64,000 nucleotides of DNA, from assembly GCF_014467075.1 (NCBI RefSeq), contig NZ_AP023027.1:271001-335000 (forward strand). Direction: 5' to 3'. Position numbers and translations under genes: made by a program. The DNA comes from Anaerostipes caccae L1-92. GTDB taxonomy: Bacteria; Bacillota; Clostridia; Lachnospirales; Lachnospiraceae. Under the pieces are notes generated by a model. It was not told the origin of the DNA. It worked only from the letters and a program-made list of their open reading frames with translations, and did not search any database. This document shows positions 1 to 64,000 of the stretch, in pieces. Each line of letters opens with the position of its first letter. Within the stretch, counting starts at the first letter, position 1.

Positions 1-90
1 AGTTTTTTGTACCCAGTTTAAGAATACTTTTATCATGTAATTTTATATGCCCGAAAACATATAAGTGTTTTGGGGCTATTGGAGTTATTT

Positions 91-126
91 ACCCAGTGAT
101 AGGAGTATTTATCACTGGGTATTTTT
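91..126 (+). terminator. Attenuator-like hairpin in the tet(O) leader
   Basis: ACCCAGTGAT (91-100) pairs with ATCACTGGGT (111-120) and is followed by ATTTTTAT. The hairpin lies about 40 bases before the tet(O) start, where ribosomal-protection tetracycline genes are known to carry transcription attenuators. A second small stem (CCC-N6-GGG) follows just before the ribosome binding site. No leader peptide was assigned because the promoter lies at or beyond the window edge. Confidence 0.7.
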
Positions 127-162
127 ATGCCCTTTTTTGGGTGTTGATAGGAGGAAAATCAC

Positions 163-2082
163 ATGAAAATAATTAACTTAGGCATTCTGGCTCACGTTGA
201 CGCAGGAAAGACAACATTAACGGAAAGTTTATTGTATACCAGTGGTGCAATTGCAGAACTAGGGAGCGTAGATGAAGGCACAACAAGGACAGATACAATG
301 AATTTGGAGCGTCAAAGGGGAATCACTATCCAGACAGCAGTGACATCTTTTCAGTGGGAGGATGTAAAAGTCAACATTATAGATACGCCAGGCCATATGG
401 ATTTTTTGGCGGAAGTATACCGTTCTTTATCCGTATTAGACGGAGCAGTATTATTAGTTTCTGCAAAGGATGGCATACAGGCACAGACCCGTATACTGTT
501 TCATGCACTACAGACAATGAAGATTCCGACAATTTTTTTCATCAATAAAATTGACCAAGAGGGGATTGATTTGCCAATGGTATATCGAGAAATGAAAGCA
601 AAGCTTTCTTCGGAAATTATAGTGAAGCAAAAGGTTGGGCAGCATCCCCATATAAATGTAACGGACAATGACGATATGGAACAGTGGGATGCGGTAATTA
701 TGGGAAACGATGAACTATTAGAGAAATATATGTCAGGGAAACCGTTTAAAATGTCAGAACTGGAACAGGAAGAAAACAGGAGATTCCAAAACGGAACGTT
801 ATTTCCCGTTTATCACGGAAGCGCTAAAAACAATCTGGGGATTCGGCAGCTTATAGAAGTGATTGCCAGTAAATTTTATTCATCAACGCCTGAAGGTCAA
901 TCTGAACTATGCGGGCAGGTTTTTAAGATTGAATATTCAGAGAAAAGGCGGCGTTTTGTTTATGTGCGTATATATAGCGGAACATTGCATTTGAGGGATG
1001 TTATTAGAATATCTGAAAAAGAGAAAATAAAAATCACAGAGATGTGTGTTCCGACAAACGGTGAATTATATTCATCCGATACAGCCTGCTCTGGTGATAT
1101 TGTAATTTTACCAAATGATGTTTTGCAGCTAAACAGTATTTTGGGGAACGGAATACTGTTGCCGCAGAGAAAATTTATTGAAAATCCTCTCCCTATGCTC
1201 CAAACAACGATTGCAGTAAAGAAATCTGAACAGCGGGAAATATTGCTTGGGGCACTTACAGAAATTTCAGATGGCGACCCTCTTTTAAAATATTATGTGG
1301 ATACTACAACGCATGAGATTATACTTTCTTTTTTGGGGAAAGTGCAGATGGAAGTCATTTGTGCCATCCTTGAGGAAAAATATCATGTGGAGGCAGAAAT
1401 AAAAGAGCCTACTGTTATATATATGGAAAGACCGCTTAGAAAAGCAGAATATACCATCCACATAGAAGTCCCGCCAAATCCTTTCTGGGCTTCTGTCGGG
1501 TTGTCCATAGAGCCGCTCCCTATTGGAAGCGGAGTGCAGTATGAAAGCAGAGTTTCACTTGGATATTTAAATCAATCGTTCCAAAATGCGGTTATGGAGG
1601 GGGTTCTTTATGGCTGCGAGCAGGGGCTGTATGGATGGAAAGTGACAGACTGTAAAATCTGTTTTGAATATGGATTGTATTATAGTCCTGTAAGTACCCC
1701 CGCAGACTTTCGGCTGCTTTCCCCTATCGTATTGGAGCAGGCTTTAAAAAAAGCAGGGACAGAACTATTAGAGCCATATCTCCACTTTGAAATTTATGCA
1801 CCGCAGGAATATCTCTCACGGGCGTATCATGATGCTCCAAGGTATTGTGCAGATATTGTAAGTACTCAGATAAAGAATGACGAGGTCATTCTGAAAGGAG
1901 AAATCCCTGCTAGATGTATTCAAGAATACAGGAACGATTTAACTTATTTCACAAATGGGCAGGGAGTCTGCTTGACAGAGTTAAAAGGATACCAGCCAGC
2001 TATTGGTAAATTTATTTGCCAACCCCGCCGCCCGAATAGCCGTATAGATAAGGTTCGGCATATGTTCCACAAGTTAGCTTAA
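163..2082 (+). CDS. tet(O): Tetracycline resistance ribosomal protection protein Tet(O)
   Basis: This is a translation GTPase that binds tetracycline-blocked ribosomes and releases the drug. It has 639 residues, the usual full length of Tet(O). The EF-G-like GTPase motifs are intact: AHVDAGKTT at residues 10-18, DTPGHMD from 74 and NKID at 128-131, followed by the EF-G-like domains II-V. The sequence matches remembered Tet(O) nearly throughout, so the symbol is given with confidence, though a small mosaic segment from Tet(32) or Tet(W) cannot be excluded by eye. The start is fixed by AGGAGG at 149-154. Expression is probably governed by the hairpin at 91-120. A small zinc protein gene and a strong terminator follow. 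Codon use is more AT-rich than in the genes after 2800, as expected for an acquired module. Confidence 0.96.
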
Positions 2083-2133
2083 CAGCTTGCAAAAGTCATA
2101 TAAAATGAGATTTGAAAGGATTAGAGACTAATT

Positions 2134-2307
2134 ATGATGAAATGCGAATGGATATTGTGTCCTGTTTGTGGGAACAAAACCCGTAATAAAATTAGGAAGG
2201 ACACTGTTTTGGAGAATTATCCCCTTTATTGTCCAAAATGCAGACAAGAAAGATTGATTAAAGTTGACAACTTGAAGATAACTGTCATCAAAGAGCCAGA
2301 CGCTTAA
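2134..2307 (+). CDS. Cysteine-rich KTR domain protein
   Basis: A 57-residue protein with CPVC near residue 9 and CPKC near 33, a likely four-cysteine zinc ribbon, plus the KTR motif at residues 15-17. It follows tet(O) by 51 bases and ends just before a terminator, so it is probably co-transcribed. Small KTR proteins are commonly found behind tet(M)/tet(O)-type genes; no function is established. A paralog with the same spacing of motifs lies at 25016-25195 beside an rRNA methyltransferase gene in the other element. ATG at 2134 and 2137 are both possible starts. Confidence 0.8.
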   Translation: MMKCEWILCPVCGNKTRNKIRKDTVLENYPLYCPKCRQERLIKVDNLKITVIKEPDA

Positions 2308-2312
2308 GACGC

Positions 2313-2360
2313 AGAGCCGATGAAATTGTGGAACAATTCACGAATCATCGGCTCTTTTTG
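2313..2360 (+). terminator. Rho-independent terminator after the tet(O)-KTR unit
   Basis: AGAGCCGATGA (2313-2323) pairs with TCATCGGCTCT (2345-2355) and runs into TTTTTG. The sequence just before it closely resembles the 3' tail of the radical SAM gene on the other strand near 23930-24000. Confidence 0.9.
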
Positions 2361-2436
2361 TTTCGTATTTGAAAGAACAAACTCACCAAATAAAAAAAAC
2401 GATATTCGGGTGGGTTATTTTGTTATACCCTAAATT

Positions 2437-2476
2437 ACCCTCTGAATTTGTTTTTAAATTTGGAGGGATTTTTTTA
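2437..2476 (+). terminator. Terminator-like hairpin in the leader before the sigma genes
   Basis: CCCTC-TG-AATTT pairs with AAATT-TG-GAGGG and is followed by seven T. It lies about 320 bases ahead of the first sigma-like gene with no gene between, so it may be an attenuator. The rest of 2361-2797 shows no convincing gene; an open frame there has no ribosome binding site and no family resemblance. Confidence 0.65.
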
Positions 2477-2650
2477 TGTCCTTTTTTCGGGCAGTTATCT
2501 ATCTGCTCATACGAAGCAAAATTTATCAATACATAGCATATCAGAGAACGGCAGGAAACCAGTTAAAAAAATTTCTGCCTATGCAACGGCACTTCCTGCC
2601 TTGAATGTAGAAGTACAATCTCCATACAACAGAATTAATATTTCCCATAA

Positions 2651-2684
2651 CCGTAAAGGTCATAGAGCCTTTGCGGTTTTTCTT
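2651..2684 (+). terminator. Second terminator-like hairpin in the sigma leader
   Basis: CCG-TA-AAGG pairs with CCTTT-GCGG and is followed by TTTTTCTTTT. A further imperfect stem (CTCCATCTG/CAGATGGGAG, about 2746-2787) ends on top of the ribosome binding site of the first sigma-like gene and could mask it. Confidence 0.65.
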
Positions 2685-2797
2685 TTGTCGATTTTTGTTG
2701 GAAAGTGCCATAGGGCTATTAGTGGTGTTAGGTGTCGTTCGCCACCTCTCCATCTGGATTTTGAACATTTCAAAAATTCAGATGGGAGGTACTTACA

Positions 2798-3307
2798 GTG
2801 AAATACGCACCGAGAAAGGTATATATCAAGGAAAGCGGCAGATATGTGGAACTGTCCTATACGGATTTCTGCCGCCGCAGGGAATCCGACCAGACCTATA
2901 TGGACAAGCTGTTTATCCCCATTCAAGGCTGTCTGCTTGAAGTCGTGAGGGAGCAATACACGGACTTCTACCGAGATAAGGAACGGTGGCGTTATCTGAA
3001 AAAATTAGATACGAAGAACAGCCTGCTTTCTCTGGATGGATTTACGGACAGCGAGGGGAAGCCTTTAGACTTTATCGCTGATGAAGCGGCAGACATTGCG
3101 GAAACCGTTGTCAATGCGGTTATGGTGGACAGGCTGAAAGCCGCCCTGCCTTTGCTGTCGGATAGTGAACAGGAATTGATACAGGCAATCTTTTTTGACG
3201 GACTTTCTGAGCGTGAAGTCGGGGCGAGGTTCGGCATAACCCAGAGCGTTGTGAACAAACGCAAAGCCAGAATCCTAAGAAAACTAAGAAAGATAATAGA
3301 AAATTAA
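2798..3307 (+). CDS. Sigma-70 family RNA polymerase sigma factor-like protein
   Basis: A 169-residue protein starting at GTG 2798 behind GGGAGGT (2784-2790). The C-terminal 50 residues form a sigma region 4 helix-turn-helix: LSDSEQELIQAIFF followed by LSEREVGARFGITQ and a basic tail with KRKARILRKLRK. The N-terminal half is basic and aromatic and is not a clear region 2. Such sigma-like proteins are found in Tn4451-like and Tn916-like elements and are thought to control element genes. Terminator-like hairpins both precede and follow it, so its level is probably set by attenuation. Confidence 0.75.
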   Translation: MKYAPRKVYIKESGRYVELSYTDFCRRRESDQTYMDKLFIPIQGCLLEVVREQYTDFYRDKERWRYLKKLDTKNSLLSLDGFTDSEGKPLDFIADEAADIAETVVNAVMVDRLKAALPLLSDSEQELIQAIFFDGLSEREVGARFGITQSVVNKRKARILRKLRKIIEN

Positions 3308-3322
3308 AATTTAAGGCGTTCA

Positions 3323-3365
3323 GCCCCCTTGTTTTTTCCTTTGGGAAAATGAGGGGGTTTTTCTC
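3323..3365 (+). terminator. Terminator between sigma-like genes 1 and 2
   Basis: CCCCCTT (3324-3330) pairs with GAGGGGG (3351-3357) and is followed by TTTTTC. It sits between two co-oriented regulator genes. Confidence 0.8.
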
Positions 3366-3402
3366 TGCCCTCTCAATCAATTCTGATTGGAGGAAAAGAA
3401 GC

Positions 3403-3834
3403 ATGGCATATAACCACGGACGGGAGGACAGGAAATGGCGTATCTGGAAAGAAGCGGAGGAAAAGCTGCTGCGTGAGTGCGGCGTTGATGAAGCGACCAT
3501 TGAGCAGATACGCATTGCGGACAGGGCAGACTTCAATTCCAACAGGCGGTTTTACCGATGGACGAATGACATTGCGGAATACCTTGAGGACATGGCAGAC
3601 AGGGAGCGGCAGACGGAAGTGGGTACGGTTGCGGAGTTACTGGACGAGATTGAGAGCGAAAATCTCTATCAAGTATTAGTCGCGGTGGACGGGCGTACCT
3701 TGAAAATCGTCCTGCTGAAAATGCAGGGGTATTCCACAAAGGAGATTGCCCCGCTCGTGCATTTGACGACTGGTGCCATCTATGCGAGGTTAGACCATCT
3801 GCGGAAGAAGCTACGAAAATTTTATAGCGTCTAA
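3403..3834 (+). CDS. Sigma-70 region 4-like regulator, second of three
   Basis: A 143-residue protein. The start at ATG 3403 is chosen because GGAGG lies 9 bases upstream; the longer frame from 3349 would run through the preceding terminator. The C-terminal part, LLKMQGYSTKEIAPLVHLTTGAIYARL given here only by position (about residues 103-130), is a sigma region 4 type helix-turn-helix. The N-terminus is charged and contains a paired acidic stretch. It lies between terminators at 3323 and 3863, like its neighbours. Probable role: control of transfer or replication genes of the transposon. Confidence 0.7.
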   Translation: MAYNHGREDRKWRIWKEAEEKLLRECGVDEATIEQIRIADRADFNSNRRFYRWTNDIAEYLEDMADRERQTEVGTVAELLDEIESENLYQVLVAVDGRTLKIVLLKMQGYSTKEIAPLVHLTTGAIYARLDHLRKKLRKFYSV

Positions 3835-3862
3835 AACAGCCTGCCGTCCTGCGGGCTACTGG

Positions 3863-3895
3863 GTGAGGGATGGAAATCCCCTCACTTATTTTTTG
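3863..3895 (+). terminator. Terminator between sigma-like genes 2 and 3
   Basis: GTGAGGG-AT pairs with AT-CCCCTCAC around a GGAA loop and is followed by TTATTTTTT, ending directly before the AGGAGG of the next gene. Confidence 0.8.
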
Positions 3896-3910
3896 CAGGA
3901 GGCAAGCGGG

Positions 3911-4384
3911 ATGGCATACAGAGTTAAGGCGTACACGCTTCGGGAGGAATCCACGGAAAGCGGCACAAGGTATTTTATCAGCTTTAAGGACGGGCAGGGC
4001 AAATCCCACGAGTTGGAAGTGTCGGAACAGTTCTTTATGGAGTTTCGGCAGATGGAACGCAGGAACAGGAATCTCCTCCAATGGGACGAGCGGCACAGGG
4101 AGTTTTCGGAAGTATGGGACGAAACGCTGAACAGGCGGGCGTTGAAGCTGCCTAAGAGCATAGAGGAACAAATGATTGAGGCAGAACGGGCAGAACTGCT
4201 CTGTAAGGCGGTTGACGGACTGCCAGAGATACAAAGGCGGCGTTTCCTGCTCTACTACGAGTATGAGTTCAATTTTTACCAAATCGCCGCTATGGAGCAT
4301 TGCACCGCTTCGGCAATACAGAAATCTGTTGCGATTGCAAAGGAGAAAGTAAAGGCGGAAATGAGGAAGTATCTCCAACCGTGA
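3911..4384 (+). CDS. Sigma-70 region 4-like regulator, third of three
   Basis: A 157-residue protein; ATG 3911 follows AGGAGG at 3897-3902. The C-terminal part from about residue 100 (PEIQRRRFLLYYEYEFNFYQ) is a region 4 helix-turn-helix with the recognition helix around HCTASAIQKSVA. It is about the length of the second copy and shares its architecture: variable charged N-terminus and C-terminal DNA-binding helix. It precedes the RepA-like ATPase, so it may couple regulation to replication or mobilization. The function is inferred from fold only. Confidence 0.7.
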   Translation: MAYRVKAYTLREESTESGTRYFISFKDGQGKSHELEVSEQFFMEFRQMERRNRNLLQWDERHREFSEVWDETLNRRALKLPKSIEEQMIEAERAELLCKAVDGLPEIQRRRFLLYYEYEFNFYQIAAMEHCTASAIQKSVAIAKEKVKAEMRKYLQP

Positions 4385-4496
4385 CCGACACCGCCCGAAA
4401 AAGAAATCTGTTTTTTATTTGTGTGGGATTGGCGGCATTACATACTCTCACTTTTTCTTCGTGGGAGTAAATCTATTTTTAAGGAGGTCAACGCCT

Positions 4497-4583
4497 ATGT
4501 GCAACGAAAACAAAAACACCGCCCGAAAGGAGGAAAGCCATGCAGAAGTTACAGACAGTCAACGCCGAAACGCTCCTTTATGA
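4497..4583 (+). CDS. Possible 28-residue leader ORF coupled to the ATPase gene
   Basis: ATG 4497 follows AAGGAGGTC at 4481-4489 and the frame runs 28 codons into the ATPase gene, ending at TGA 4581-4583. The ribosome binding site of the ATPase gene (AAAGGAGG near 4530) lies inside it, so translation of the two could be coupled. The peptide is hydrophilic and not recognised. Confidence 0.35.
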   Translation: MCNENKNTARKEESHAEVTDSQRRNAPL

Positions 4584-5571
4584 ACCGCTTGAGAAGCCGT
4601 CCTTTGTGGTGGACAGCCTTATCCCCACAGGCTTGTCGCTGTTCTGCGGCTCACAGAAGATAGGAAAGAGCTGGCTCATGCTGAAGCTATGTTTATGCGT
4701 GTCGCAGGGACTTCCCTTGTGGGATATGCCGACAATGGAGGGCGACGTGCTTTACCTCTGCCTTGAGGACACGTTCTGCCGTATACAGGACAGGCTGTTC
4801 CGATTGACGAACGAAGCGAGCAGGCGGCTTCACTTTGCCGTGGCAAGCTGCAAGCTGTCAGACGGTCTTATCGTGCAGCTTGAAGATTATCTGAAAGATT
4901 ACCCAAACAGCAGGCTTATTGTCATTGACACTTTGCAGAAAGTCCGTACAGCTTCAAAAGACAATGCCTACGCAAGCGACTATGGGGACATCTCACTAAT
5001 CAAAGACTTTGCCGACAGGCATTCATTGGCGGTCATTGTCGTACACCACATCCGAAAGCAGAATGACAGCGATGTGTTCAACAAGGTGTCTGGGACGACA
5101 GGCTTAACGGGGAGTGCGGACGCTACCTTTGTTCTGGAAAAGGAGAAACGGGCATCCGACACCGCCAAGCTGTATGTGACGGGCAGGGACACGCCCTATC
5201 AGGAATACACGCTGCGTTTCCGTGATTGCAGTTGGGAACTTGTGGAGAGAAAAACGCAGGAGCAGCTTGCGAAAGAAACGATACCAGACGTCCTTTTTCG
5301 GTTGGTGGATTTTATGAGGGATAAGGAAGAATGGGCAGGCACGGCAACGGAGCTGTTAGCCGCTATGAGGGAAACGGAAACCATACCCACGGTGATTACG
5401 AAATGGCTCAATGAATACCGCACCACATTTTTAAATGAGAACCATATCGTTTATCAGTACAGCCGCAAAAAACACGGCAGGCAGATTTCGCTTGCAAAGC
5501 GGGCGGGTGACAGCGGTGACGGTGGTGACAGCGATATTGGGATACCCCCTGTTACTGTCATTGACGCTTAA
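4540..5571 (+). CDS. RepA-like AAA family ATPase/helicase
   Basis: A 343-residue RecA-fold ATPase of the RepA/RSF1010 helicase type. Walker A is GSQKIGKS at residues 37-44, Walker B is RLIVID ending at about 130, and a sensor-like HHIRKQND follows near 165-172. The C-terminal region resembles a winged helix. Proteins of this family act as hexameric replicative helicases or plasmid replication regulators. Here it is followed by an iteron region and a MobV relaxase, so a role in replication of the excised transposon is inferred. Its last 20 codons themselves contain one copy of the 44-bp repeat. Confidence 0.8.
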   Translation: MQKLQTVNAETLLYEPLEKPSFVVDSLIPTGLSLFCGSQKIGKSWLMLKLCLCVSQGLPLWDMPTMEGDVLYLCLEDTFCRIQDRLFRLTNEASRRLHFAVASCKLSDGLIVQLEDYLKDYPNSRLIVIDTLQKVRTASKDNAYASDYGDISLIKDFADRHSLAVIVVHHIRKQNDSDVFNKVSGTTGLTGSADATFVLEKEKRASDTAKLYVTGRDTPYQEYTLRFRDCSWELVERKTQEQLAKETIPDVLFRLVDFMRDKEEWAGTATELLAAMRETETIPTVITKWLNEYRTTFLNENHIVYQYSRKKHGRQISLAKRAGDSGDGGDSDIGIPPVTVIDA

Positions 5572-6046
5572 AGCCGTGTAAAGCTGGCGACTCTGCCCTG
5601 CGGGTGACAGCGGTGACGGCGGTGACAGTGATTTTAGGATACCCTGCCGCTGTCATCCCTGCGGGAGAACACCCCGTAAACGCAAAGTGCAGGCGTAGGA
5701 TTTACCCGCCCTTTTCGGCGTGTAAAACCACCCCTGCGGTCAGAAAAATCCTTCCGATTTTTCCGACTGCGTTTACAGGGTGTAACACACTACACTTTGC
5801 CCTGCAAAGTCGTGTGCCAGACGTTCCCTCTGGACTCCCTTATGGCAGGTCTTACGCCCTGCTTATCCTACGCTCCACGCTTCGGATAAAAGAATGGCAG
5901 CATGACGGTGACGGCTCTTGCGAGGGGGTATTCCAAAAACACCGTCATCATCGACATGACCGTCATGCAGGGAATAAGGGTGACAGTTGAGGCAGTCGGT
6001 AGGGGGTATCCCAAAACTGCTGTCACCGCCGTCACCGCTGTCACCC
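5505..6046. repeat. Four copies of a 44-bp GGTGAC-rich repeat; candidate oriV/oriT region
   Basis: Copy A at 5505-5548 and copy B at 5602-5645 are direct. Copy C at 6003-6046 is inverted and near identical to A. Copy D at about 5921-5964 is inverted and more divergent. Each copy has three 9-base units starting GGTGAC, an AT stretch, and GGGATACCCC or a variant. Copy A lies in the end of the ATPase gene; 5572-6087 otherwise has no gene. The position between a helicase and a MobV relaxase suggests binding sites of an origin of replication or transfer. Confidence 0.8.
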
Positions 6047-6087
6047 AAAGGGCAGTTTACCCGCCGAAGAAAGGAAGATGATGAATT

Positions 6088-7053
6088 ATGCCCTATGCAA
6101 TCCTGCGTTTCCAGAAACGCAAAGCGGGCGGCGTTGCGGCTTGCGAACGCCACAACGAGCGTAAAAAAGAAGCCTATAAAAGCAATCCAGATATAGATAT
6201 GGAACGCTCGAAAGATAACTACCATCTTGTGAATCCGCCGAGGTACACCTACAAGAAAGAGATTAACCGCATGGTAGCCGAAGCAGGGTGCAGGACGAGG
6301 AAAGATAGCGTGATGATGGTGGAAACGCTTATCACGGCTTCGCCAGAATTTATGAACAGCCTGCCGCCCAAAGAACAGAAAGCGTATTTTACGATGGCTC
6401 TGGATTTCATTTCAGAGCGTGTCGGGGAGAAAAATATCCTCTCCGCAGTCGTCCACATGGACGAGAGAACGCCGCATATGCACCTCTGTTTTGTGCCGAT
6501 TACACCAGACAATAAGCTGTCTGCCAAAACAATTTTAGGCAATCAAAAGAGCCTGTCCGAATGGCAGACCGCCTACCATGAGCGGATGTCCTCACGGTGG
6601 AATCAGCTTGAAAGAGGTCAGTCCTCAATGGAAACGAAGCGGAAACATGTCCCCACATGGCTCTATAAGTTGGGCGGCAGGCTTGATAAACAGTATGAGG
6701 AAATTGTGTCTGCACTGTCCGACATCAACGCCTTTAATGCAGGGAAGAAGCGTGACAAGGCTCTGGAACTGATTGCGGCATGGCTCCCAGACGTGGAGAA
6801 ATTCTCAAAGGAAATCAGTAAGCAGAGTGCCTATATCAATAGCCTAAAGGAGCAAATCGGGCAGGAATCAGACTATGCGGGGCGTATGCGTGATGAAAAG
6901 TATGAGCAGGAACTAAAGGTGCAGAAAGCGAACCAGAAGATATTTGAGTTGCAGAGAACCAACGAGCAGATGGGGCGGCTGCTCTCAAAGATACCGCCCG
7001 AAGTGTTGGAAGAATTGCAGAAAAACCATAAAAGCAGAGCGAAAGAAAGGTAG
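6088..7053 (+). CDS. MobV family relaxase (Pre/Mob-like, TnpZ type)
   Basis: A 321-residue relaxase that would nick at oriT and pilot the single strand to a recipient using a conjugation machine in trans. The MobV motifs are visible: an N-terminal HNER at residues 22-25 and the metal-binding HMDERTPHMH at 123-132 followed by FVPI. The last 100 residues form a coiled coil. The first residues (MPYAILRFQKRK) are typical for the family. AGGAAG lies just upstream. The iteron region ends 42 bases before the gene, so oriT is probably there. Confidence 0.85.
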   Translation: MPYAILRFQKRKAGGVAACERHNERKKEAYKSNPDIDMERSKDNYHLVNPPRYTYKKEINRMVAEAGCRTRKDSVMMVETLITASPEFMNSLPPKEQKAYFTMALDFISERVGEKNILSAVVHMDERTPHMHLCFVPITPDNKLSAKTILGNQKSLSEWQTAYHERMSSRWNQLERGQSSMETKRKHVPTWLYKLGGRLDKQYEEIVSALSDINAFNAGKKRDKALELIAAWLPDVEKFSKEISKQSAYINSLKEQIGQESDYAGRMRDEKYEQELKVQKANQKIFELQRTNEQMGRLLSKIPPEVLEELQKNHKSRAKER

Positions 7054-7061
7054 ATATGTGA

Positions 7062-7916
7062 ATGAAGAAACAGGATTTTAAGGTGTTAAAGACCAAAGAC
7101 TTGTACCCGTTTCCCGACAATCCGTTTCATGTGGCAGAGGATGAAACGCTGTCAGAATTAGCGGAAAGCATCAAGGAATTTGGCATTGTCACGCCGATAA
7201 TCACACGCCCGAAAGAGGACGGGAACGGCTATGAAGTGATTGCAGGGCAGCGGCGTGTCCGTGCGTCTGAACTTGCAGGGATAAATACCGTGCCTGCGTT
7301 TGTCCTGCCCTTAGACCGTGACCGAGCCATCATCACCCTTGTAGACAGTAATTTACAGCGTGAGAATATCCTGCCATCAGAGCGGGCGTTTGCCTACAAG
7401 ATGAAATCCGAAGCCATGAAGCGGCAGGGTTTCCGCACAGACTTAACCTCGTCACAAGTTGTGACGAAGTTGCGGACGGACGACAAGGTGGCACAGGGCT
7501 TCGGCGTAGGCAGGATGACCGTACAAAGATTTATCCGTTTGACGGAACTGATACCGCCGATTTTGCGGATGGTGGACGAGGGGAAAATCGCCCTCACGCC
7601 TGCGGTGGAACTGTCCTTTTTGAAGAAAGACGAGCAGGAAAACCTCTTTGCCACGATGGAGAGCGAAGAAGCAACGCCCTCACTCTCACAGGCACAGCGG
7701 ATGAAAAGCCTAAGCCAGAGCGGGCGGCTTGACATGGATACGATATTTGCAATTATGACGGAGGAAAAGGGAAACCAGAAAGAAACCTTGAAAATCAACA
7801 CAAGCAAGCTGAAAAAGTATTTTCCGAAGAACACAACGCCGAAGCAGATGGAGGAAACCATCATTAAACTTTTGGAGCGTGAATTGCAGAGGAAACGGGG
7901 CAGGGACAGCCGCTAA
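7062..7916 (+). CDS. ParB/Spo0J-like partition protein
   Basis: A 284-residue ParB-type protein. The N-terminal ParB/sulfiredoxin-like domain includes DNPF near residue 19 and GQRRVRASELAG from 62; a helix-turn-helix follows around 150-175 (GFGVGRMTVQRFIRL). No ParA partner is encoded next to it, as is often the case in small mobilizable elements. It starts 8 bases after the relaxase gene stops, so they are probably co-transcribed. It may act in maintenance of the circular form or as a regulator; which of these cannot be seen. Confidence 0.85.
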   Translation: MKKQDFKVLKTKDLYPFPDNPFHVAEDETLSELAESIKEFGIVTPIITRPKEDGNGYEVIAGQRRVRASELAGINTVPAFVLPLDRDRAIITLVDSNLQRENILPSERAFAYKMKSEAMKRQGFRTDLTSSQVVTKLRTDDKVAQGFGVGRMTVQRFIRLTELIPPILRMVDEGKIALTPAVELSFLKKDEQENLFATMESEEATPSLSQAQRMKSLSQSGRLDMDTIFAIMTEEKGNQKETLKINTSKLKKYFPKNTTPKQMEETIIKLLERELQRKRGRDSR

Positions 7917-7961
7917 TCTTCTCTTTTCGGGAGGTAAATGCAGAAAATTGAGGTATGAAGA

Positions 7962-8192
7962 ATGAAAGAAATCCAGTATGAGATTGTAAAGGAAATCGCC
8001 GTATTGTCTAAGGGCGACAGCGGCTACACAAAAGAAATCAATCTTATCTCATGGAACGGAAGAGAGCCGAAATATGACATCCGCAGCTTTTCCCCGAACC
8101 GTGAGAAGTGCGGAAAGGGTATCACGTTGAACGCTGATGAAGCAGCAGCACTCCTTGAAGCATTACAGAAAGAAGTAAACAGCGGGGATTGA
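7962..8192 (+). CDS. YdbC/PC4-like single-stranded DNA-binding protein
   Basis: A 76-residue protein with the PC4-like pattern known from lactococcal YdbC: a KEI strand, SWNGREPKYDIRSFSP, then KGITLNADEAAALLEAL as the C-terminal helix. Such proteins are dimers that bind single-stranded DNA. In a mobilizable element with a relaxase this suggests protection of the transferred or replicating strand. Confidence 0.8.
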   Translation: MKEIQYEIVKEIAVLSKGDSGYTKEINLISWNGREPKYDIRSFSPNREKCGKGITLNADEAAALLEALQKEVNSGD

Positions 8193-8262
8193 TGGTATCT
8201 GATTGACAGGGCGGGGCGTTTCCAGACGTTCTCCTGCCCTGTCTGGAAAGGAAGATTTAAGT

Positions 8263-8454
8263 ATGGGCGAGGATAAGAAAGCAGATAAAAAGAGAAAGCG
8301 TATCGTGCCGAAAGCACCAGTTCAGATGATAATCAGCCGTGAATATGTCGGCACGCAGACAGTCACAGAAGCGTTTATCCCGATTATTTCCGAGGATATT
8401 CGGAAGAAGATTGCCGAGGGCGACACCTTCGACAATGAGGGGCTGTCCGCTTAG
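8263..8454 (+). CDS. Small element-conserved hypothetical protein
   Basis: A 63-residue protein starting at ATG 8263 behind AAGGAAG; the longer frame from 8203 has no ribosome binding site. The N-terminus is lysine-rich (KKADKKRKR) and the rest contains TEAFIPIISEDIRKKI. Small proteins in this position, directly before the serine recombinase, are usual in Tn4451-like elements and could be recombination accessory factors, but no function is known. Confidence 0.6.
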   Translation: MGEDKKADKKRKRIVPKAPVQMIISREYVGTQTVTEAFIPIISEDIRKKIAEGDTFDNEGLSA

Positions 8455-8508
8455 AATGTACGCAATGGAACATGAAAACAGATAGGACAGATATGGAGGT
8501 TTTACAGT

Positions 8509-10479
8509 ATGGCAGGAATAAGAATGGAGAACAAGATTTATGAAGTCGGCATGTACTGCCGCTTGTCAAAAGACGATGGCACGGATAACGAGAGTGCGAG
8601 CATTGCGACACAGAAATCCATCCTCACGGATTATGTGAAAAAGCAGGGATGGCACTTAGCAAAAACGTATGTGGACGACGGTTACTCTGGTACAAATTTC
8701 CAAAGACCAAGTTTCCAGAACATGATTAAGGACATTGAAAGCGGTCTGATAAACTGCGTTATCACGAAAGATTTATCTCGTCTGGGGAGGAACTATCTTG
8801 ATTGCGGACTGTATCTGGAAGTGTTTTTCCCAGAGCATAATGTGAGGTATATAGCGGTCAATGACGGCGTGGACACGCTCAATAAATCCGCTATGGACAT
8901 CACGCCTTTCCGCAACATCCTAAACGAAATGTATTCCGCCGATGTGTCGGTCAAGATAAAATCGGCGTACCGAGCGAGGTTTCAGCAGGGGAAATTCATG
9001 GGGACGACAGCACCATACGGTTACGTCAAAGACCCCGCCGACCACAACCATCTGCTGATAGATGACAAAGTTGCCCATGTGGTAAGGGAAATATTTGACC
9101 TTGCGTTAGCGGGCAACGGAATCGCCAAAATCCGCAAGCACATCAACAAACAGCATATCTTACGCCCCGCCGCTTATGCGGCGGAGCAGGGGGCAACAGG
9201 CTATGAGAGGTATTTTGAGGAGAATGAGGAGAACCGTTATATTTGGAGCGAGAACAGCGTAAGGGGCATTTTAAGAAGCCCGATATATGCGGGAAACCTT
9301 GCAGGCTACAAGCGGATTGCCGCCAACATGAAAAGCAAGAAACGCCCCTCTAAGCTGCCCGAAGAATGGGAAGTGATACCAGACACCCATGAGGGGATAG
9401 TCACGCAGGAGGAATTTGATACCGTACAGCAGCTTATTACAAGCCGCAGATTACCAGAAAACAAGGGCGGCTTTGAGAACATCTTTGCAGGCGTTATTAA
9501 GTGTGCGGACTGCGGCTATGCGATGCGGGCTATGAGTGCCAACAGGAGGAAACGCCCCGACATCATCGACTGCGTACAATATTCCTGCAATAATTATGGC
9601 AGATACGGTAATATCATGTGTACCGCACACAGCATTGAAGCGAGGGACTTGTTCAACGCTGTCCTCACCGACATCAACCGATTTGCGGATATGGCAGTCA
9701 ATGATGAAAAGGCAGTGAGGGCGATTGAAAAGCGGCTCACGGAAACAGACCAGAGCAAGGCAAAGGCACTGGAAAAGGAGCAAAGAAAACTGAACAAACG
9801 CCTTGCAGAACTGGACAGGCTGTTTTCCTCACTCTATGAAGATAAGGTGATGGAGCGTATTACCGAGCGGAATTTTGAGATGATGTCGGGAAAATACCAG
9901 AAAGAACAGCTTGAAATTGAAGCAAGGCTGAAAGAGGTAACGGAAACGCTCAGCGACAGCTATGAGAAGACGCAGGGTGTCCGTGATTTCCTCTCCCTAA
10001 TCCGCAACTATCAAGGCATTAAGGAACTGGACGCAACCATCATAAACGCACTTATAGACAAGATACTTGTTTCGGAACGTGAGAAACTTACAGACGGAAT
10101 GGTGCGGCAGGAAATCAAGATTTATTATAAATTCATCGGCTTTGTCGGTGAATTACATATCACACCGACAAAGCGGTGGACTGCGTTAAAGCCTAAGAAT
10201 TGTACGGTGTGCGGTGTTGAATATGTTCCCCGCTCTGGCATATCGAAGTATTGTCCTGCTTGTGCCAAGAAGATACAGAGGGAGAAATCAAACGAGAGCA
10301 AACGCAGGAGCAGGGAGCGAAACAGACAGGCATGTATTGAACTGTCCGCAAAAAATGACCGACTGATATTGAGCAGAGGGAAGGGCGTATCATACGCCAG
10401 GGAAATGATAATGAAGAAGTCAATATATACCGCTATATCACGAAAAAGACATTTGACAGTTACCTCTGGGGGATTGTAG
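8509..10479 (+). CDS. TnpX-like large serine recombinase
   Basis: A 656-residue site-specific recombinase that would excise and insert the element. The resolvase domain has YCRLS with catalytic Ser20, then a recombinase domain, a zinc ribbon (CADCGYAM and later cysteines), a coiled coil around residues 400-480 and a second CxxC pair (CTVC, CPAC) near the end. ATG 8509 follows GGAGG. The element ends at about 10358, so roughly the last 40 residues are encoded by the interrupted helicase gene read in another frame. Its natural C-terminus therefore changes with each insertion site. Confidence 0.9.
   Translation: MAGIRMENKIYEVGMYCRLSKDDGTDNESASIATQKSILTDYVKKQGWHLAKTYVDDGYSGTNFQRPSFQNMIKDIESGLINCVITKDLSRLGRNYLDCGLYLEVFFPEHNVRYIAVNDGVDTLNKSAMDITPFRNILNEMYSADVSVKIKSAYRARFQQGKFMGTTAPYGYVKDPADHNHLLIDDKVAHVVREIFDLALAGNGIAKIRKHINKQHILRPAAYAAEQGATGYERYFEENEENRYIWSENSVRGILRSPIYAGNLAGYKRIAANMKSKKRPSKLPEEWEVIPDTHEGIVTQEEFDTVQQLITSRRLPENKGGFENIFAGVIKCADCGYAMRAMSANRRKRPDIIDCVQYSCNNYGRYGNIMCTAHSIEARDLFNAVLTDINRFADMAVNDEKAVRAIEKRLTETDQSKAKALEKEQRKLNKRLAELDRLFSSLYEDKVMERITERNFEMMSGKYQKEQLEIEARLKEVTETLSDSYEKTQGVRDFLSLIRNYQGIKELDATIINALIDKILVSEREKLTDGMVRQEIKIYYKFIGFVGELHITPTKRWTALKPKNCTVCGVEYVPRSGISKYCPACAKKIQREKSNESKRRSRERNRQACIELSAKNDRLILSRGKGVSYAREMIMKKSIYTAISRKRHLTVTSGGL
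10356..10359. other. Right junction of the tet(O) transposon with the helicase gene
   Basis: Downstream of GA at 10357-10358 the helicase frame reads PTDIEQREGRIIRQGN, a well-known SNF2-type motif VI region, without interruption. Upstream in that frame there is a stop (TGA 10356-10358) and recombinase sequence. The GA fits the known TnpX crossover dinucleotide. Confidence 0.7.
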
Positions 10480-11270
10480 AAAATAAGCAGAGGTTTATCA
10501 GCCAGATAATGACAGACAAAACGGTTGAAAGGGAATGTCAGGACGTAGACGAAACCATTTTATCCTTTGCGGAAATCAAGGCAATTGCGTCTGGGAATCC
10601 TATGATTATGGAAAAAACCGAGGTAGACACGGAAGTTTCGCGTCTGCAGGTCTTGAAGGCAAGCTATGAGAGCCAGCGCTATGTCCATCAGGATAATTTC
10701 CTTTTCAAATATCCAGAATTGATTAAGAAGACTGAGAACCGATTGTATGCTATGGAAAAAGATATCAGGAAACGTGACCAGGCACTCTGTATGGAGCCGG
10801 ACTTTTTCGTTACTCTGAACGGCCTTAGATATGATGAACGTGAGGCGGCGGGCAGCGTTATCTTAGAGATGGCACATTCCCTTGAAAGTATGGAAAGCAG
10901 GACGGTGGGCAGCTATAAGGGGTTTGATGTAGTGGTAGAAAAAAAGTATTCTGACTGTATCATAAAGCTGAGTGGGGAACTGACTTATTCGGCAGATATG
11001 AGCAGCAGTGCTTCCGGAAATATGGTCCGTATGGAGAACCTGTTGGGGAGTTTGGAAAAGAGAGTTGCCGCACATAAAGAAAAACTGGAAGAGTACAAAA
11101 GAAATATGGAGGAATCTAAAAGGGAGTTTAATAAAGAATTCCCCTATGAATCGGAGTTGAAACAAAAACTAATCCGCCAGCAGGAAATCAATAACGAGCT
11201 GGAGATAAAAGATGAGGGAGAAGAACTGGTGGTAACAGAGGAACTCCCGGAACCGGCGATGTCCAGATAG
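10359..11270 (+). pseudogene. 3' fragment of a large SNF2-type helicase gene of the outer element
   Basis: The frame starts in helicase motif VI (EQREGRIIRQGN, then EEVNIYRYITKKTFDSYLW) and continues through a long C-terminal extension with coiled-coil segments to TAG at 11268-11270. Huge helicase/DNA-methylase-type proteins with this ending are typical of clostridial integrative elements. The N-terminal half is missing here because the transposon lies in the gene. An internal ATG at 10509 could start a 253-residue protein, but it has no clear ribosome binding site. Confidence 0.8.
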
Positions 11271-11302
11271 AATTCATTAAAAAAGTAGAAGGAGACTAAA
11301 TT

Positions 11303-11920
11303 ATGAAATATACAGTAAATATTTATGAGGTATCAACAGAGAAAGATAAAAAACTGAGGGCATTTGCTGCGGTAACGTTCGGTGACAGATTTAAAGTAAC
11401 CGGTATCACTATCAGGGAGGGAAGATCAGGGAATCTTTATGTGAGTATGCCGCAGTATCCAACGGGGGAAAAAGATGAACAGAATAAGCCGATATACAGT
11501 GATGTGTTTTTTCCAAAAACTACGGATTTCAGTACCGCATTAAGGGGAGAAATTCTGGAGGCGTACCAGGAACGTATGGGAGGGAAAAACGAAGTTGACC
11601 TCACTTATGGGGAGGAAGATTTTGACTATTATGTTCAGGTAGTAAACAACAGAGATTTGTCCAATACCACTAAGGCATATGCCAGACTTGTGATTGGTGA
11701 TGTATTTGTAGTTAATCAGATTTCTGTCAAACGATCCTTTGCAGGAAATAACTTTGTGGCTATGCCTTCCCAGCGACGCATGGTTGAAGGAAAGGCGGAA
11801 TATCAGGATATCTGCTATCCAGTGACAAAGGATTTTCATGACAGGCTGCAGGGAGATATTATGAGCCAGTTTGAGCAGAATAGGGAAAAACTGCGCTCTG
11901 CAAAGGAAAAAGCGAGGTGA
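11303..11920 (+). CDS. SpoVG-like protein with two repeats
   Basis: A 205-residue protein made of two SpoVG-like modules, residues about 1-90 and 105-195. Each has a strand pair, a glycine-containing loop (REGRSGNLYVSMP in the first, KRSFAGNNFVAMPS in the second) and a C-terminal YSDVFFP/YQDICYP strand. SpoVG proteins bind nucleic acid. Tandem forms are seen in integrative elements next to the helicase gene, but their job there is unknown. It lies 32 bases after the helicase fragment with its own GAAGGAG. Confidence 0.8.
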   Translation: MKYTVNIYEVSTEKDKKLRAFAAVTFGDRFKVTGITIREGRSGNLYVSMPQYPTGEKDEQNKPIYSDVFFPKTTDFSTALRGEILEAYQERMGGKNEVDLTYGEEDFDYYVQVVNNRDLSNTTKAYARLVIGDVFVVNQISVKRSFAGNNFVAMPSQRRMVEGKAEYQDICYPVTKDFHDRLQGDIMSQFEQNREKLRSAKEKAR

Positions 11921-11923
11921 CTT

Positions 11924-12325
11924 ATGGAGAAGAAAATCAATACTACAATAGGCCGTCTGGAGGAATTGGAAGAGGAAGAATGGGATGGCGAGAACTTCCT
12001 TTTTGAAACGGATGAGGAACATCAGGTCTGGCTGGACAAAAAACACTTGGTTATCCAGGAACTTGGCTTGCAAATACATAGCGGTGTCTGGTATGAAAAA
12101 TATGAAGATGATGAGGACGACAGCTTTGAACCGGATTTTGATTTTTATATGTTTTTTGATGCCGGTACAAAGGAGTATCTGTACATGGAACAGGGAAGTT
12201 CCCTAATTACCTGCATTCATAATTTTACCGGGTTGAGCTGGGAAGAGATTGAAGGACGGGCGTGTGAGGTTATCCAGACAGATCGTGATATTCAAGTCGA
12301 AGAACAGACATTAATCTATCAATAG
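11924..12325 (+). CDS. Acidic hypothetical protein of the outer element
   Basis: A 133-residue, strongly acidic protein (EELEEEEWDGENF near the start, KYEDDEDDSFEPDFDFY in the middle). No signal peptide or membrane segment. It starts 3 bases after the SpoVG-like gene and is followed 3 bases later by another unknown gene, so the three probably form an operon. The acidic, DNA-mimic-like composition would suit an antirestriction or anti-nuclease protein, but there is no family match to support that. Confidence 0.6.
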   Translation: MEKKINTTIGRLEELEEEEWDGENFLFETDEEHQVWLDKKHLVIQELGLQIHSGVWYEKYEDDEDDSFEPDFDFYMFFDAGTKEYLYMEQGSSLITCIHNFTGLSWEEIEGRACEVIQTDRDIQVEEQTLIYQ

Positions 12326-12328
12326 GAG

Positions 12329-13063
12329 GTGGTGAGCATAGAAATAAACATGGAACATGTAGGCTGGACATTGAAAGGAAGATGCCGGGAAGTGGCGGTG
12401 TCATTTGAACACGAATTTGCCGGTTCAGTCATATATGGAGAAACCATAAAAGAAGGGCGCTGGTTTTATACTCTTCCTTACCGGAAATCTGGCGGTGCAA
12501 TTGAAGAACCAAACGCAGGCAACATTGATTACAATGGAAAAATAATTGGAAACGACCTTGGTAGTGCGGAATTGGGTGAGATATTTTCAAAATCTATATC
12601 TGAAGATTACGAAATGCTAAAGACTATCCAGAATATTGTCCAACAAATGGAATTGATAGAGGATATCTCCATAAATAAGATGGTATCAGGAGAAATTTAT
12701 GGTTTTGAGGATGATGGCTGCCACTCTCTTATTATCTCTGCCTTATCAGAGGATATAATCTATTTTCTGCGGCTTGATCAGGACGGCAAAGACTATATTT
12801 TTGCAGATGATGAGGATGAAAAGGTTGAATGCTGGCCATTGAATTGTCTGCAAAGTATGGCGGAATATAAGCCGGAGGATTTCGGATATGATGCTGGAAC
12901 CTTGCGGGGATTATATTATTATGCTGATACAGAAATTTATAATCTGCCAGAAAAACTTGTAGACTATGAAAAAACGGAGTTTGTTAGCGCAATGGAGTTT
13001 GCGGAGCGGTTAAAACTACAGATTCCAGATATTATCCGGCCAGGAGAAAAGAAAATTCGATAA
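12329..13063 (+). CDS. Acidic hypothetical protein, possibly membrane-free regulator
   Basis: A 244-residue soluble protein, acidic, with no recognised domain. The frame opens with GTG at 12329 and 12332 on top of the AGGAGGT at 12324-12330, so an ATG at 12350 is a plausible alternative start. It is the third gene in a tight run after the SpoVG-like gene. Nothing in the sequence points to a function. Confidence 0.55.
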   Translation: MVSIEINMEHVGWTLKGRCREVAVSFEHEFAGSVIYGETIKEGRWFYTLPYRKSGGAIEEPNAGNIDYNGKIIGNDLGSAELGEIFSKSISEDYEMLKTIQNIVQQMELIEDISINKMVSGEIYGFEDDGCHSLIISALSEDIIYFLRLDQDGKDYIFADDEDEKVECWPLNCLQSMAEYKPEDFGYDAGTLRGLYYYADTEIYNLPEKLVDYEKTEFVSAMEFAERLKLQIPDIIRPGEKKIR

Positions 13064-13112
13064 TGCGCAGAAATGATTTAGAATAAGCAGATGGAATATG
13101 GAGGAATAAGTG

Positions 13113-13401
13113 GTGGATAACAAAAAAGTAATCAATCAAACTAGATATGAGGCACTGATACAGGAGGGATTCCCAGAAGGGATATTGTGCGTATAGCAGA
13201 ATTAATCAAGTATATACCAGCTATCTTGCAGGCGTTAATTCAAAACCCCCTTTTTATGCAAATAGTTACAATTATGACCTGATAGACACCAGAAGGACAT
13301 GTGCCCTGCGTCTCTATGGTTATACACTGGGAGATTATGGAACCATAATAGACAGTAATGCATACAGATATGTGGAATTTTGGGCAGGCAGCGGAATGTA
13401 A
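13113..13401 (+). pseudogene. Frameshifted small gene of the outer element
   Basis: GTG 13113 with GGAGGA upstream opens a frame that stops at TAG 13194. From about 13180 a +1-type shift continues as YCAYSRINQVYTSYLAGVNS and runs to TAA 13399-13401, ending YVEFWAGSGM. The two halves join smoothly at residue FPEG/GYCAYS, so one indel near 13175-13185 probably broke a gene of about 95 residues. The family is not recognised. Confidence 0.55.
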
Positions 13402-13526
13402 CAATAAAATCCGCTGAAAACAGGGCTGATAGTTTGTGCTTTTAGATTGTTCTTTTACTGTTGTTTGTAACTAAAAGTTAATGCATGTAATAAAATGGTG
13501 GTCTGTATATTTGAAGAACCGGATTG

Positions 13527-13557
13527 TATACTAAATTATAACAAATGTAACTATTAG
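13527..13557 (+). promoter_or_regulatory. Conserved block upstream of XRE gene 1
   Basis: TATACTA and ATAACAAATGTAACTA are separated by four bases, exactly as in 16173-16203 upstream of the paralogous regulator. TATACT could be a -10 box and the following block an operator for autoregulation. The block ends about 17 bases before the start codon. Confidence 0.5.
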
Positions 13558-13573
13558 TGAATGGTGGGATTAA

Positions 13574-13906
13574 ATGAATACCAAGAGATTAGGTAGGAAA
13601 ATCAGGGAAAAACGTAAACAGTGTGGATTGACAAGCCAGCAATTGGCTGATCTATGTCATGTACATGACGGCTATATCCGACAATTGGAAAGCGGGAAAA
13701 AGGTTCCCAGTATGCCATTGTTATTGAGCCTGTGTGATGAGTTGGAAACGTCCCCCAATTACCTCTTGGAATATGCAGAAGCAGGCGATGATAAGCAACT
13801 ATTAAATCGCCTGTATAAGCTTAGTCCAGAACAAAAAAACACAATGATATGTATGCTGGACGCTTATATAACTTATGAAGAAAAGAAAAAGGGTGAGGAG
13901 GCATAA
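13574..13906 (+). CDS. XRE family transcriptional regulator 1
   Basis: A 110-residue Cro/CI-type regulator: helix-turn-helix at residues about 5-60 (GLTSQQLADLCHVHDGYIRQ), then a short C-terminal helix pair. It is a paralog of the protein at 16233-16559: both have CHV-GYIRQLE, the TSPNYL segment and LxPEQK..M.CxLDAY near the end. A probable operator shared with that paralog precedes it. Terminator 13960-13990 follows. Confidence 0.85.
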   Translation: MNTKRLGRKIREKRKQCGLTSQQLADLCHVHDGYIRQLESGKKVPSMPLLLSLCDELETSPNYLLEYAEAGDDKQLLNRLYKLSPEQKNTMICMLDAYITYEEKKKGEEA

Positions 13907-13959
13907 TCTGTGTCTCTGTATATTTAGAATATTCTCAAGTAATTGGTTGATGATTATTA

Positions 13960-13990
13960 AAGGGAGCGCGTTATTGCGGCTCCCTTTTGC
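13960..13990 (+). terminator. Terminator after XRE gene 1
   Basis: AGGGAGC pairs with GCTCCCT around a CGCGTTATTGCG loop and is followed by TTTTG. Confidence 0.75.
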
Positions 13991-14087
13991 ATTTTGTTTT
14001 GTTAATGGAACGAGCCAAAGTTTGACAAATTACGAAATAACAAGTAACATAAAAGTCTAAATAATAGCTTTTTTGTGGAGGGTTAAT

Positions 14088-15005
14088 TTGATAGATGAGA
14101 TAAAAAAATATGTTAAGGAAATATTAATGATAGTCGAATTTGAAATATGGGAAAGAAACAGGGAGAAGCACATGATTCTCCAGACAAGAAATATACAGAA
14201 TAACATGACAATGTTACCATATGAAAGCGACTTCCTGTGTTTAATCCACGATTATTGTAAAATGAATAGAATTTATATAAATGAAATAAAAATATATAGT
14301 AATGTAAGACTTTATGTTTTTAAAATATATTTAAAGAATAATATGGATATAATAGCCTTTCCAGTGGAAATAACAAAACATGAACTTATTTTAAGGCGTG
14401 AACAGCAAGAACCAGATGGTTTTCATTCTGTGGTGGATAAAGAAATTAAGATACGTTTATGTGATATTAAAATAATAAAAGTGATTCATGATTGTGATGA
14501 TGTTGATGTTGGAAATCTGGAATTATCAAAACCAATGTATGGATATAAGGCTATACCTGAAATAAATGGGCGTTTGAAAACAAAAGGCTGTGAATATCGA
14601 CTCAATATACCATGTATAGTAAAAGTAAGAAATCCATATGTTACAGATTTTCAGGATTGCTATTTACATTTTTGTACAACAATAGAGGGCGTAGCATTGT
14701 GTCCAGGCAGAACGGAATATTTAGAATCCATAAAAAACTATAAAAGAGGATCATTATCTGCAATAAGACTTTTTCAAGTGAAAGCAGAGGGACATTGTGT
14801 TCAATATAGCGGTGATTGGTGGGTCACAAATAAATTAACTGTAATAAAGGAAGTTACTAAAGAAGACATTTATTCATATTTTATGAACAATTCTTTTATA
14901 AAAGCAAAGGTTATGAAACACTTAAAGTTAAATCATGATTTTTGGGACGGTTTTCTTAAATCAGAAATCCCTCCATTTATCGAATCGGAAACGGATATGA
15001 TGTGA
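14088..15005 (+). CDS. Hypothetical protein, AT-rich, outer element
   Basis: About 305 residues. The start is placed at TTG 14088 because GGAGGG at 14077-14082 lies 5 bases upstream; the frame itself opens slightly earlier at 14073. The protein is rich in Ile, Lys and Asn and its base composition is clearly more AT-rich than its neighbours, a sign of separate origin. It has no membrane segment or known motif; one histidine/cysteine-containing stretch (LHFCTTIEGVALCPG) lies near residue 205. No function can be given. Confidence 0.6.
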   Translation: MIDEIKKYVKEILMIVEFEIWERNREKHMILQTRNIQNNMTMLPYESDFLCLIHDYCKMNRIYINEIKIYSNVRLYVFKIYLKNNMDIIAFPVEITKHELILRREQQEPDGFHSVVDKEIKIRLCDIKIIKVIHDCDDVDVGNLELSKPMYGYKAIPEINGRLKTKGCEYRLNIPCIVKVRNPYVTDFQDCYLHFCTTIEGVALCPGRTEYLESIKNYKRGSLSAIRLFQVKAEGHCVQYSGDWWVTNKLTVIKEVTKEDIYSYFMNNSFIKAKVMKHLKLNHDFWDGFLKSEIPPFIESETDMM

Positions 15006-15092
15006 AAAAATACAACAATCTTTTAATGCAATAAATTAAAATAAATTTTAGGGTGGGTGTCCGGACAAAATGATGTAAATTGTTACTTTGGC

Positions 15093-15140
15093 AAACGCCG
15101 CATGAACACTTCACTATGTTCATGTGGCGTTTTCTTTTGT
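15093..15140 (+). terminator. Terminator between convergent genes
   Basis: ACGCC-G-CATGAAC pairs with GTTCATG-T-GGCGT and is followed by TTTCTTTT. It closes the 14088-15005 gene and lies just beyond the end of the convergent gene 15170-15982. Confidence 0.75.
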
Positions 15141-15169
15141 GTATGTATCTTACGTAAAAAGCTCGTATT

Positions 15170-15982
15170 TTATTTCGTTTTCTCAAAGGTAATGCGGATG
15201 CATTCTGTACTTTTGGAAGACGCAGTGACTGTATATGGTGGCAAAGCAAGTTCCATACTATCAGATATAGGAAAAGGTGTACCTGATGCGTCCATGAGAA
15301 GTACATCGTATTTGTTCTCACTCCATATCTTTACACAATCCGTACATAGATATTTTGATATAAGAGATTCATCTGGCTGGGAGTCAGCCTGCATATATAT
15401 ATCTGCACGATAGCTCTCGGAGGTAATGGGTGAGGTTATAATCATAGTTCCGTTCTCGGAAGAGGTGATTGTGACACTATGATTTCCCTCCCAACTTCCT
15501 TTTGGAATAGTACTAACGGATCGTGAGTTTAAGTTTATTACACCAAATGCAGACTCATACGAGATATACGATTGGAGTTTACCCGAACAAATCCAGCATT
15601 CGGATTTGGAAACTGGACGGTGTACAATAAGCAATACAAAAGTAATAATAAAAAGAATACTAACAAGAGAAGCAATACAGAGCCGTTTTAGTTTGCGCTT
15701 TTTTCGGCAGCGCGCTATAGCCTGAGTGAATTGTTCCCATTCTTTTATATGCCGATAGTATACAGGTTCAAGCCGGGCCCAAAGTTGCTCATACTGTTTG
15801 TCTTCAGTAAGATAGGGTAAAGGAAAGAATTCTTTACAAACATCCAGTAAATCAGAGATATCTTCATCACTTACATCACTTTGCGATAGAAAAAGTTGAT
15901 TTGTTTCAAAGAACGCCTTCTCGACCTGGGAAGAATCGAAATTACCTTCTAGTGCTGTTAAAAATTTTGAAGCCAGCCTCAT
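15170..15982 (-). CDS. Single-pass membrane protein with CxxC pairs
   Basis: A 270-residue protein, the only minus-strand gene of this stretch. Residues 1-95 are soluble and acidic. After a basic segment (RCRKKRKLKR) one membrane helix follows at about 99-122. The outer part has CWIC near 135 and CTDC near 220, which could bind zinc or form disulfides, and is rich in Ser/Thr. The inside-to-outside topology follows from the positive charges before the helix. An anti-sigma-like or sensor role is imaginable but not supported by a family match. Confidence 0.6.
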   Translation of the reverse strand: MRLASKFLTALEGNFDSSQVEKAFFETNQLFLSQSDVSDEDISDLLDVCKEFFPLPYLTEDKQYEQLWARLEPVYYRHIKEWEQFTQAIARCRKKRKLKRLCIASLVSILFIITFVLLIVHRPVSKSECWICSGKLQSYISYESAFGVINLNSRSVSTIPKGSWEGNHSVTITSSENGTMIITSPITSESYRADIYMQADSQPDESLISKYLCTDCVKIWSENKYDVLLMDASGTPFPISDSMELALPPYTVTASSKSTECIRITFEKTK

Positions 15983-16172
15983 AGTATTTTCCTCCGAAAT
16001 GTTATCTAAAAGTTTATTTTCGTATCTATAAGATAACGTTTATTCATATGGATGTCTAGTAAAACTAATCTACAAATGTTCCCTGAAATAGACAATCTTT
16101 TTATATACAAATGAAACTGAGATATAACATGTGTCATATTTTGGTGGACTGTTGCGGAGGGGAAAGTGGAAT

Positions 16173-16203
16173 TATACTAGAAGATAACAAAAGTAGCTAA
16201 TGG
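16173..16203 (+). promoter_or_regulatory. Conserved block upstream of XRE gene 2
   Basis: TATACTA, four bases, then ATAACAAAAGTAGCTA: the same arrangement as at 13527-13557. Its distance to the gene start is about 30 bases. Confidence 0.5.
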
Positions 16204-16232
16204 TAATATGCATATAGATGGTGAGGTGTGAT

Positions 16233-16559
16233 GTGGACCCAAAAGAATTCGGTGCTAAGTTGAGAGGTAAAAGAAAAGAATGCAAATTGTCATACCAGGA
16301 ATTGGCTGAAAGGTGTCATGTAAACCATGGATATATCAGGCAGTTGGAAGCTGGCAATAAGCTTCCCAGCGTTTCGCTTTTATTCATTATATGTGATGTT
16401 TTAGGTACATCCCCCAATTATCTGTTTGGATATACGGAGGATAATGCTGATAAGGAATTGCTGGAACGTATATATCAATTAACGCCAGAGCAAAAGCGGG
16501 TGATGCTTTGTATTTTGGACGCTTATTTAAGCTTAGAAAAGATAGAAACAGAAAGTTAA
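16233..16559 (+). CDS. XRE family transcriptional regulator 2
   Basis: A 108-residue paralog of the regulator at 13574. GTG 16233 is preferred over ATG 16218 because GAGGTG at 16223-16228 fits it and the N-terminus then aligns with the paralog. The helix-turn-helix is LSYQELAERCHVNHGYIRQ, and the C-terminal LTPEQKRVMLCILDAY matches as well. Two close paralogs with matching upstream blocks in one element may cross-regulate. Confidence 0.85.
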   Translation: MDPKEFGAKLRGKRKECKLSYQELAERCHVNHGYIRQLEAGNKLPSVSLLFIICDVLGTSPNYLFGYTEDNADKELLERIYQLTPEQKRVMLCILDAYLSLEKIETES

Positions 16560-16565
16560 AGCTGG

Positions 16566-16606
16566 ACAAGAGGCATCTCTGATCTTTGAGATGTCTCTTG
16601 TTTTTC
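16566..16606 (+). terminator. Terminator after XRE gene 2
   Basis: CAAGAGGCATCTC pairs with GAGATGTCTCTTG around TGATCTTT and is followed by TTTTTC. A strong canonical terminator. Confidence 0.9.
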
Positions 16607-16659
16607 GATGGGATATGGTTCGAGTAAACGAGAAAAAATGTCTATTAAATCAAAAAATG

Positions 16660-16688
16660 TTGACATAGAAAAAGGCATGCTCTATAAT
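16660..16688 (+). promoter_or_regulatory. Consensus sigma-A promoter for XRE genes 3 and 4
   Basis: TTGACA (16660-16665), 17-base spacer, TATAAT (16683-16688). It is the best promoter match on the plus strand of the window. The transcript would have an untranslated leader of about 200 bases before the next gene at 16897; the short frame overlapping this promoter is not considered real. Otherwise 16607-16896 shows nothing. Confidence 0.85.
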
Positions 16689-16896
16689 AGCACATATTTT
16701 TATGGTAAACCGTTGAGTGGAGGAGTCGCGCTGATTATAGAGAGCTACTGGTGGTGTGATGGCAGCATTTTAAATCAATGTGAATGGGCTTGCGAGATGA
16801 AAGTGAAAAAATGATAGGTAATAATTTTAAACGTGTATTGCGATGAAAAATCGTAGTATGGGGACACTCGATAAACGGTAAACAGGAGACAAACAT

Positions 16897-17268
16897 ATGA
16901 AGGATCATACATGTTCAATAACAGAGAACATTAGAAGGGCACGCGAAGAAAGAGGTCTGACCCAGGAAGCCCTGGCCGAATTGGCCGGAATATCACATAG
17001 CCATCTGAGTAAGGTAGAATCTGGCTCCAGGACAATCGGCATGAAAACATATATAAAAATACTGGAAGCTTTAGAGGTTGTTCCTGTTTTGGTATCTGAA
17101 GCAGATGGGACGGAAAAGAGCATAGAACTATTGTCACGTTTCTTATGTATCTTAAAGGAATGTCCGGAGTTGGAACTTCAGTTTTACTTAGACACAATTG
17201 AGTCGATGAAAGGCAGTTTAAGCAAAATAGCCCTTTCAAATAATGACAATGATGATAAAGTTGCGTGA
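16897..17268 (+). CDS. XRE family transcriptional regulator 3
   Basis: A 123-residue protein with a helix-turn-helix at residues about 8-62 (LTQEALAELAGISHSHLSKV) and a C-terminal helical region. It is a paralog of the protein at 17480-17842, sharing ISH/SANHMSKVE, EALxVxPVLxE and a related C-terminal arrangement. GGAGAC lies 8 bases before ATG. Driven by the consensus promoter at 16660. Confidence 0.85.
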   Translation: MKDHTCSITENIRRAREERGLTQEALAELAGISHSHLSKVESGSRTIGMKTYIKILEALEVVPVLVSEADGTEKSIELLSRFLCILKECPELELQFYLDTIESMKGSLSKIALSNNDNDDKVA

Positions 17269-17312
17269 GTATAAATTTACGGCATTAGTTGAAAATAGAA
17301 TATGTTTTGTAA

Positions 17313-17345
17313 GAGAGCTGCCATCTACAGGCAGTTCTTTTTTTC
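17313..17345 (+). terminator. Terminator between XRE genes 3 and 4
   Basis: AGAGCTGCC pairs with GGCAGTTCT around ATCTACA and is followed by seven T. Confidence 0.85.
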
Positions 17346-17479
17346 TGGATTTATGTCGGAAAATCTGAAATGGCAAATTATACGCTAGAATTGGATGATA
17401 TTGGTCTTTACAGTCCGTTCTCAAACAGGAAATCATCATGTAAAATACATTCAAACTTAAAAAGGAGTATGGTACGAAG

Positions 17480-17842
17480 ATGGTTAACAATTTTAATATT
17501 GCTCAAAACATTCGTACTTTAAGAGAAGAAAGAGGATATACAATAGAGAAGCTTGCAGAACGGGCAGGGGTGTCTGCAAATCATATGAGTAAAGTTGAAA
17601 ACGGTTTGAGAAATTTAAGTATGGAATCCTACTTGAATGTATTGGAGGCATTGAACGTATACCCTGTATTGATAGAATCTTCAGATATTGGTGACACGAA
17701 GGAACAGTACATATTGGCCTTTATAAATATCATAAAAGGCTGTTCAGGGAGAGAAGCGAGTTTTTTACTGGAGACTGCTGCTTGTATTAAAGAAAACATG
17801 AATAAAGCCGGATTTACCCTTCGTGATGGAACCGGGAGATGA
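17480..17842 (+). CDS. XRE family transcriptional regulator 4
   Basis: A 120-residue paralog of regulator 3: helix-turn-helix at about 10-65 (YTIEKLAERAGVSANHMSKV), then a C-terminal helical segment (FINIIKGCSGREASFLLETA). AAGGAG precedes ATG 17480. It lies behind a terminator and so probably has its own promoter or depends on readthrough. With the other three regulators it suggests a layered switch for excision or transfer genes. Confidence 0.85.
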   Translation: MVNNFNIAQNIRTLREERGYTIEKLAERAGVSANHMSKVENGLRNLSMESYLNVLEALNVYPVLIESSDIGDTKEQYILAFINIIKGCSGREASFLLETAACIKENMNKAGFTLRDGTGR

Positions 17843-17950
17843 TAGATACAACCATTTCATAAGGTCTGTATTGAGTATGACACTTTTGGCGTTTGTGAAA
17901 TATCGTTAAGAAGATGTAAAGAAAATCATTGTCCCGGGAGGTATAGAGAA

Positions 17951-18208
17951 ATGCTTACGATTGAAGAGCTGGATGCTTTCCAACAGATAAAGTTGGATGA
18001 GGTTGATATTGATACGCTGGTGGATTTGAATAGTGTAAAAATAGATACCTCTTTACCATGTGAGAAGAGAATGAGAAAAATACTGGACGAAGGAGTAAAT
18101 CCCTACCTGTTCCGCGTGGGGGACATGAAGATAAAGGTATCTTATTCAAGTACGGGCAGGACCTTATCCGACATAATTGAAAATTTGATAGAAAAAGCAG
18201 AGTGTTGA
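17951..18208 (+). CDS. DUF6870-like small element protein
   Basis: An 85-residue protein with the pattern I associate with DUF6870: VDLNSVKIDTSLPCEKRM, then NPYLFRVGDMKIKVSYSSTG, and a final helix. These small proteins sit just ahead of serine recombinase genes in clostridial elements; their function is unknown. CGGGAGG lies 9 bases before ATG. Confidence 0.7.
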   Translation: MLTIEELDAFQQIKLDEVDIDTLVDLNSVKIDTSLPCEKRMRKILDEGVNPYLFRVGDMKIKVSYSSTGRTLSDIIENLIEKAEC

Positions 18209-18390
18209 TTGAGATTCGCAAAAGAGAAAAAAAGAAGGTGATAAATGGTTAGATAGGTGTGGACAACTGGAATGAATCATGGTAAAATAAAAGCGGAATA
18301 GAACTAAACATTTAAGCAGGTTCCTGCTACTTATTTGATGTATGACCCAGGGTTCATGCGCTAACTAATAAGTGGTTAGGAGCTGTTTTT

Positions 18391-20076
18391 ATGCGTAAAA
18401 ATCATATCTATCGTGCTTATGCTTATCTGCGCTTATCCGTGGAGGATGGCGATCAGATTGAAAGCGACAGCATTAAAAATCAAAGAGTCATAGTACAGCG
18501 TTATTGTGGCGGACAACAGGAAATCCAAATCATCGGTGAAGCAGTCGATGATGGGTATACTGGTACAAACTTCAATCGCCCCGGTTTCAAGAAAATCCTG
18601 AATCTGATTAAAAGTGGGGAGATTGACTGTATTATCGTAAAAGATCTGAGTCGTTTGGGCAGAGATTTTACGGAAGTATTGCGGTATGTACAGCGTAGAT
18701 TCCCGGAGTGGGGCGTCCGTTTTATTGCGATTGATGATAACTATGACAGTGAAGCCGAATCCTGCAAAGAGGATTTTCTAACATTACCCATTAAAAGTCT
18801 GTTAAATGAAAGCTATCCGGCAAATACAAGTATCAGTATCCGAAATACATTAAAGGCTATGCGTGAGCAGGGACTTTTTGTCGGGGCATACGCGTATTAT
18901 GGCTATCAAAAAGATCCAAATGATCATCACAGGTTGATTCTTGACCCTATCGCTTCGGAGGTGGTGCGGGATATCTTTCGCTGGAAACTCTGTGGTTTAA
19001 GTCAGGATGCCATCGCAACACGGCTTGACAGCCTTGGTATTTTGCCGCCGGCAGACTATAAAGTATCACAGGGGGTCCGGTACAGGACAACATTTAAAAA
19101 ATATGAACGTAGCCATTGGACTGCCGTAGCTGTAGGAAGAATTCTTAATAATACCGCTTACCTGGGAATACTGATACAAGGAAAAACCACTACTCCGAAC
19201 TTTAAAGTAAAGAAAATAATCTACAAAAGCGAAGAGGAGTGGGCTGTCGTAGAGGGGGCAATGCCTCCCCTTGTGAGCTGGATTGATTTTATGATTGTCA
19301 ATCACTTGTTAGAGCATGATACGCGGACAGCGCCTGGTCAGGAAACCGTATATCTTTTTTCTGGGCTACTGGAATGTATAGACTGCCATCAATCACTTGT
19401 ACGCAAATCCACGAAAGCAGGTGGAAAGGAATATGGATATTATGTGTGCTCTACCAACAGGGAGAATAGCAGGACATGTTCGCCTCACAGGGTTTCAGAA
19501 TCAAAGTTGAAAAAAAACATTCTTCTGCTGATACAATACCATATTTCTGTTCTTACTGATTTAAAATCAATCTTGTCATATGTTGATACAATACCATTTT
19601 CGGACCGCAGGGTACAGAAGGAAAGCTCTCGGATGGAAATGTTAAAAAAGGATTACCAGAGGAATATGAAATTAGCTGCCTCATTATACGGTGACTATCA
19701 GGACGAGCTGCTGACAAGAGAGGAATACCTTCAGCTGAAAAAACAGTATTCAAGCCGTTGTACTGAACTGGAAAAGCTGATTGAGCAGCAAAAGGTAGAA
19801 AATGATAATATATTTCGGAATATCTGTGGTAAGAATGCATGGATTGATCATTTTTTGCAATTCGGTCAGGTAAAGGAACTTGACCGGAGGCTGGTAGTTA
19901 GTTGTATAAAGAGTATTCAAGTCTCCGAAAAGGGAAATCTGGAAATTACGTTCTGGTTTAAAGATGAATTTAGAAAGGTCATAGCAAAAATCAGACAGAT
20001 TTGTACAGAATTGCCTAACCAGAAAATGGAAACATTCCTGGAAAGCTTAGGGGAAGGCGGTGTCATGTGTGGCTAG
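18391..20076 (+). CDS. Large serine recombinase A of the outer element
   Basis: A 561-residue integrase. The resolvase domain contains YAYLRLS with catalytic Ser16 and DDGYTGTNFNRPGF, followed by a recombinase domain with GYQKDPNDHHRLILDP, a zinc ribbon (CIDCHQSL and YYVCSTN) and a coiled coil. It overlaps the next recombinase gene by a few bases, so three to four recombinases were expressed together before the inner element split the cluster. TAGGAG precedes ATG 18391. The 182 bases before it contain no gene. Confidence 0.9.
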   Translation: MRKNHIYRAYAYLRLSVEDGDQIESDSIKNQRVIVQRYCGGQQEIQIIGEAVDDGYTGTNFNRPGFKKILNLIKSGEIDCIIVKDLSRLGRDFTEVLRYVQRRFPEWGVRFIAIDDNYDSEAESCKEDFLTLPIKSLLNESYPANTSISIRNTLKAMREQGLFVGAYAYYGYQKDPNDHHRLILDPIASEVVRDIFRWKLCGLSQDAIATRLDSLGILPPADYKVSQGVRYRTTFKKYERSHWTAVAVGRILNNTAYLGILIQGKTTTPNFKVKKIIYKSEEEWAVVEGAMPPLVSWIDFMIVNHLLEHDTRTAPGQETVYLFSGLLECIDCHQSLVRKSTKAGGKEYGYYVCSTNRENSRTCSPHRVSESKLKKNILLLIQYHISVLTDLKSILSYVDTIPFSDRRVQKESSRMEMLKKDYQRNMKLAASLYGDYQDELLTREEYLQLKKQYSSRCTELEKLIEQQKVENDNIFRNICGKNAWIDHFLQFGQVKELDRRLVVSCIKSIQVSEKGNLEITFWFKDEFRKVIAKIRQICTELPNQKMETFLESLGEGGVMCG

Positions 20077-20296
20077 AAAAAGCAGAAGGAATCTGGTTGA
20101 AGAACAAGTTATTTTCTCACTTAGAGAATACAGATTTGGATCTTATGCACGCTTATCGGTTAGAAGCAATAAAATAAAAAACGATGATTCCATTAGTCAT
20201 CAGCTGCAGAGAAACGGGGAATTTATAAGCAGGAATCTGTCAGGAAGTATTCTGACCGGTGAATACTGCGATAATGGTGTTTCGGGCACTACATTT
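20060..20296 (+). pseudogene. 5' part of serine recombinase B, split by the inner element
   Basis: GTG 20060 or 20069 opens a resolvase-domain frame with YARLSVRSN (catalytic serine) that reaches the motif NGVSGTTF at 20294-20296, then runs into the inner element and stops at 20311. The continuation NRPGFSELLKDIKSGK begins at 48495. Joined, the gene would encode about 552 residues. Confidence 0.9.
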
Positions 20297-20320
20297 GTTG
20301 AGGTAAGATAACGATACCTT
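20292..20320. other. attL of the inner element
   Basis: The target sequence ends ACATTT at 20291-20296 and the element arm starts at 20297. Positions 20300-20318 form the arm that is inverted at the right end. TTT is common to both junctions and is the likely crossover region. Confidence 0.8.
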
Positions 20321-20351
20321 TTTTGCAGAGGGTGTTATCTTACCTCTTTTT
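20300..20351. terminator. Inverted repeat/terminator overlapping the left attachment arm
   Basis: GAGGTAAGATAAC (20300-20312) is perfectly inverted at 20334-20346 and followed by TTTTTG. It could stop transcription entering from the interrupted recombinase gene and at the same time be part of the recombinase binding site. Confidence 0.65.
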
Positions 20352-20359
20352 GATGTATG

Positions 20360-22081
<1,722 letters not shown>

Positions 22082-22085
22082 CTAT

Positions 22086-22114
22086 ATTATACCACATACC
22101 GCTGCCTGTGTCAT
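22086..22114 (-). promoter_or_regulatory. Promoter of the inner recombinase gene
   Basis: On the minus strand ATGACA (22114-22109), a 17-base spacer, and TATAAT (22091-22086) lie about 50 bases before the start codon. Confidence 0.75.
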
Positions 22115-22136
22115 GTATAAAATGTGAAGAAACGCC

Positions 22137-22304
22137 CTATTTCCGGGCGTTTGCGGGGTTCAGTTCCATGTCTTTGCGAATGAGTTTTTTTATCTTTTTA
22201 TCCAGTGTGTCCGTTGCGCGTTCACTTGCGGACGAACATACAAGGTAAGTAACTTTTCCTATTTTATGCTCCGTTGTGGTAACGGGCGTTTGGTTTTGCG
22301 TCAA
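22137..22304 (-). CDS. TnpW-like transposon-encoded small protein
   Basis: A 55-residue protein starting at TTG 22304 with GGGGG 7 bases upstream; the longer frame lacks a ribosome binding site. The core HKIGKVTYLVCSSASERATD followed by a basic helix (KKIKKLIRKDM) matches what I recall as TnpW-type proteins found next to serine recombinase genes. The function is unknown; it is probably a recombination or regulatory accessory. Confidence 0.65.
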   Translation of the reverse strand: MTQNQTPVTTTEHKIGKVTYLVCSSASERATDTLDKKIKKLIRKDMELNPANARK

Positions 22305-22781
22305 AGAAAATCCCCCTTTCTTTCGCAAACATATAATATAGTCTATGAATAGCAGCAAGTCCACTATTCAATAAAACAAAGGCTTTAATCGGACGGTTAT
22401 TAGCATAACCTCATGGGAATTTCACCCCGGCATGGTTCTCATGCCGCCCTACCCATTGCCTGCGACGCTCTTAACGCTCGGACTGTGGCTGTAAGGAAGT
22501 ATCATTGTATATTCTGCGTGTCGTCGCCCGCAAGCCGCTACACTTGCTTTCCGGCGCGGTGTTGGTCGCTCGGCTGTCCGGGCGGGGATAACCTCACCCG
22601 GATAGCGTCATGGCGCACCCGCCGTATGGCTCGGCGCAAAAGGAACGTATCCGATTTGCCCTATGCTGCGCCGCCGTTATCTTGCGCCGCTTTCTTTGTC
22701 AAGGTTCAGAATGGCTTTGCTGCCGCGTCAGCAGCGGAACGGAAAAGGGGGAGAGAGAAAGCGTCCCGCCGCCGCTGCGGT
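22305..22781. other. GC-rich gene-free stretch in the inner element
   Basis: No frame here has a ribosome binding site and family resemblance. The sequence contains several short inverted repeats (for example CATGGTTCTCATG near 22431 and TCCGGGCGG...CCCGGA near 22577-22603) and lies between the HTH gene and the TnpW-like gene, so a structured leader or small RNA is possible. Confidence 0.4.
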
Positions 22782-23042
22782 TTATTCCTCTGCCTTAAAG
22801 GTGAGGACAGCCATCATCAGTTTTGCTTGCAGCCGTTCCCGAATGTCGTGGTCTACGCCAAAATAGACGTTCCCGCGCTCGTCGTACAGCTTCCGCATGG
22901 AGAGGCGGGCTATGTAGCCGCTGAAATGCTGCAAGACAATCTTCATGGCGTCCGGGTCGCCCTTTGTCGCTGCCACAATGACAGGATAAGGAACAAGGGC
23001 ATTTTCCGGGTAGCCGGGTTCGTTACCATTCGTCCCATTCAT
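22782..23042 (-). CDS. Helix-turn-helix domain protein (sigma region 2-like)
   Basis: An 86-residue protein; ATG 23042 is preferred over 23048 because GAGGA is then 8 bases away. The region VIVAATKGDPDAMKIVLQHF and the following YIARLSMRKL resemble the N-terminal part of small sigma factors (the HTH_16 type). It overlaps the end of the sigma gene upstream, so both are translated from one message. The protein at 27901-28152 is of the same type. Confidence 0.75.
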   Translation of the reverse strand: MNGTNGNEPGYPENALVPYPVIVAATKGDPDAMKIVLQHFSGYIARLSMRKLYDERGNVYFGVDHDIRERLQAKLMMAVLTFKAEE

Positions 23043-23463
23043 CAGCATTTTCCTCCAGATATTTTCTTAATTTCTCAAAAGAGCTTGTCCGCCTGTACTG
23101 TATCGTGCTTCTCGACGTGTTGAACAGCTCCGCAATCTCGGTATCGTTCATTCCCTCGAAGTAATACAGCAATATGGCTTTGCGCTTTTCTTCCGGCAAA
23201 GTACGGATTGCTTCAAGAAGCAGCTTTGGCGTGATTTTCTTCCCGGCTTTCTCAAAGACGGTTTCGGCGGCTTCACGTTTGAAATATTCATCAAACGTAT
23301 GAAGCTGCCGCGCTTCGTCTAAGGTCATGTCGGAAAAGGTCACTTCCTTTGCCTTGTGTCTGCGAAGTTCTCTATGGGTGTCGCAAGCTTCATTGTGCAA
23401 TACCGTATTACAAAACTTCTGAAAAGCACACTGTTTGTAAAACTCCCTGCTATTAGGTTCCAC
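23023..23463 (-). CDS. Sigma-70 family RNA polymerase sigma factor
   Basis: A 146-residue protein. GTG 23463 is chosen because AAGGAGGTGA lies just upstream; an ATG in another frame at nearly the same place reads into a non-coding frame. The C-terminal 60 residues are a region 4 helix-turn-helix: LPEEKRKAILLYYFEGMNDT, then IAELFNTSRSTIQYRRTSSF. Proteins of this type are standard in Tn1549-like elements and are thought to switch on transfer genes. Confidence 0.8.
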   Translation of the reverse strand: MEPNSREFYKQCAFQKFCNTVLHNEACDTHRELRRHKAKEVTFSDMTLDEARQLHTFDEYFKREAAETVFEKAGKKITPKLLLEAIRTLPEEKRKAILLYYFEGMNDTEIAELFNTSRSTIQYRRTSSFEKLRKYLEENADEWDEW

Positions 23464-23656
23464 ATTCTCACCTCCTTTCTCGTTGGAAAGTTGGTGGTGC
23501 TTCCCCCCTTTTCGCGGGGCAATACGGCGTTTTTCAAAAACGCCGAAGATTTTTTGAAATTTCTTCAAAAATTTTTTGAACGTACAAAATGCGCCCGTCC
23601 GAAAAGCCCGGACGGGCGCATAGGCATTGTAAGCAGTATCCAGATGATTAGACAGT

Positions 23657-23752
23657 TCATATATATAAGCGTAGTTTCCCCCCCGGTGGTGGGCGGGCTT
23701 TTTTTGATAAGTCAATAACTGTCGGATTTTGTCGATATGCTTTTTGCTTCAT
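23657..23752 (-). CDS. Possible 31-residue basic peptide
   Basis: ATG 23752 follows AAAGGAGG (23767-23760), and the frame encodes a basic peptide starting MKQKAYRQNPTVIDLSKK and ending at TGA 23657. The ribosome binding site lies in the loop of a perfect hairpin. No family is known; the strong initiation signal is the main support. Confidence 0.45.
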   Translation of the reverse strand: MKQKAYRQNPTVIDLSKKARPPPGGKLRLYI

Positions 23753-23775
23753 GGCGGCTACCTCCTTTAGCCGCC
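23753..23775 (-). promoter_or_regulatory. Hairpin with the ribosome binding site in its loop
   Basis: GGCGGCTA and TAGCCGCC form a perfect 8-bp stem directly before the start codon at 23752; the loop holds AAGGAGG. Such a structure can regulate translation. The rest of 23776-23924 shows no gene. Confidence 0.6.
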
Positions 23776-23924
23776 GATTTCAACAGTGATACCGCGTCAT
23801 TTCATTAGAAGATAAAAAGAAACGGCGGCTTTGATTTTTCAAAGCTGCTGCGGAAATCAAAGAACGACAAGCAACAGTTCTGATTTTGCTCCAATATGGT
23901 TATTAGGGGCACAAATTAAAATCA

Positions 23925-23972
23925 AAAAAGAGCCGATAACAGCAGTATTTCAAACTGCATATTATCGGCTCT
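23925..23972 (-). terminator. Terminator of the radical SAM methyltransferase operon
   Basis: On the minus strand GAGCCGATAA pairs with TTATCGGCTC and is followed by TTTTTTGATTTT. The 30 bases before it resemble the corresponding segment after the tet(O)-KTR unit. Confidence 0.85.
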
Positions 23973-24002
23973 GCGTCTGTGCGTCTGGCTCTTTTAATTA
24001 AA

Positions 24003-24992
24003 TTATTTCTGTTGTTTTTTGGCTTTATTATATGTATTAGCTAACTGTCCACAAGCTGCTTTAATCTCTCTACCATGAGAAACTCTCATGGTAACTTCAA
24101 GTCCTGTTTGCTCTAATTGATGTTTGAACGCAACCATTTCTTGTTTTTGTGGTGCTCTAATTTTTGAATTACTCGTCGGGTTGTATTGCAGCACGTTAAT
24201 CATAACATTTTTGCCCTTAAACCATTTTGCAAGTTGCCTTATATCTGAGGAACGGTCATTTATACCTGGTAAAAGCAAATACGCAAATACCACTTTTCGA
24301 TTATGCCTTTGAGAATAGGACAATGCTTGCTTAACAACATCTTCAATAGCGTACATGTGCATATGAGGAATGATACAGTTTCTCGCAGCCTGTGTTGCTG
24401 CATGTAAAGATATTGTCAACTGAATTTTTAGATGTTCTTCGCGCAATTTTTTTAATTGATTAACTGGACCAACTGTTGATACGGTAATGCCGTCGGTTGG
24501 AAAGTTAAGTCCATTTCTATCTCGAAGAATATGGATTGCTGCAATCAAGTTGTCGTAATTGAATAAAGGTTCTCCCATTCCCATAAAAACGATACGATTT
24601 ACTTTTTGACGTATCAATACAACCTGCTGCACAATTTCAGACGGTGTTAGATTACGAACAAAACCATTGCGTCCGGACTCACAAAAAATACAGCCAACAG
24701 AACAACCAACTTGCGTACTTACGCAAACAGTCCCACCATCTCGCCGTTTAATAAAAACCGTTTCAATATACCTGTTATCTTTCAATTCATAAACATACTT
24801 TTCAGTATCGCTACTTTTATAGACTTTTTTTGTTGATATTGATAGATTTTCTTTGTGAAATGGCTGTTTATACAATTCCGTATATAAGGCTCTTGCTTTA
24901 TCCTCTCCAATTACTTCCGACATTTCTTTGTAAGTAAATCCGTATGGGTCATTCAATATTTCCGTAGGTGTACTTTTAGGTAAGTGTTTCAT
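24003..24992 (-). CDS. RlmN/Cfr family radical SAM 23S rRNA methyltransferase
   Basis: A 329-residue enzyme that would methylate adenine 2503 of 23S rRNA. The CxxxCxxC cluster is C97-C101-C104, and the two catalytic cysteines known from the family match C90 and C314 (in AACGQL). FMGMGEPLFN and SLHAAT are also typical. It is shorter than housekeeping RlmN and GEPL favours RlmN over classical Cfr (GEAL). Yet it lies on a conjugative element, behind a KTR gene and an attenuator-like leader, like an acquired resistance gene. Whether it adds C2 (RlmN) or C8 (Cfr) methylation, and so gives drug resistance, cannot be read from the sequence. GGAAGG precedes ATG. Confidence 0.85.
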   Translation of the reverse strand: MKHLPKSTPTEILNDPYGFTYKEMSEVIGEDKARALYTELYKQPFHKENLSISTKKVYKSSDTEKYVYELKDNRYIETVFIKRRDGGTVCVSTQVGCSVGCIFCESGRNGFVRNLTPSEIVQQVVLIRQKVNRIVFMGMGEPLFNYDNLIAAIHILRDRNGLNFPTDGITVSTVGPVNQLKKLREEHLKIQLTISLHAATQAARNCIIPHMHMYAIEDVVKQALSYSQRHNRKVVFAYLLLPGINDRSSDIRQLAKWFKGKNVMINVLQYNPTSNSKIRAPQKQEMVAFKHQLEQTGLEVTMRVSHGREIKAACGQLANTYNKAKKQQK

Positions 24993-25015
24993 TTAAATAT
25001 CCTTCCTTTTCAAAA

Positions 25016-25195
25016 TTAAAAAGTTTGTTTTTCAGAGTTTTTGATTATGATTTCTAGTTTTTCAACATCAACGATATGCGTTAATTTACATTTAGGGCAG
25101 AAAAGAGGAAAATTTCTTAATACCGTATTATAAAATACTTGAACCCTCGTCTTTCCGTTACAAATTGGACATTTTATCCAATATTTTTCAAGCAT
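25016..25195 (-). CDS. Cysteine-rich KTR domain protein, second copy
   Basis: A 59-residue protein; ATG 25195 is chosen because AAAAGGAG (25210-25203) lies 7 bases upstream. CPIC and CPKC pairs form a zinc ribbon and KTR follows the first pair, as in the protein after tet(O). It precedes the methyltransferase gene by 23 bases, whereas the tet(O) copy follows its resistance gene. The repeated association of KTR proteins with ribosome-directed resistance modules is notable, but their function is unknown. Confidence 0.8.
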   Translation of the reverse strand: MLEKYWIKCPICNGKTRVQVFYNTVLRNFPLFCPKCKLTHIVDVEKLEIIIKNSEKQTF

Positions 25196-25218
25196 AATAT
25201 TTCTCCTTTTGCGCAAAA

Positions 25219-25258
25219 AAATGCAGGTCAATTCTCAACATGAGCATTGACCTGCATT
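25219..25258 (-). terminator. Promoter-distal attenuator hairpin before the KTR-methyltransferase operon
   Basis: On the minus strand AATGCAGGTCAAT pairs with ATTGACCTGCATT and is followed by TTTTT, ending only some 20 bases before the KTR start codon. Located between promoter and first gene, it must be bypassed for expression. Confidence 0.8.
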
Positions 25259-25355
25259 TATACATATAATACTACAACAAAATTAAGGCATAGTTTTTAT
25301 ACTATGTCTATACGTCGTTAGTTTTGTTGTATAGCATACGCAAAATAAGCATGAC

Positions 25356-25379
25356 AAAAAAGCCCATATTGAAAATGGG
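25356..25379 (-). terminator. Promoter-proximal attenuator hairpin
   Basis: On the minus strand CCCAT pairs with ATGGG around TTTCAAT and is followed by CTTTTTT. It lies within the loop of a larger possible stem formed by the flanking GCATGCGTA (25419-25411) and TGCGTATGC (25343-25335) segments. Confidence 0.6.
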
Positions 25380-25403
25380 AAAAATCTTTTTTGATTTCAA
25401 TGC

Positions 25404-25430
25404 TTATCGAATACGCATGCTATGTAACAT
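25404..25430 (-). CDS. Putative leader peptide of the methyltransferase operon
   Basis: ATG 25430 follows AAAAGGGGGGG by 7 bases and encodes MLHSMRIR, ending at TAA 25404. An earlier in-frame ATG at 25436 would give MFMLHSMRIR but lies too close to the G-run. The coding segment overlaps one arm of the large stem that encloses the first terminator, so a ribosome stalled here could change the folding. Confidence 0.55.
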   Translation of the reverse strand: MLHSMRIR

Positions 25431-25455
25431 AAACATTCCCCCCCTTTTATATAAT

Positions 25456-25483
25456 ATTATATACAAAAGCAGCTTGTTGTCAA
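25456..25483 (-). promoter_or_regulatory. Promoter of the KTR-methyltransferase operon
   Basis: On the minus strand TTGACA (25483-25478), a 16-base spacer and TATAAT (25461-25456). The start of transcription would be about 15-20 bases before the leader peptide. Confidence 0.85.
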
Positions 25484-25579
25484 CATATATATATATGAAT
25501 TATTTTGGCTAACTGATAGAACTACGTAGACATATCCAAGAAGAAAGGGGAACAGTAAAATGTAATAGGGTGAATAACT

Positions 25580-25933
25580 ATGGCAAAAAGACCAGTACCA
25601 CGATACGACTTTAAGGCTTTTGGGGCAGCGATAAAGGCAGCGCGTGAGGGATGCAAGGAGAGCCGCAAGAAAGTAGGCGACGAAATGTTTATCTCGCCGC
25701 GCTACCTTGCGAACATTGAGAACAAGGGGCAGCACCCAAGTTTACAGATATTCTTTGAGCTGATACAGCGTTACCATATATCCGTAGACCAATTCCTTTT
25801 AGAAACGCCGCCGGAGAAGAACACGCAGCGGCGGCAGCTTGACGCGCTTCTTGACGGTATGAGCGATACAGGCATACGGATTGTAACCGCAACGGCAAAG
25901 GAGATTTCCGAAGTCGAAAAAGAGGGCGAATAG
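25580..25933 (+). CDS. XRE family regulator of the inner element
   Basis: A 117-residue protein with a helix-turn-helix at about residues 12-65 (SRKKVGDEMFISPRYLANIE) and a short acidic tail. Regulators of this type precede the mobilization genes in Tn1549-like elements. It is divergent from the methyltransferase promoter and upstream of oriT, mobC and the relaxase gene, which it probably controls. Confidence 0.85.
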   Translation: MAKRPVPRYDFKAFGAAIKAAREGCKESRKKVGDEMFISPRYLANIENKGQHPSLQIFFELIQRYHISVDQFLLETPPEKNTQRRQLDALLDGMSDTGIRIVTATAKEISEVEKEGE

Positions 25934-26074
25934 GAATGTCCGACTTAAAACTGAACAGGATTTAGAAAGCGTTGTAATCTTTTTTGAGGTTGCAGCGTTT
26001 TTCTTTTGCGTAAGTTTGGCAAAATCGCTTTTTCTCCGTAGTAGGTGATAAGAGCCTAAAGGATAAAAACATTC

Positions 26075-26174
26075 GTAGCAAGCATAGGAAGCGGGTACCA
26101 CTTCCGTATTTTCGCCCTCCCGCGCTGCGGCGCGTCGGTTGAAAATTGCTTGTTGGGAAGTGTCCCAAACCCTC
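26075..26174 (+). other. oriT-like region 1, upstream of mobC
   Basis: A segment of TAGCAAGCATAGGAAGCGGG with a following CTTCC arm forms one dyad (26077-26105), and TTGGGA-AGTG-TCCCAA (26153-26168) forms a second, followed by ACCCTC. The same two parts recur in inverted orientation at 33525-33629. Position directly before mobC and the relaxase gene fits an origin of transfer. The nick site is not determined. Confidence 0.75.
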
Positions 26175-26200
26175 GGAACGGAAAGGAAAGGAGCGAACAC

Positions 26201-26530
26201 ATGGACGGACGCAAAAGGACAGTGCAAATCAAATTCAGAGTGACGGAAGCGGAACGGGATTTAATACTGGAAAAAATGAAGCTCGTACCCACCCGGAACA
26301 TGGCGGCGTATCTGCGGAAGATTGCCATTGACGGGTATATCATTCAGATAGACCACGCCGATATAAAGGCTATGACCGCAGAGATACAGAAAATCGGTGT
26401 CAACGTCAACCAGATAGCACGCCGCGTAAACGCGACGGGGAACGCATACCAAGAGGACATAGAGGAAATAAAGGGGGTGCTTGCGGAGATATGGCGGTTA
26501 CAAAGATTAAGCCTATTAAAAGCACTCTAA
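26201..26530 (+). CDS. mobC: MobC-like relaxosome accessory protein
   Basis: A 109-residue DNA-binding protein that helps the relaxase at oriT. It has a ribbon-helix-helix-like N-terminus (VQIKFRVTEAERDLI) and the family motif VNVNQIARRVNATG. ATG 26201 follows AAAGGAG. It overlaps the relaxase gene by 40 bases, showing translational coupling. Confidence 0.85.
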   Translation: MDGRKRTVQIKFRVTEAERDLILEKMKLVPTRNMAAYLRKIAIDGYIIQIDHADIKAMTAEIQKIGVNVNQIARRVNATGNAYQEDIEEIKGVLAEIWRLQRLSLLKAL

Positions 26531-27837
26531 GCAAAGCCCTTGACTATATCGAAAACCCGGACAAGACGGACGGGAAAATGCTTGTGTCCTCTTTCGGTTG
26601 CTCCTATGAAACGGCAGATATTGAGTTTGAATATACCCTGTCGCAAGCACTCCAAAAGGGGAACAATTTAGCCTTTCATCTGATACAGTCCTTTGAGCCG
26701 GGGGAAGTCGATTATCAGAAAGCCCATGAAATCGGAAAGCAGCTTGCCGACGCGGTAACAAAGGGGCAGCATGAGTATGTACTCACGACGCACATTGACA
26801 AAGGACACGTCCATAACCATATCATTTTTTGCGCGGTGAACTTTGTAGACCACCATAAATACAATTCCAACAAAAGGAGCTATTACGGCATACGGAACAT
26901 GAGCGACAAGCTGTGCCGGGAAAATGGCTTGTCCGTTGTCGTCCCCGGCAAGGGCAGCAAGGGAAAGAGCTATGCGGAGTACCAGGCAGAAAAGACGGGT
27001 ACAAGTTGGAAAGGCAAGCTGAAAACCACTGTTGACGCGCTTATCCCCCAAGTTTCCAGTTTTGAGGAATTGCTAACGCGGTTACAGGCGGCGGGCTATG
27101 AGATAAAGCCGGGGAAATATGTATCATGCCGCGCCCCCGGACAGGAACGCTTCACCCGCCTTAAAACCCTCGGCGCAGACTATACAGAGGAAGCCGTAAG
27201 GGAACGGATAGCGGGCAGACGGACAAAGGTGGCGAAAGCTCCCAGAGAGCAGCGCGGCGTGTCGCTGCTTATCGACATTGAGAACAGTATCAAGGCAGCG
27301 CAGAGTAAGGGCTATGAACAGTGGGCGAAAATCCACAATCTGAAACAGGCAGCTAAAACAATGAATTTCTTGACGGAACATAAGATTGAGCAGTACGCGG
27401 ATTTAGTCAGCCGGATTGAGGAAATGGCAGCGGAAAGCGGACAGGCGGCAGACGCATTGAAGAACGCCGAAAAGCGGCTTGCGGAAATGGCGGTGCTTAT
27501 CAAGAATGTTTCCACCTATCAAAAGACAAAGCCTGTCTATGACGCATACCGCAAGGCAAGGAACAGGGAGAAGTACCGCGCCGGACAGGAACAGGCAATT
27601 ATCCTCCATGAAGCCGCCGTAAGGTCACTGAAAGCGGCGGGCATTGCGAAGCTCCCGAACCTCGCCGCGCTGCAATCGGAGTATGAAGCCCTCCAAGCGC
27701 AGAAAGAAGCCCTTTACGCCGACTATGGAAAATTGAAAAAGAAAGTCCGGGAATATGATATTATCAAGCAGAACATTGACAGCATTTTACAGGCAGACAG
27801 ACAGCCGGAACGGGAAAAGGAAACAGAACGCGGATAA
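26491..27837 (+). CDS. MobP-type relaxase of the inner element
   Basis: A 448-residue relaxase that nicks oriT and is transferred with the strand. The likely catalytic Tyr19 lies in LDYIENP, and the metal-binding histidines are in HIDKGHVHNHIIF (H101, H106, H108, H110). The C-terminal half is helical with coiled coils. It follows mobC and oriT as usual. It differs in family from the MobV relaxase at 6088, so the two nested elements have separate transfer initiation systems. Confidence 0.88.
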   Translation: MAVTKIKPIKSTLSKALDYIENPDKTDGKMLVSSFGCSYETADIEFEYTLSQALQKGNNLAFHLIQSFEPGEVDYQKAHEIGKQLADAVTKGQHEYVLTTHIDKGHVHNHIIFCAVNFVDHHKYNSNKRSYYGIRNMSDKLCRENGLSVVVPGKGSKGKSYAEYQAEKTGTSWKGKLKTTVDALIPQVSSFEELLTRLQAAGYEIKPGKYVSCRAPGQERFTRLKTLGADYTEEAVRERIAGRRTKVAKAPREQRGVSLLIDIENSIKAAQSKGYEQWAKIHNLKQAAKTMNFLTEHKIEQYADLVSRIEEMAAESGQAADALKNAEKRLAEMAVLIKNVSTYQKTKPVYDAYRKARNREKYRAGQEQAIILHEAAVRSLKAAGIAKLPNLAALQSEYEALQAQKEALYADYGKLKKKVREYDIIKQNIDSILQADRQPEREKETERG

Positions 27838-27900
27838 GGATAGCAAAATCCCCGCCGCTGTGCTATGATAGGGCTATCAAAAAGCAGAGGAGCGTTGAGC

Positions 27901-28152
27901 ATGGAAAACCAGAAAATGCCGGAATATGAAACCATACGCGCCGCCGTTGCCGGGGAGAAATGGGCGGTGGAGAAAGTCGTGGATTGCTACAAGGACGAAA
28001 TCGACAGGCTATCGACGGTAGCGGTCAGACAGCCAGACGGAAGCACGAAACAGGAAATCAACGAAGATATGCGCCAGTCTATCACAAAGAAGCTGATAGA
28101 AGCCCTCCCGCAGTTCCCGCTTGAAGAAATGGAAAAGGGAAATGTCAGATAG
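27901..28152 (+). CDS. Small helix-turn-helix protein after the relaxase
   Basis: An 83-residue protein; ATG 27901 follows GAGGAG. YETIRAAVAGEKWAVEKVVD and IDRLSTVAV resemble the HTH_16 type also seen at 22782-23042. It ends the plus-strand mobilization operon and is followed by a terminator. A regulatory role is likely. Confidence 0.7.
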   Translation: MENQKMPEYETIRAAVAGEKWAVEKVVDCYKDEIDRLSTVAVRQPDGSTKQEINEDMRQSITKKLIEALPQFPLEEMEKGNVR

Positions 28153-28163
28153 GCAAAAAAAGA

Positions 28164-28208
28164 ACAGGGCGCGGAAGCCAGTATATGACTTCCGCGCCCT
28201 GTCTTTTT
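28164..28208 (+). terminator. Terminator of the mobilization operon
   Basis: ACAGGGCGCGGAAG is perfectly inverted 11 bases later and followed by CTTTTTAT. One of the strongest terminators in the window. Confidence 0.92.
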
Positions 28209-28229
28209 ATGGGTGCTGTTTTCGTGAAT

Positions 28230-28341
28230 GTTACGCAGTAGAACGCCATTTTCGGGGGTAAAGGTATAAAGTATCGCCTATCCGATTTTCACGCCCGGAA
28301 AGCCCTGTAAATCAAGGGATTTTCCGCACCTACTGCGTAAC
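28230..28341. repeat. 112-bp repeat with 12-bp inverted ends, copy 1
   Basis: Starts GTTACGCAGTAG and ends CTACTGCGTAAC. The inside shares TTTCGGGGG and AAGGTATAAA with copy 2 at 48220-48331, which has exactly the same length and orientation. It contains the stop codon of the cysteine-rich VLP gene. Confidence 0.85.
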
Positions 28342-28695
28342 AGGGGTGCGTCTTTTCCTCATGCGCTCGGCAGCTTGTCTGCGGGTGATACGCTTCCGGC
28401 AGACGGGGCAGTATTTGACACTGTTAGAGGTTGACGCAAAGAACGCGCCGCACTCGGTACACTTCTTCTTGTCCCCTGTCTGGTAAAGCTCCGCATAGAG
28501 TAGCCTGTCGGCGGGAAGCACCGCAGCCCGGAACCACTTGCAGAGAAGCGAATAGGAAATGAGCTGCGGACAAACGCACTCGTCCCCGTCGTCCAGTAAG
28601 ATACAGTTCCCGTTATCATAATTGCAGCACGTCCGGCGCACAAGGGCGTTGACTTTCCGGCTCTGGGGCGGCGTCAGCCGCTTAACCCCGTTCAT
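28330..28695 (-). CDS. Cysteine-rich VLP domain protein
   Basis: A 121-residue protein with many cysteines: RRTCCNYDNGNCILLDDG and CVCPQ in the N-terminal half and a zinc ribbon CTECGAFF..YCPVCR near the end, with a basic tail. This pattern fits the cysteine-rich VLP family of clostridial conjugative elements. It overlaps the preceding gene by 4 bases and is the last gene of the long minus-strand transfer operon. The function is unknown; nucleic-acid binding is likely. Confidence 0.8.
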   Translation of the reverse strand: MNGVKRLTPPQSRKVNALVRRTCCNYDNGNCILLDDGDECVCPQLISYSLLCKWFRAAVLPADRLLYAELYQTGDKKKCTECGAFFASTSNSVKYCPVCRKRITRRQAAERMRKRRTPVTQ

Positions 28696-28904
28696 ACTTC
28701 ATCAGCGGCGTAAATGGGAAGCTCTGCAAATTCCGCTTCGGTCAAAGCGTCCACTTTGGAAAGGGTGCGCTTTGCAAGCTCCCGCATATCCGCGTCCATG
28801 TAGGGCAGCGCGGCGTTGACATTCTCAATCAAAGCCCGCTTGCCGCCCTCGTTGTAAATGCTCAAAAGGTTTGTTTCTTCAACAGTCAGTCTAATCATGC
28901 TCAT
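28692..28904 (-). CDS. Transposon-transfer assisting protein (TTRAP-like)
   Basis: A 70-residue helical protein (VEETNLLSIYNEGGKRALIE, then MDADMRELAKRTL) that matches what I recall of the TTRAP family found in conjugative transposons. Overlaps both neighbours by 4 bases (ATGA-type coupling). Starts at 28904 or 28898 are both possible. The molecular role is not known. Confidence 0.75.
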   Translation of the reverse strand: MSMIRLTVEETNLLSIYNEGGKRALIENVNAALPYMDADMRELAKRTLSKVDALTEAEFAELPIYAADEV

Positions 28905-29854
28905 ACCTCCATATCGTGATTTTTTGTTTTTGCCGCCGCCTTTTTCGGGGCGGTCTTTGCCTTGTCTGCTTTAAGCTGCGCCCGGATAGAGGGGCGGGGC
29001 TTCCTTATCTTCCTGTCCCGGTTCTCCCCCTTGTCAATCAGCGCATACGTCCCATGTCTGCCCTCGATTTTGGAAAAGGCAAGGGTCTTGTAGGGCAGCA
29101 TGGAGAAAAGGCGGTCAGTGTCCTTTGTGGCTGCAAGCTGCATGAACGCCGGGGAAAGCTCTACCATGAAATGGGTCTTGTTGGGGCTGTTCGGCGTGTC
29201 GTGCCGCTTCATTTCCCGTACAATGCGCCGCGCTTCCGTTTCAATCAGCCCGTCCCGCAATGCGGCGATATGCGCCTTGAAATCCCCCGGCGGAAGCTGC
29301 TCCCGGCTGCGCCGTTCTTCCTGTAAGAGCGATTGCAGCGCGTCCGGGTCGTTGGGTACGGCTTCAAAGCGTTCAAACTTTCCAAGCTCATAATCGGGAT
29401 TGCCGTTGAAAAACTGTCCGGCGGGTATCTCCCGTTCCCCATGCTCATAAATCAGCTTCACCGTATCGGCGGGCAGCTCCTTTTCCTTGACGCGCTCATA
29501 ATGTTTAGCGTAGTCCAGTTCGTACAGATTGCCCTTGATTTTCCCGCGCTCCGTCCCCGTTAGCTCGATTGCATAGGCAAGGACGCGGTCGCTCGTCTGC
29601 TCCATGTAGAAACGCCATGTGTTGTGGGGCGCGGTGTCTTTGAGGAAAACGTCGCGCTCCCGGAAGCAATGCGTCCCGGACGGGCGGCAGAACCACAAAA
29701 GGGTCTTGTCCTCCTTGCGGGGGCTTGCCGCCGCCTTTGCGATAATCTCCTTGTCAATCTCCAAGTCGCTCTGGTAAAAGCCTGTGTTCTGCTTCATAAC
29801 CGCATTGAGGGAAGCGAACAAATCCACGTTCTCAAATTTACTCTGTTTCGGCAT
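28901..29854 (-). CDS. Element protein with KPSIRAQL-type C-terminal tail
   Basis: A 317-residue soluble protein. No catalytic motif is evident; the middle has an arrangement of YELDYAKHYERVKEKELPAD that resembles YodL/DUF4316-associated proteins of conjugative elements. The C-terminus is basic and contains PSIRAQLKADKAK, nearly the same tail as in the next protein upstream, and ends KNHDMEV. AAAGGAG precedes ATG 29854; it starts directly after the 1187-residue gene. The tail may be a shared recognition signal. Confidence 0.65.
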   Translation of the reverse strand: MPKQSKFENVDLFASLNAVMKQNTGFYQSDLEIDKEIIAKAAASPRKEDKTLLWFCRPSGTHCFRERDVFLKDTAPHNTWRFYMEQTSDRVLAYAIELTGTERGKIKGNLYELDYAKHYERVKEKELPADTVKLIYEHGEREIPAGQFFNGNPDYELGKFERFEAVPNDPDALQSLLQEERRSREQLPPGDFKAHIAALRDGLIETEARRIVREMKRHDTPNSPNKTHFMVELSPAFMQLAATKDTDRLFSMLPYKTLAFSKIEGRHGTYALIDKGENRDRKIRKPRPSIRAQLKADKAKTAPKKAAAKTKNHDMEV

Positions 29855-29857
29855 GGG

Positions 29858-32800
29858 TCAGCTCCTTTCCAAATCCTGTAATTTCTGCTTTGCGTTTTTC
29901 TTCTGCGCCTTTTCCTTGTCAGCCCTAAGCTGCGCCCGGATAGAGGGCTTCTTTTCCGGCTTCGCTTCCTTGCCGCGCTCTTTGTCGGCTTTGACCGCGT
30001 TAGCCAGGTCAACAAGGGAAATTGTTTCTCCCGCCTTAACCTTTGCTTCCAGTTCGTCAACGGTAGGGGTGTTGTTGATGATACCGTCAAAGTTGTTGTC
30101 GTTCTGCTCTACGGTGTCCTCGATATGCTTCAAGGGGTTTGCCTTTTCCGGCTGCTCTGCGGCAACAGCAAACGCCCGCGTCCCGTTCCCCATAATCAGA
30201 TACTTTCCGTCGTCCGACTGGTGGTGAAAGCCATATCCGGCGGCTTCTATCTGCTCCCGGCTCATGGCGGTCACATGGAAAGTCCCCCTCGGTGTCTGGA
30301 TTGTTTCGCCCGTTGTCAGCTCGTCCGGGGTAAGCTGCTTCTGCTCCTGTAAAAACTCCGGCACTTGCCGGAAGCCTACGCTGTCAACGTAATGCGCGGT
30401 GTCCTGTCCGTTCTGATGAAGCACTACCACGTCCGAAACGGAAAGGCTGTGTCCCTTAAAATCTTTTGGGTGGTCGATATTGAAGCGGGTATAAATATCT
30501 TCAAGGGAAGTTTCCGGCGCAAGGGGCGCGGAATAGACAAGCTCATAGTTCGCTTTATCAACCACATTTCCCGCCGCCTGCAGGCGGTCGTAAGGCTCAA
30601 AGCGGAAGTCCCTTGTTTCGTCCCCGCCCTTTATCTGGTAAATGGAAAAGGTGTCCTTGTCCTGTCCGGTGGTCTGCGCCGTTTCCTGTGCCTTTGCGTA
30701 AAGCTGCTTTACGTCGCCCTCGGTCAGCTCGCCGCTTTTGAGCTGCCCCATAAGCTCGCGGCATTTCTCCGGCGTTCCCGTATAAAGCACGTCGCCCATT
30801 TTCGCCCGCCCGTTCTCCTGTGTCACATAGGCTTGCAAGAGGTGGCTGTTTTCCCGGCTGTCGCTGTAAGGGTTCCGGCGCACTCTGTAAATCGTTTCCG
30901 GGGTAAAGGCTTCTTTCGGGGCTGCTTCCGGCTTTTCTTTCCCGGCTGTATCTGCTTTTTTCGGGGCTTCCGGCTGTGGCGCGGCTTCTTGTCCCTCTCT
31001 GGTGGGCTGCTCCTGTCCGGCGGTCTGCTCCTTGTCCTGTGCCTTTTGCAGCTCCGCAAAATTCGCGTCTATGGAATTGATAATCTCGGCGGCTGCGCTG
31101 CGTATCGTTTCAAGGGAGCTTTTCAGCTCGGACAGCTCCCGCCCGCTGCTCCACCCGGCGACATAGCCGAAAGAATAGTCCGACGTGTCAAGCCCGTAAT
31201 GTTGGCAGACGGTATAGGCGACGCTTTCCGCTTCGACTTCGCGGGTGCGGCGGTCAACGCGGGGTTGCTCGTCCTTTGGCGCGTTGAGGTCAATGTCGTG
31301 CAGCTTCGCATGGGCGATTTCGTGAATGGCGGTCTTTAAGGTCTGTAATTCGCTCATGCCCTCGTTGATAGCAATGCGCTTGTCCTCCAAGTGGTAGTAG
31401 CCATGAGAGCCGCCCTCGATATTCTCAAAGGCGATAGGAACGGGGGAAGTCTTTTCAAGGGCTGCGAAAAAGTCCTTATAGCGGTCAACGTCGCCTGTCA
31501 GTTCGTCAACGGCAATGTCCGGCAGTTCCTTTCCCTCGGTCTGGGAAACGTCAAAGACGGATACCACCTTGTAGGCGGGTATGGTGATTTCCTTTTCCTC
31601 GGTGACGGGCTTTCCGTCCTTGCCGATTATGGGCTTCTGCGTGTGCGGGTCGATTTTCTGCATTTCCTGTTTGATTTTATAGGGCGACGGGGCAATGATT
31701 TTAATTCCCTTTTGCCCTCTCATCACATTTCGCTCAAAGTTGTTCTTCCAAGCGGAAAAGCCCGCCAAAAGGGAAGCGTCCGGCTTCTGCATGGCGATAA
31801 GGACGGTGTTTCGGAAGCTGTAATTATGGAATTTTGACATGACTTTCAGATATTCCTTGTAACGCTCGCTGTCAAAGAGTTCCGTAATGCCCTGTTCCAG
31901 ACGGTCGGTAATCTCTTTTAATTTCTCGGCGGGCTTCCCGGCTGTCAGCACGATAGGGATAACCGGGTGCGGCTCCTGTGGCTGCTCTGCGGCGGTTCGG
32001 GCGGTCTGCTCTGTGGCGGCTGCGTCCATAAAGGTCTTGTCCTGTCCGCCGCGTTCCGGCTGTGGGAAGCTCATAACGCGGTATTCTTTGGGTATCTCGT
32101 TTTCCGTTCCCCGATACCATTCGGTAAAGGTGTTCTGATTGTTATAGATATAGCCCTGTTCGGTAAACTGCCCCTTATCCTTGCTAACTGCGTCCCGCCC
32201 GTATTCTTCATACTTGAAATATTTCTTTGCTTCTTCGGGAAGCTCCAGCTCGTCCAGTTCGTCGATAAGATAATAACCGTAATCTTCTTCGCTGCGGACA
32301 GTGGGATAGAGCCAGTAACAGTCAAGGTTTTGTGCAAGGTTGATAAGGTCTTTCATGCTTCCGGCATACTCGCCATGTGTAACCGCCGCCGCAAATTTAT
32401 CCTTGTCCCCGTCACTCTGCATTTCCAGAAGTTTTCCAAAATAATTCAGCTCGTCCATGCTTGCGCTTTGGATAACGGAAAGCGGCAAGTCAAAGGGGCA
32501 GTCCTCCGTAGAAGAATACCCGTTGATGAAAAAATCCTGCGGATTGTCTGCGGTAATGCCGACGCTTTCCATAGCCGCATGAAGCTGCTCTGTTGTGGTC
32601 GGCATGGGAAGCCACACGCCGCCCGGTTTGCCTGTTTCAAAGCGGCTGCGGCTGTCGATAAGAATTGAAAACTGCTCGTTTATGGTTTCACGCTCCTTTC
32701 TCTGTTCGGTGTCCTGTGGCGGCTCTGCTGTGGTGGGGGCTGCTTTTTCAGCGGTAGGCTGCGCCCGTTCCTCGCCCTCGATAGCATAGCCCGGTAAAAG

Positions 32801-33421
32801 CTGCCCGTTTACTTTGAAATGCTCTGCATACTCTGGCGGGATAGGCGGCGATACCTCGGTGAATAAATGCTGATAGGCTTTGATACGCCCATTCAGATAT
32901 TTTTCCATAGCTGCCTTGTCTGCAAAGACTTTCCTTTCCTGTCCGGCGATTTTTGCCTGTCCGTAATTGTGGGGGCTGTTGGTGTAAATACTCCATGAAA
33001 GCGTCCACGAATAGGGAATGGATTTCTCTTTTTCCCTGTCATACCGGGTATTCTCGGATATGTGGTAGCGCATTTGGTAGACGCGGTTGCTGATGTGCTT
33101 CCCGTAGTCCGTAGCTTCCCACTGGTTCGCGGTATGCGTAGCTTCGGGTGTCCTCACATACTCAATGGCTTTGTCAATGGCAAGGGTCTTTCCCGCCTGT
33201 TCGTCCCATGCCGCCGCCTGTTCTTGCAAGGCTTCAAAAGCTGCCTGTTCAGCCGCCGCGTATTCTTCCCGCAATGCCTGTAACTGTTCTAAGGGCAGGG
33301 CGGTAAGCCCGGAAAGGTCAGCGGTCTGTTCCTCAAAATAAATATTTCGCTCTATCCGCATACTGTCAGCCGGGTCTAACTTGTCACGCTCAAACATGGA
33401 GTAACCTTTTTTCTTTTCCAT
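29858..33421 (-). CDS. Multidomain antirestriction protein (ArdA-like, ArdC-like, zinc peptidase, YodL)
   Basis: An 1187-residue protein likely to protect incoming single-stranded DNA in the recipient. Residues about 250-470 resemble ArdA (LINLAQNLDCYWLYP). Residues about 500-590 resemble the ArdC single-stranded DNA-binding domain (YSFRNTVLIAMQKP, FSAWKNNFERNV). HEIAH at 700-704 with a later Glu is a zincin of the ImmA/IrrE kind. A YodL-like domain lies near 960-1020, and the tail has KKPSIRAQLRADK. AAAGGAG precedes ATG. In the family such proteins are made early after conjugation; here it sits behind topB in the transfer operon. Confidence 0.8.
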   Translation of the reverse strand: MEKKKGYSMFERDKLDPADSMRIERNIYFEEQTADLSGLTALPLEQLQALREEYAAAEQAAFEALQEQAAAWDEQAGKTLAIDKAIEYVRTPEATHTANQWEATDYGKHISNRVYQMRYHISENTRYDREKEKSIPYSWTLSWSIYTNSPHNYGQAKIAGQERKVFADKAAMEKYLNGRIKAYQHLFTEVSPPIPPEYAEHFKVNGQLLPGYAIEGEERAQPTAEKAAPTTAEPPQDTEQRKERETINEQFSILIDSRSRFETGKPGGVWLPMPTTTEQLHAAMESVGITADNPQDFFINGYSSTEDCPFDLPLSVIQSASMDELNYFGKLLEMQSDGDKDKFAAAVTHGEYAGSMKDLINLAQNLDCYWLYPTVRSEEDYGYYLIDELDELELPEEAKKYFKYEEYGRDAVSKDKGQFTEQGYIYNNQNTFTEWYRGTENEIPKEYRVMSFPQPERGGQDKTFMDAAATEQTARTAAEQPQEPHPVIPIVLTAGKPAEKLKEITDRLEQGITELFDSERYKEYLKVMSKFHNYSFRNTVLIAMQKPDASLLAGFSAWKNNFERNVMRGQKGIKIIAPSPYKIKQEMQKIDPHTQKPIIGKDGKPVTEEKEITIPAYKVVSVFDVSQTEGKELPDIAVDELTGDVDRYKDFFAALEKTSPVPIAFENIEGGSHGYYHLEDKRIAINEGMSELQTLKTAIHEIAHAKLHDIDLNAPKDEQPRVDRRTREVEAESVAYTVCQHYGLDTSDYSFGYVAGWSSGRELSELKSSLETIRSAAAEIINSIDANFAELQKAQDKEQTAGQEQPTREGQEAAPQPEAPKKADTAGKEKPEAAPKEAFTPETIYRVRRNPYSDSRENSHLLQAYVTQENGRAKMGDVLYTGTPEKCRELMGQLKSGELTEGDVKQLYAKAQETAQTTGQDKDTFSIYQIKGGDETRDFRFEPYDRLQAAGNVVDKANYELVYSAPLAPETSLEDIYTRFNIDHPKDFKGHSLSVSDVVVLHQNGQDTAHYVDSVGFRQVPEFLQEQKQLTPDELTTGETIQTPRGTFHVTAMSREQIEAAGYGFHHQSDDGKYLIMGNGTRAFAVAAEQPEKANPLKHIEDTVEQNDNNFDGIINNTPTVDELEAKVKAGETISLVDLANAVKADKERGKEAKPEKKPSIRAQLRADKEKAQKKNAKQKLQDLERS

Positions 33422-33524
33422 TCATTCGCTCCTTTCTGAAATGGCGGCGCACCGCCGCGCTTTTGGGGTTCGCCCCGTACTACGGTGGGCTGTGCGTTAT
33501 GCCAACAATTTTTTCATTTTTTTA

Positions 33525-33629
33525 GAGGGTTTGGGAAACTTCCCAACAAGCAAAATCCCCGTCCGGCGCGTCAGCGGCAGGACAGGGATTTACGGAAGTG
33601 GGTACCCGCTTCCTATGCTTGCTATTCAA
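33525..33629 (-). other. oriT-like region 2, inverted copy between topB and the antirestriction gene
   Basis: Read on the minus strand, it repeats both parts of oriT-like region 1: TAGCAAGCATAGGAAGCGGG with the CTTCC arm (33626-33594) and TTGGGA-AGTT-TCCCAA (33546-33531) followed by ACCCTC. The middle differs. It fills most of the 212-base gap between two genes and ends just after the topB stop codon. Confidence 0.75.
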
Positions 33630-33633
33630 GTTT

Positions 33634-35724
33634 TTAGTTCTTCTGTACTTCGATACGGTAGTTGACGTATTTCCCGCCAGTGTCAGCCAGAACGATAGTT
33701 CCGTCATAGGTCTTGCCTGTTTTCGGGGAATAGAGCTTCTTCACATTCACTTTGCCGGATTTAAGGAGCGCGGCGGCAATCTTCGCGGAAAAAGCGGTCT
33801 TGCGTTCCTCGAAAAAGCGGTCATTCTTCCACATGACAAAGGCACATTCTTTGTTGCTGCAATAATAGTTTTTCTTCCCCTCATGGACGGGGGAACCGCA
33901 ACGGGGGCATTTGCCGACAGAGGGCTTTTCCTCCCGGAACAAATCCTTTTTCCCGTCCAGTGCTGCGGCGTGTGTCTGCACAAGCTCCCGCGCCATAGCT
34001 TCAATGCCGGACAGAAATTCGCCGGGGTCTGCGGCTCCCTTTGCTATCTGCGTCAGATTGTTTTCCCATTCTGCGGTAAGCTGCGGGGAAGTGAGCATAT
34101 CCGGCAAGACTGATATAAGGGCGGCTCCGTTCTGCGTGGGGATAAGCTGCTTCCCCTTGCGCTCTGCAAAGCCGCCCTTTACCAGTTTTTCAATGACGGC
34201 GGCGCGGGTGGCGGGAGTGCCAAGCCCCCGGCGTTCCGCGTCCGGGTCGGTGTCCCCGTTCCCGGCTCGCTCCATAGCAGAGAGAAGCGACGCTTCGCTG
34301 TGGGGCTTCGGCGGCGTTGTGGTATGCTCCGTTACTTTTGCGGCGGGGTTAGGAAAGTTCTGTCCCTCGGAAAGCTCCGGCAGCGTCACGCCCTCATTTT
34401 CCCCGTCCTCTGCTTCGGGCTTATCTTTCAGCGTCGCCCGGTATCTGCGTTCAAGCTCTTTCCAACCCTCCGCAAGTACGGTCTTTCCCCTTGCGGTGAA
34501 GTCTGTCCCGGCGCATGAGAAAACCGCCGTAACCGCTTCATAAATATGCGGCTCGGCGGTGGCAAAAAGCAGACGCGCCCCCGCAAGGGTAAGGATATTC
34601 TTCTCGCTTTCCGGCAGCGCGTCCGGGTCAGCCTTTGCAAGCTCCATAGTGGGAATGATTGCGTGGTGGTCTGATACTTTCTTGCTGTCTAATACCTTTG
34701 CAATCTCCGGCGTGAAGTCCGCGCCCGCCATAAAGGGGAGCTTTTCGCAAAGCAGCGCGATAATGTCCGCTGCGGTGCCGCCCATGTCGTCAGTAAGAAA
34801 GCTGCTGTCCGTCCTCGGATAAGTAAGGAGCCGCTTTTCATAAAGGGATTGTGCAAGGTCAAGGGTCTGCTTTGCGGTGTAACCGAAAATGCGGTTCGTT
34901 TCCCGCTGCAAAGAGGTAAGGTCAAAGAGCTTTGGCGGGGCTGCGGTTTTCTTCTCTCTGGTAAGGGAAACGCATACCGCCTTTCCCGCTTCGCAAGCCC
35001 CTTTCAGCGCGTCGGCTTCTGCCTTGTCCGAAATCCTTTCGCTTGCCGCGTCCGCGCCGGATAAATCAAGGCGAACATGATAATATTTTTCTTTCTGGAA
35101 ATGGGAGATAGCCGCGTCCCGGTCGGTGAGCATTTTTAAGGTCGGGGTCTGGACGCGCCCCACGTTCAAGGTCTTTCCATACAGGCAGGAGAAAAGCCGG
35201 GTGGCGTTAATGCCGATAAGCCAGTCAGCCTTTGCGCGGCAGAGGGCGGACGCAAAGAGCGCGCCATAGTCCCGCCCGTCTTTGAGGGAAGCAAAGCCCG
35301 CCTTAATCGCCCCGTCCTCCATTGAAGAAATCCACAAGCGGCGCATGGGCTTCTTGCAGCCCGCCACTTCGTAGACAAAGCGGAAAATCAATTCACCCTC
35401 GCGCCCCGCGTCACACGCATTTACCACTTCGGAAACGTCGGCGCGGTGCATAAGCTCTTTAATGGTTTTGAATTGCTTCCCCTTGTCCGGGTCAACGGCG
35501 TACTGCCATTCCTCCGGCAGAATGGGTAAGCTGTCAAAACTCCATTTTTTATATTGCTCCCCGTAGGCGGCAGCTTCCGCAAGCTGTACCAAATGCCCGA
35601 CGCACCATGAAATGAGGTAGCCGCCGCCCTCGATATACCCGTCCTGTTTCCCCTTAATGCCAAGCGCGGCGGCGATAGTCTGCGCCACGCTCGGCTTTTC
35701 TGCAATCACAAGTCTAAATGCCAT
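33634..35724 (-). CDS. topB: DNA topoisomerase III (type IA)
   Basis: A 696-residue topoisomerase that relaxes or decatenates single-strand-containing DNA, useful during conjugative replication. The Toprim domain starts RLVIAEKPSVA and has DAGREGEL at 105-112; the catalytic Tyr302 is in TYPRTDSS; a C-terminal zinc finger (CPRCGSPV to CSNKEC) is near residue 620-645. AAAGGAGG precedes ATG. TopB is a standard member of Tn1549-like transfer regions. Confidence 0.93.
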   Translation of the reverse strand: MAFRLVIAEKPSVAQTIAAALGIKGKQDGYIEGGGYLISWCVGHLVQLAEAAAYGEQYKKWSFDSLPILPEEWQYAVDPDKGKQFKTIKELMHRADVSEVVNACDAGREGELIFRFVYEVAGCKKPMRRLWISSMEDGAIKAGFASLKDGRDYGALFASALCRAKADWLIGINATRLFSCLYGKTLNVGRVQTPTLKMLTDRDAAISHFQKEKYYHVRLDLSGADAASERISDKAEADALKGACEAGKAVCVSLTREKKTAAPPKLFDLTSLQRETNRIFGYTAKQTLDLAQSLYEKRLLTYPRTDSSFLTDDMGGTAADIIALLCEKLPFMAGADFTPEIAKVLDSKKVSDHHAIIPTMELAKADPDALPESEKNILTLAGARLLFATAEPHIYEAVTAVFSCAGTDFTARGKTVLAEGWKELERRYRATLKDKPEAEDGENEGVTLPELSEGQNFPNPAAKVTEHTTTPPKPHSEASLLSAMERAGNGDTDPDAERRGLGTPATRAAVIEKLVKGGFAERKGKQLIPTQNGAALISVLPDMLTSPQLTAEWENNLTQIAKGAADPGEFLSGIEAMARELVQTHAAALDGKKDLFREEKPSVGKCPRCGSPVHEGKKNYYCSNKECAFVMWKNDRFFEERKTAFSAKIAAALLKSGKVNVKKLYSPKTGKTYDGTIVLADTGGKYVNYRIEVQKN

Positions 35725-35739
35725 GAAAAAATCCTCCTT

Positions 35740-35928
35740 TCAGCGTTCCGGCGCGGTGTGCTTCTTCTCCTGTGCCTGTTTCAGACAATAGCCGATACAG
35801 GGGGATTGCGCCTTATAAGGGCAACGCATACACGCCGGGGATTTTGGAACGGGCGGCGCACTGTCACGCCGCCCGGTGGGTCTTTGTACCATCATTTTTT
35901 CTAAAGGGTTTTCGGTAAAAAGCGTCAT
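35740..35928 (-). CDS. Small cysteine-containing element protein
   Basis: A 62-residue protein with [16 protein letters not shown], four cysteines that may bind zinc. It overlaps the stop of the DUF4366 gene by 4 bases and is followed by topB after 15 bases, so it belongs to the operon. Proteins like this lie before topB in related elements; the function is unknown. Confidence 0.6.
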
Positions 35929-36626
35929 GCTTCCTCGTCCTCCTGTTCTTCATCAGAAAGCCCGTCCCCCTCGTCCTCGTCGTAATCGTCAAAATCGAAA
36001 TCTTCAAGGTCGGTGTCGCCCTTGACGTTCTGCTTTGGCTTCATAAACTTAAAATAATAGAACGCGCCCCCGCCGCCAAGAAGTGCCACGACAAGGAAAA
36101 GCACAAGCCCGCCTGTATTGCCTTTCTCTTTGGGCTGCTCTGTTGGTTTCTCGGTTTCCGGCTCCGCTTCCTTGCCGCTGCAAGCGGTCATGTTGTCCTT
36201 GCAGACAGGGCAGCTCACATTTACCTTTCCGGCTTCGCATTTATCGGTGCAACTGCAAACGGCGGGCGGGGCTGCTTCGGTGCTTCCGTCCTCCATGAGT
36301 GCCATAAGGTCGGCTTCGTCCACTTGATTAAGGAAATGTACGGTGTCCTCGCCCTCGTCGTCCCGGTCGATAAGGATATAAAAGTAATTGCCGTTTTTGG
36401 TCGTCACTGTGATAAGCTGCTTGTTGCCGCCGAAATCGTCTACAAGGGTCGCGTTCCCGTCCGGGGTAAGGGGTTCTTCCTTTTCGGGTTCCTCATAGAC
36501 AACGCCGCTGTCGTCGGTCGCGTCCTGTCCCTCCGGGGTCTGTGCAAAGGCGGTGACGGAAAAGCCGCCCGTCAGCATGAGGGCGGCGCAGAGTGCGGTC
36601 AAGGTTCTAAGGATTTTCTTATTCAT
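35925..36626 (-). CDS. DUF4366-like membrane-anchored surface protein
   Basis: A 233-residue protein; ATG 36626 follows GGAGG. A signal peptide ([20 protein letters not shown], cleavage probably after AFA) is followed by a domain with [16 protein letters not shown], a cysteine-rich part ([19 protein letters not shown]) and a membrane helix near 180-200 ([15 protein letters not shown]). The C-terminal cytoplasmic tail is extremely acidic. These features fit the DUF4366/CD1107 proteins of conjugative elements, which may belong to the mating channel or cell contact. Confidence 0.8.
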
Positions 36627-36897
36627 TCTCGGTGTCCTCCATTTCTTCGGTGTCGTGGTCTGCGGGTTCTGCGGGGTAGCCCGGCGCGGCTTCCATGCCC
36701 GGAATACCGCCGCCGGAAAGCATAGCGGAAAGCTCATGCGGGGAAAGGCGCATGGAGCGCACAAGCTGTACGATTTGCAGGTTTTCCGCTTCGGTTTTCT
36801 GCGCTTCAAGCCCCCTTAATCTGTTCTGGTACTCGGTGATTTTCTCGCGGGTCTTTGCAATCTCTTTGTCGATACGTTCAATTTTGTTCATAGCCAT
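36619..36897 (-). CDS. DUF4315-like coiled-coil protein
   Basis: A 92-residue protein; ATG 36897 follows AAAGGAG by about 11 bases, and ATG 36891 is also possible. A coiled coil ([20 protein letters not shown] and onward) is followed by [14 protein letters not shown] and an acidic proline-containing tail. Matches DUF4315 proteins that precede DUF4366 in these elements. Overlaps the next gene by 8 bases. Function unknown. Confidence 0.8.
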
Positions 36898-36931
36898 CAA
36901 TAAATTTCTCCTTTCTTTGCTCAAAAATATG

Positions 36932-39079
36932 TTAATTCCAGTTCATCAGCCCATAGCCTTTGATACAGGAGTAATTGACGGGGTAGCTCTTTATCTTGCA
37001 GGCGTCGCCGGAATTGCCCTCGACGGTATAGACGCGCTCCCCGTCCGTTCCGATAACAAGCCCCACATGGTCTGCGCTCCCGTCCCCGTCCCAGTCGAAA
37101 AAGATAGCGTCGCCGGGGGCGATATTCTCATAGCCCCTCGCGCCCCATTGCCCGCGTGACTGGAACCAGGGTACGCCCTGTGACTGGCACCCGGCAAAGC
37201 GCGGCTCGCTCTTTCCGGCTTGATTGTAGCACCATGAAACGAAACAGGCGCACCATTCCACGCGGCTGTTAAATCCGTACCAGCTCCAAAAGGGTCGCCC
37301 GCCCACGTTGCCGACTTGCCGCTTCGCAAGGTCTACAACGGCGGTGTTGCCGGGGCGTGTGCCGTTTACAAGCTGTACGCCGCTTAAATCCTCGGACGCG
37401 CCCATATCGGGGGAGCCGCCGCCGAAAATCAGCGGTTTGTTTCCGCTTGTTTCCAGATAGACGCGGTACATTTCAAGCTGCTGTGGCGTTAGAAGTTCCT
37501 CCGCAATCTCGGAAATGGGCTTGTTCGTCAGCTTCACGTTGAGGATATGGTACTCGTAGGGTACTTCCTCGGTGGTCGTTTCCCCTGTTTCCGGGTCTGT
37601 GCTTGTTTCTGTGCGGTAGCGGATTTCCGTTTCTTCTGTCAGCGTCAAAGTGTACTGCATGGCAAAGACGCGATTTAGCTCTGCCTGTGCGCTCTGCGGG
37701 GTGTAGGTCTGTAAAAGGGCGGTGAGGTAGGACGCTAACTCATGGGGGTTATGCCCGATACTGTCAAGGTCATAGCGGTATTCGTCATAGCCGGGGTGGG
37801 TGCTTTCGATATTGTCAATCTGCTGCTGAAGCTCGTTTTCCTTTGCGGCGTAATTGTTCTCCGTCGCCACAAGGTCGCTGTCCTCCGACGTGTAGGAAGT
37901 CCCAAGTATGCCGTTCATCAAGCCGGAGAACATGGAACCGCAAGAGGAAAGCCCCGCCGATACCATGATGAATAAGAGTAGCGCGGCAACGGCGATACAT
38001 ACGCCCGCCGGGTGCCGCCCTACAAAAGCGATTGCCTTTTTTGTTTCCTCGGCGGTCTTTTTTGCCGCCTTGCGGGTGTTCTCTGCGGCTTTCTGCGCCG
38101 TTTTTGCGCCGCCTTTCCTTGCCGACTTTGCATACTGCCGCTTGATTTGCTGCTTCTGCATGAAGCGGGAAAGGGGATTGCCCGCAATCTGCGGATTGTC
38201 ATGCAGGGCTTTATGGTACTGAAAATCCACATTCGCCTTGAACGCCGCTTTCTCTGCCTTTGCCGCCGCCCGGTAGGGTTTGAGCTTGTGGCTGTGGTAG
38301 CCCTCCTTGACTTTCCGCGCCCCGTACTTTGCGCCGCGCTCTGCCAGTTCTTCGGATTTGTGCGCCCCCTCAACGCCGGAATTGTCCTTTTCAACGGAAT
38401 GTATCTTGTTGTGGACGAAAATACCCGCTTCCTGTGCGGGGCGGGATAGCGGGTTATTGTGGGGCTTATTCTTTCCTATGGGCTTTTCCTGTTCCTCAAA
38501 ATGTAGGCGGGTCTTGCCTTTCCCGGTGGCTTCATCAAAGGTGCGCTCCCGTACAAGTTTCTTTTCTTTGGGGATAGCCGCCTTTGCCGCGTCCAGACGG
38601 TCGGCTGCTTTGTCCGATTTTCGGATATACCTTTCAAGCTCCGGCGTTGCCCGTTCCTCGTCGGTAAACTGCAAGCGGGAAGATTTTTCTTTTGCTGTGG
38701 CTTCTGCCTGTGCTTTCCTCGCCGCCTTTTTGCTCGCCTTTCTGGTACGCGCCCCGTCGATACGTTCCAAGACGCGCTCGGCTGCTGCGGTGTCCTGTTC
38801 CCGTTCTGCCCCCGGCGCATGGGGAAGCGGCGGCGTGTCGGTTAAGGGCGGGGAAGTTGCGCCGCCCGGTAGGGGCTGCGCTGCCTGTTCCGGCTGCGGT
38901 GGGGCTTCGGTCTTTGCAAAGTCCGCGTCCCTTATCCGCTTGCTGATACGTTTCTTTTTCCCGGTAGCGGCGTTTACCTCGACAGCCCCCTCGCGGGTCA
39001 TTTTCTGCGTGACTTTTTCACGCGCCTTATATTGTTTTATGTGTCTGTCCCTCCAATCCGCGCCCTTGCAAGGGCGCAA
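36932..39079 (-). CDS. CHAP-domain peptidoglycan hydrolase of the conjugation apparatus (CD1108-like)
   Basis: Up to 715 residues. A long basic, coiled-coil N-terminal half is followed by a membrane helix near residue 355 (GVCIAVAALLLFIMVSAGLS), a linker domain and a C-terminal CHAP amidase with catalytic Cys in EWCACFVSWC and His in ADHVGLVIG. Like VirB1/CwlT proteins it would open the wall for the mating channel. The start is unclear: the frame opens at TTG 39079 without ribosome binding site; GGAGGGAC at 39054-39047 points to an ATA codon at 39040; the first ATG is 39001. It overlaps the methyltransferase gene. Confidence 0.85.
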   Translation of the reverse strand: MRPCKGADWRDRHIKQYKAREKVTQKMTREGAVEVNAATGKKKRISKRIRDADFAKTEAPPQPEQAAQPLPGGATSPPLTDTPPLPHAPGAEREQDTAAAERVLERIDGARTRKASKKAARKAQAEATAKEKSSRLQFTDEERATPELERYIRKSDKAADRLDAAKAAIPKEKKLVRERTFDEATGKGKTRLHFEEQEKPIGKNKPHNNPLSRPAQEAGIFVHNKIHSVEKDNSGVEGAHKSEELAERGAKYGARKVKEGYHSHKLKPYRAAAKAEKAAFKANVDFQYHKALHDNPQIAGNPLSRFMQKQQIKRQYAKSARKGGAKTAQKAAENTRKAAKKTAEETKKAIAFVGRHPAGVCIAVAALLLFIMVSAGLSSCGSMFSGLMNGILGTSYTSEDSDLVATENNYAAKENELQQQIDNIESTHPGYDEYRYDLDSIGHNPHELASYLTALLQTYTPQSAQAELNRVFAMQYTLTLTEETEIRYRTETSTDPETGETTTEEVPYEYHILNVKLTNKPISEIAEELLTPQQLEMYRVYLETSGNKPLIFGGGSPDMGASEDLSGVQLVNGTRPGNTAVVDLAKRQVGNVGGRPFWSWYGFNSRVEWCACFVSWCYNQAGKSEPRFAGCQSQGVPWFQSRGQWGARGYENIAPGDAIFFDWDGDGSADHVGLVIGTDGERVYTVEGNSGDACKIKSYPVNYSCIKGYGLMNWN

Positions 39080-39996
39080 TACTCGGCGTTTATCTCAATG
39101 CCTATATAATGCCTGTCAAGCTGCTTTGCGGCTGCCCCCGTCGTGCCGCTGCCGAAAAAGGGGTCAAGCACAACGCCGCCTTTCGGACAGCCCGCCTTGA
39201 TACAGGTTTCGGCAAGTTTTGGCGGGAACGCGGCGAAATGCCCGCCCTTGTAGGGAACGGTATTGATAAGCCACACGTCCCGCCTGTTCCGCATGGTCGG
39301 CATGAGGGCTTCGTCGTAGTAGCTGCCGCTTCGCGCCCGGTTAAGCCCCTGTACGTTCCCCTGTCCGGGTACTTCGTCCGCATATTTCTGTCCCGCGCTG
39401 CGCCCGGTGCGGTACCGCGCCGCCGTTGTGGGGGCTAACGGCTCGGCTATGGCGGCTGCGTCATAAAAATACTTCTTTGACTTCGTAAGCAGAAAGATAT
39501 GTTCATAGCAGCGGGTAGGGCGGTCTTTCACGCTCTCCGGCATGGGGTTTTCTTTCTGCCAGATAATGTCGCTCCGTAAATACCACCCGTCAGCGCGTAG
39601 GGCAAAGGCTAAAAGCCAAGGGATACCGATTAAGTCCTTTTGTTTGCAGCCGGAAACGCGGTTGTTTCTTGCAATCTGCTGTCCGTTTCTGCCTTTCGGG
39701 TTCTTCGGGTCTGCATGGTAGCCTTTATTTCCTGTGCCGCAGTAGGTGTCCGCGATATTCAGCCAGAGCGTACCGTCAGAACGCAGTACCCGGCGCAGCT
39801 CGCGGAAAACCTCGGTCAGCCTGTCAATGTACTGCTCCGGCGTGTCCTCCCGCCCAATCTGCATATCAAGCCCGTAATCCCTAAGCGCATAGTAGGGCGG
39901 GCTTGTGACGCAACAGTGTACGCTTTCCTCTGGAAGCTCCCGCAAGGCATAGAGCGCGTCCCGGTTGATGATTGTGTCAGTTTTCAGCCCGTTCAT
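39037..39996 (-). CDS. Site-specific DNA methyltransferase
   Basis: A 319-residue amino-methyltransferase (N4-cytosine or N6-adenine). The catalytic motif TSPPYY is at residues 31-36 and the S-adenosylmethionine motif DPFFGSGTTG near 280, the order of beta-class enzymes. No restriction partner is near, so it is an orphan that probably protects the element from host restriction. It starts inside the ATGA overlap with the VirB4 gene and is embedded in the transfer operon. Confidence 0.88.
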   Translation of the reverse strand: MNGLKTDTIINRDALYALRELPEESVHCCVTSPPYYALRDYGLDMQIGREDTPEQYIDRLTEVFRELRRVLRSDGTLWLNIADTYCGTGNKGYHADPKNPKGRNGQQIARNNRVSGCKQKDLIGIPWLLAFALRADGWYLRSDIIWQKENPMPESVKDRPTRCYEHIFLLTKSKKYFYDAAAIAEPLAPTTAARYRTGRSAGQKYADEVPGQGNVQGLNRARSGSYYDEALMPTMRNRRDVWLINTVPYKGGHFAAFPPKLAETCIKAGCPKGGVVLDPFFGSGTTGAAAKQLDRHYIGIEINAEYCALARARIGGTDT

Positions 39997-42431
39997 GCTT
40001 CGCCCACTTCCTCCGGCTTCGTCGTCATTACCCGGTAAAGCTCGGTGTCTTTCGGGAAGCGGTCTACAAAGGGCAGCACCACGTTCCCGTAGAAGATAAG
40101 CCCCTCGCCCGCTTCGGTGTGGGTGACATACTTCATCTGCTGCGGGGAGATGTTGAGCTGCTTTGCAAGGATAGCCCGGTCGCCCGCCGCCTGATTGAGC
40201 ATGAGGACAAAATCAGAGTTTTCAAAGATATTCTCCACTTCGCGGGAAGCAAGCAAATCTTTGACGTTCTGCGTGATTGCTGTGGGTATGCCGCCCCATT
40301 TTCTGAAACGCTTCCAGATTTCAACGGAATAGGCGGCGGTCTGTTCCTCTTTCAAGAGAAGATGAAATTCGTCCATAAAATACCGGGTGGATTTCCTTTC
40401 TGCCCGGTTGACGGTGACGCGGTTCCATACCTGGTCCTGCACAATGAGCATACCTAATTTTTTGAGCTGCTTCCCAAGCTGCTTGATGTCAAAGCAGACA
40501 AGGCGGTTTGAAAGCTCTACATTCGTCCTGTGGTTAAAGACGTTAAGGCTCCCGGAAACATAAAGCTCCAACGCCGCCGCGATACGCGCCGCTTCCGGCT
40601 CCGGCTGCTTCAAAAGCTCGTTGTAGAGGTCGCCCAAGATAGGCATTTTCTCCGGGTCGGGGTCTGCAAGGAAAGGGCGGTACACGTTCCTAACAGCGCG
40701 GTCAATGACGGTCTTATCGACGGGCTGCAAGCCCTCCTTGCCGCCTATGACAAGCTCGCAGAGGGAGAGGATAAAGTCGGATTTCAGCGCAAGGGGGCTG
40801 TCGTCCTCGCTGTAATTGAGGTTAATATCCATAGGGTTCACATACTGGGGCTTCCCGTCAATGCCCTTGCCCGTAGGCGATAACCGTATCACTTGCCCGT
40901 CAAGCCGCTGCACAAGGGAAAAATACTCTGCTTCCGGGTCGCAGATAATTATGTCGTCGTCGGTAATGAGGAAAGCGTTTGTCATTTCCCGTTTGGCGGC
41001 AAAGGATTTCCCGCTTCCCGGCGTACCCAAGATTAAGCCGTTGGGGTTCTTTAGCTGCTTGCGGTCGCAGAGTATCATGTTGTTAGACAGGGCGTTTAAG
41101 CCGTAATACAAAGCCGCGCCCGTCTGAAAAAGCTCCTGCGTGATAAAGGGGATAAAGATAGCGGTGCTTGACGTGGTAAGCCCTCTTTGAATGGGGATAA
41201 GGTTCTCCCCAAGCGGTACAGAGGACATAAGCCCCGCTTCCTGTTGGTAGTCAAGGCGGGTTAAGGCGCAGTTGTTCTTCTGTGCAATGCCCGCCGCCGC
41301 GAATACGTCATTTTCCAGTTTCCTTTTTGTGTCTGCCATGTTCACCACAAGGAACGTCAAGAGGAACATTCTTTCATTCCGGCTCTGCAAGTCCTGTAAG
41401 AGGTTCTTCGCTTCGCTGCCGAAAGTGGCAAGGTCGGACGGGATTATATCCATGTCGTAGCCGCTGCGTACCGCTTTTTTCTGTTCTTCGATTTTCATTT
41501 TGTCAAGGTCGGTGATTTTCCGCTTGATTGTCTTTATGGCTTCGGTCTGGTCGATACTGTGGATATGCAGATTGACGATAACGCCCGTTTCCAAGTCCAG
41601 AATGTCAGATAAGATACGGTCGTTTAATTCCGGCGCAAGGATTTCAAGGAATGAAACCGCGCCGATTTTGCGCCCCATGCGGAAATACCGCCCCTCGCCA
41701 AAACGGAAAGAGGACGGGGCGATAAAGTCCTTTGTGGAAAGCCCGGACGGGGCAAGCCATGAAAAATCAAAGGCAAACTGCCCGCCCTCCGGGTGGAAAA
41801 TGCCATGCAGCATTTTAAGGCGTTCATAGCCTGTCATGGGGCGGGCAGACACGCCCAAGAGCTTAAAGTTGTTGAGTACGTCCGTTTCGATACGGGCAAG
41901 GCGGGATTTCGCCGCGCCCAGACTGTCGGCTTCAATGGCAAAGGTGATATATTTTGCTTTGACAAGCCCGTTGTTGCCCTTTGCAAGCTGGTTTTTCAGC
42001 ATATCCCGGTATTCTGTGCGGATAGAATTGAAAGCGTCCTCCTGTGCCGGGATATTGACCGCCTTTTCCGCTTCGCCGCGCTGCGTCCCCTGATTGATGA
42101 AAGAGAGCTGCACCGAAACGGAAGCGTCAAAGTAGTTGAGGAAGTCGCACCAGTTCTCAAAAATGGCGGTCTTGTCGTCTGCCTGTGCAAGCTGATAGTT
42201 AATATCTTCAAAGGCGACGGTCTTTGAGTATTTCCGTCCCGTAACCTTGCAGATACCGTCCGGGTACATCTGGATATAAGGGATTGTCTGCTGCGCGGTG
42301 TGCGCTTTCCCGTCGCCCTTTGCCTGTCTGATGATTTCCGCAATCTGCTTTTTCTCGGCGCGGGTGAGCTTGCGGGGCGGGTTAGGCTTTGCGCTTCCCG
42401 CCGCGCTGTTTCTTCGTGTTTCCTTTTGCAA
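39993..42431 (-). CDS. VirB4-like conjugation ATPase
   Basis: About 812 residues. The ATPase that powers the type IV secretion channel: Walker A is LGTPGSGKSF in the C-terminal half and Walker B is RYFMDEFHLLL. The start is placed at TTG 42431 because AGGAGG (42449-42441 on the minus strand) lies 9 bases upstream; an in-frame ATG at 42452 would overlap that site. It overlaps the end of the PrgI gene. Matches the CD1110-type proteins of clostridial elements. Confidence 0.9.
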   Translation of the reverse strand: MQKETRRNSAAGSAKPNPPRKLTRAEKKQIAEIIRQAKGDGKAHTAQQTIPYIQMYPDGICKVTGRKYSKTVAFEDINYQLAQADDKTAIFENWCDFLNYFDASVSVQLSFINQGTQRGEAEKAVNIPAQEDAFNSIRTEYRDMLKNQLAKGNNGLVKAKYITFAIEADSLGAAKSRLARIETDVLNNFKLLGVSARPMTGYERLKMLHGIFHPEGGQFAFDFSWLAPSGLSTKDFIAPSSFRFGEGRYFRMGRKIGAVSFLEILAPELNDRILSDILDLETGVIVNLHIHSIDQTEAIKTIKRKITDLDKMKIEEQKKAVRSGYDMDIIPSDLATFGSEAKNLLQDLQSRNERMFLLTFLVVNMADTKRKLENDVFAAAGIAQKNNCALTRLDYQQEAGLMSSVPLGENLIPIQRGLTTSSTAIFIPFITQELFQTGAALYYGLNALSNNMILCDRKQLKNPNGLILGTPGSGKSFAAKREMTNAFLITDDDIIICDPEAEYFSLVQRLDGQVIRLSPTGKGIDGKPQYVNPMDINLNYSEDDSPLALKSDFILSLCELVIGGKEGLQPVDKTVIDRAVRNVYRPFLADPDPEKMPILGDLYNELLKQPEPEAARIAAALELYVSGSLNVFNHRTNVELSNRLVCFDIKQLGKQLKKLGMLIVQDQVWNRVTVNRAERKSTRYFMDEFHLLLKEEQTAAYSVEIWKRFRKWGGIPTAITQNVKDLLASREVENIFENSDFVLMLNQAAGDRAILAKQLNISPQQMKYVTHTEAGEGLIFYGNVVLPFVDRFPKDTELYRVMTTKPEEVGEA

Positions 42432-42783
42432 TCGCTGATACCTCCTTTTCAAGTTTTCTCTGCCGTTCTAAGACGGAATAAAAGTTGTCTGTCCTGTATG
42501 GTCGTTCTTTGGGGGCTATGAATTTCGTCTGAATGATGTTCTTCACCACCACTTCAAGGGGCTGTCCATGCTTCTCATACATGGCAAAGAGGAAACAGGG
42601 CAGCATGACGGCAATCATAGCCATAGACGCAAGGCTTGTGCCTGTGCTGTCTTTGAGCAGAAAGAAAAGCGGCAAGCCGAACAGGAGAGCCGCCGCAAAA
42701 CATACAATCTGCCGTTTGGTAAGGTTGAACGCTACTTTTGTCTTGACTTTGGATAAGTCTTTGGGTACGGGTACATACGCCAA
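42382..42783 (-). CDS. PrgI family conjugation membrane protein
   Basis: A 133-residue protein with two adjacent membrane helices (residues about 28-75) and a positively charged C-terminus. The opening AYVPVPKDLSKVKTKVAFNL and TKRQIVCFAAA are typical for PrgI, a VirB3-like partner of VirB4. It overlaps the VirB4 gene. AAAGGAGG lies upstream. The 177 bases before it, 42784-42960, hold no gene. Confidence 0.88.
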   Translation of the reverse strand: MAYVPVPKDLSKVKTKVAFNLTKRQIVCFAAALLFGLPLFFLLKDSTGTSLASMAMIAVMLPCFLFAMYEKHGQPLEVVVKNIIQTKFIAPKERPYRTDNFYSVLERQRKLEKEVSAIAKGNTKKQRGGKRKA

Positions 42784-42960
42784 GTGAAAACCTCCTTTCT
42801 CTGGGTTTGGTGTTGCTGTAACTTCCCATAAGGGTAATCAAGGCAAAGGTCAATCTATGCCCTTTGCCCGCCCGTATTATATGGGGGTTATCCGCGTCAA
42901 GGTCGGGTCGTATTTTCGCCGCTTCGCTCTGAAAATCTCCACCCTGCCCTTGACACGCCG

Positions 42961-43830
42961 CTAATGCGCGGAGAATATCGACTTCGCCAGTGCGCCGGAT
43001 TTGAACAGGGAGAAACAGAGGATAACGGTATAGGCTGCAAGGGAGAATATCGCGCTGTGCAGATTGTCCGCTATTATCATGTTGTTTACCAGAACCGCGT
43101 AAATGCCGACGCATATCATAATGAGGAAGCCTTGAAAACCGATAGCGAACAGGGATTTGAGGTAGTTGTTTCCTATCTGCCCCCATTCCCGGTTCGTCAT
43201 TGTTGCAAACGGGATAGGCGATACCGAACAGTAAAGGTAAATCTCTATCATGCGCCCGTAGAGGATAACGGTTATCAGTACGGACATGATTTTCATGCAC
43301 AAGCTCACAAGGCTTGTTTCCATGACAAGTAAGAGCAGTTCGGGGATTTCCATAGCGTCAAGCCCGTCCTGCATGGAAGCAAGGGCGGCGGCAACATCAA
43401 TCTCTGTGCTGCCGCCGATTACCCCCGCCGCGCCGGAAACAACGTGCTGCGCCATATCGAACACCGCCATAGTGATGTCAAAGGTGTGCGTCACAAGGTA
43501 GACTGCCACAAACGCCTTGAACACCCACTTGAAGAACATGGAAGTGTCAACGTCGTGCATATTGTTCTTTTCCGTTACCATGCTGATAAGCTCATAGCAT
43601 AGGACGTAGGTAATGACAAGCCCCGCAATGGGTACGATTACATTCTCACTAAGGGTCTGTATCATGGAGAATATATTTGCGTTCCACCCTTGCGGGGTCT
43701 GCCCTACCTCTGCGGCGATAGTGCCGACTTTCTCGTTTACGTCCCCGAACATAGTTGACAGATTACCGTTTATGGCTCCTATGAGGATTTCCTTTATCCA
43801 TTCGTTAATCGCGTCAAGTATGCTCTGCAT
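42961..43830 (-). CDS. VirB6/TrbL-like polytopic channel protein
   Basis: A 289-residue membrane protein with about six hydrophobic helices, beginning with an amphipathic segment (ILDAINEWIKEILIGAINGN). The order pilin-like, this protein, PrgI, VirB4 is that of the Tn1549-type secretion system (CD0415/CD1112 proteins). It would form part of the inner-membrane channel. Confidence 0.85.
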   Translation of the reverse strand: MQSILDAINEWIKEILIGAINGNLSTMFGDVNEKVGTIAAEVGQTPQGWNANIFSMIQTLSENVIVPIAGLVITYVLCYELISMVTEKNNMHDVDTSMFFKWVFKAFVAVYLVTHTFDITMAVFDMAQHVVSGAAGVIGGSTEIDVAAALASMQDGLDAMEIPELLLLVMETSLVSLCMKIMSVLITVILYGRMIEIYLYCSVSPIPFATMTNREWGQIGNNYLKSLFAIGFQGFLIMICVGIYAVLVNNMIIADNLHSAIFSLAAYTVILCFSLFKSGALAKSIFSAH

Positions 43831-43849
43831 AAGCCTTTACCCGCGCTTC

Positions 43850-44065
43850 TTAACCGAACAAGCCGGAAAGCAGCGGTACAAGGGTCATGCCGATAAGGGC
43901 AACGCCGCCGCCCGCCATAAGCTGCTTCATGCCCTGGCTCTTCGCGCCCGGATTGTCGTTGCCGTAGCCCTCCATGAGATTGATAACGCCCCAGATACCA
44001 AGCCCGGCTCCAAGTGCTACAACAAGGGTCTGCAAAACGTCTACTGCGCTATTGAAAAATGCCAT
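43850..44065 (-). CDS. Maff2 family small membrane protein (pilin-like)
   Basis: A 71-residue protein with two membrane helices (VLQTLVVALGAGLGIWGVIN and GGGVALIGMTLVPLLSGLF), VirB2-pilin-like in layout. ATG 44065 is chosen over the longer frame because AAAGGA lies 7 bases upstream. It is followed by the VirB6-like gene after 19 bases. A hairpin terminator lies upstream (44136-44165). Confidence 0.85.
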   Translation of the reverse strand: MAFFNSAVDVLQTLVVALGAGLGIWGVINLMEGYGNDNPGAKSQGMKQLMAGGGVALIGMTLVPLLSGLFG

Positions 44066-44135
44066 AAATAAATCCTTTCTGCCGCGTCTGCGGCTGTCCG
44101 GCAAGCGGACAAAAGGCGGTCAGCGTATGCCGCCG

Positions 44136-44165
44136 CATAAAAAAACCGCCCTCTGGTAAAGGCGG
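44136..44165 (-). terminator. Terminator-like hairpin between the VirD4 and Maff2 genes
   Basis: On the minus strand GCCGCCTTT pairs with GGGCGG around ACCAGA and is followed by TTTTTTT. It would reduce transcription from the upstream pcfB-virD4 genes into the channel genes or act as an attenuator. Confidence 0.75.
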
Positions 44166-44348
44166 CTGTCCCCGCGCTGCGTAAGTTCTGCGGCGCGGCG
44201 GTATTCAGTTGTAGGGGGGTGCGGCTCCTGCCGCTGTGTGCTGCGCCGGAAAGTAGGGGCGCGTATCATGTAGCCGATATTGATATATGTGATTGCTTCG
44301 ATTCCTCCTTTCGGTGTCCCGCTGTGCTGCCGGACGGGTATTATTCAG

Positions 44349-44399
44349 ACTTGCGGGAAGTGAATAGCTTGCATAGCAAGGTGTTCGCTTCCCGCAAGT
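44349..44399. other. Long perfect-type hairpin in a 400-base gap
   Basis: ACTTGCGGGAAG pairs with CTTCCCGCAAGT, and inside it CTTGC pairs with GCAAG; with near-symmetry in between the stem spans about 51 bases. Two more small stems (GCTGCCGCAAGGCAGC, AGGGGAAGTGTAGCTTCCCCT) follow. The stretch 44066-44482 has no credible gene and may be an mRNA processing or small-RNA region. Confidence 0.65.
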
Positions 44400-44482
44400 T
44401 CACAAAGGGGTAGCTGCCGCAAGGCAGCGTAGGGGAAGTGTAGCTTCCCCTGTCCCCCCCTCCCCGGCGGTCTGCCATGCTG

Positions 44483-44653
44483 TCACTGTTGAGGGATAAG
44501 CCCCCGGCGCGTGACATACTCCGTTGCAAAACGGCGGTGTTCCGCTTCCTTTTCCCGCCAATACTCCCATAATGCAGCGTCGGCGGCTTCCGCAACATTC
44601 ATTAAAAACCGTTCAAGCTGCTTTTGTTTTTCCTCTGCGCTACGTTTCCTCAT
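44483..44653 (-). CDS. Small charged protein after the VirD4 gene
   Basis: A 56-residue highly charged helical protein (MRKRSAEEKQKQLERFLMN..). ATG 44653 lies within the end of the VirD4 gene, so translation is coupled. Similar small proteins occur at this place in related elements; no function is known. Confidence 0.6.
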   Translation of the reverse strand: MRKRSAEEKQKQLERFLMNVAEAADAALWEYWREKEAEHRRFATEYVTRRGLIPQQ

Positions 44654-46448
44654 GGTCTGCGTCCTCCTGTAAGTCTGCTGCGTCAATCTCGTAATAGTCA
44701 AAAACCTCGTCGGGCTTGACAATGGCGGGGCGGCGTTTAAGGTGCTTTTCCATGTCAAAGGCGTTCTTCGGGTCTGCGTCGGATAGGTACTTGTATTTCG
44801 GGTGTTTCGTTATGTCGAATTTGTCCGAAAAGAACGGGCGCACCCCGCGTAGCTGCAAGATACATTTCCCTCCGTCCATGACTGCGATTTCATCTTCCGT
44901 CATAAGCTGCTTTCCCAATTTCTGATAGTTCAGCCCATGCGAAAGCTCCCGCCCCCTTGTTTCGGAAGTGTTGAAGCTGTCTATCGTTTCCTTGCCTAAA
45001 ATCTCCGATATTTCTTTGAGCGTGGTTTTTTCCTTGCCGCCCAAGAAAAGCGTGGTGTCGCAGTTGCCGACTATGGTATCGGCGTTGTCCTTGTAGATTG
45101 CCTTTAGCTGTGACTGGCTCTGCAAGATGATTGACGCGGAGATTTCCCGGCTCCGTATGGTTGCGATTAGTTTCTCAAATTTGGGGATTTGCCCGATATT
45201 CGCAAATTCATCAAGTAAGCACCGTACATGGACGGGAAGCCGCCCGCCGTATTCATCATCTGCTTTGTCGCACAAGAGGTTGAATAGCTGTGTGTAGAGA
45301 ATACTCACGACAAAGTTAAAGGTGTCGTCGGTGTCGCTGATAATCACGAAAAGGGCGGTCTTTCTGTCACCTATGGTGTCAAGCTCCATTTCGTCGGTTT
45401 CCATAAGCTCCCGCAGCTCCTTAATGTCGAATGGGGCTAACCTCGCGCCGCATGAGATAAGTATGCTTTTTGCGGTCTTGCCCGCCGCCAGTTTGTATTT
45501 TTTGTACTGCTTGACTGCAAAATGTTCCGGGTCTTTTTCTTCCAGACGTTCAAACATGAGGTCAACCGGGTTCTGGAAATCCTCGTCGTCCTCGCGGGCT
45601 TCCGACGCATTTATCATTTCAAGCAGCGTCGTGAAGTTCTTCTCGTCCTCTGGGGCTTCATACCAGATATAGCCGATTAGTGCGGTGTAGTAGAGCTTTT
45701 CCGCTTTCACCCAGAAATCCTCGCCGGATTTTTCCCCGTCGCCTTTGGTGTTGGCGATAATGGTATTGACTAATTTCAAAATGTCCTTTTCGCTCCGCAG
45801 ATAGGCAAAGGGATTGTATTTCATGGATTTTTTGAAGTTAATCGTATTTAGCACTTTGATACGGTATTTGTACCGCTGCAACATTTTCCCGGTTTCCAAA
45901 ATCAGTGTTCCTTTCGGGTCAGTGACGATATACGACGTTGGAAAATCCTTTGACGTACATTGCATGAGCGACGGTTTCACAAAGAACCGGGTCTTGCCGC
46001 TGCCGGAACCGCCGATTACAAGAATATTTTTGTTTCTTGCGTATTTCGGCTGCTTCGGGCGGCTGTTCATGGTGAGCCGTTCCGTCTGCGTTAAGGGGAT
46101 ATTGTTCTCAAATACCGGGTCTGTGTACGGCTTTATGTCGTCAGCCCCGCCCCAACGCGCCGAACCGTATTCTGTCCCGCGGCGGTATTTCTTCGCGTTC
46201 TTGCCTTTGGTGTAGATAATCAGCCGGACAATGACCGCCCCCGCAATGCCGATAAGTAAGTCTGCCGGGTGGAAGCTCGGCGCGATACTGGAAAAGGCGG
46301 TGGTAAAACCGTCCCCAAGATGTAGCAGCTTTGCGCTTGCGTCCGCGCCGGGGGATAGACGGACAGCCGCGCCCACTTTATCAAAGAGCCAGACAAAGAG
46401 CAGATACGGGAGATTTAGGATAAGCAGCTTCTTGATTTCCGGCTTCAT
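44640..46448 (-). CDS. VirD4-like coupling protein
   Basis: A 602-residue coupling ATPase that brings the relaxase-DNA complex to the channel. Two N-terminal membrane helices (about 10-25 and 63-80), Walker A GGSGSGKT at 146-153 and Walker B LLDEFANIG near 410, then QSQSQLKAIY. It starts within the overlap with pcfB, its usual partner. CD1115-type. Confidence 0.93.
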   Translation of the reverse strand: MKPEIKKLLILNLPYLLFVWLFDKVGAAVRLSPGADASAKLLHLGDGFTTAFSSIAPSFHPADLLIGIAGAVIVRLIIYTKGKNAKKYRRGTEYGSARWGGADDIKPYTDPVFENNIPLTQTERLTMNSRPKQPKYARNKNILVIGGSGSGKTRFFVKPSLMQCTSKDFPTSYIVTDPKGTLILETGKMLQRYKYRIKVLNTINFKKSMKYNPFAYLRSEKDILKLVNTIIANTKGDGEKSGEDFWVKAEKLYYTALIGYIWYEAPEDEKNFTTLLEMINASEAREDDEDFQNPVDLMFERLEEKDPEHFAVKQYKKYKLAAGKTAKSILISCGARLAPFDIKELRELMETDEMELDTIGDRKTALFVIISDTDDTFNFVVSILYTQLFNLLCDKADDEYGGRLPVHVRCLLDEFANIGQIPKFEKLIATIRSREISASIILQSQSQLKAIYKDNADTIVGNCDTTLFLGGKEKTTLKEISEILGKETIDSFNTSETRGRELSHGLNYQKLGKQLMTEDEIAVMDGGKCILQLRGVRPFFSDKFDITKHPKYKYLSDADPKNAFDMEKHLKRRPAIVKPDEVFDYYEIDAADLQEDADHEET

Positions 46449-46921
46449 AGCGATACCTCCCTGTCCTTGTTCTTGACCTTTGCCCGTTCCGCGTTCTTGC
46501 CCTGTGCGGCTTCTTTGAGCGTAGAGAGCAGCTTTCGGATAGAGGGCTTTTTCTCCTGTGTCAGCTTCTTTGCGGAAAACTCCTTAAAGGCTGCGGTCAG
46601 CACGTCCGCGTCCCGCCCCTTGAAAAAAACCAGATAGCGGGGCGGGCTTTCCGTTGCGTCCTTTTTCAGCGCAAAGTCGATACCGTACTTTTTCGCCGTA
46701 CTCTCAAAGGCTTTGATATTGCCCTCGGTAATCTCAATGTTGGAAACGCCCGCGTTCTGCTTCATAAGCTGCTTTAAGCTCTGCTTTCCCTGTGGCGGTT
46801 TTGCAAGCTGCTTTTTGCCCTTTGACAGTATGGCTTTCATTGCCTTTTGGAGCGTCTGGGCGGTCAGCTTCCCGGTCTTGATGTAAAGGGCTATGGTCTT
46901 TTCGTTTACTTCGTCCTGCAA
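46445..46921 (-). CDS. PcfB-like relaxosome docking protein
   Basis: A 158-residue protein of the PcfB/DUF3801 family: EKTIALYIKTGKLTAQTLQK at the start, then a KQSLKQLMKQ helix and a small globular part. PcfB proteins help dock the relaxosome to the coupling protein. The start is TTG 46921 with AAAGGAGG upstream. The tail carries KKPSIRKLLSTLKE, related to the tails of the proteins at 28901 and 29858. Confidence 0.85.
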   Translation of the reverse strand: MQDEVNEKTIALYIKTGKLTAQTLQKAMKAILSKGKKQLAKPPQGKQSLKQLMKQNAGVSNIEITEGNIKAFESTAKKYGIDFALKKDATESPPRYLVFFKGRDADVLTAAFKEFSAKKLTQEKKPSIRKLLSTLKEAAQGKNAERAKVKNKDREVSL

Positions 46922-46962
46922 TTCCTCGCGTCCTCCTTTCGCGTTTCTTTATGGGGCGGCGG

Positions 46963-47184
46963 TCAGATACGCACCCGCAGCCCGTTCAAGTCCTCGGCTC
47001 TGATACCCACAAGATACCAGTTGTCGCCGTACTCAATCCGGGTCGGCTTCCACTTGCCCCGCACGAATACGTCAAAGCACTCACCGCAATGCAAGCCCCC
47101 GTAGTAGCTGTTTAAGTCAAAGCGAATGTCGTAACGGTCGGTGCGCTCGTCAAATACCAATGCTCCTGTCATTTTCTGTGCCAT
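46963..47184 (-). CDS. DUF5348-like small protein
   Basis: A 73-residue protein with FDERTDRYDIRFDLNSYYGG and LHCGECFDVFVRGKW, which I associate with DUF5348 proteins found between the Rep and PcfB genes of these elements. AAAGGAGG precedes ATG. Likely a small beta-barrel; function unknown. Confidence 0.75.
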   Translation of the reverse strand: MAQKMTGALVFDERTDRYDIRFDLNSYYGGLHCGECFDVFVRGKWKPTRIEYGDNWYLVGIRAEDLNGLRVRI

Positions 47185-47207
47185 AATAAAATCCTCCTTT
47201 TGTTGTT

Positions 47208-48191
47208 TTACAGGCTTTCGCCCGGTTTGAATGAATAATAGTCCGGGTCGCCGTACTGCGGCTTCTTCGGTGACAGTGCGCCGCTTGCCATGTCATGGGC
47301 GACAAGGGAAGTGTAATAATTGCCGATAGTGGACGGGGCGTTGAAAAGGGCTGCTTTCAGATATTGCTTGATGTTGCGGATTTTCGTTGTGTTCTCCCGC
47401 ATACAGTCAAGCACAAAGCGGATATGCTCGCCGTCCAGTTTCATAAACTTAGATTTCACAAGCTCTGCCGGGTAGTCGTCCCCCGCAATCCGTACCCGCT
47501 TTCTGGCGGTGCATACGGTTTCAAGCATGAGGTCTACAATCTCGTCCAGCCTGTCCCCGTCAAACTTCATGTCCTGTTTGAGAATGTGGTAGTCGATATT
47601 GTCCTTGATGATTTCCCGGTATATATCAACTGCGCTCTGTGCTGCCGCTTCCGTTCCTTTCCGTTCCGGCGGCGTAGCCGCTTCTCTGCAAGGAGAGGGG
47701 TTAGGGGAAAGGATAGGAATGGAATGGGTACTTGATAAATCTGTATTTGATTTTTCTTTTTTTGGTAAGTCAGTTCTTTGTATATCTTTATTTAATTGCG
47801 TTGGATTTTCCAACGTAGGTTTTTCCAATGTTGGTTTTTCCTGCGTTGGATTATCCAATGTTGGATTTTCCAATGTAGGTAAATCCGGCGTAGGCGGCTG
47901 CGGCTGCTCGAATATCACATAGTCCGCGCCCCGCAAGCGTCCTTTCTCGTCGCGCTCCCTTGACCGAACGATATACCCGGCGCGTTCAAGCTCCTTAATG
48001 GCTTCGCGGATAGCGTCTATCTTCTCCCGGTTGATAAGGGATAAGCCTTTCAAGGTGTAGTCCCAATCTTCGGGGAGTGACAGCATTTGCGACAACAGCC
48101 CTTTTGCCTTTAAGGAAAGCTCCTTGTTGCGTAGGTGGTGGTTGCTCATTACGGTGTAGCCCTTGTTCCGTTCCACTCTGAAAACTGCCAT
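47208..48191 (-). CDS. RepA_N-type replication initiator (DUF6017-like C-terminus)
   Basis: A 327-residue initiator. The N-terminal domain (GYTVMSNHHLRNKELSLKAK, LLSQMLSLPEDWDYTLKGL) is the RepA_N winged helix. A linker at about residues 98-130 consists of six pentapeptides of the type PTLEN. The C-terminal domain has YHILKQDMKFDG and HIRFVLDCMRENTTKIRN, DUF6017-like. RepA_N initiators often bind repeats inside their own gene, and here the linker is encoded by six 15-bp tandem repeats. It would give the excised element plasmid-like replication. It is first in the transfer operon. Confidence 0.85.
   Translation of the reverse strand: MAVFRVERNKGYTVMSNHHLRNKELSLKAKGLLSQMLSLPEDWDYTLKGLSLINREKIDAIREAIKELERAGYIVRSRERDEKGRLRGADYVIFEQPQPPTPDLPTLENPTLDNPTQEKPTLEKPTLENPTQLNKDIQRTDLPKKEKSNTDLSSTHSIPILSPNPSPCREAATPPERKGTEAAAQSAVDIYREIIKDNIDYHILKQDMKFDGDRLDEIVDLMLETVCTARKRVRIAGDDYPAELVKSKFMKLDGEHIRFVLDCMRENTTKIRNIKQYLKAALFNAPSTIGNYYTSLVAHDMASGALSPKKPQYGDPDYYSFKPGESL
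47800..47889. repeat. Six tandem 15-bp iterons inside the rep gene
   Basis: Units such as GTTGGATTTTCCAAT repeat at 15-base steps from 47800; several are palindromic (TTGGA..TCCAA). They encode the PTLEN-type linker of the initiator. In RepA_N plasmids the origin lies in such repeats. Confidence 0.8.
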
Positions 48192-48219
48192 AGTAAATCA
48201 CTCCTTTTGCTGTGGATTT

Positions 48220-48331
48220 GTTACGCAGTAGAAGCGCGGTTTCGGGGGATAAGGTATAAATCCCTTGCCGCGCCAGATACGCGCCCGCAAAATCGCTTGT
48301 AGCAAGGCTTTTTCTGCCCCTACTGCGTAAC
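48220..48331. repeat. 112-bp repeat with 12-bp inverted ends, copy 2
   Basis: Same ends (GTTACGCAGTAG, CTACTGCGTAAC), same length and same orientation as 28230-28341. It lies just upstream of the rep gene; the two copies thus bracket the whole minus-strand transfer operon. Confidence 0.85.
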
Positions 48332-48462
48332 AAAGGGCATAAAAAAGCGGCGTTCCTGTTCTCCCATGTAGAGAGTAAGAAACGCCGCTTCTGCGTCGTA
48401 TTCAGTTTTTAGTACAATACCCTGCTTGTCCGTCGCTCGAAAAACCTTGATTTTCCAGTGTT

Positions 48463-48494
48463 TTCAAAAGTATCGTTATCTAACGTCAGCTTTT
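48463..48494. other. attR of the inner element
   Basis: GTATCGTTATCTAACGTCAGC followed by TTT and then the recombinase gene codons AAT CGT CCG. The arm is the inverted counterpart of 20300-20318. The remaining sequence 48332-48462 holds a small hairpin (about 48347-48389) and no gene. Confidence 0.8.
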
Positions 48495-49925
48495 AATCGT
48501 CCGGGCTTTTCTGAACTGCTCAAAGATATTAAGTCTGGAAAAATCAATGCAGTAATCGTTAAGGATTTTAGCAGATTTGGAAGAAACTATTTGGAAGCGC
48601 TGGAGCTGTTAGATGTAGTATTCCCGGAATTAGATGTTCGTTTCATCAGCATAGACGATGGATATGACAGTGCAGATCCACAATGCAGCAAAGAACGAAT
48701 GGTTTATGTGATTAAACATCTGGCAAATGAATATTACGCCCGTATCTCTTCCAAAAAACTTACCCAGGCCCATGAACTGGCCAGAGGCAATGGGGAGTTC
48801 TGGGGAGCGAGGCCGCCATATGGATTTGAGCGTTCAAAAGCCAATAGTAAAATACTCGTGATTGACCCGGAAGCTGCCTCTGTTGTTGTCCGTATATTTA
48901 ACATGTTTGTGCTGGAAGGATATTCATACTATAAGATTGCCCAAATATTGAATAGGGAGAATATTCCCTCGCCGAAAGCCTATCACTTGATAAAACATGG
49001 AAAAGCAGAAAAGGTAGAAAAGAACCCGGAAAAGTATCTGTGGCTGGGCAATTTCATTTCTAGTATCATTCAGAACCCCGTTTATATTGGCTGTTTGGTT
49101 ACCCATAAAACAGAACAAAGCTATTATAAAGGAAAAAAATTAAAAAGGGTGCCGCGGCAGGAATGGAATATTGAAGAGGATGCTCTACCCCGTATCATAA
49201 AGCAGGCAATTTATGACAGGGCCCAAAAGAACGCACAGAAAATCTGGGTGAATAGCTTTACCAGAGAAATTGATAAGAAATATGGATTATTCGCAGGGAA
49301 GCTCGTATGTGGAGTTTGCGGAAGGCATATGTCACAAAGCAGGTATCATACAAAGCAGGGAATAGGTATTGAATATCATTGTCCTGGACATGATGTAGCA
49401 CCTAATCATTGCAAGAACAAATTTATCAATGAAAAAGCAGTATTAAAAGCTGTTACGGTCCTCTTAGATAAGTGGGTCAGTATAGCAATGAAGGAGAAAA
49501 AAGCATATAAAAAGGACTCTTTTATAACCAAATTGAAACGGGAATACCAGAATCAGATTGCTGACATTGACCGGGAAATCCAGAGCCTTTTAGTGAGGCA
49601 GCAACAATTATACGAAGATTATGTAGATCAGATTCTGGATAAAAGAGAGTACATAGAATTTAAAAGACAGAATATGGAGAAGGTTGATGAACTGAGGGCA
49701 CTAAAAGGGAGTTTGATTATAGAGTCAAATGATATGGTCAGGAGATATTCTTTAAAGAACAAATGGCTTTCTGCATTGATGGACAAGCAGGGAAATCTCT
49801 GCGTGACAGCGGAGATTATTGATGAATTGATTTCGGAAATCAAAATTATAGACAAAACCTCCATGGAAGTTATCTTCAAATTTGAAGATATATTCAGCAT
49901 GGATTTGATTGCAAAGGCGGTGTGA
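48495..49925 (+). pseudogene. 3' part of serine recombinase B, split by the inner element
   Basis: Resumes with NRPGFSELLKDIKSGKIN and encodes about 476 residues: rest of the resolvase domain (VIVKDFSRFGRNYLEALE), recombinase domain, zinc ribbon (CGVCGRHMSQSRYH) and coiled coil. The open frame extends upstream into the element to 48426, but that part is element DNA. Without the catalytic serine the fragment cannot recombine. Precise excision of the inner element would restore it. Confidence 0.9.
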
Positions 49926-51511
49926 GGATGAAGAAAAAATTTCTGCTTTTTTATGAACGTCTTTCCAGGGAAGATGGAGACGATGAAAGCTGCAGCATTA
50001 CAAACCAAAGAAGATTGCTTAACCGATTCAAGGAGGAACACAGTGAATTTCATGATTATCAAGTAGAAGAATTTATTGATGATGGCTACACTGGCAGTAA
50101 TTTTAACCGACCTAATTTTCAGAATATGATGAGCAGAGTCCGTTCTTTATATGGAAATATGATAGTAATAGCAACGAAGGATTTCTCCAGACTTGGCAGG
50201 GACACCATAGATACCGTCAATTATTTAGAAAAGATATTTCCTTTTTTGGAAGTACGCTATATTGCGATTAATGATGATTATGACAGCAAAGATTATCAAT
50301 ATGGTATAGATTTTGAAGCCAAATTCAAGAATTTGATTAATGGGTTAGTTCCAATTCAGGCGTCTACCACTCAGAAGAGAATTAAGATGGAGGAGGCTCT
50401 TCAAGGAAAGCATAACGGCCCAGTACCTCTTTATGGATATCGGTATACAGCTGACCGTGAATATGAGGTGGATTGGGAGGCGGCATATGTACTACAAATA
50501 ATTATGGATCTATTAGACCAGAAAAAAAGTTATAAGTTTATAATTAAGTTCCTGGCTGAAAAAGGAATTGATCCGCCGAGCGTTTATTTGGCTAAAAAAT
50601 ACAATGCCAAATTATGTAAGACCAGTTCTATCTGGAATAAAACAACACTGAAAAAGATTGCAAGGAATAAAGCTTATTTGGGATATTCAGTACGTCATAA
50701 GGAAGAGGCTTGTGTATTGGGGACAAAAGGAACACGGGCAGTGAATAAGGCGGACCAAATTCTTGTTCCAAACAGACAGCCGAAAATTATCAGAGAAGAG
50801 CAGTTTAACAGGGTGAATGAGTGGCTGGATGAGAGGGCTGCTAAAAGTGGTTGCAAAAGTGGACCGAGGCGCAGAGTATCAGCATTATATAAAAATGTGT
50901 ATTGTGTACATTGCGGTTCAGCATTAAGCAGGCGCAGATATCATGAAGATAATGACTTTTACTATTGTTTGGCTAAGCGTGAAAATCCATTGTCGGATTG
51001 TACTTTTCCGCCTATTGAAACAGCGGTATTAGAAAAAGCAGTGTTTTCGGTTATACAATTCAATTTAAGATTATTTACTGACAGCAAAAAGAAAATCTTA
51101 AAGGCTTTGAATCATAATATGGCAGATTACCATGCAATCATGGAAAGATTTCAGGAGAGGGCAGAAGAAATAAAGCAGAAGAAAATGAACTTGTATGAAG
51201 ATTACAGAGCAGGGCATGTAAGCAGAGAAGAATATCTGATAAAAAAACAGAAATTGTCAGAACAGCTTGTTCCATTGGAGGCAGGAATTCAAAAGGTGGA
51301 AGAAGGAATCCGAAAATATGATGAGGCAAATATCATATTCTATTCAGATTTTGCCCGATTGGTCGATGAGTTTAGAAATGAGGAGGCGTTGTCTCCGGAG
51401 TTGGCTGATGCCTTTATTGAAAAAGTGTTGGTAGACAAGAATCATAATATTGAAGTTGTTTTTAAATTTCAGGACGAAATTAATATGCTGTGTATGAGAA
51501 AAGCAAGTTAA
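49922..51511 (+). CDS. Large serine recombinase C of the outer element
   Basis: A 529-residue recombinase (GTG 49922 overlapping the previous stop, or ATG 49928). YERLSREDG holds the catalytic serine; DDGYTGSNFNRPNF, the recombinase domain, a zinc ribbon (CVHCGSALSRRRYH) and a coiled coil follow. Its YTGSNFNRPNF motif is like the interrupted target in recombinase B. It is intact and could still act on the outer element. Confidence 0.9.
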   Translation: MRMKKKFLLFYERLSREDGDDESCSITNQRRLLNRFKEEHSEFHDYQVEEFIDDGYTGSNFNRPNFQNMMSRVRSLYGNMIVIATKDFSRLGRDTIDTVNYLEKIFPFLEVRYIAINDDYDSKDYQYGIDFEAKFKNLINGLVPIQASTTQKRIKMEEALQGKHNGPVPLYGYRYTADREYEVDWEAAYVLQIIMDLLDQKKSYKFIIKFLAEKGIDPPSVYLAKKYNAKLCKTSSIWNKTTLKKIARNKAYLGYSVRHKEEACVLGTKGTRAVNKADQILVPNRQPKIIREEQFNRVNEWLDERAAKSGCKSGPRRRVSALYKNVYCVHCGSALSRRRYHEDNDFYYCLAKRENPLSDCTFPPIETAVLEKAVFSVIQFNLRLFTDSKKKILKALNHNMADYHAIMERFQERAEEIKQKKMNLYEDYRAGHVSREEYLIKKQKLSEQLVPLEAGIQKVEEGIRKYDEANIIFYSDFARLVDEFRNEEALSPELADAFIEKVLVDKNHNIEVVFKFQDEINMLCMRKAS

Positions 51512-51544
51512 TTACTTTCAAATTAAAAGGAGTGGACAATCTAT

Positions 51545-52150
51545 ATGAAGAATATTAAGGATTGTATGAAAAGTCGTATGAAAAAGAGGGCCGAGTTCGT
51601 AAAGGCACCCTATGGTTATCGTATTAAGGACAGGCAGTTAGTTGTAGAGGAAATGGAAGCTTTTCGCGTGAGGTCTGCTTTAAAGTTTGTTATGGATTAT
51701 CTGAACAATCCGCCGGAATACATGGTATTGGAGTTCATAGATTATAAAAAAGATACACAGCATCTTGTCTTGAATTACGAGGAGGCGGCAAACAGTATTC
51801 CCTATAGTTGGATTTGCCGGCAGGTGGGAAAAGAAATAGAACTTCGGGAACAATACTTTCAGGCGGGAGAAGATATATCATTGCTTGCTTTACAGAATGT
51901 GATGGAGCTGTCATTTACAGAAGTGGAATCACATTGGAGTAATCAGGGGAATCTAATGAGAAGTGCAGGCATATGGGCAAAGAGATTGAGAAAAATGCCT
52001 GCCTCCGTATACTATGCAGGGGTTGTTACGGCGAGAACAAAATCATATTCAGAAGAGTTGAGATATATAGGCAATTATGAGCCAATAATATCAAAGGAGC
52101 AATTTGATGCATTGAATAAACGGGTGAATGAAACTGTATTTGTGGACTAA
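51545..52150 (+). CDS. Recombinase-domain protein lacking a catalytic domain
   Basis: A 201-residue protein. KAPYGYRIKDRQLVVEEMEA resembles the start of the recombinase domain of serine recombinases, and YIGNYEPIISKEQFDALNKR resembles its end, but there is no resolvase domain and no zinc ribbon. AAGGAG lies 9 bases upstream of ATG 51545. The clean start and complete frame suggest a real accessory factor of the recombinase cluster, perhaps a directionality or synapsis factor, and not debris. Confidence 0.65.
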   Translation: MKNIKDCMKSRMKKRAEFVKAPYGYRIKDRQLVVEEMEAFRVRSALKFVMDYLNNPPEYMVLEFIDYKKDTQHLVLNYEEAANSIPYSWICRQVGKEIELREQYFQAGEDISLLALQNVMELSFTEVESHWSNQGNLMRSAGIWAKRLRKMPASVYYAGVVTARTKSYSEELRYIGNYEPIISKEQFDALNKRVNETVFVD

Positions 52151-52180
52151 ATATTACTGAATAAACACCTGAAAACATAG

Positions 52181-52226
52181 AACCGATAACTTATGAGCAT
52201 ATTTCTCATGGTTATCGGTTTTTTTC
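52181..52226 (+). terminator. Strong terminator after the recombinase cluster
   Basis: AACCGATAAC pairs with GTTATCGGTT, with an inner ATGAG/CTCAT pair, followed by seven T. It marks the end of the outer element's recombinase operon. Confidence 0.92.
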
Positions 52227-52229
52227 TTT

Positions 52230-52487
52230 CTGAACTATGTTGATGAAAACTGTGACTTAGAAGTAGTACAGGAATGCTATAAAAAGCTACATGAATTACT
52301 GGCCTGGGGATATCCATTCACATTGATCCGCATTAATAAAAGCTGTATGCATGTAGAATATCTGGACTATATCAATCAGATGGTGAAAAAGCTGTCGAAA
52401 AACAATTTGGAAGGCTTTGTAGATGTATGGAAAGAACTTATGTTAAGGGAGGAAAAACTGGCAACTGCAAATACTTTGATTAGATAG
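52230..52487 (+). pseudogene. Headless ORF fragment
   Basis: An open frame of 86 codons (NYVDENCDLEVVQECYKKLH ... MHVEYLDYINQMVKKLSKNN) ending at TAG 52485-52487. It has no start codon with ribosome binding site, because the terminator lies directly upstream. It looks like the 3' end of a gene cut off by the element. Not recognised. Confidence 0.45.
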
Positions 52488-52514
52488 GAAAAATAAATTA
52501 AAGAGGAATGTGTA

Positions 52515-52612
52515 GGTTCAGGCAATTGTTTAGTAAAAACAGGTCTATGCAAAAGCGAAAGGTGAGGTATATGGCCTGACGACTGCCCGGTTCTGGAAGG
52601 TTAAGAGAAAAT
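52515..52612 (+). pseudogene. About 100-bp fragment resembling 23S rRNA
   Basis: The stretch contains AGGCAATTGTTTAGTAAAAA, CAGGTCTATGC, GTATATGGCCTGACGACTGC and CCCGGTTCTGGAAGGTTAAG, in the order found in bacterial 23S rRNA (E. coli region about 1770-1860), with several changes. No other rRNA sequence is next to it. It is probably a degenerate remnant. Confidence 0.75.
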
Positions 52613-52635
52613 GAGTGCCTTGGCACAAAAAGAAA

Positions 52636-52674
52636 ATCAGGGAAGGAATTCATTAAATCCTTCCCTGGTTTTCA
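52636..52674. terminator. Terminator of the ABC transporter operon
   Basis: CAGGGAAGGAATT pairs with AATCCTTCCCTG around CATTA. T-rich flanks on both sides make it work in both directions; it closes the minus-strand gene ending at 52705. Confidence 0.85.
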
Positions 52675-52704
52675 TTGATACAGAGGGGTGAAATGGGGTA
52701 ATAT

Positions 52705-54429
52705 TTATAATTGCCATCCGGTGGCTTCCACACGTAATTTAAGGAAATTCCGGTAAATTCCGTCCTTTTTACTGAGCTGGTCATGGGTGCCCTTTTGTTT
52801 GACGTGCCCATTATCAATCACAATAATCTGGTCAGCTTTTTGTACGGTACTCAATCGATGGGCTATGGAAATTAAAGTTTTATTTTTAGTCAGCTCCTCA
52901 ATCGCAGATAAAAGAGCCTGTTCATTTTCAGGGTCAACACTGGAGGTTGCTTCATCTAAAATGACAATGGGTGCGTCTTTTAAAATTGCCCGTGCAATGG
53001 AGATTCTTTGTTTTTCGCCGCCAGATAATGTAGATCCACTTTCGCCAATTACAGTTTGATATCCATCCGGCAAGGCCATAATAAAGTCATGACAGCAGGC
53101 TCTTTTTGCTGCCTCCATTACTTCTTCAAGTGACGCATCAGGCTTCCCAAACTTAATATTATTTTCGATTGTGTCATGGAATAGATAAACCTTTTGGAAA
53201 ACCATACTGATACAGTCAAGCACACTGTCAGCGGTATAGTCTTTCACATTTTGGCCGCCAATACACACAGAGCCTTCCTGAACGTCCCAGAAACGAGCGA
53301 TTAAGTTACATAATGTCGTTTTACCGCTTCCTGACGGACCTACAATCGCACATGTAGTATGCTCTGGTATGTTTAAGGATATGTGGTCAATAATTCTGCG
53401 GGAACCATAGCCAAATGATACATCTTTTAATGAAATCTCATAATTGGAAGGATGGAGTTTATCTGTGGTGGTGTCCATCTGGGGAATATTTGTCACTTCT
53501 TCCAAACGGTCTAATTCGGTATTTATTTTCTTACTCAAGAATGCACTGTTTCCCATAGTTTCCAAATCAGAATAAACGGTAAATGCACAAAACAAAAATG
53601 TCATACAGAATGGTAGGGAAATTTTTCCGTCCATGTATAAGATACCAGCAGCAGCGATTAAGACGCAGCTCATCAATTTATAGACAAGGCCATATAGCCG
53701 GAGAACACCTGCGGTTGCCTTTTCCTGTGAATAATCAGCGTCCCATTTCTTTTGAAATGCAGTGTGTACCTCTTGCTGGCCGCTTTTGCCGTTTGAAAAT
53801 GAACGGAGAACAGCAATCCCACGTATGTACTCTAAACATTTATTAACCAGATTTTCCTGGGCAGCCTGATAAATTGGCGAATGTTCTGCGGCCCGCTGTC
53901 TGACCAGGCGTAATACTGTCAGGCCAATTACTAAGCCTATCATACTTAGTGTCCCTATTATTGGGTTGAAAAAGAACATCATGAAAGACATAAGGAATGC
54001 CATGGCAACACCACTGGTCATCTGTTCGATAGCCATCATGGAGTAACCTTCCAGATCCGCTATGGTAGTGGTTAAAATTGTTTGGATGGTTCCAAGGTTC
54101 TGCTCTGAAAAATAACCCATAGGTGCTTGTTTTAATCGCTCACCAATTTCTAAACGGTAATCACGGAAAATATCATAACCGGTTCCGCTCATGGTACGGT
54201 CACTCATCCATTGGAAAAAGAAACGTCCAAGAATACTAATAAGAATGATAGTTACAGCTTTTAAAATTATTGAGGAGGTTAGTGTATCAAGATTTAACAT
54301 GATTAAAAATACACTGAGCATCATAAAACTTTGAAAAAAGGATTTTAAAATATTGCACAGTATTCCAACTGTTATTTTTTTTCTGCTGGAGCCGGCGATT
54401 TGATAAATACGAGAAATCATTTCAAACAT
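52705..54429 (-). CDS. ABC transporter, permease-ATPase half 2 (YbtQ/IrtB-like)
   Basis: A 574-residue half transporter: six membrane helices in residues 1-310, then an ATPase with Walker A GPSGSGKTT, signature LSGGEKQR and Walker B VILDEATSSVDPEN. It directly abuts the second half-transporter gene, indicating a heterodimer. Such pairs import metallophores (YbtPQ, IrtAB) or export them; the neighbouring biosynthesis genes support a metallophore substrate. Confidence 0.85.
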   Translation of the reverse strand: MFEMISRIYQIAGSSRKKITVGILCNILKSFFQSFMMLSVFLIMLNLDTLTSSIILKAVTIILISILGRFFFQWMSDRTMSGTGYDIFRDYRLEIGERLKQAPMGYFSEQNLGTIQTILTTTIADLEGYSMMAIEQMTSGVAMAFLMSFMMFFFNPIIGTLSMIGLVIGLTVLRLVRQRAAEHSPIYQAAQENLVNKCLEYIRGIAVLRSFSNGKSGQQEVHTAFQKKWDADYSQEKATAGVLRLYGLVYKLMSCVLIAAAGILYMDGKISLPFCMTFLFCAFTVYSDLETMGNSAFLSKKINTELDRLEEVTNIPQMDTTTDKLHPSNYEISLKDVSFGYGSRRIIDHISLNIPEHTTCAIVGPSGSGKTTLCNLIARFWDVQEGSVCIGGQNVKDYTADSVLDCISMVFQKVYLFHDTIENNIKFGKPDASLEEVMEAAKRACCHDFIMALPDGYQTVIGESGSTLSGGEKQRISIARAILKDAPIVILDEATSSVDPENEQALLSAIEELTKNKTLISIAHRLSTVQKADQIIVIDNGHVKQKGTHDQLSKKDGIYRNFLKLRVEATGWQL

Positions 54430-56184
54430 CTAAGATTCTCCTTTCGTTTTGGAAGTTACCGCATCTGAATAATTCTCCCACATTTTCTTATAAAGAGGGC
54501 AGTTCTCTAACAGTTCATTTTGCGTTCCGCATCCAGCTATTTTCCCATCAGCTACAACAAGGATTTGATCGGCATTGCGGATTGTATTCAGACGATGTGC
54601 AACAACAATTAGGGTTTTCCCGGAAATTAACTTACTGATTGCTTCTTGTATCAGTGCTTCATTTTCCGGGTCTGCATAGGCAGTTGCTTCATCAAGAATA
54701 ACCACGGAAGCTTTTTTAAGCATGGCACGCGCTATGGTGATACGTTGGCGTTCTCCACCAGATAGGCGGTCTCCGGCATCTCCGGCCATAGTGTCGTAGC
54801 CTTTTTCTAATTGCATGATAAAATCATGGCAGTTTGCAGCTTTTGCAACGGTTTCTATTTGTTCGTCCGTTGCGGCTGGATTTCCCATGCGGATATTATC
54901 ACGGATGGTTTTATCAAAAAGAAAGTTATCCTGTGCAACATAACTGATTTCTCCCATCAGCTGCTCAAAGGGGATGTTGCGAATATCCTGTGAACCAAAA
55001 AGCACAGTCCCGGAGGTGGCATCCCAAAATCCCGCCATTAATTTGGCTATGGTAGATTTACCAGATCCGGACGGACCGACAATCGCTGTCATTGATTTCG
55101 GTGACGTCTTAAATGAGATATCGTGCAGCACTTCACTTTTGTTATAACCAAAGCAAACGTGACTAAATTCAAATGTCGGTTCTGTGAGAGTAACCGGGTC
55201 CGCAGGCCGCTGCAGTTCAGGAGTTTTTAAGAAGGCAGTAACTTGTTCAAGGTTTCCTTTGATCATACTTACCTGCTCCATGGCTTCCGATACTTTCATC
55301 AGCGGCCCTGTAAAGCCAAGGGGGACAATAAGACATATCATCAGAACCGGTAAAGTAATCGAACCATTCATAAAAAGCAAAGCGCCGATAGGAAGTGTGC
55401 CAAGTAAGGTGGAGGGAAGGACTGCACGAGCGGCCGCATTCCATAGCCAGCACTCACTCCACCATTCCATGGTGCAGTCGTGGAAGTAATTGACAGCTTT
55501 TGAGTATTGCCCATAGGACGAGCTGGACCGGTTAAAAGCTTTAATGACCTGAATACCATTTACATATTCCACAAGAGAACTGTTCATTTCATTCGCAGAA
55601 CACATATAGTTTTCCATACGGGAGGCATATCCGCGCATCATGGCAGCGAAAAACAAACCTCCCAACGGGACAGTAATTAAAGAGGCCAGCCCCATGCGCC
55701 AATCCAAAATAAAGATTAATAGAATACTGCATAGAGGTGCTGTGATGTGTGACGGAAGTTCAGGCATAAAATGGGCCATAGAATCCTCTAGCTTTGCCAC
55801 ATTATCTACAATTAAGTTTTTAAAAATGCCGGAAGGGGTTTCCAACATGACGCCCATGGGAACCTTCGCCATTTTATCGGCAATTCTTTCACGTATATTT
55901 TGTAAAATAGTAAAGGAAATACGGTGGGACAGAAGGGACGACCTCCATGTAAGGAATGTCTTAATGCACTGGCAAAGTGCCGCGATTCCCGCCAGTATCA
56001 CCGTATCTTTAGTAGTAGCTGTTCCGGAATAGAGTGAGTCTGCCAACATAGCCAGTATAAGGAATGGAACCATACCAAATAGTTCCCCTAAAACGGCCAT
56101 AAGAATGGAAAATTTCATTTTCCCCTTGCTACTGCCAACAAACATAAAAAGCTGCCGGATTGCCCCCGGTTCTTTTGATTTCAT
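54430..56184 (-). CDS. ABC transporter, permease-ATPase half 1 (YbtP/IrtA-like)
   Basis: A 584-residue half transporter with N-terminal membrane domain and ATPase: Walker A GPSGSGKST, signature LSGGERQR, Walker B VVILDEATAYADPE. The DEATAYADPE form is what I recall from siderophore-type YbtP/IrtA transporters. It is the first gene of the operon. Promoter and operator lie in the 126-base gap to the divergent TetR gene. Confidence 0.87.
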   Translation of the reverse strand: MKSKEPGAIRQLFMFVGSSKGKMKFSILMAVLGELFGMVPFLILAMLADSLYSGTATTKDTVILAGIAALCQCIKTFLTWRSSLLSHRISFTILQNIRERIADKMAKVPMGVMLETPSGIFKNLIVDNVAKLEDSMAHFMPELPSHITAPLCSILLIFILDWRMGLASLITVPLGGLFFAAMMRGYASRMENYMCSANEMNSSLVEYVNGIQVIKAFNRSSSSYGQYSKAVNYFHDCTMEWWSECWLWNAAARAVLPSTLLGTLPIGALLFMNGSITLPVLMICLIVPLGFTGPLMKVSEAMEQVSMIKGNLEQVTAFLKTPELQRPADPVTLTEPTFEFSHVCFGYNKSEVLHDISFKTSPKSMTAIVGPSGSGKSTIAKLMAGFWDATSGTVLFGSQDIRNIPFEQLMGEISYVAQDNFLFDKTIRDNIRMGNPAATDEQIETVAKAANCHDFIMQLEKGYDTMAGDAGDRLSGGERQRITIARAMLKKASVVILDEATAYADPENEALIQEAISKLISGKTLIVVAHRLNTIRNADQILVVADGKIAGCGTQNELLENCPLYKKMWENYSDAVTSKTKGES

Positions 56185-56258
56185 ATAAACATCTTCCTTT
56201 CTGCTAATCAGAATTTGTAATTGGGTATTGATTTTTTAGGAAAAGGGTGGTAAAATCT

Positions 56259-56288
56259 ATATTACGGTGTAATATTACAGTGTAATAT
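56259..56288. promoter_or_regulatory. Overlapping palindromic operators between the TetR and ABC genes
   Basis: ATATTAC-GGT-GTAATAT (56259-56275) and ATATTAC-AGT-GTAATAT (56272-56288) are two perfect 7-bp-arm palindromes overlapping by four bases, 13 bases apart. They are typical for TetR-type repressors and lie just before the regulator gene. Confidence 0.85.
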
Positions 56289-56310
56289 AGTATAGAATGG
56301 AGGGGAGGAA

Positions 56311-56928
56311 ATGTCAAGGGATTTCCAGCAAACTCATGAAAATCTTTTGGCCTGTGCAAAGAAACACTTCTTAGAATTTGGCTTTGAAAGAGCCAGTATT
56401 AGGGAAATCTGTAAAGACGCAAATGTAACCAATGGTGCCTTTTACAATCATTTTGCTGATAAGGAAGCTTTATTTGGTTCTTTAGTGGAATCAGTTGTTC
56501 AGACAATCCAAAAGATATATTCAGAATCAATAGATAAGCATTTTGATTTAGTAAAAACAGATGAGCTTAAGAATTTGTGGAGGCTGTCAGAAAGTACGAT
56601 TATCCAGATAATCGAATATATTTATGAGCATTTTGATGTATTCAGGCTGCTTCTGATGTGCTCGTCAGGAACAAAGTATGCAGGCTTTTTAGACGACTTG
56701 GTACGCGCAGATGTGCAGGAGACAATAAAACTCATTGCAGAATTAAAAGCACGCGGTGTACCTGTCAATGATTTAGATGAGGACGAGTGGCATATGTTGG
56801 TCCATTCTTACTATGCTTCAATTGCGGAAATTGTTATGCACAATTATCCAAAGTCAGCTGCATTGAAGTATGCTCATACGCTATCGGTATTTTTCAGCTC
56901 GGGCTGGCAAACTGTTTTGGGGATTTAA
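56311..56928 (+). CDS. TetR/AcrR family transcriptional regulator
   Basis: A 205-residue regulator. The N-terminal helix-turn-helix is FGFERASIREICKDANVTNG followed by AFYNHFADKEALF; the rest is a helical ligand-binding domain. GGAGGGGAGG precedes ATG. It is divergent from the ABC transporter pair and most likely represses that operon and itself through the operators at 56259-56288. The ligand may be the metallophore or an exported compound. A small G/C hairpin follows near 56917-56938. Confidence 0.88.
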   Translation: MSRDFQQTHENLLACAKKHFLEFGFERASIREICKDANVTNGAFYNHFADKEALFGSLVESVVQTIQKIYSESIDKHFDLVKTDELKNLWRLSESTIIQIIEYIYEHFDVFRLLLMCSSGTKYAGFLDDLVRADVQETIKLIAELKARGVPVNDLDEDEWHMLVHSYYASIAEIVMHNYPKSAALKYAHTLSVFFSSGWQTVLGI

Positions 56929-56950
56929 TCCCCAAAAAATTTCCCCTACA

Positions 56951-56966
56951 GTTAGCTGAATCTAAC
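56951..56966 (+). promoter_or_regulatory. GTTAG-N6-CTAAC operator before ECF set 1
   Basis: GTTAG-CTGAAT-CTAAC lies directly before TATAAAAT, a possible -10 box, 40 bases upstream of the S-component gene. The same pattern occurs twice before ECF set 2. The arms resemble half-sites of DtxR-family repressors. Confidence 0.65.
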
Positions 56967-57006
56967 TATAAAATATGAAATTAGTCATAACGAAAGGACG
57001 ATTAAA

Positions 57007-57594
57007 ATGCAAAAATCTAATAAACTAAATGGAAAAGATCTTATCAATGTAGGAATTTATACTGCCATGACTCTTGTAATATTTTTTGTTTTCGGATTAC
57101 TGACTGCACTGCCTGTAATATATCCATTCCTTCTGTTTATCTGGCCGTTTGTATGTGGCATTCCTATGATGCTGTACTACACAAAAATTCAGAAATTCGG
57201 GATGCTGACAATTACAGGTGTCATCTGCGGTCTGTTTTTCTTTCTTATAGGCTATACATGGATTGGGCTGGTGGGGTGGACACTGGGCGGAATTCTTGCT
57301 GATATTGTGTTAAAGGCCGGTCAGTATAAAAACTTTAACGTTACCCTCCTAAGCTATGCGTGTTTTTGCCTTGGCATGATGGGATGCCCTGCGAATCTTT
57401 GGATTGCCGGGCAGTCCTACTGGGAAAATATTCACAGCTCCATGGGGAACCAATACGCAGAAACATTACAATCTATGATGCCATCATGGATGATGTATGC
57501 GGGATTTGTGATTTTGTTTGTCGGCGGGATTTGCGGTGCTTTGCTCGGTCATAAAATGTTAAAGAAGCACTTTGAGAGGGCGGGTATTGTTTGA
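57007..57594 (+). CDS. ECF transporter S component 1 (MptD-like)
   Basis: A 195-residue polytopic membrane protein with about six helices, the size and hydrophobicity pattern of an ECF substrate-binding (S) component; the closest remembered family is MptD. It overlaps the T-component gene by 4 bases. In this locus it would bind a small nutrient, a metal, or a metal-chelator complex; the ligand cannot be told from the sequence. GAAAGGA precedes ATG. Confidence 0.8.
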   Translation: MQKSNKLNGKDLINVGIYTAMTLVIFFVFGLLTALPVIYPFLLFIWPFVCGIPMMLYYTKIQKFGMLTITGVICGLFFFLIGYTWIGLVGWTLGGILADIVLKAGQYKNFNVTLLSYACFCLGMMGCPANLWIAGQSYWENIHSSMGNQYAETLQSMMPSWMMYAGFVILFVGGICGALLGHKMLKKHFERAGIV

Positions 57595-58319
57595 TGCACA
57601 TGCTTGCTGTTACAGAGACGAAAGGATTCCATTTAGACCCACGGACAAAATTACTGCTGATGGCCGTTGTAGCTACCGCCGAGTTTTTATATGGCCATAC
57701 CGCTTTTATGCTTGCAGTGGCTTTGATACCTTTTATTCTATTACTTACAAACAGACAATATAAGGCAGCGGCCATTTTTATAGTTCTGTTTGTAGCTGCT
57801 TTGGTGGTTAAGGAAATCCAAAACTCAATTCGTTTTCACATGGTTGTCAATATGATTGTAGTTTTATTGGTGGGATTGGTTTTAAGGCTTTTTCCTGCTT
57901 TTGCAATGGGGAATTACATAATTAAATCTACTACTGCCAGTGAGTGTATTACATCACTGAGCAGAATGCATATCGGTAGGAATATTACCATTCCTCTTTC
58001 TGTATTATTTCGCTTTTTGCCTACCATGCAGGAAGAATCAGCAGCTATTAAAGACGCTATGAGAATGAGGGAAATCCAGTTTGGTACGAAAAAATTTTGG
58101 CAGAATCCAATGGCACTGCTTGAATATCGTTTCATACCGCTTATGATTTCGGTTGTAAAGATTGGTGATGAACTGTCTGCGGCAGCGTTGACCCGTGGGC
58201 TGGATAATCCAGCAAAGCGGTCAAGCATAACGAGAGTTGGATTTACCTGTTACGATGCCATTGCGGTAGTAATTTCAGGCGTTATGCTGTTTGTCACCTT
58301 ATTTATTATTAAATGGTAG
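57591..58319 (+). CDS. ECF transporter T component 1 (EcfT/CbiQ-like)
   Basis: A 242-residue protein with membrane helices and the two coupling motifs of T components: AMRMREIQFG near 160 and AALTRGLDNP near 200 (Ala-Arg-Gly type), which contact the ATPases. Starts in the ATGA-type overlap with the S gene. Partner of the fused ATPase that follows. Confidence 0.87.
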   Translation: MMHMLAVTETKGFHLDPRTKLLLMAVVATAEFLYGHTAFMLAVALIPFILLLTNRQYKAAAIFIVLFVAALVVKEIQNSIRFHMVVNMIVVLLVGLVLRLFPAFAMGNYIIKSTTASECITSLSRMHIGRNITIPLSVLFRFLPTMQEESAAIKDAMRMREIQFGTKKFWQNPMALLEYRFIPLMISVVKIGDELSAAALTRGLDNPAKRSSITRVGFTCYDAIAVVISGVMLFVTLFIIKW

Positions 58320-58332
58320 AAGGGGAAGTGAA

Positions 58333-59832
58333 ATGATAGAAATTAAAGATGTGTCCTTTACCTATGAAAGCGGAGAATCAGAGAATAGCCTGCGTAATAT
58401 CAATTTGAAAATCGAAGATGGAGAGACTGTTTTACTATGTGGTGAATCTGGTTGCGGTAAAACAACTTTGACGCGCCTGATTAACGGATTGATTCCGCAT
58501 TATTATAATGGACAGTTAACGGGACAGATTTATTTGGATGGGAAAGAGGTAAAGGATTATCAGTTATATCAGATTGCCCCCATGGTTGGCTCTGTATTTC
58601 AAAACCCGAGAACACAGTTCTACAATGTAGATACGACAAGCGAGATTGTGTTTGGATGCGAAAATTTGGGGTTGCCGGTGCAGGAAATGCTGGCAAGGCT
58701 TGAGAATACAACAAAATGCCTTAAATTAGAAAATCTGCTTGGACGGAGCCTGTTTGCTTTATCTGGTGGAGAAAAGCAGAAGATAGCCTGTGCATCGGCA
58801 GATGCTATCTGCCCTAATACTTTTGTTTTGGATGAACCGTCCTCAAATTTGGATATTTCTTCGATAAAAGATTTAACAGAAGTAATTCGCCAATGGCAAT
58901 CTGAAAATAAGACAGTAATCGTTGCCGAACACCGCCTTTATTACCTGGCTCCATATGCGGACCGAATCATATATATGAAGCGCGGAGAGATATGTAATGA
59001 ATATACAAGAGAGGAATTTTTGGAACTAGATCCAAAGGAGTTAAAGAAAATGGGATTACGTGCATTAAATCCATTTGACTTGATGCCTGAAAAAAAACCT
59101 GAAGCAAATGAAAAAAGCCTGCAGATTGATAACTTTTGGTTTTCATATGAAAAACGGGGATATCCGATTGTAAACATACCGAATTTAACATTGCCGCAGG
59201 GAGAAATCATTGGAATCATTGGTGACAATGGAGCTGGTAAATCCTCTTTTGCCAGATGTCTATGCGGATTAGATAAATCTTCAAAGGGCACTTTGAAATT
59301 AAATGGCAATGCTCTCAATGCGAAGAAGCGCCGGCATATTTCCTATATGGTAATGCAGGATGTAAATCACCAGCTTTTTACAGAAGATGTACTTGATGAA
59401 CTTTTGCTGAGTATGGATGGAGAAAATGAGGAAGAGGACAAGGTTCGGGCACAAGAAATTTTGGCCGGGCTTGATTTGTCGGATAAACTGAAACTGCACC
59501 CAATGTCGTTATCCGGTGGTGAAAAGCAGCGAGTCGCTATTGGCAGTGCTGTTGCATCTGGGAAAGAAATAATCATATTTGATGAACCCACCAGTGGATT
59601 GGATTATAGACATATGCTTGAGGTTTCAGAAAAATTAATACAGCTAAAAGAAATGAAAAAAACGTTGTTTCTGATAACGCATGATCCTGAACTGATATAC
59701 AAATGCTGTACACATCTTATGTTTATTGAGCATGGCCGTATATTATGGCATCGGCCTATGGATAACGAGGCTGTAAGACTTTTACAGGAATTTTTCTCCC
59801 ACGAAAAGGGTGATTCAGCAATGGCTATATGA
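58333..59832 (+). CDS. ECF transporter ATPase, two fused nucleotide-binding domains
   Basis: A 499-residue protein; ATG 58333 follows AGGGGAAG. Domain 1 (about 1-240): Walker A GESGCGKTT, signature LSGGEKQK, Walker B FVLDEPSSNLD. Domain 2 (about 255-490): Walker A GDNGAGKSS, signature LSGGEKQR, Walker B IIFDEPTSGLD. It supplies both ATPases for T component 1 and, since no other ATPase is visible, perhaps for T component 2 as well. Confidence 0.9.
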   Translation: MIEIKDVSFTYESGESENSLRNINLKIEDGETVLLCGESGCGKTTLTRLINGLIPHYYNGQLTGQIYLDGKEVKDYQLYQIAPMVGSVFQNPRTQFYNVDTTSEIVFGCENLGLPVQEMLARLENTTKCLKLENLLGRSLFALSGGEKQKIACASADAICPNTFVLDEPSSNLDISSIKDLTEVIRQWQSENKTVIVAEHRLYYLAPYADRIIYMKRGEICNEYTREEFLELDPKELKKMGLRALNPFDLMPEKKPEANEKSLQIDNFWFSYEKRGYPIVNIPNLTLPQGEIIGIIGDNGAGKSSFARCLCGLDKSSKGTLKLNGNALNAKKRRHISYMVMQDVNHQLFTEDVLDELLLSMDGENEEEDKVRAQEILAGLDLSDKLKLHPMSLSGGEKQRVAIGSAVASGKEIIIFDEPTSGLDYRHMLEVSEKLIQLKEMKKTLFLITHDPELIYKCCTHLMFIEHGRILWHRPMDNEAVRLLQEFFSHEKGDSAMAI

Positions 59833-59833
59833 A

Positions 59834-59930
59834 AGCGAAAGAGTACTTTGAAGTGGGCTGAGAGAAATGTTATTTGTCATAAGGACTAAAGAGAACTTAT
59901 TTCGGATATAGAAATACGTAAGAGTAAGCT
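59834..59930 (+). promoter_or_regulatory. Degenerate TPP-riboswitch-like element
   Basis: CTGAGA (59858-59863) is preceded by a small stem (ACTT/AAGT), as P3 in TPP riboswitches. Downstream, GAAC-CTTA...TTTC-GGATATA-GAAA...CGTAAGAG follows the order GAACCTGAT, P5 stem, CGTAGGGA of the THI element, with compensating stems CTTA/TAAG and TTTC/GAAA. Several highly conserved bases differ, so this may be a variant or a decayed riboswitch, or chance. Confidence 0.35.
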
Positions 59931-59952
59931 GGAAGTTAATATAATGATTCAG

Positions 59953-60006
59953 GCCGCAGTACTTTTTATAATAGTGACAATGTCGATTTATCAAAAAGTC
60001 TGCGGC
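59953..60006 (+). terminator. Long hairpin downstream of the riboswitch-like element
   Basis: GCCGCAGTACTTTTT pairs with AAAAAGTCTGCGGC across a 25-base loop and is followed by an A/T-rich tract. It ends ECF set 1 or acts as the expression platform of the preceding element. The rest of 60007-60188 has no gene. Confidence 0.6.
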
Positions 60007-60188
60007 AATTATTTTATAATTTAATATTTAAGTAAAACGAAATTTAATTGAATGTTTCATAAAGTCATCTACAGCCCTGTGATGTGACAAGCCTTTGAAT
60101 GAAACAAACTGTTAAAATGGGCTATTTTAAAAAAATACACATTTAAAGGGGTAGAAATATTAAAAAGAATCCTGTAAAATACAATAGA

Positions 60189-60241
60189 GTTAGTTGCTGC
60201 TAACATGCCGAGGCTTTAACTAATAGTTAGTAGCAACTAAC
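60189..60241 (+). promoter_or_regulatory. Two GTTAG-N6-CTAAC operators before ECF set 2
   Basis: GTTAG-TTGCTG-CTAAC (60189-60204) and GTTAG-TAGCAA-CTAAC (60226-60241) are also reverse complements of each other except one base. A possible -10 box TACAAT lies at 60180-60185. The arrangement fits cooperative binding by a dimeric, probably metal-dependent repressor. Confidence 0.75.
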
Positions 60242-60272
60242 CAAAACCACTATATTACAGGAGGATCTTTAT

Positions 60273-60884
60273 ATGAGTGAAACAAAGGGAAGTAAGTTTA
60301 GTATCAGAGACGTAATCACGGTTGCAGCCATGTTGGTAATCAATTATATGATAGCAATGGTGGTCAGCGCTGTCACATTGCCATTTTCAGAAGTGTATTT
60401 ATATGGTTCAGCCGCCATTGACGGCTTTTTAGGAGCTGTATTCTTCCTTGTAGCGGCAAACCGGGTGAACAAACATGGGCTGTTGTTTGTTTGGGCATTT
60501 GTGTATGGCCTTATCCAGGCACTTATGGGTTACGCCTTCTTGCTGCCATATTTCCTGATTGTAGGCGTTATTTCCGAGCTGTCTATGATTGGAAAAAATA
60601 CATATAGAAAGCCGATCCGCAATATGATTGGCTGGGCTTTAAACAGTATCGGGAATTTCGTTGGATGTGCGGTGCCTCTCTGGTGGGCATGGGACAGTTA
60701 TAAAGAAATGGCATTAAATAGTGGCTTTTCACAGGAAACCTTAGATATGCAGTTTTTAATGTCAACCCATCCGGGGCTGATGCTTTTGGGCTGTGCAATA
60801 ACCGGTCTTCTTGCTGTATTAGGTGTTCTGTTCGGGCAGAGACTATTAAGAAGACATTTTCAGAAAGCTGGTATTTTGGAATGA
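60273..60884 (+). CDS. ECF transporter S component 2 (MptD-like)
   Basis: A 203-residue membrane protein with about six helices, related in layout and in the C-terminal ending (GQRLLRRHFQKAGILE versus GHKMLKKHFERAGIV) to S component 1. AGGAGG lies 8 bases before ATG. It overlaps the following T gene by 4 bases. The two S components may recognise different forms of the same compound. Confidence 0.8.
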   Translation: MSETKGSKFSIRDVITVAAMLVINYMIAMVVSAVTLPFSEVYLYGSAAIDGFLGAVFFLVAANRVNKHGLLFVWAFVYGLIQALMGYAFLLPYFLIVGVISELSMIGKNTYRKPIRNMIGWALNSIGNFVGCAVPLWWAWDSYKEMALNSGFSQETLDMQFLMSTHPGLMLLGCAITGLLAVLGVLFGQRLLRRHFQKAGILE

Positions 60885-61582
60885 TTATGAATCATAGTAA
60901 CATCAGAAAAGTGGAGCAGATCGATGGCAGGACAGTGTTGCTGTTGGCTGTCTGCGCATGCTTCACTTCCTTCTTAAGCACCAGTTTGCTGGGGCATGGT
61001 TTATATATGATATGGCTTTTTCTATTGTTATGCTATTTTGAGTTATTTACGATGGGATTAGGAATGTTGGGGGTATATATCCTGTCGGTAGTTTGGCTGG
61101 CTATTAATACAAAATACCATATCTCTTTTCCATCACCGCTGTTATTTCATATGCTTTATCGTCTATTGATGCCGGCGATGATTGTGTGTCTGATAGTGCA
61201 TATACCTTCAGGCAAACTGACTTCCAGTATAAGGAAGTTACCGATTCCCGAAAATATAATGCTGATTATAATTGTCATGCTCCGGTTTGCTCCCACCCTT
61301 GTTCATGAGTTTGGTGAAGTAAAAGACGCTATGAAGGTAAGAGGCTTTTTGCGGTCTATAAGGACAGTCCTTTTTCACCCGCTTAGTACATTGGAATATG
61401 CAATTGTCCCTATGGTTTTCAGAAGCCTGAAAATAGCGGACGAACTGGCATCATCAGCCATTGTCAGAGGAATCGAGAGTCCGTATAAGAAAGATAGCTA
61501 TTACATTATAAGTCTGACTGCAAAAGATATTTTCTTAGTAATGTCCAGTACCATCATTGCTGTTGTTTGCTGCAGGGTTTAA
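60881..61582 (+). CDS. ECF transporter T component 2
   Basis: A 233-residue T component with several membrane helices and the coupling motifs DAMKVRGFLR near 150 and SAIVRGIESP near 195. No ATPase follows; it probably shares the fused ATPase of set 1. Starts inside the overlap with the S gene. Confidence 0.85.
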   Translation: MIMNHSNIRKVEQIDGRTVLLLAVCACFTSFLSTSLLGHGLYMIWLFLLLCYFELFTMGLGMLGVYILSVVWLAINTKYHISFPSPLLFHMLYRLLMPAMIVCLIVHIPSGKLTSSIRKLPIPENIMLIIIVMLRFAPTLVHEFGEVKDAMKVRGFLRSIRTVLFHPLSTLEYAIVPMVFRSLKIADELASSAIVRGIESPYKKDSYYIISLTAKDIFLVMSSTIIAVVCCRV

Positions 61583-61628
61583 ATCAGTGGGGGGCGGTTG
61601 GGTTAGTCTGGATTCAGGAGGTGAGGTT

Positions 61629-62381
61629 ATGATATACAATGGGAAATTGATTAAGAATTCGGAAGGTATTAGCCCCCAAAGTACAATAATGTTTTGTTTC
61701 CCATATGCAGGAGGCGGTGCCGCTTTCTATGCTAAGTGGATTCAATATTTTGACAAGAAACTTTCGGTTTGCCCCATACAATTACCGGGAAGAGAAGAAC
61801 GTATTGGTGAGAAGCCATATTTGAACATGCAATCACTTGTAAAAGACGTTGTGGACGCTATTATGAGGCTTGACAATGACTTTATCCTATTTGGCCATAG
61901 CATGGGCGGCAAAATAGCATTTGAAGTTGAAAAAATGCTTGAGAACAACAAAAGGGTAGCAAAGTTGGCGATTTTCTCCGGAAGCAGAGTTCCCCATATT
62001 CCGGAACCACAGCCGATATCTCATTTGACAGAACAGGAGTTTTTGATTGGCCTGGAACGATATGACGGTATTCCGGAAGAAATAAAAATGGATAAAAGAC
62101 TGTTGAACTTTTATATGCCGATAATCAGATCGGATTTTATTCTGGATGAAAGCTATTATCCGGATGCCCCATCAAAATTAATATGTCCAGTTTTGGCAAT
62201 TGGCGGGAATGAGGATAGGGAAGCGACCCTGGCCGATATTAAGAGATGGTCTGAATACACGCAGAGCAAGTTTCAGTATTACCTTTTCAGAGGCGGGCAT
62301 TTCTTTATAAAAGAAGATGAGGAAAATGTATTAAAGTTAATTCATCAAAAATCTGAGGAGTTTATCAATCGTGAAAATTAA
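61629..62381 (+). CDS. Type II thioesterase
   Basis: A 250-residue alpha/beta hydrolase of the GrsT/YbtT kind that clears stalled or misprimed acyl groups from NRPS/PKS carrier proteins. The nucleophile motif is GHSMGG near residue 93; MFCFPYAGGGAAFYAKW near 22 and a final GGHFF histidine complete the triad. ATG 61629 with AGGAGGTGAGG upstream is preferred to the longer frame. Its presence implies an assembly line further downstream. Confidence 0.9.
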   Translation: MIYNGKLIKNSEGISPQSTIMFCFPYAGGGAAFYAKWIQYFDKKLSVCPIQLPGREERIGEKPYLNMQSLVKDVVDAIMRLDNDFILFGHSMGGKIAFEVEKMLENNKRVAKLAIFSGSRVPHIPEPQPISHLTEQEFLIGLERYDGIPEEIKMDKRLLNFYMPIIRSDFILDESYYPDAPSKLICPVLAIGGNEDREATLADIKRWSEYTQSKFQYYLFRGGHFFIKEDEENVLKLIHQKSEEFINREN

Positions 62382-63138
62382 AGTGATTCGTCCTACATTC
62401 ACTTCACGGCATTGCTTTATGAATAATCTTCCTCCAGAAGAAATACAGGTTTGGATTCTGCGGTGGAGAAGCATGACAGGTTGGATAAAAGAGAATTGGG
62501 GAATCTTGAATGAAGAAGAGATAAAGCAATATACATCATATGTAAAGTATGAAGACATAATGAGAGGTGCAATAGGGCGAATCGCTGTAAAAAAGATTTC
62601 TTCATCTTATCTTGGCAAAGATATAAAAGATATACAAATTGAGAGAGGACGTTTTGGGAAACCATATCTGTGCTGTTCTGGAAAACGTCTATCTATAAAT
62701 TACAACCTATCTCACTCGGGAGAGATTGTAATGCTTGCCTTTGGACGTAATGTTCAGGTTGGCGTAGATGTGCAGGCAATAAAACAAATACAGGAATATC
62801 AAAGGCTCGCAGAAAATTATTTTTCACCAGAAGAAACAGCAACTGTAATCAGGCAAAATAATATTGAGTCCTTTTTTGAATCTTGGACAGCGAAAGAAGC
62901 CTATGTGAAGGCAATCGGCTATGGGCTTTATAAAGATTTCGCCTCTTTTTCTGTAAAAATCGGCGGAACCAGCAGTGAAAGCTACGGAGATCAGATTTGG
63001 CGGATTTGTCAAATTGCTGTAGATAAATGTCATAAAGCATGTTTGGCATATGGAATGAGGAATGAGAATGAACTATGGGAAGAAATTGCGACCGGTACAG
63101 GAGAAAACGATAGATATCTGGCTGGGAGAAAGGTTTAA
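62371..63138 (+). CDS. 4'-phosphopantetheinyl transferase (Sfp type)
   Basis: A 255-residue enzyme that activates carrier proteins by attaching phosphopantetheine. GVDVQ near residue 130 and WTAKEAYVKAIGYGL near 172-186 are the magnesium- and CoA-binding motifs. GTG 62371 overlaps the end of the thioesterase gene. Together with the thioesterase and AMP ligase it indicates a self-contained NRPS locus. Confidence 0.9.
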   Translation: MKIKVIRPTFTSRHCFMNNLPPEEIQVWILRWRSMTGWIKENWGILNEEEIKQYTSYVKYEDIMRGAIGRIAVKKISSSYLGKDIKDIQIERGRFGKPYLCCSGKRLSINYNLSHSGEIVMLAFGRNVQVGVDVQAIKQIQEYQRLAENYFSPEETATVIRQNNIESFFESWTAKEAYVKAIGYGLYKDFASFSVKIGGTSSESYGDQIWRICQIAVDKCHKACLAYGMRNENELWEEIATGTGENDRYLAGRKV

Positions 63139-64000
63139 AGCAAATAGAAATAAGACCGCTATTGTGGAGGGCATAAATCGTATTACCTATGGAGAACTGG
63201 AAAAGAAAATCAACCAGTATGGCTGCTATTTCAAAAGGCGCGGGATAAGCAAGGGTGAACTGGTTGTTTTGCGAATACCGAATGTAAAAGAGTTTGTATT
63301 TGGTTTGCTGGGGTTAATTAAAATAGGTTCAATCCCAATTGTTACAAACTCTTTATTTGGTGAGAATGAGTTAAAGGGCATTTTTGATAAGACGGATGCC
63401 TCAACATTGGTTTTCTATGATAAGGACGAAGTATCATTAAGGATTCACAAGGGGCGTGCAAGCAGACAGATTTGTAAAATCGCAGTCAAGGATATAGCCG
63501 AAGGATTGAAAGAAGACACCGAAAATATCATCGAAGAAAACAAGGAGCTTGACAGCATAGCCCTCCTTATGTTGTCAAGCGGAACAACCGGAGTTCCTAA
63601 ATTAGTGCCAATCACTCATAGAATGATTTATTGGCATATTTATGGATATAATCAGAAATTCCAGTTTACGTCCTCTGACAGTTATTTAGCTTGTCTGCCA
63701 TTAGCACATAAGGTTGGGTTATATTCGCCCGGAATTCTGAATGTGTTTTTCGCAGGGGGAAAAGCTGTTTTATGCAGTGACCTGGACTGCGATGATATTT
63801 TTGTACAAGTTGAAAAAGAAAATATTACAATTACAGCCTTAGTTCCAACACTGGCGCGAATCTGGAATCAGTATCTGAATCAAGAGTGTGGATATGATTT
63901 GAGCAGCGTCAGGAAAATCATTATTGGAGGTTCCTTGGTTGATGAGAGCCTTGTTACAAAATTAATTGAAAAGGTGGAATGTGAGGTCTTACCCCTTTAT
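63068..64000 (+). CDS. Aryl-acid AMP ligase (EntE/DhbE/YbtE-like), 5' part
   Basis: The first 311 residues of a stand-alone adenylation enzyme; the gene continues beyond the window. LLMLSSGTTGVPK near 170 is the AMP-binding core motif, and CLPLAHKVGLYSPGILNVFFAGG with NITITALVPTLARIW matches the arrangement in DhbE/EntE enzymes that activate salicylate or 2,3-dihydroxybenzoate. ATG 63068 with GAGGAATG upstream overlaps the phosphopantetheinyl transferase gene by 71 bases. The substrate is not determined, and no salicylate or DHB synthase is in the window. Confidence 0.85.
   Translation, partial: MNYGKKLRPVQEKTIDIWLGERFKANRNKTAIVEGINRITYGELEKKINQYGCYFKRRGISKGELVVLRIPNVKEFVFGLLGLIKIGSIPIVTNSLFGENELKGIFDKTDASTLVFYDKDEVSLRIHKGRASRQICKIAVKDIAEGLKEDTENIIEENKELDSIALLMLSSGTTGVPKLVPITHRMIYWHIYGYNQKFQFTSSDSYLACLPLAHKVGLYSPGILNVFFAGGKAVLCSDLDCDDIFVQVEKENITITALVPTLARIWNQYLNQECGYDLSSVRKIIIGGSLVDESLVTKLIEKVECEVLPLY

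Follow-up and report, generated by a model that had tools for sequence, protein, structure and literature searches.

A predicted macrolide-sensing attenuator ahead of a mobile KTR and MrmA-like methyltransferase operon in Anaerostipes caccae

In a window of 64,000 nucleotides from Anaerostipes caccae L1-92 (the whole stretch of DNA analyzed here; contig NZ_AP023027.1, positions 271,001 to 335,000), a compact RNA leader precedes a mobile operon coding for a small cysteine-rich KTR protein and a methyltransferase of the RlmN/Cfr superfamily. We consider it likely that this leader attenuates transcription in response to macrolides, in the manner of the mef(E)/ermK leaders, and thereby controls the KTR-mrmA operon. 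Judged by its sequence, it very probably senses antibiotics of the erythromycin type via a stalled ribosome, an arrangement that suggests that the methyltransferase is produced only in the presence of the drug. The leader displays the anatomy of such a switch, belongs to an established RNA family, encodes a peptide matching known stalling peptides and retains both of its alternative helices across its relatives, and the enzyme falls in a clade separate from both RlmN and Cfr.

Organization of the locus and its mobile setting

The initial annotation of this DNA had placed on the minus strand a consensus promoter, a ribosome binding site with a short ORF (MLHSMRIR), a long stem pairing the ORF with a later segment and enclosing a terminator, and a second terminator just before the first gene, and each of these elements was recovered (Table 1). 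The promoter ranks first among the 17 promoter-like sites within 8 kb, shuffled sequences holding a mean of 10.5 such sites of any listed quality. Downstream of it lie a G-rich ribosome binding site, AAAAGGGGGGG, and the leader ORF (codons ATG TTA CAT AGC ATG CGT ATT CGA TAA). The leader is about 0.23 kb long and is closed by T2 ahead of the KTR gene, all of which is taken in by the span first delineated (25016-25483).

Table 1. Features of the leader and operon, in window coordinates
Feature	Position	Strand	Evidence or remark
Sigma-70 type promoter TTGACA-16-TATAAT	25456..25483	minus	12/12 consensus matches
Leader ORF MLHSMRIR*	25404..25430	minus	ErmDL/Mef(E)L-type putative stalling peptide, 8 codons, Arg6-Ile7-Arg8
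RF02862 (sRNA_1300) match	25214..25425	minus	50.1 bits, gathering score 48.8
Stem P1 (R1/R2), leader ORF x post-T1 stretch	25331..25423	minus	MFE fold, pair counts
T1, first terminator-like hairpin, then T-run	25363..25379	minus	weak; candidate antiterminator of T2
T2, strong terminator hairpin, then T-run	25222..25257	minus	-21.0 kcal/mol
Cysteine-rich KTR gene, 59 aa (PF14205)	25016..25195	minus	74.6 bits, cut-off 25.5
MrmA-like methyltransferase, RlmN/Cfr radical SAM superfamily, 329 aa	24003..24992	minus	

The 255-nt leader folds at -78 kcal/mol as against -49.6 +/- 4.7 kcal/mol for 200 shuffles (z -6.1), and P1 encloses T1 in its minimum free-energy fold. A further stem that had been proposed, TACAACAAAA/TTTTGTTGTA, does exist, but mainly as part of an alternative fold that appears once the ORF is masked. 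Two elements picked out by eye were discarded: a second short ORF inside T2 (MQVNAHVEN), which is without a ribosome binding site, and a helix between AGCAUUGA, downstream of the leader stop, and UCAAUGCU of T2, since a ribosome halted at codon 7 would occlude it.

The surroundings are those of a mobile element, with serine recombinase, TnpW, sigma-like and relaxase genes recognized by Pfam, and a close copy in Monoglobus has annotated mobC and relaxase genes. Elsewhere in the window, two large serine recombinases adjoin each other convergently (18391-20076, plus strand; 20360-22063, minus strand) and likely mark the junction of two elements, and a pemK RNA (RF02913, 62.9 bits; 22411-22508, minus strand) lies between the TnpW and HTH genes. 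A ribosomal protection gene of the TetM/W/O/S family (NF033148, 1307.8 bits; 163-2082, plus strand) has a second KTR gene directly 3' of it (2134-2307, plus strand); with the latter counted, a tet gene of this type occurs within about 1.5 kb in 11 of 30 KTR loci.

The leader peptide

The encoded peptide differs at two positions from the ErmD leader peptide ErmDL (MTHSMRLR), keeping His3, Ser4, Met5 and Arg6-X-Arg8, and it retains Ser4, Met5 and R6-X-R8 in comparison with the Mef(E) leader peptide Mef(E)L (MTASMRLR). ErmDL is reported to stall under erythromycin or telithromycin when Leu7 occupies the P site and Arg8 the A site, Ser4 and Met5 being of importance for erythromycin and R-X-R for telithromycin (PMC8298421). 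Given this resemblance, with Arg-X-Arg in the same positions, the expected inducers are 14- and 15-membered macrolides and ketolides, not lincosamides, phenicols or oxazolidinones; of the drugs that the initial annotation had listed, the macrolides are thereby kept, and the other three classes, together with the pleuromutilins, would not be the main inducers. Neither MLHSMRIR nor HSMRIR was found in the literature searched.

On both strands of the window, MLHSMRIR is the only site to pass a filter for an ATG start, 6-12 codons, a ribosome-binding motif and an end in [KR]X[KR] (hereafter +X+) or one residue later, an in-frame ATG two codons upstream of its start being counted as the same site. 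Short ORFs ending in +X+, with a ribosome binding site, lie upstream at 39 of the 50 loci examined from the clade of MrmA-like genes described below, which are not independent since many copies are identical (one additional locus was too short). The corresponding counts are 1 of 18 upstream of housekeeping RlmN genes (those of the carriers and the own one), and 0 of 22 and 1 of 76 upstream of other RlmN gene sets. The conservation of the leader ORF, to which weight had been given from the start, is also evident at the codon level, where the peptide is maintained through synonymous changes: by hand count, the differences between the window's type and B, B and L102, and L102 and L182 comprise six synonymous changes, among them AGC to TCT at Ser4, and two residue-changing ones, with L102 and L182 carrying an additional Lys codon and L101 excluded from the count for its unrelated peptide (MFSYNYI). 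The RNA is retained in the absence of +X+ in L101, L182 (MLHSIRIWK), L249, L246 and L244; either these leaders respond to a different inducer, or arrest by erythromycin is sufficient without +X+.

Conservation of the alternative helices

We compared the pairings across alignment A2, which contains nine mrmA-type and five mef-type leaders, all 14 of them distinct. Pairing of the attenuator is preserved in 81.6% of the alignment cells as against 38-51% in slid versions, and double-change cells number 47 versus 23 in shuffles. A helix search further brought up an unexpected alternative helix between T1 and the 5' half of T2, which is kept in 86.4% of the cells versus 26-44% in slid versions, with 13 double-change cells versus 6 in shuffles. 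Counted by pairs, double changes do not rise above the shuffles in this alignment (attenuator, 14 versus 12.7; T1:T2, 4 versus 3.5), and further pair types show no excess over shuffles for either structure. Since, in addition, the window's sequence served to draw both structures, which are thereby favored over their slid versions, the covariation, which had been put forward as a check, lends support that falls short of overwhelming. In 13 of the 14 leaders, no more than 9 of 500 shuffles reach a T1:T2 duplex as good; in the remaining one, L097, this duplex has been lost via an inverted T2 loop, and 426 of 500 shuffles are equally good.

Several loci depart from this arrangement. An insertion rich in hairpins occupies T2 in L185. 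Natural deletions have removed T2 before mrmA in L160 and before a mef-like gene in L245, one locus each among those read, and, if the model is true, such alleles would escape drug regulation. Among the members of the clade, L012, L103, L176, L177, L178, L186 and L188 have no leader of the RF02862-like type directly upstream, and the leader of L007 (MIINFMRIR) gives no match to the RNA model based on A2. The latter precedes an MrmA-like gene of the P. bifermentans plasmid pHD0315_2-5, which also bears an MFS transporter, HflX and, farther away, a tetB(P)-type gene. In L183, a contig from a viral collection that is possibly a chimeric assembly, mrmA stands beside a truncated frame that by eye resembles a class A beta-lactamase.

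Folding of the growing leader

To imitate a stalled ribosome, growing RNAs were folded with the leader ORF masked, and the pairings of T2 were counted with the 74 nt that follow the leader stop and contain T1 plus dIR1 and part of R2. In the masked RNA of the window, T2 pairs with this stretch from about 14 nt of T2 until about 30 nt. Transient pairing of this kind also occurs in unmasked RNA of the window (24-30 nt of T2), L010 (22-30), L102 (18-22) and L182 (20-34), though not of L003, so that masking is not the sole condition allowing it; L101 shows it only under masks reaching at least 8 nt past the stop. In RNAs ending at the U-tract, T2 is closed, masked or not, in the window's leader, L010, L162, L003, L097, L099 and L101, while masking abolishes it in L182, and it is lost in L102 with masks 3-9 nt past the stop and in the four parsed mef leaders under masks 6-9 nt past the stop (the T2 of the mef leader L210 was not parsed and is left out of this result). 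In longer RNAs, L101 does switch, its T2 probability falling from 0.99 unmasked to 0.07-0.31 with masks extending no more than 9 nt past the stop, and the window's group shows no switch at T2; L102, L182 and mef have imperfect T2 stems that this measure does not fit, and were judged by the U-tract folding only.

In these models, then, the switch is a thermodynamic one in the mef leaders and some relatives. No simple switch of this equilibrium kind was found at T2 in the window's own leader, where T2 survives masking of the ORF; since T2 wins at equilibrium, this type of leader could act as a kinetic switch only, and the undoing of T2 is the weakest step of the model. The ribosome-mediated attenuation that the initial annotation had proposed is accordingly upheld by the RNA family, the ErmDL/Mef(E)L-type peptide and the conserved alternative helices, but not by any opening of T2 at equilibrium in the window. 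The T2 hairpins of groups A and B, at -19 to -23.6 kcal/mol, survive masking at equilibrium, which would suit a leader that is a mere relic on a mobile module, where T2 simply terminates transcription and the operon depends on leak or read-through for any expression; the loss of the leader in some copies (L161 and L183) would suit it too. We regard this as improbable, because the peptide is maintained through synonymous changes and the T1:T2 complementarity is retained in most of the leaders examined. Of the two, regulated attenuation is the reading we retain.

The methyltransferase and its carriers

The description of the enzyme as RlmN/Cfr-like holds at the level of the superfamily, but it is neither an RlmN nor a Cfr. 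It reaches the cut-off of none of the NCBIfam models listed for the superfamily, with 270.3 bits versus 290 for the housekeeping RlmN model TIGR00048 and 191-198 bits versus cut-offs of 468-550 for the Cfr models (NF000424, 197.5 of 530; TIGR04432, 191.1 of 550). The window's genome has a separate, ordinary RlmN (422.9 bits); likewise, all 17 carrier genomes tested have their own RlmN over the cut-off (346-436 bits, the match in G536 containing one stop), the accessory copies in these genomes lying under it at 258-279 bits. In a midpoint-rooted tree of 32 proteins, which include ten housekeeping RlmN as well as Cfr(A), (C) and (D) (a motif filter had dropped 11 of 43 candidates, among them eight housekeeping RlmN), the window enzyme sits in a third clade of 12 rows with support 100/99, apart from housekeeping RlmN and Cfr. 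The CX3CX2C cluster and two further cysteines are conserved in all 32 rows, the latter aligning with what we take to be the catalytic pair of RlmN. Identity to the window enzyme in the class sample steps down from 65% within the clade to at most 43% in ordinary RlmN. A more distant RlmN-like gene (L189, 41-47% identity) on the Rhodobacter xanthinilyticus plasmid pEJ03, near floR and tet(G), forms the sister row of the clade. With the window's genome counted in each case, carriers make up 8 of 391 genomes in the class (by the identity gap), 24 of 397 in the family (E <= 1e-80) and 3 of 398 in the phylum (E <= 1e-75).

These features fit the published description of MrmA (WP_002584956.1), an RlmN-type methyltransferase reported in 2025 on Tn6105, and the window gene may thus be an mrmA. 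In E. coli delta-tolC, MrmA is reported to raise the erythromycin MIC from 2 to 512-1024 and that of streptogramin B modestly, giving a spectrum of 14-membered macrolides and streptogramin B, with the MICs of tylosin, clindamycin, tiamulin, linezolid and chloramphenicol unchanged; its lineage is described as separate from RlmN and Cfr, its hosts retaining their own rlmN (PMC11983580).

These data also bear on the possibility that the leader senses drugs of the peptidyl-transferase center (lincosamides, phenicols, pleuromutilins and oxazolidinones) and that the enzyme is a Cfr-like C8 methylase of A2503. Membership of the superfamily, with the five conserved cysteines, and weak matches to the Cfr models are what speak for it. 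These matches, however, stop far short of the cut-offs given above, Cfr(A), (C) and (D) sit in a clade of their own at 29-32% identity to the window enzyme, the leader peptide is of the macrolide type, and four of the MICs reported as unchanged by MrmA are those of drugs from just these classes; we therefore hold it to be very unlikely and favor a macrolide-directed, MrmA-like enzyme.

The RNA family and its other members

The match of the leader to RF02862, found with Infernal, spans model positions 1-231. This family originates from an Enterococcus faecium sRNA on a genomic island, seen as a discrete 230-nt transcript on Northern blots (PMC5593968). The consensus of the family itself codes for ..ASMRLR, followed by a stop, and the members labelled Enterococcus sRNA 1300 (L092, L093, L094, L210, L211, L212) encode MTASMRLR. 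Against plasmids, the consensus matched 18 records, 16 of them at a coverage of at least 80%. In the seven of these that were opened, five matches lie directly upstream of mef(A) and one precedes a fragment typed as mel/msr-type, all six being in sense orientation and covering at least 87% of the consensus; the seventh is a weak match (31% coverage) near aph(2'')-IVa. As mef(A)/msr-type genes follow the near-full matches, sRNA_1300 represents a mef/mel operon leader in these records, and the sRNA label of the family looks wrong, RF02862 being a macrolide attenuator leader of mef/msr(D). That the leader instead acts in trans as a small RNA in its own right, as the Rfam name and the discrete Northern transcript would have it, deserves hardly any credence, since a prematurely terminated attenuator yields just such a transcript and six near-full plasmid copies precede mef(A) or an msr-type fragment in sense orientation.

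Searches with the window leader gave no match in E. coli genomes. A covariance model built from A2 has matches in 45 of 395 family genomes; the comparison below covers nine leaders outside A2. The matches in L247, L251 and L252 (41.6 bits) represent the same leader as L246, and matches of 43.9 and 37.7 bits on the strand opposite a leader were rejected, as they overlap the nearly palindromic T2. Once 20 nt of T2 are out, pairing between the T1-holding stretch and T2 is seen in the masked, but not in the unmasked, RNA of all nine outside leaders. When T2 is complete, six of the nine (L237, L238, L239, L246, L248 and L249) form it without the mask and lose it under the mask, although in L248 it is only partly formed even before masking; masking reduces T2 in L244 and leaves it unchanged in L253, and in L250 T2 is not formed at full length even unmasked. 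The T1:T2 duplex is equalled by at most 7 of 500 shuffles in eight of the nine, L244 failing with 36 of 500.

The leaders of L237, L238 and L253 precede proteins above the Mef(A) cut-off, those of L249 (MWYGCMWNIRNY) and L246 (VLICVR) precede Mef-like pumps scoring under it, and the frames following those of L239, L244 and L250 resemble Mef-like pumps by eye; the leader of L248 (MGSIRIR) is without a clear target gene. In L246, the leader, the Mef-like pump and an MrmA-like gene follow one another in one direction and likely constitute an operon. Preceding as they do both Mef-type pumps and MrmA-like genes, the leaders of this family are tied to two kinds of macrolide-resistance genes.

Proposed mechanism and implications

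We posit that, without drug, the leader ORF would be read and the peptide released, P1 would form and lock T1 away, and T2 would then form, so that RNA polymerase halts ahead of the KTR gene. With erythromycin, by analogy with ErmDL, the ribosome would stall once codon 7 (Ile) occupies the P site and Arg8 the A site, covering the 5' arm of P1 and freeing T1. The freed T1 would pair with the 5' half of T2 as the latter leaves the polymerase, and T2 would be unable to close in time, allowing the operon to be read. The methyltransferase would then protect the ribosome, probably at a site other than that of Cfr.

As a more tentative extension, which we rate as somewhat short of an even chance, the same steps might apply to the whole leader family of mef and mrmA: a macrolide-stalled ribosome opens P1, the freed T1 acts as an antiterminator that captures the 5' half of T2 cotranscriptionally, and the cassette has moved between genes for efflux and for rRNA methylation, with the window's type having become purely kinetic. 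If the attenuator model is true, resistance of the MrmA type would be inducible and can hence escape detection in uninduced tests, the inducer spectrum would be readable from the leader peptide, the sRNA_1300 family of Rfam would be better read as a macrolide attenuator than as an sRNA, and both kinds of genes in Clostridia and Bacilli would have a single RNA cassette in common. The T1:T2 helix would offer a specific antitermination step for the mef leaders too.

Comparison with known systems

This type of switch is known, and its pairing with an MrmA-like gene seems unreported, by literature searches on the peptide and on MrmA (since 2023, with one relevant paper among the best 20 of 164 matches) and by the wording of the MrmA paper, in which "leader" and "attenuat" do not occur. 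MrmA and the window enzyme are alike in being mobile members of the RlmN superfamily, in belonging to a third lineage and in having hosts with their own rlmN; a KTR neighbor or a mode of regulation does not figure in the portions of text available from that report (PMC11983580). With Cfr, the window enzyme shares the radical SAM fold family and the character of a mobile resistance enzyme, from which its separate clade, low identity and scores far under the Cfr cut-offs set it apart.

The leader has the parts of a mef(E)/ermK-type attenuator, namely an 8-codon ORF with a ribosome binding site and an ErmDL-type +X+ peptide, and a stem pairing the ORF with downstream RNA, followed by an intrinsic terminator. 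To the ermD/ermK leader it is likened by its peptide, M-x-H-S-M-R-x-R at identical positions, and transcriptional attenuation with two terminators has been reported for ermK (PMC8298421, PMC4335068). Unlike ErmDL, the window peptide stops right after Arg8, and the cargo differs from that of ermD/ermK, as it contains no Erm A2058 methylase. A close parallel is mef(E)/mel, for which attenuation has already been published (PMC4335068). The published dIR1:dIR2 antiterminator of mef(E), present in mef and kept in L101, L102 and L182, was not found in the window's type, where it is not one of the six best helices of the window's leader or L003. T2 is stronger in the window, at -21.0 kcal/mol versus -9.7 to -16.9 kcal/mol in mef, and the cargo is a KTR protein and a methyltransferase rather than an efflux pump and an ABC-F protein. 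Both leaders encode a peptide of the same length and motif, and they share the R1/R2 stem on the ORF, a T1-like inner hairpin, R3/R4, T2 and the complementarity of T1 with T2.
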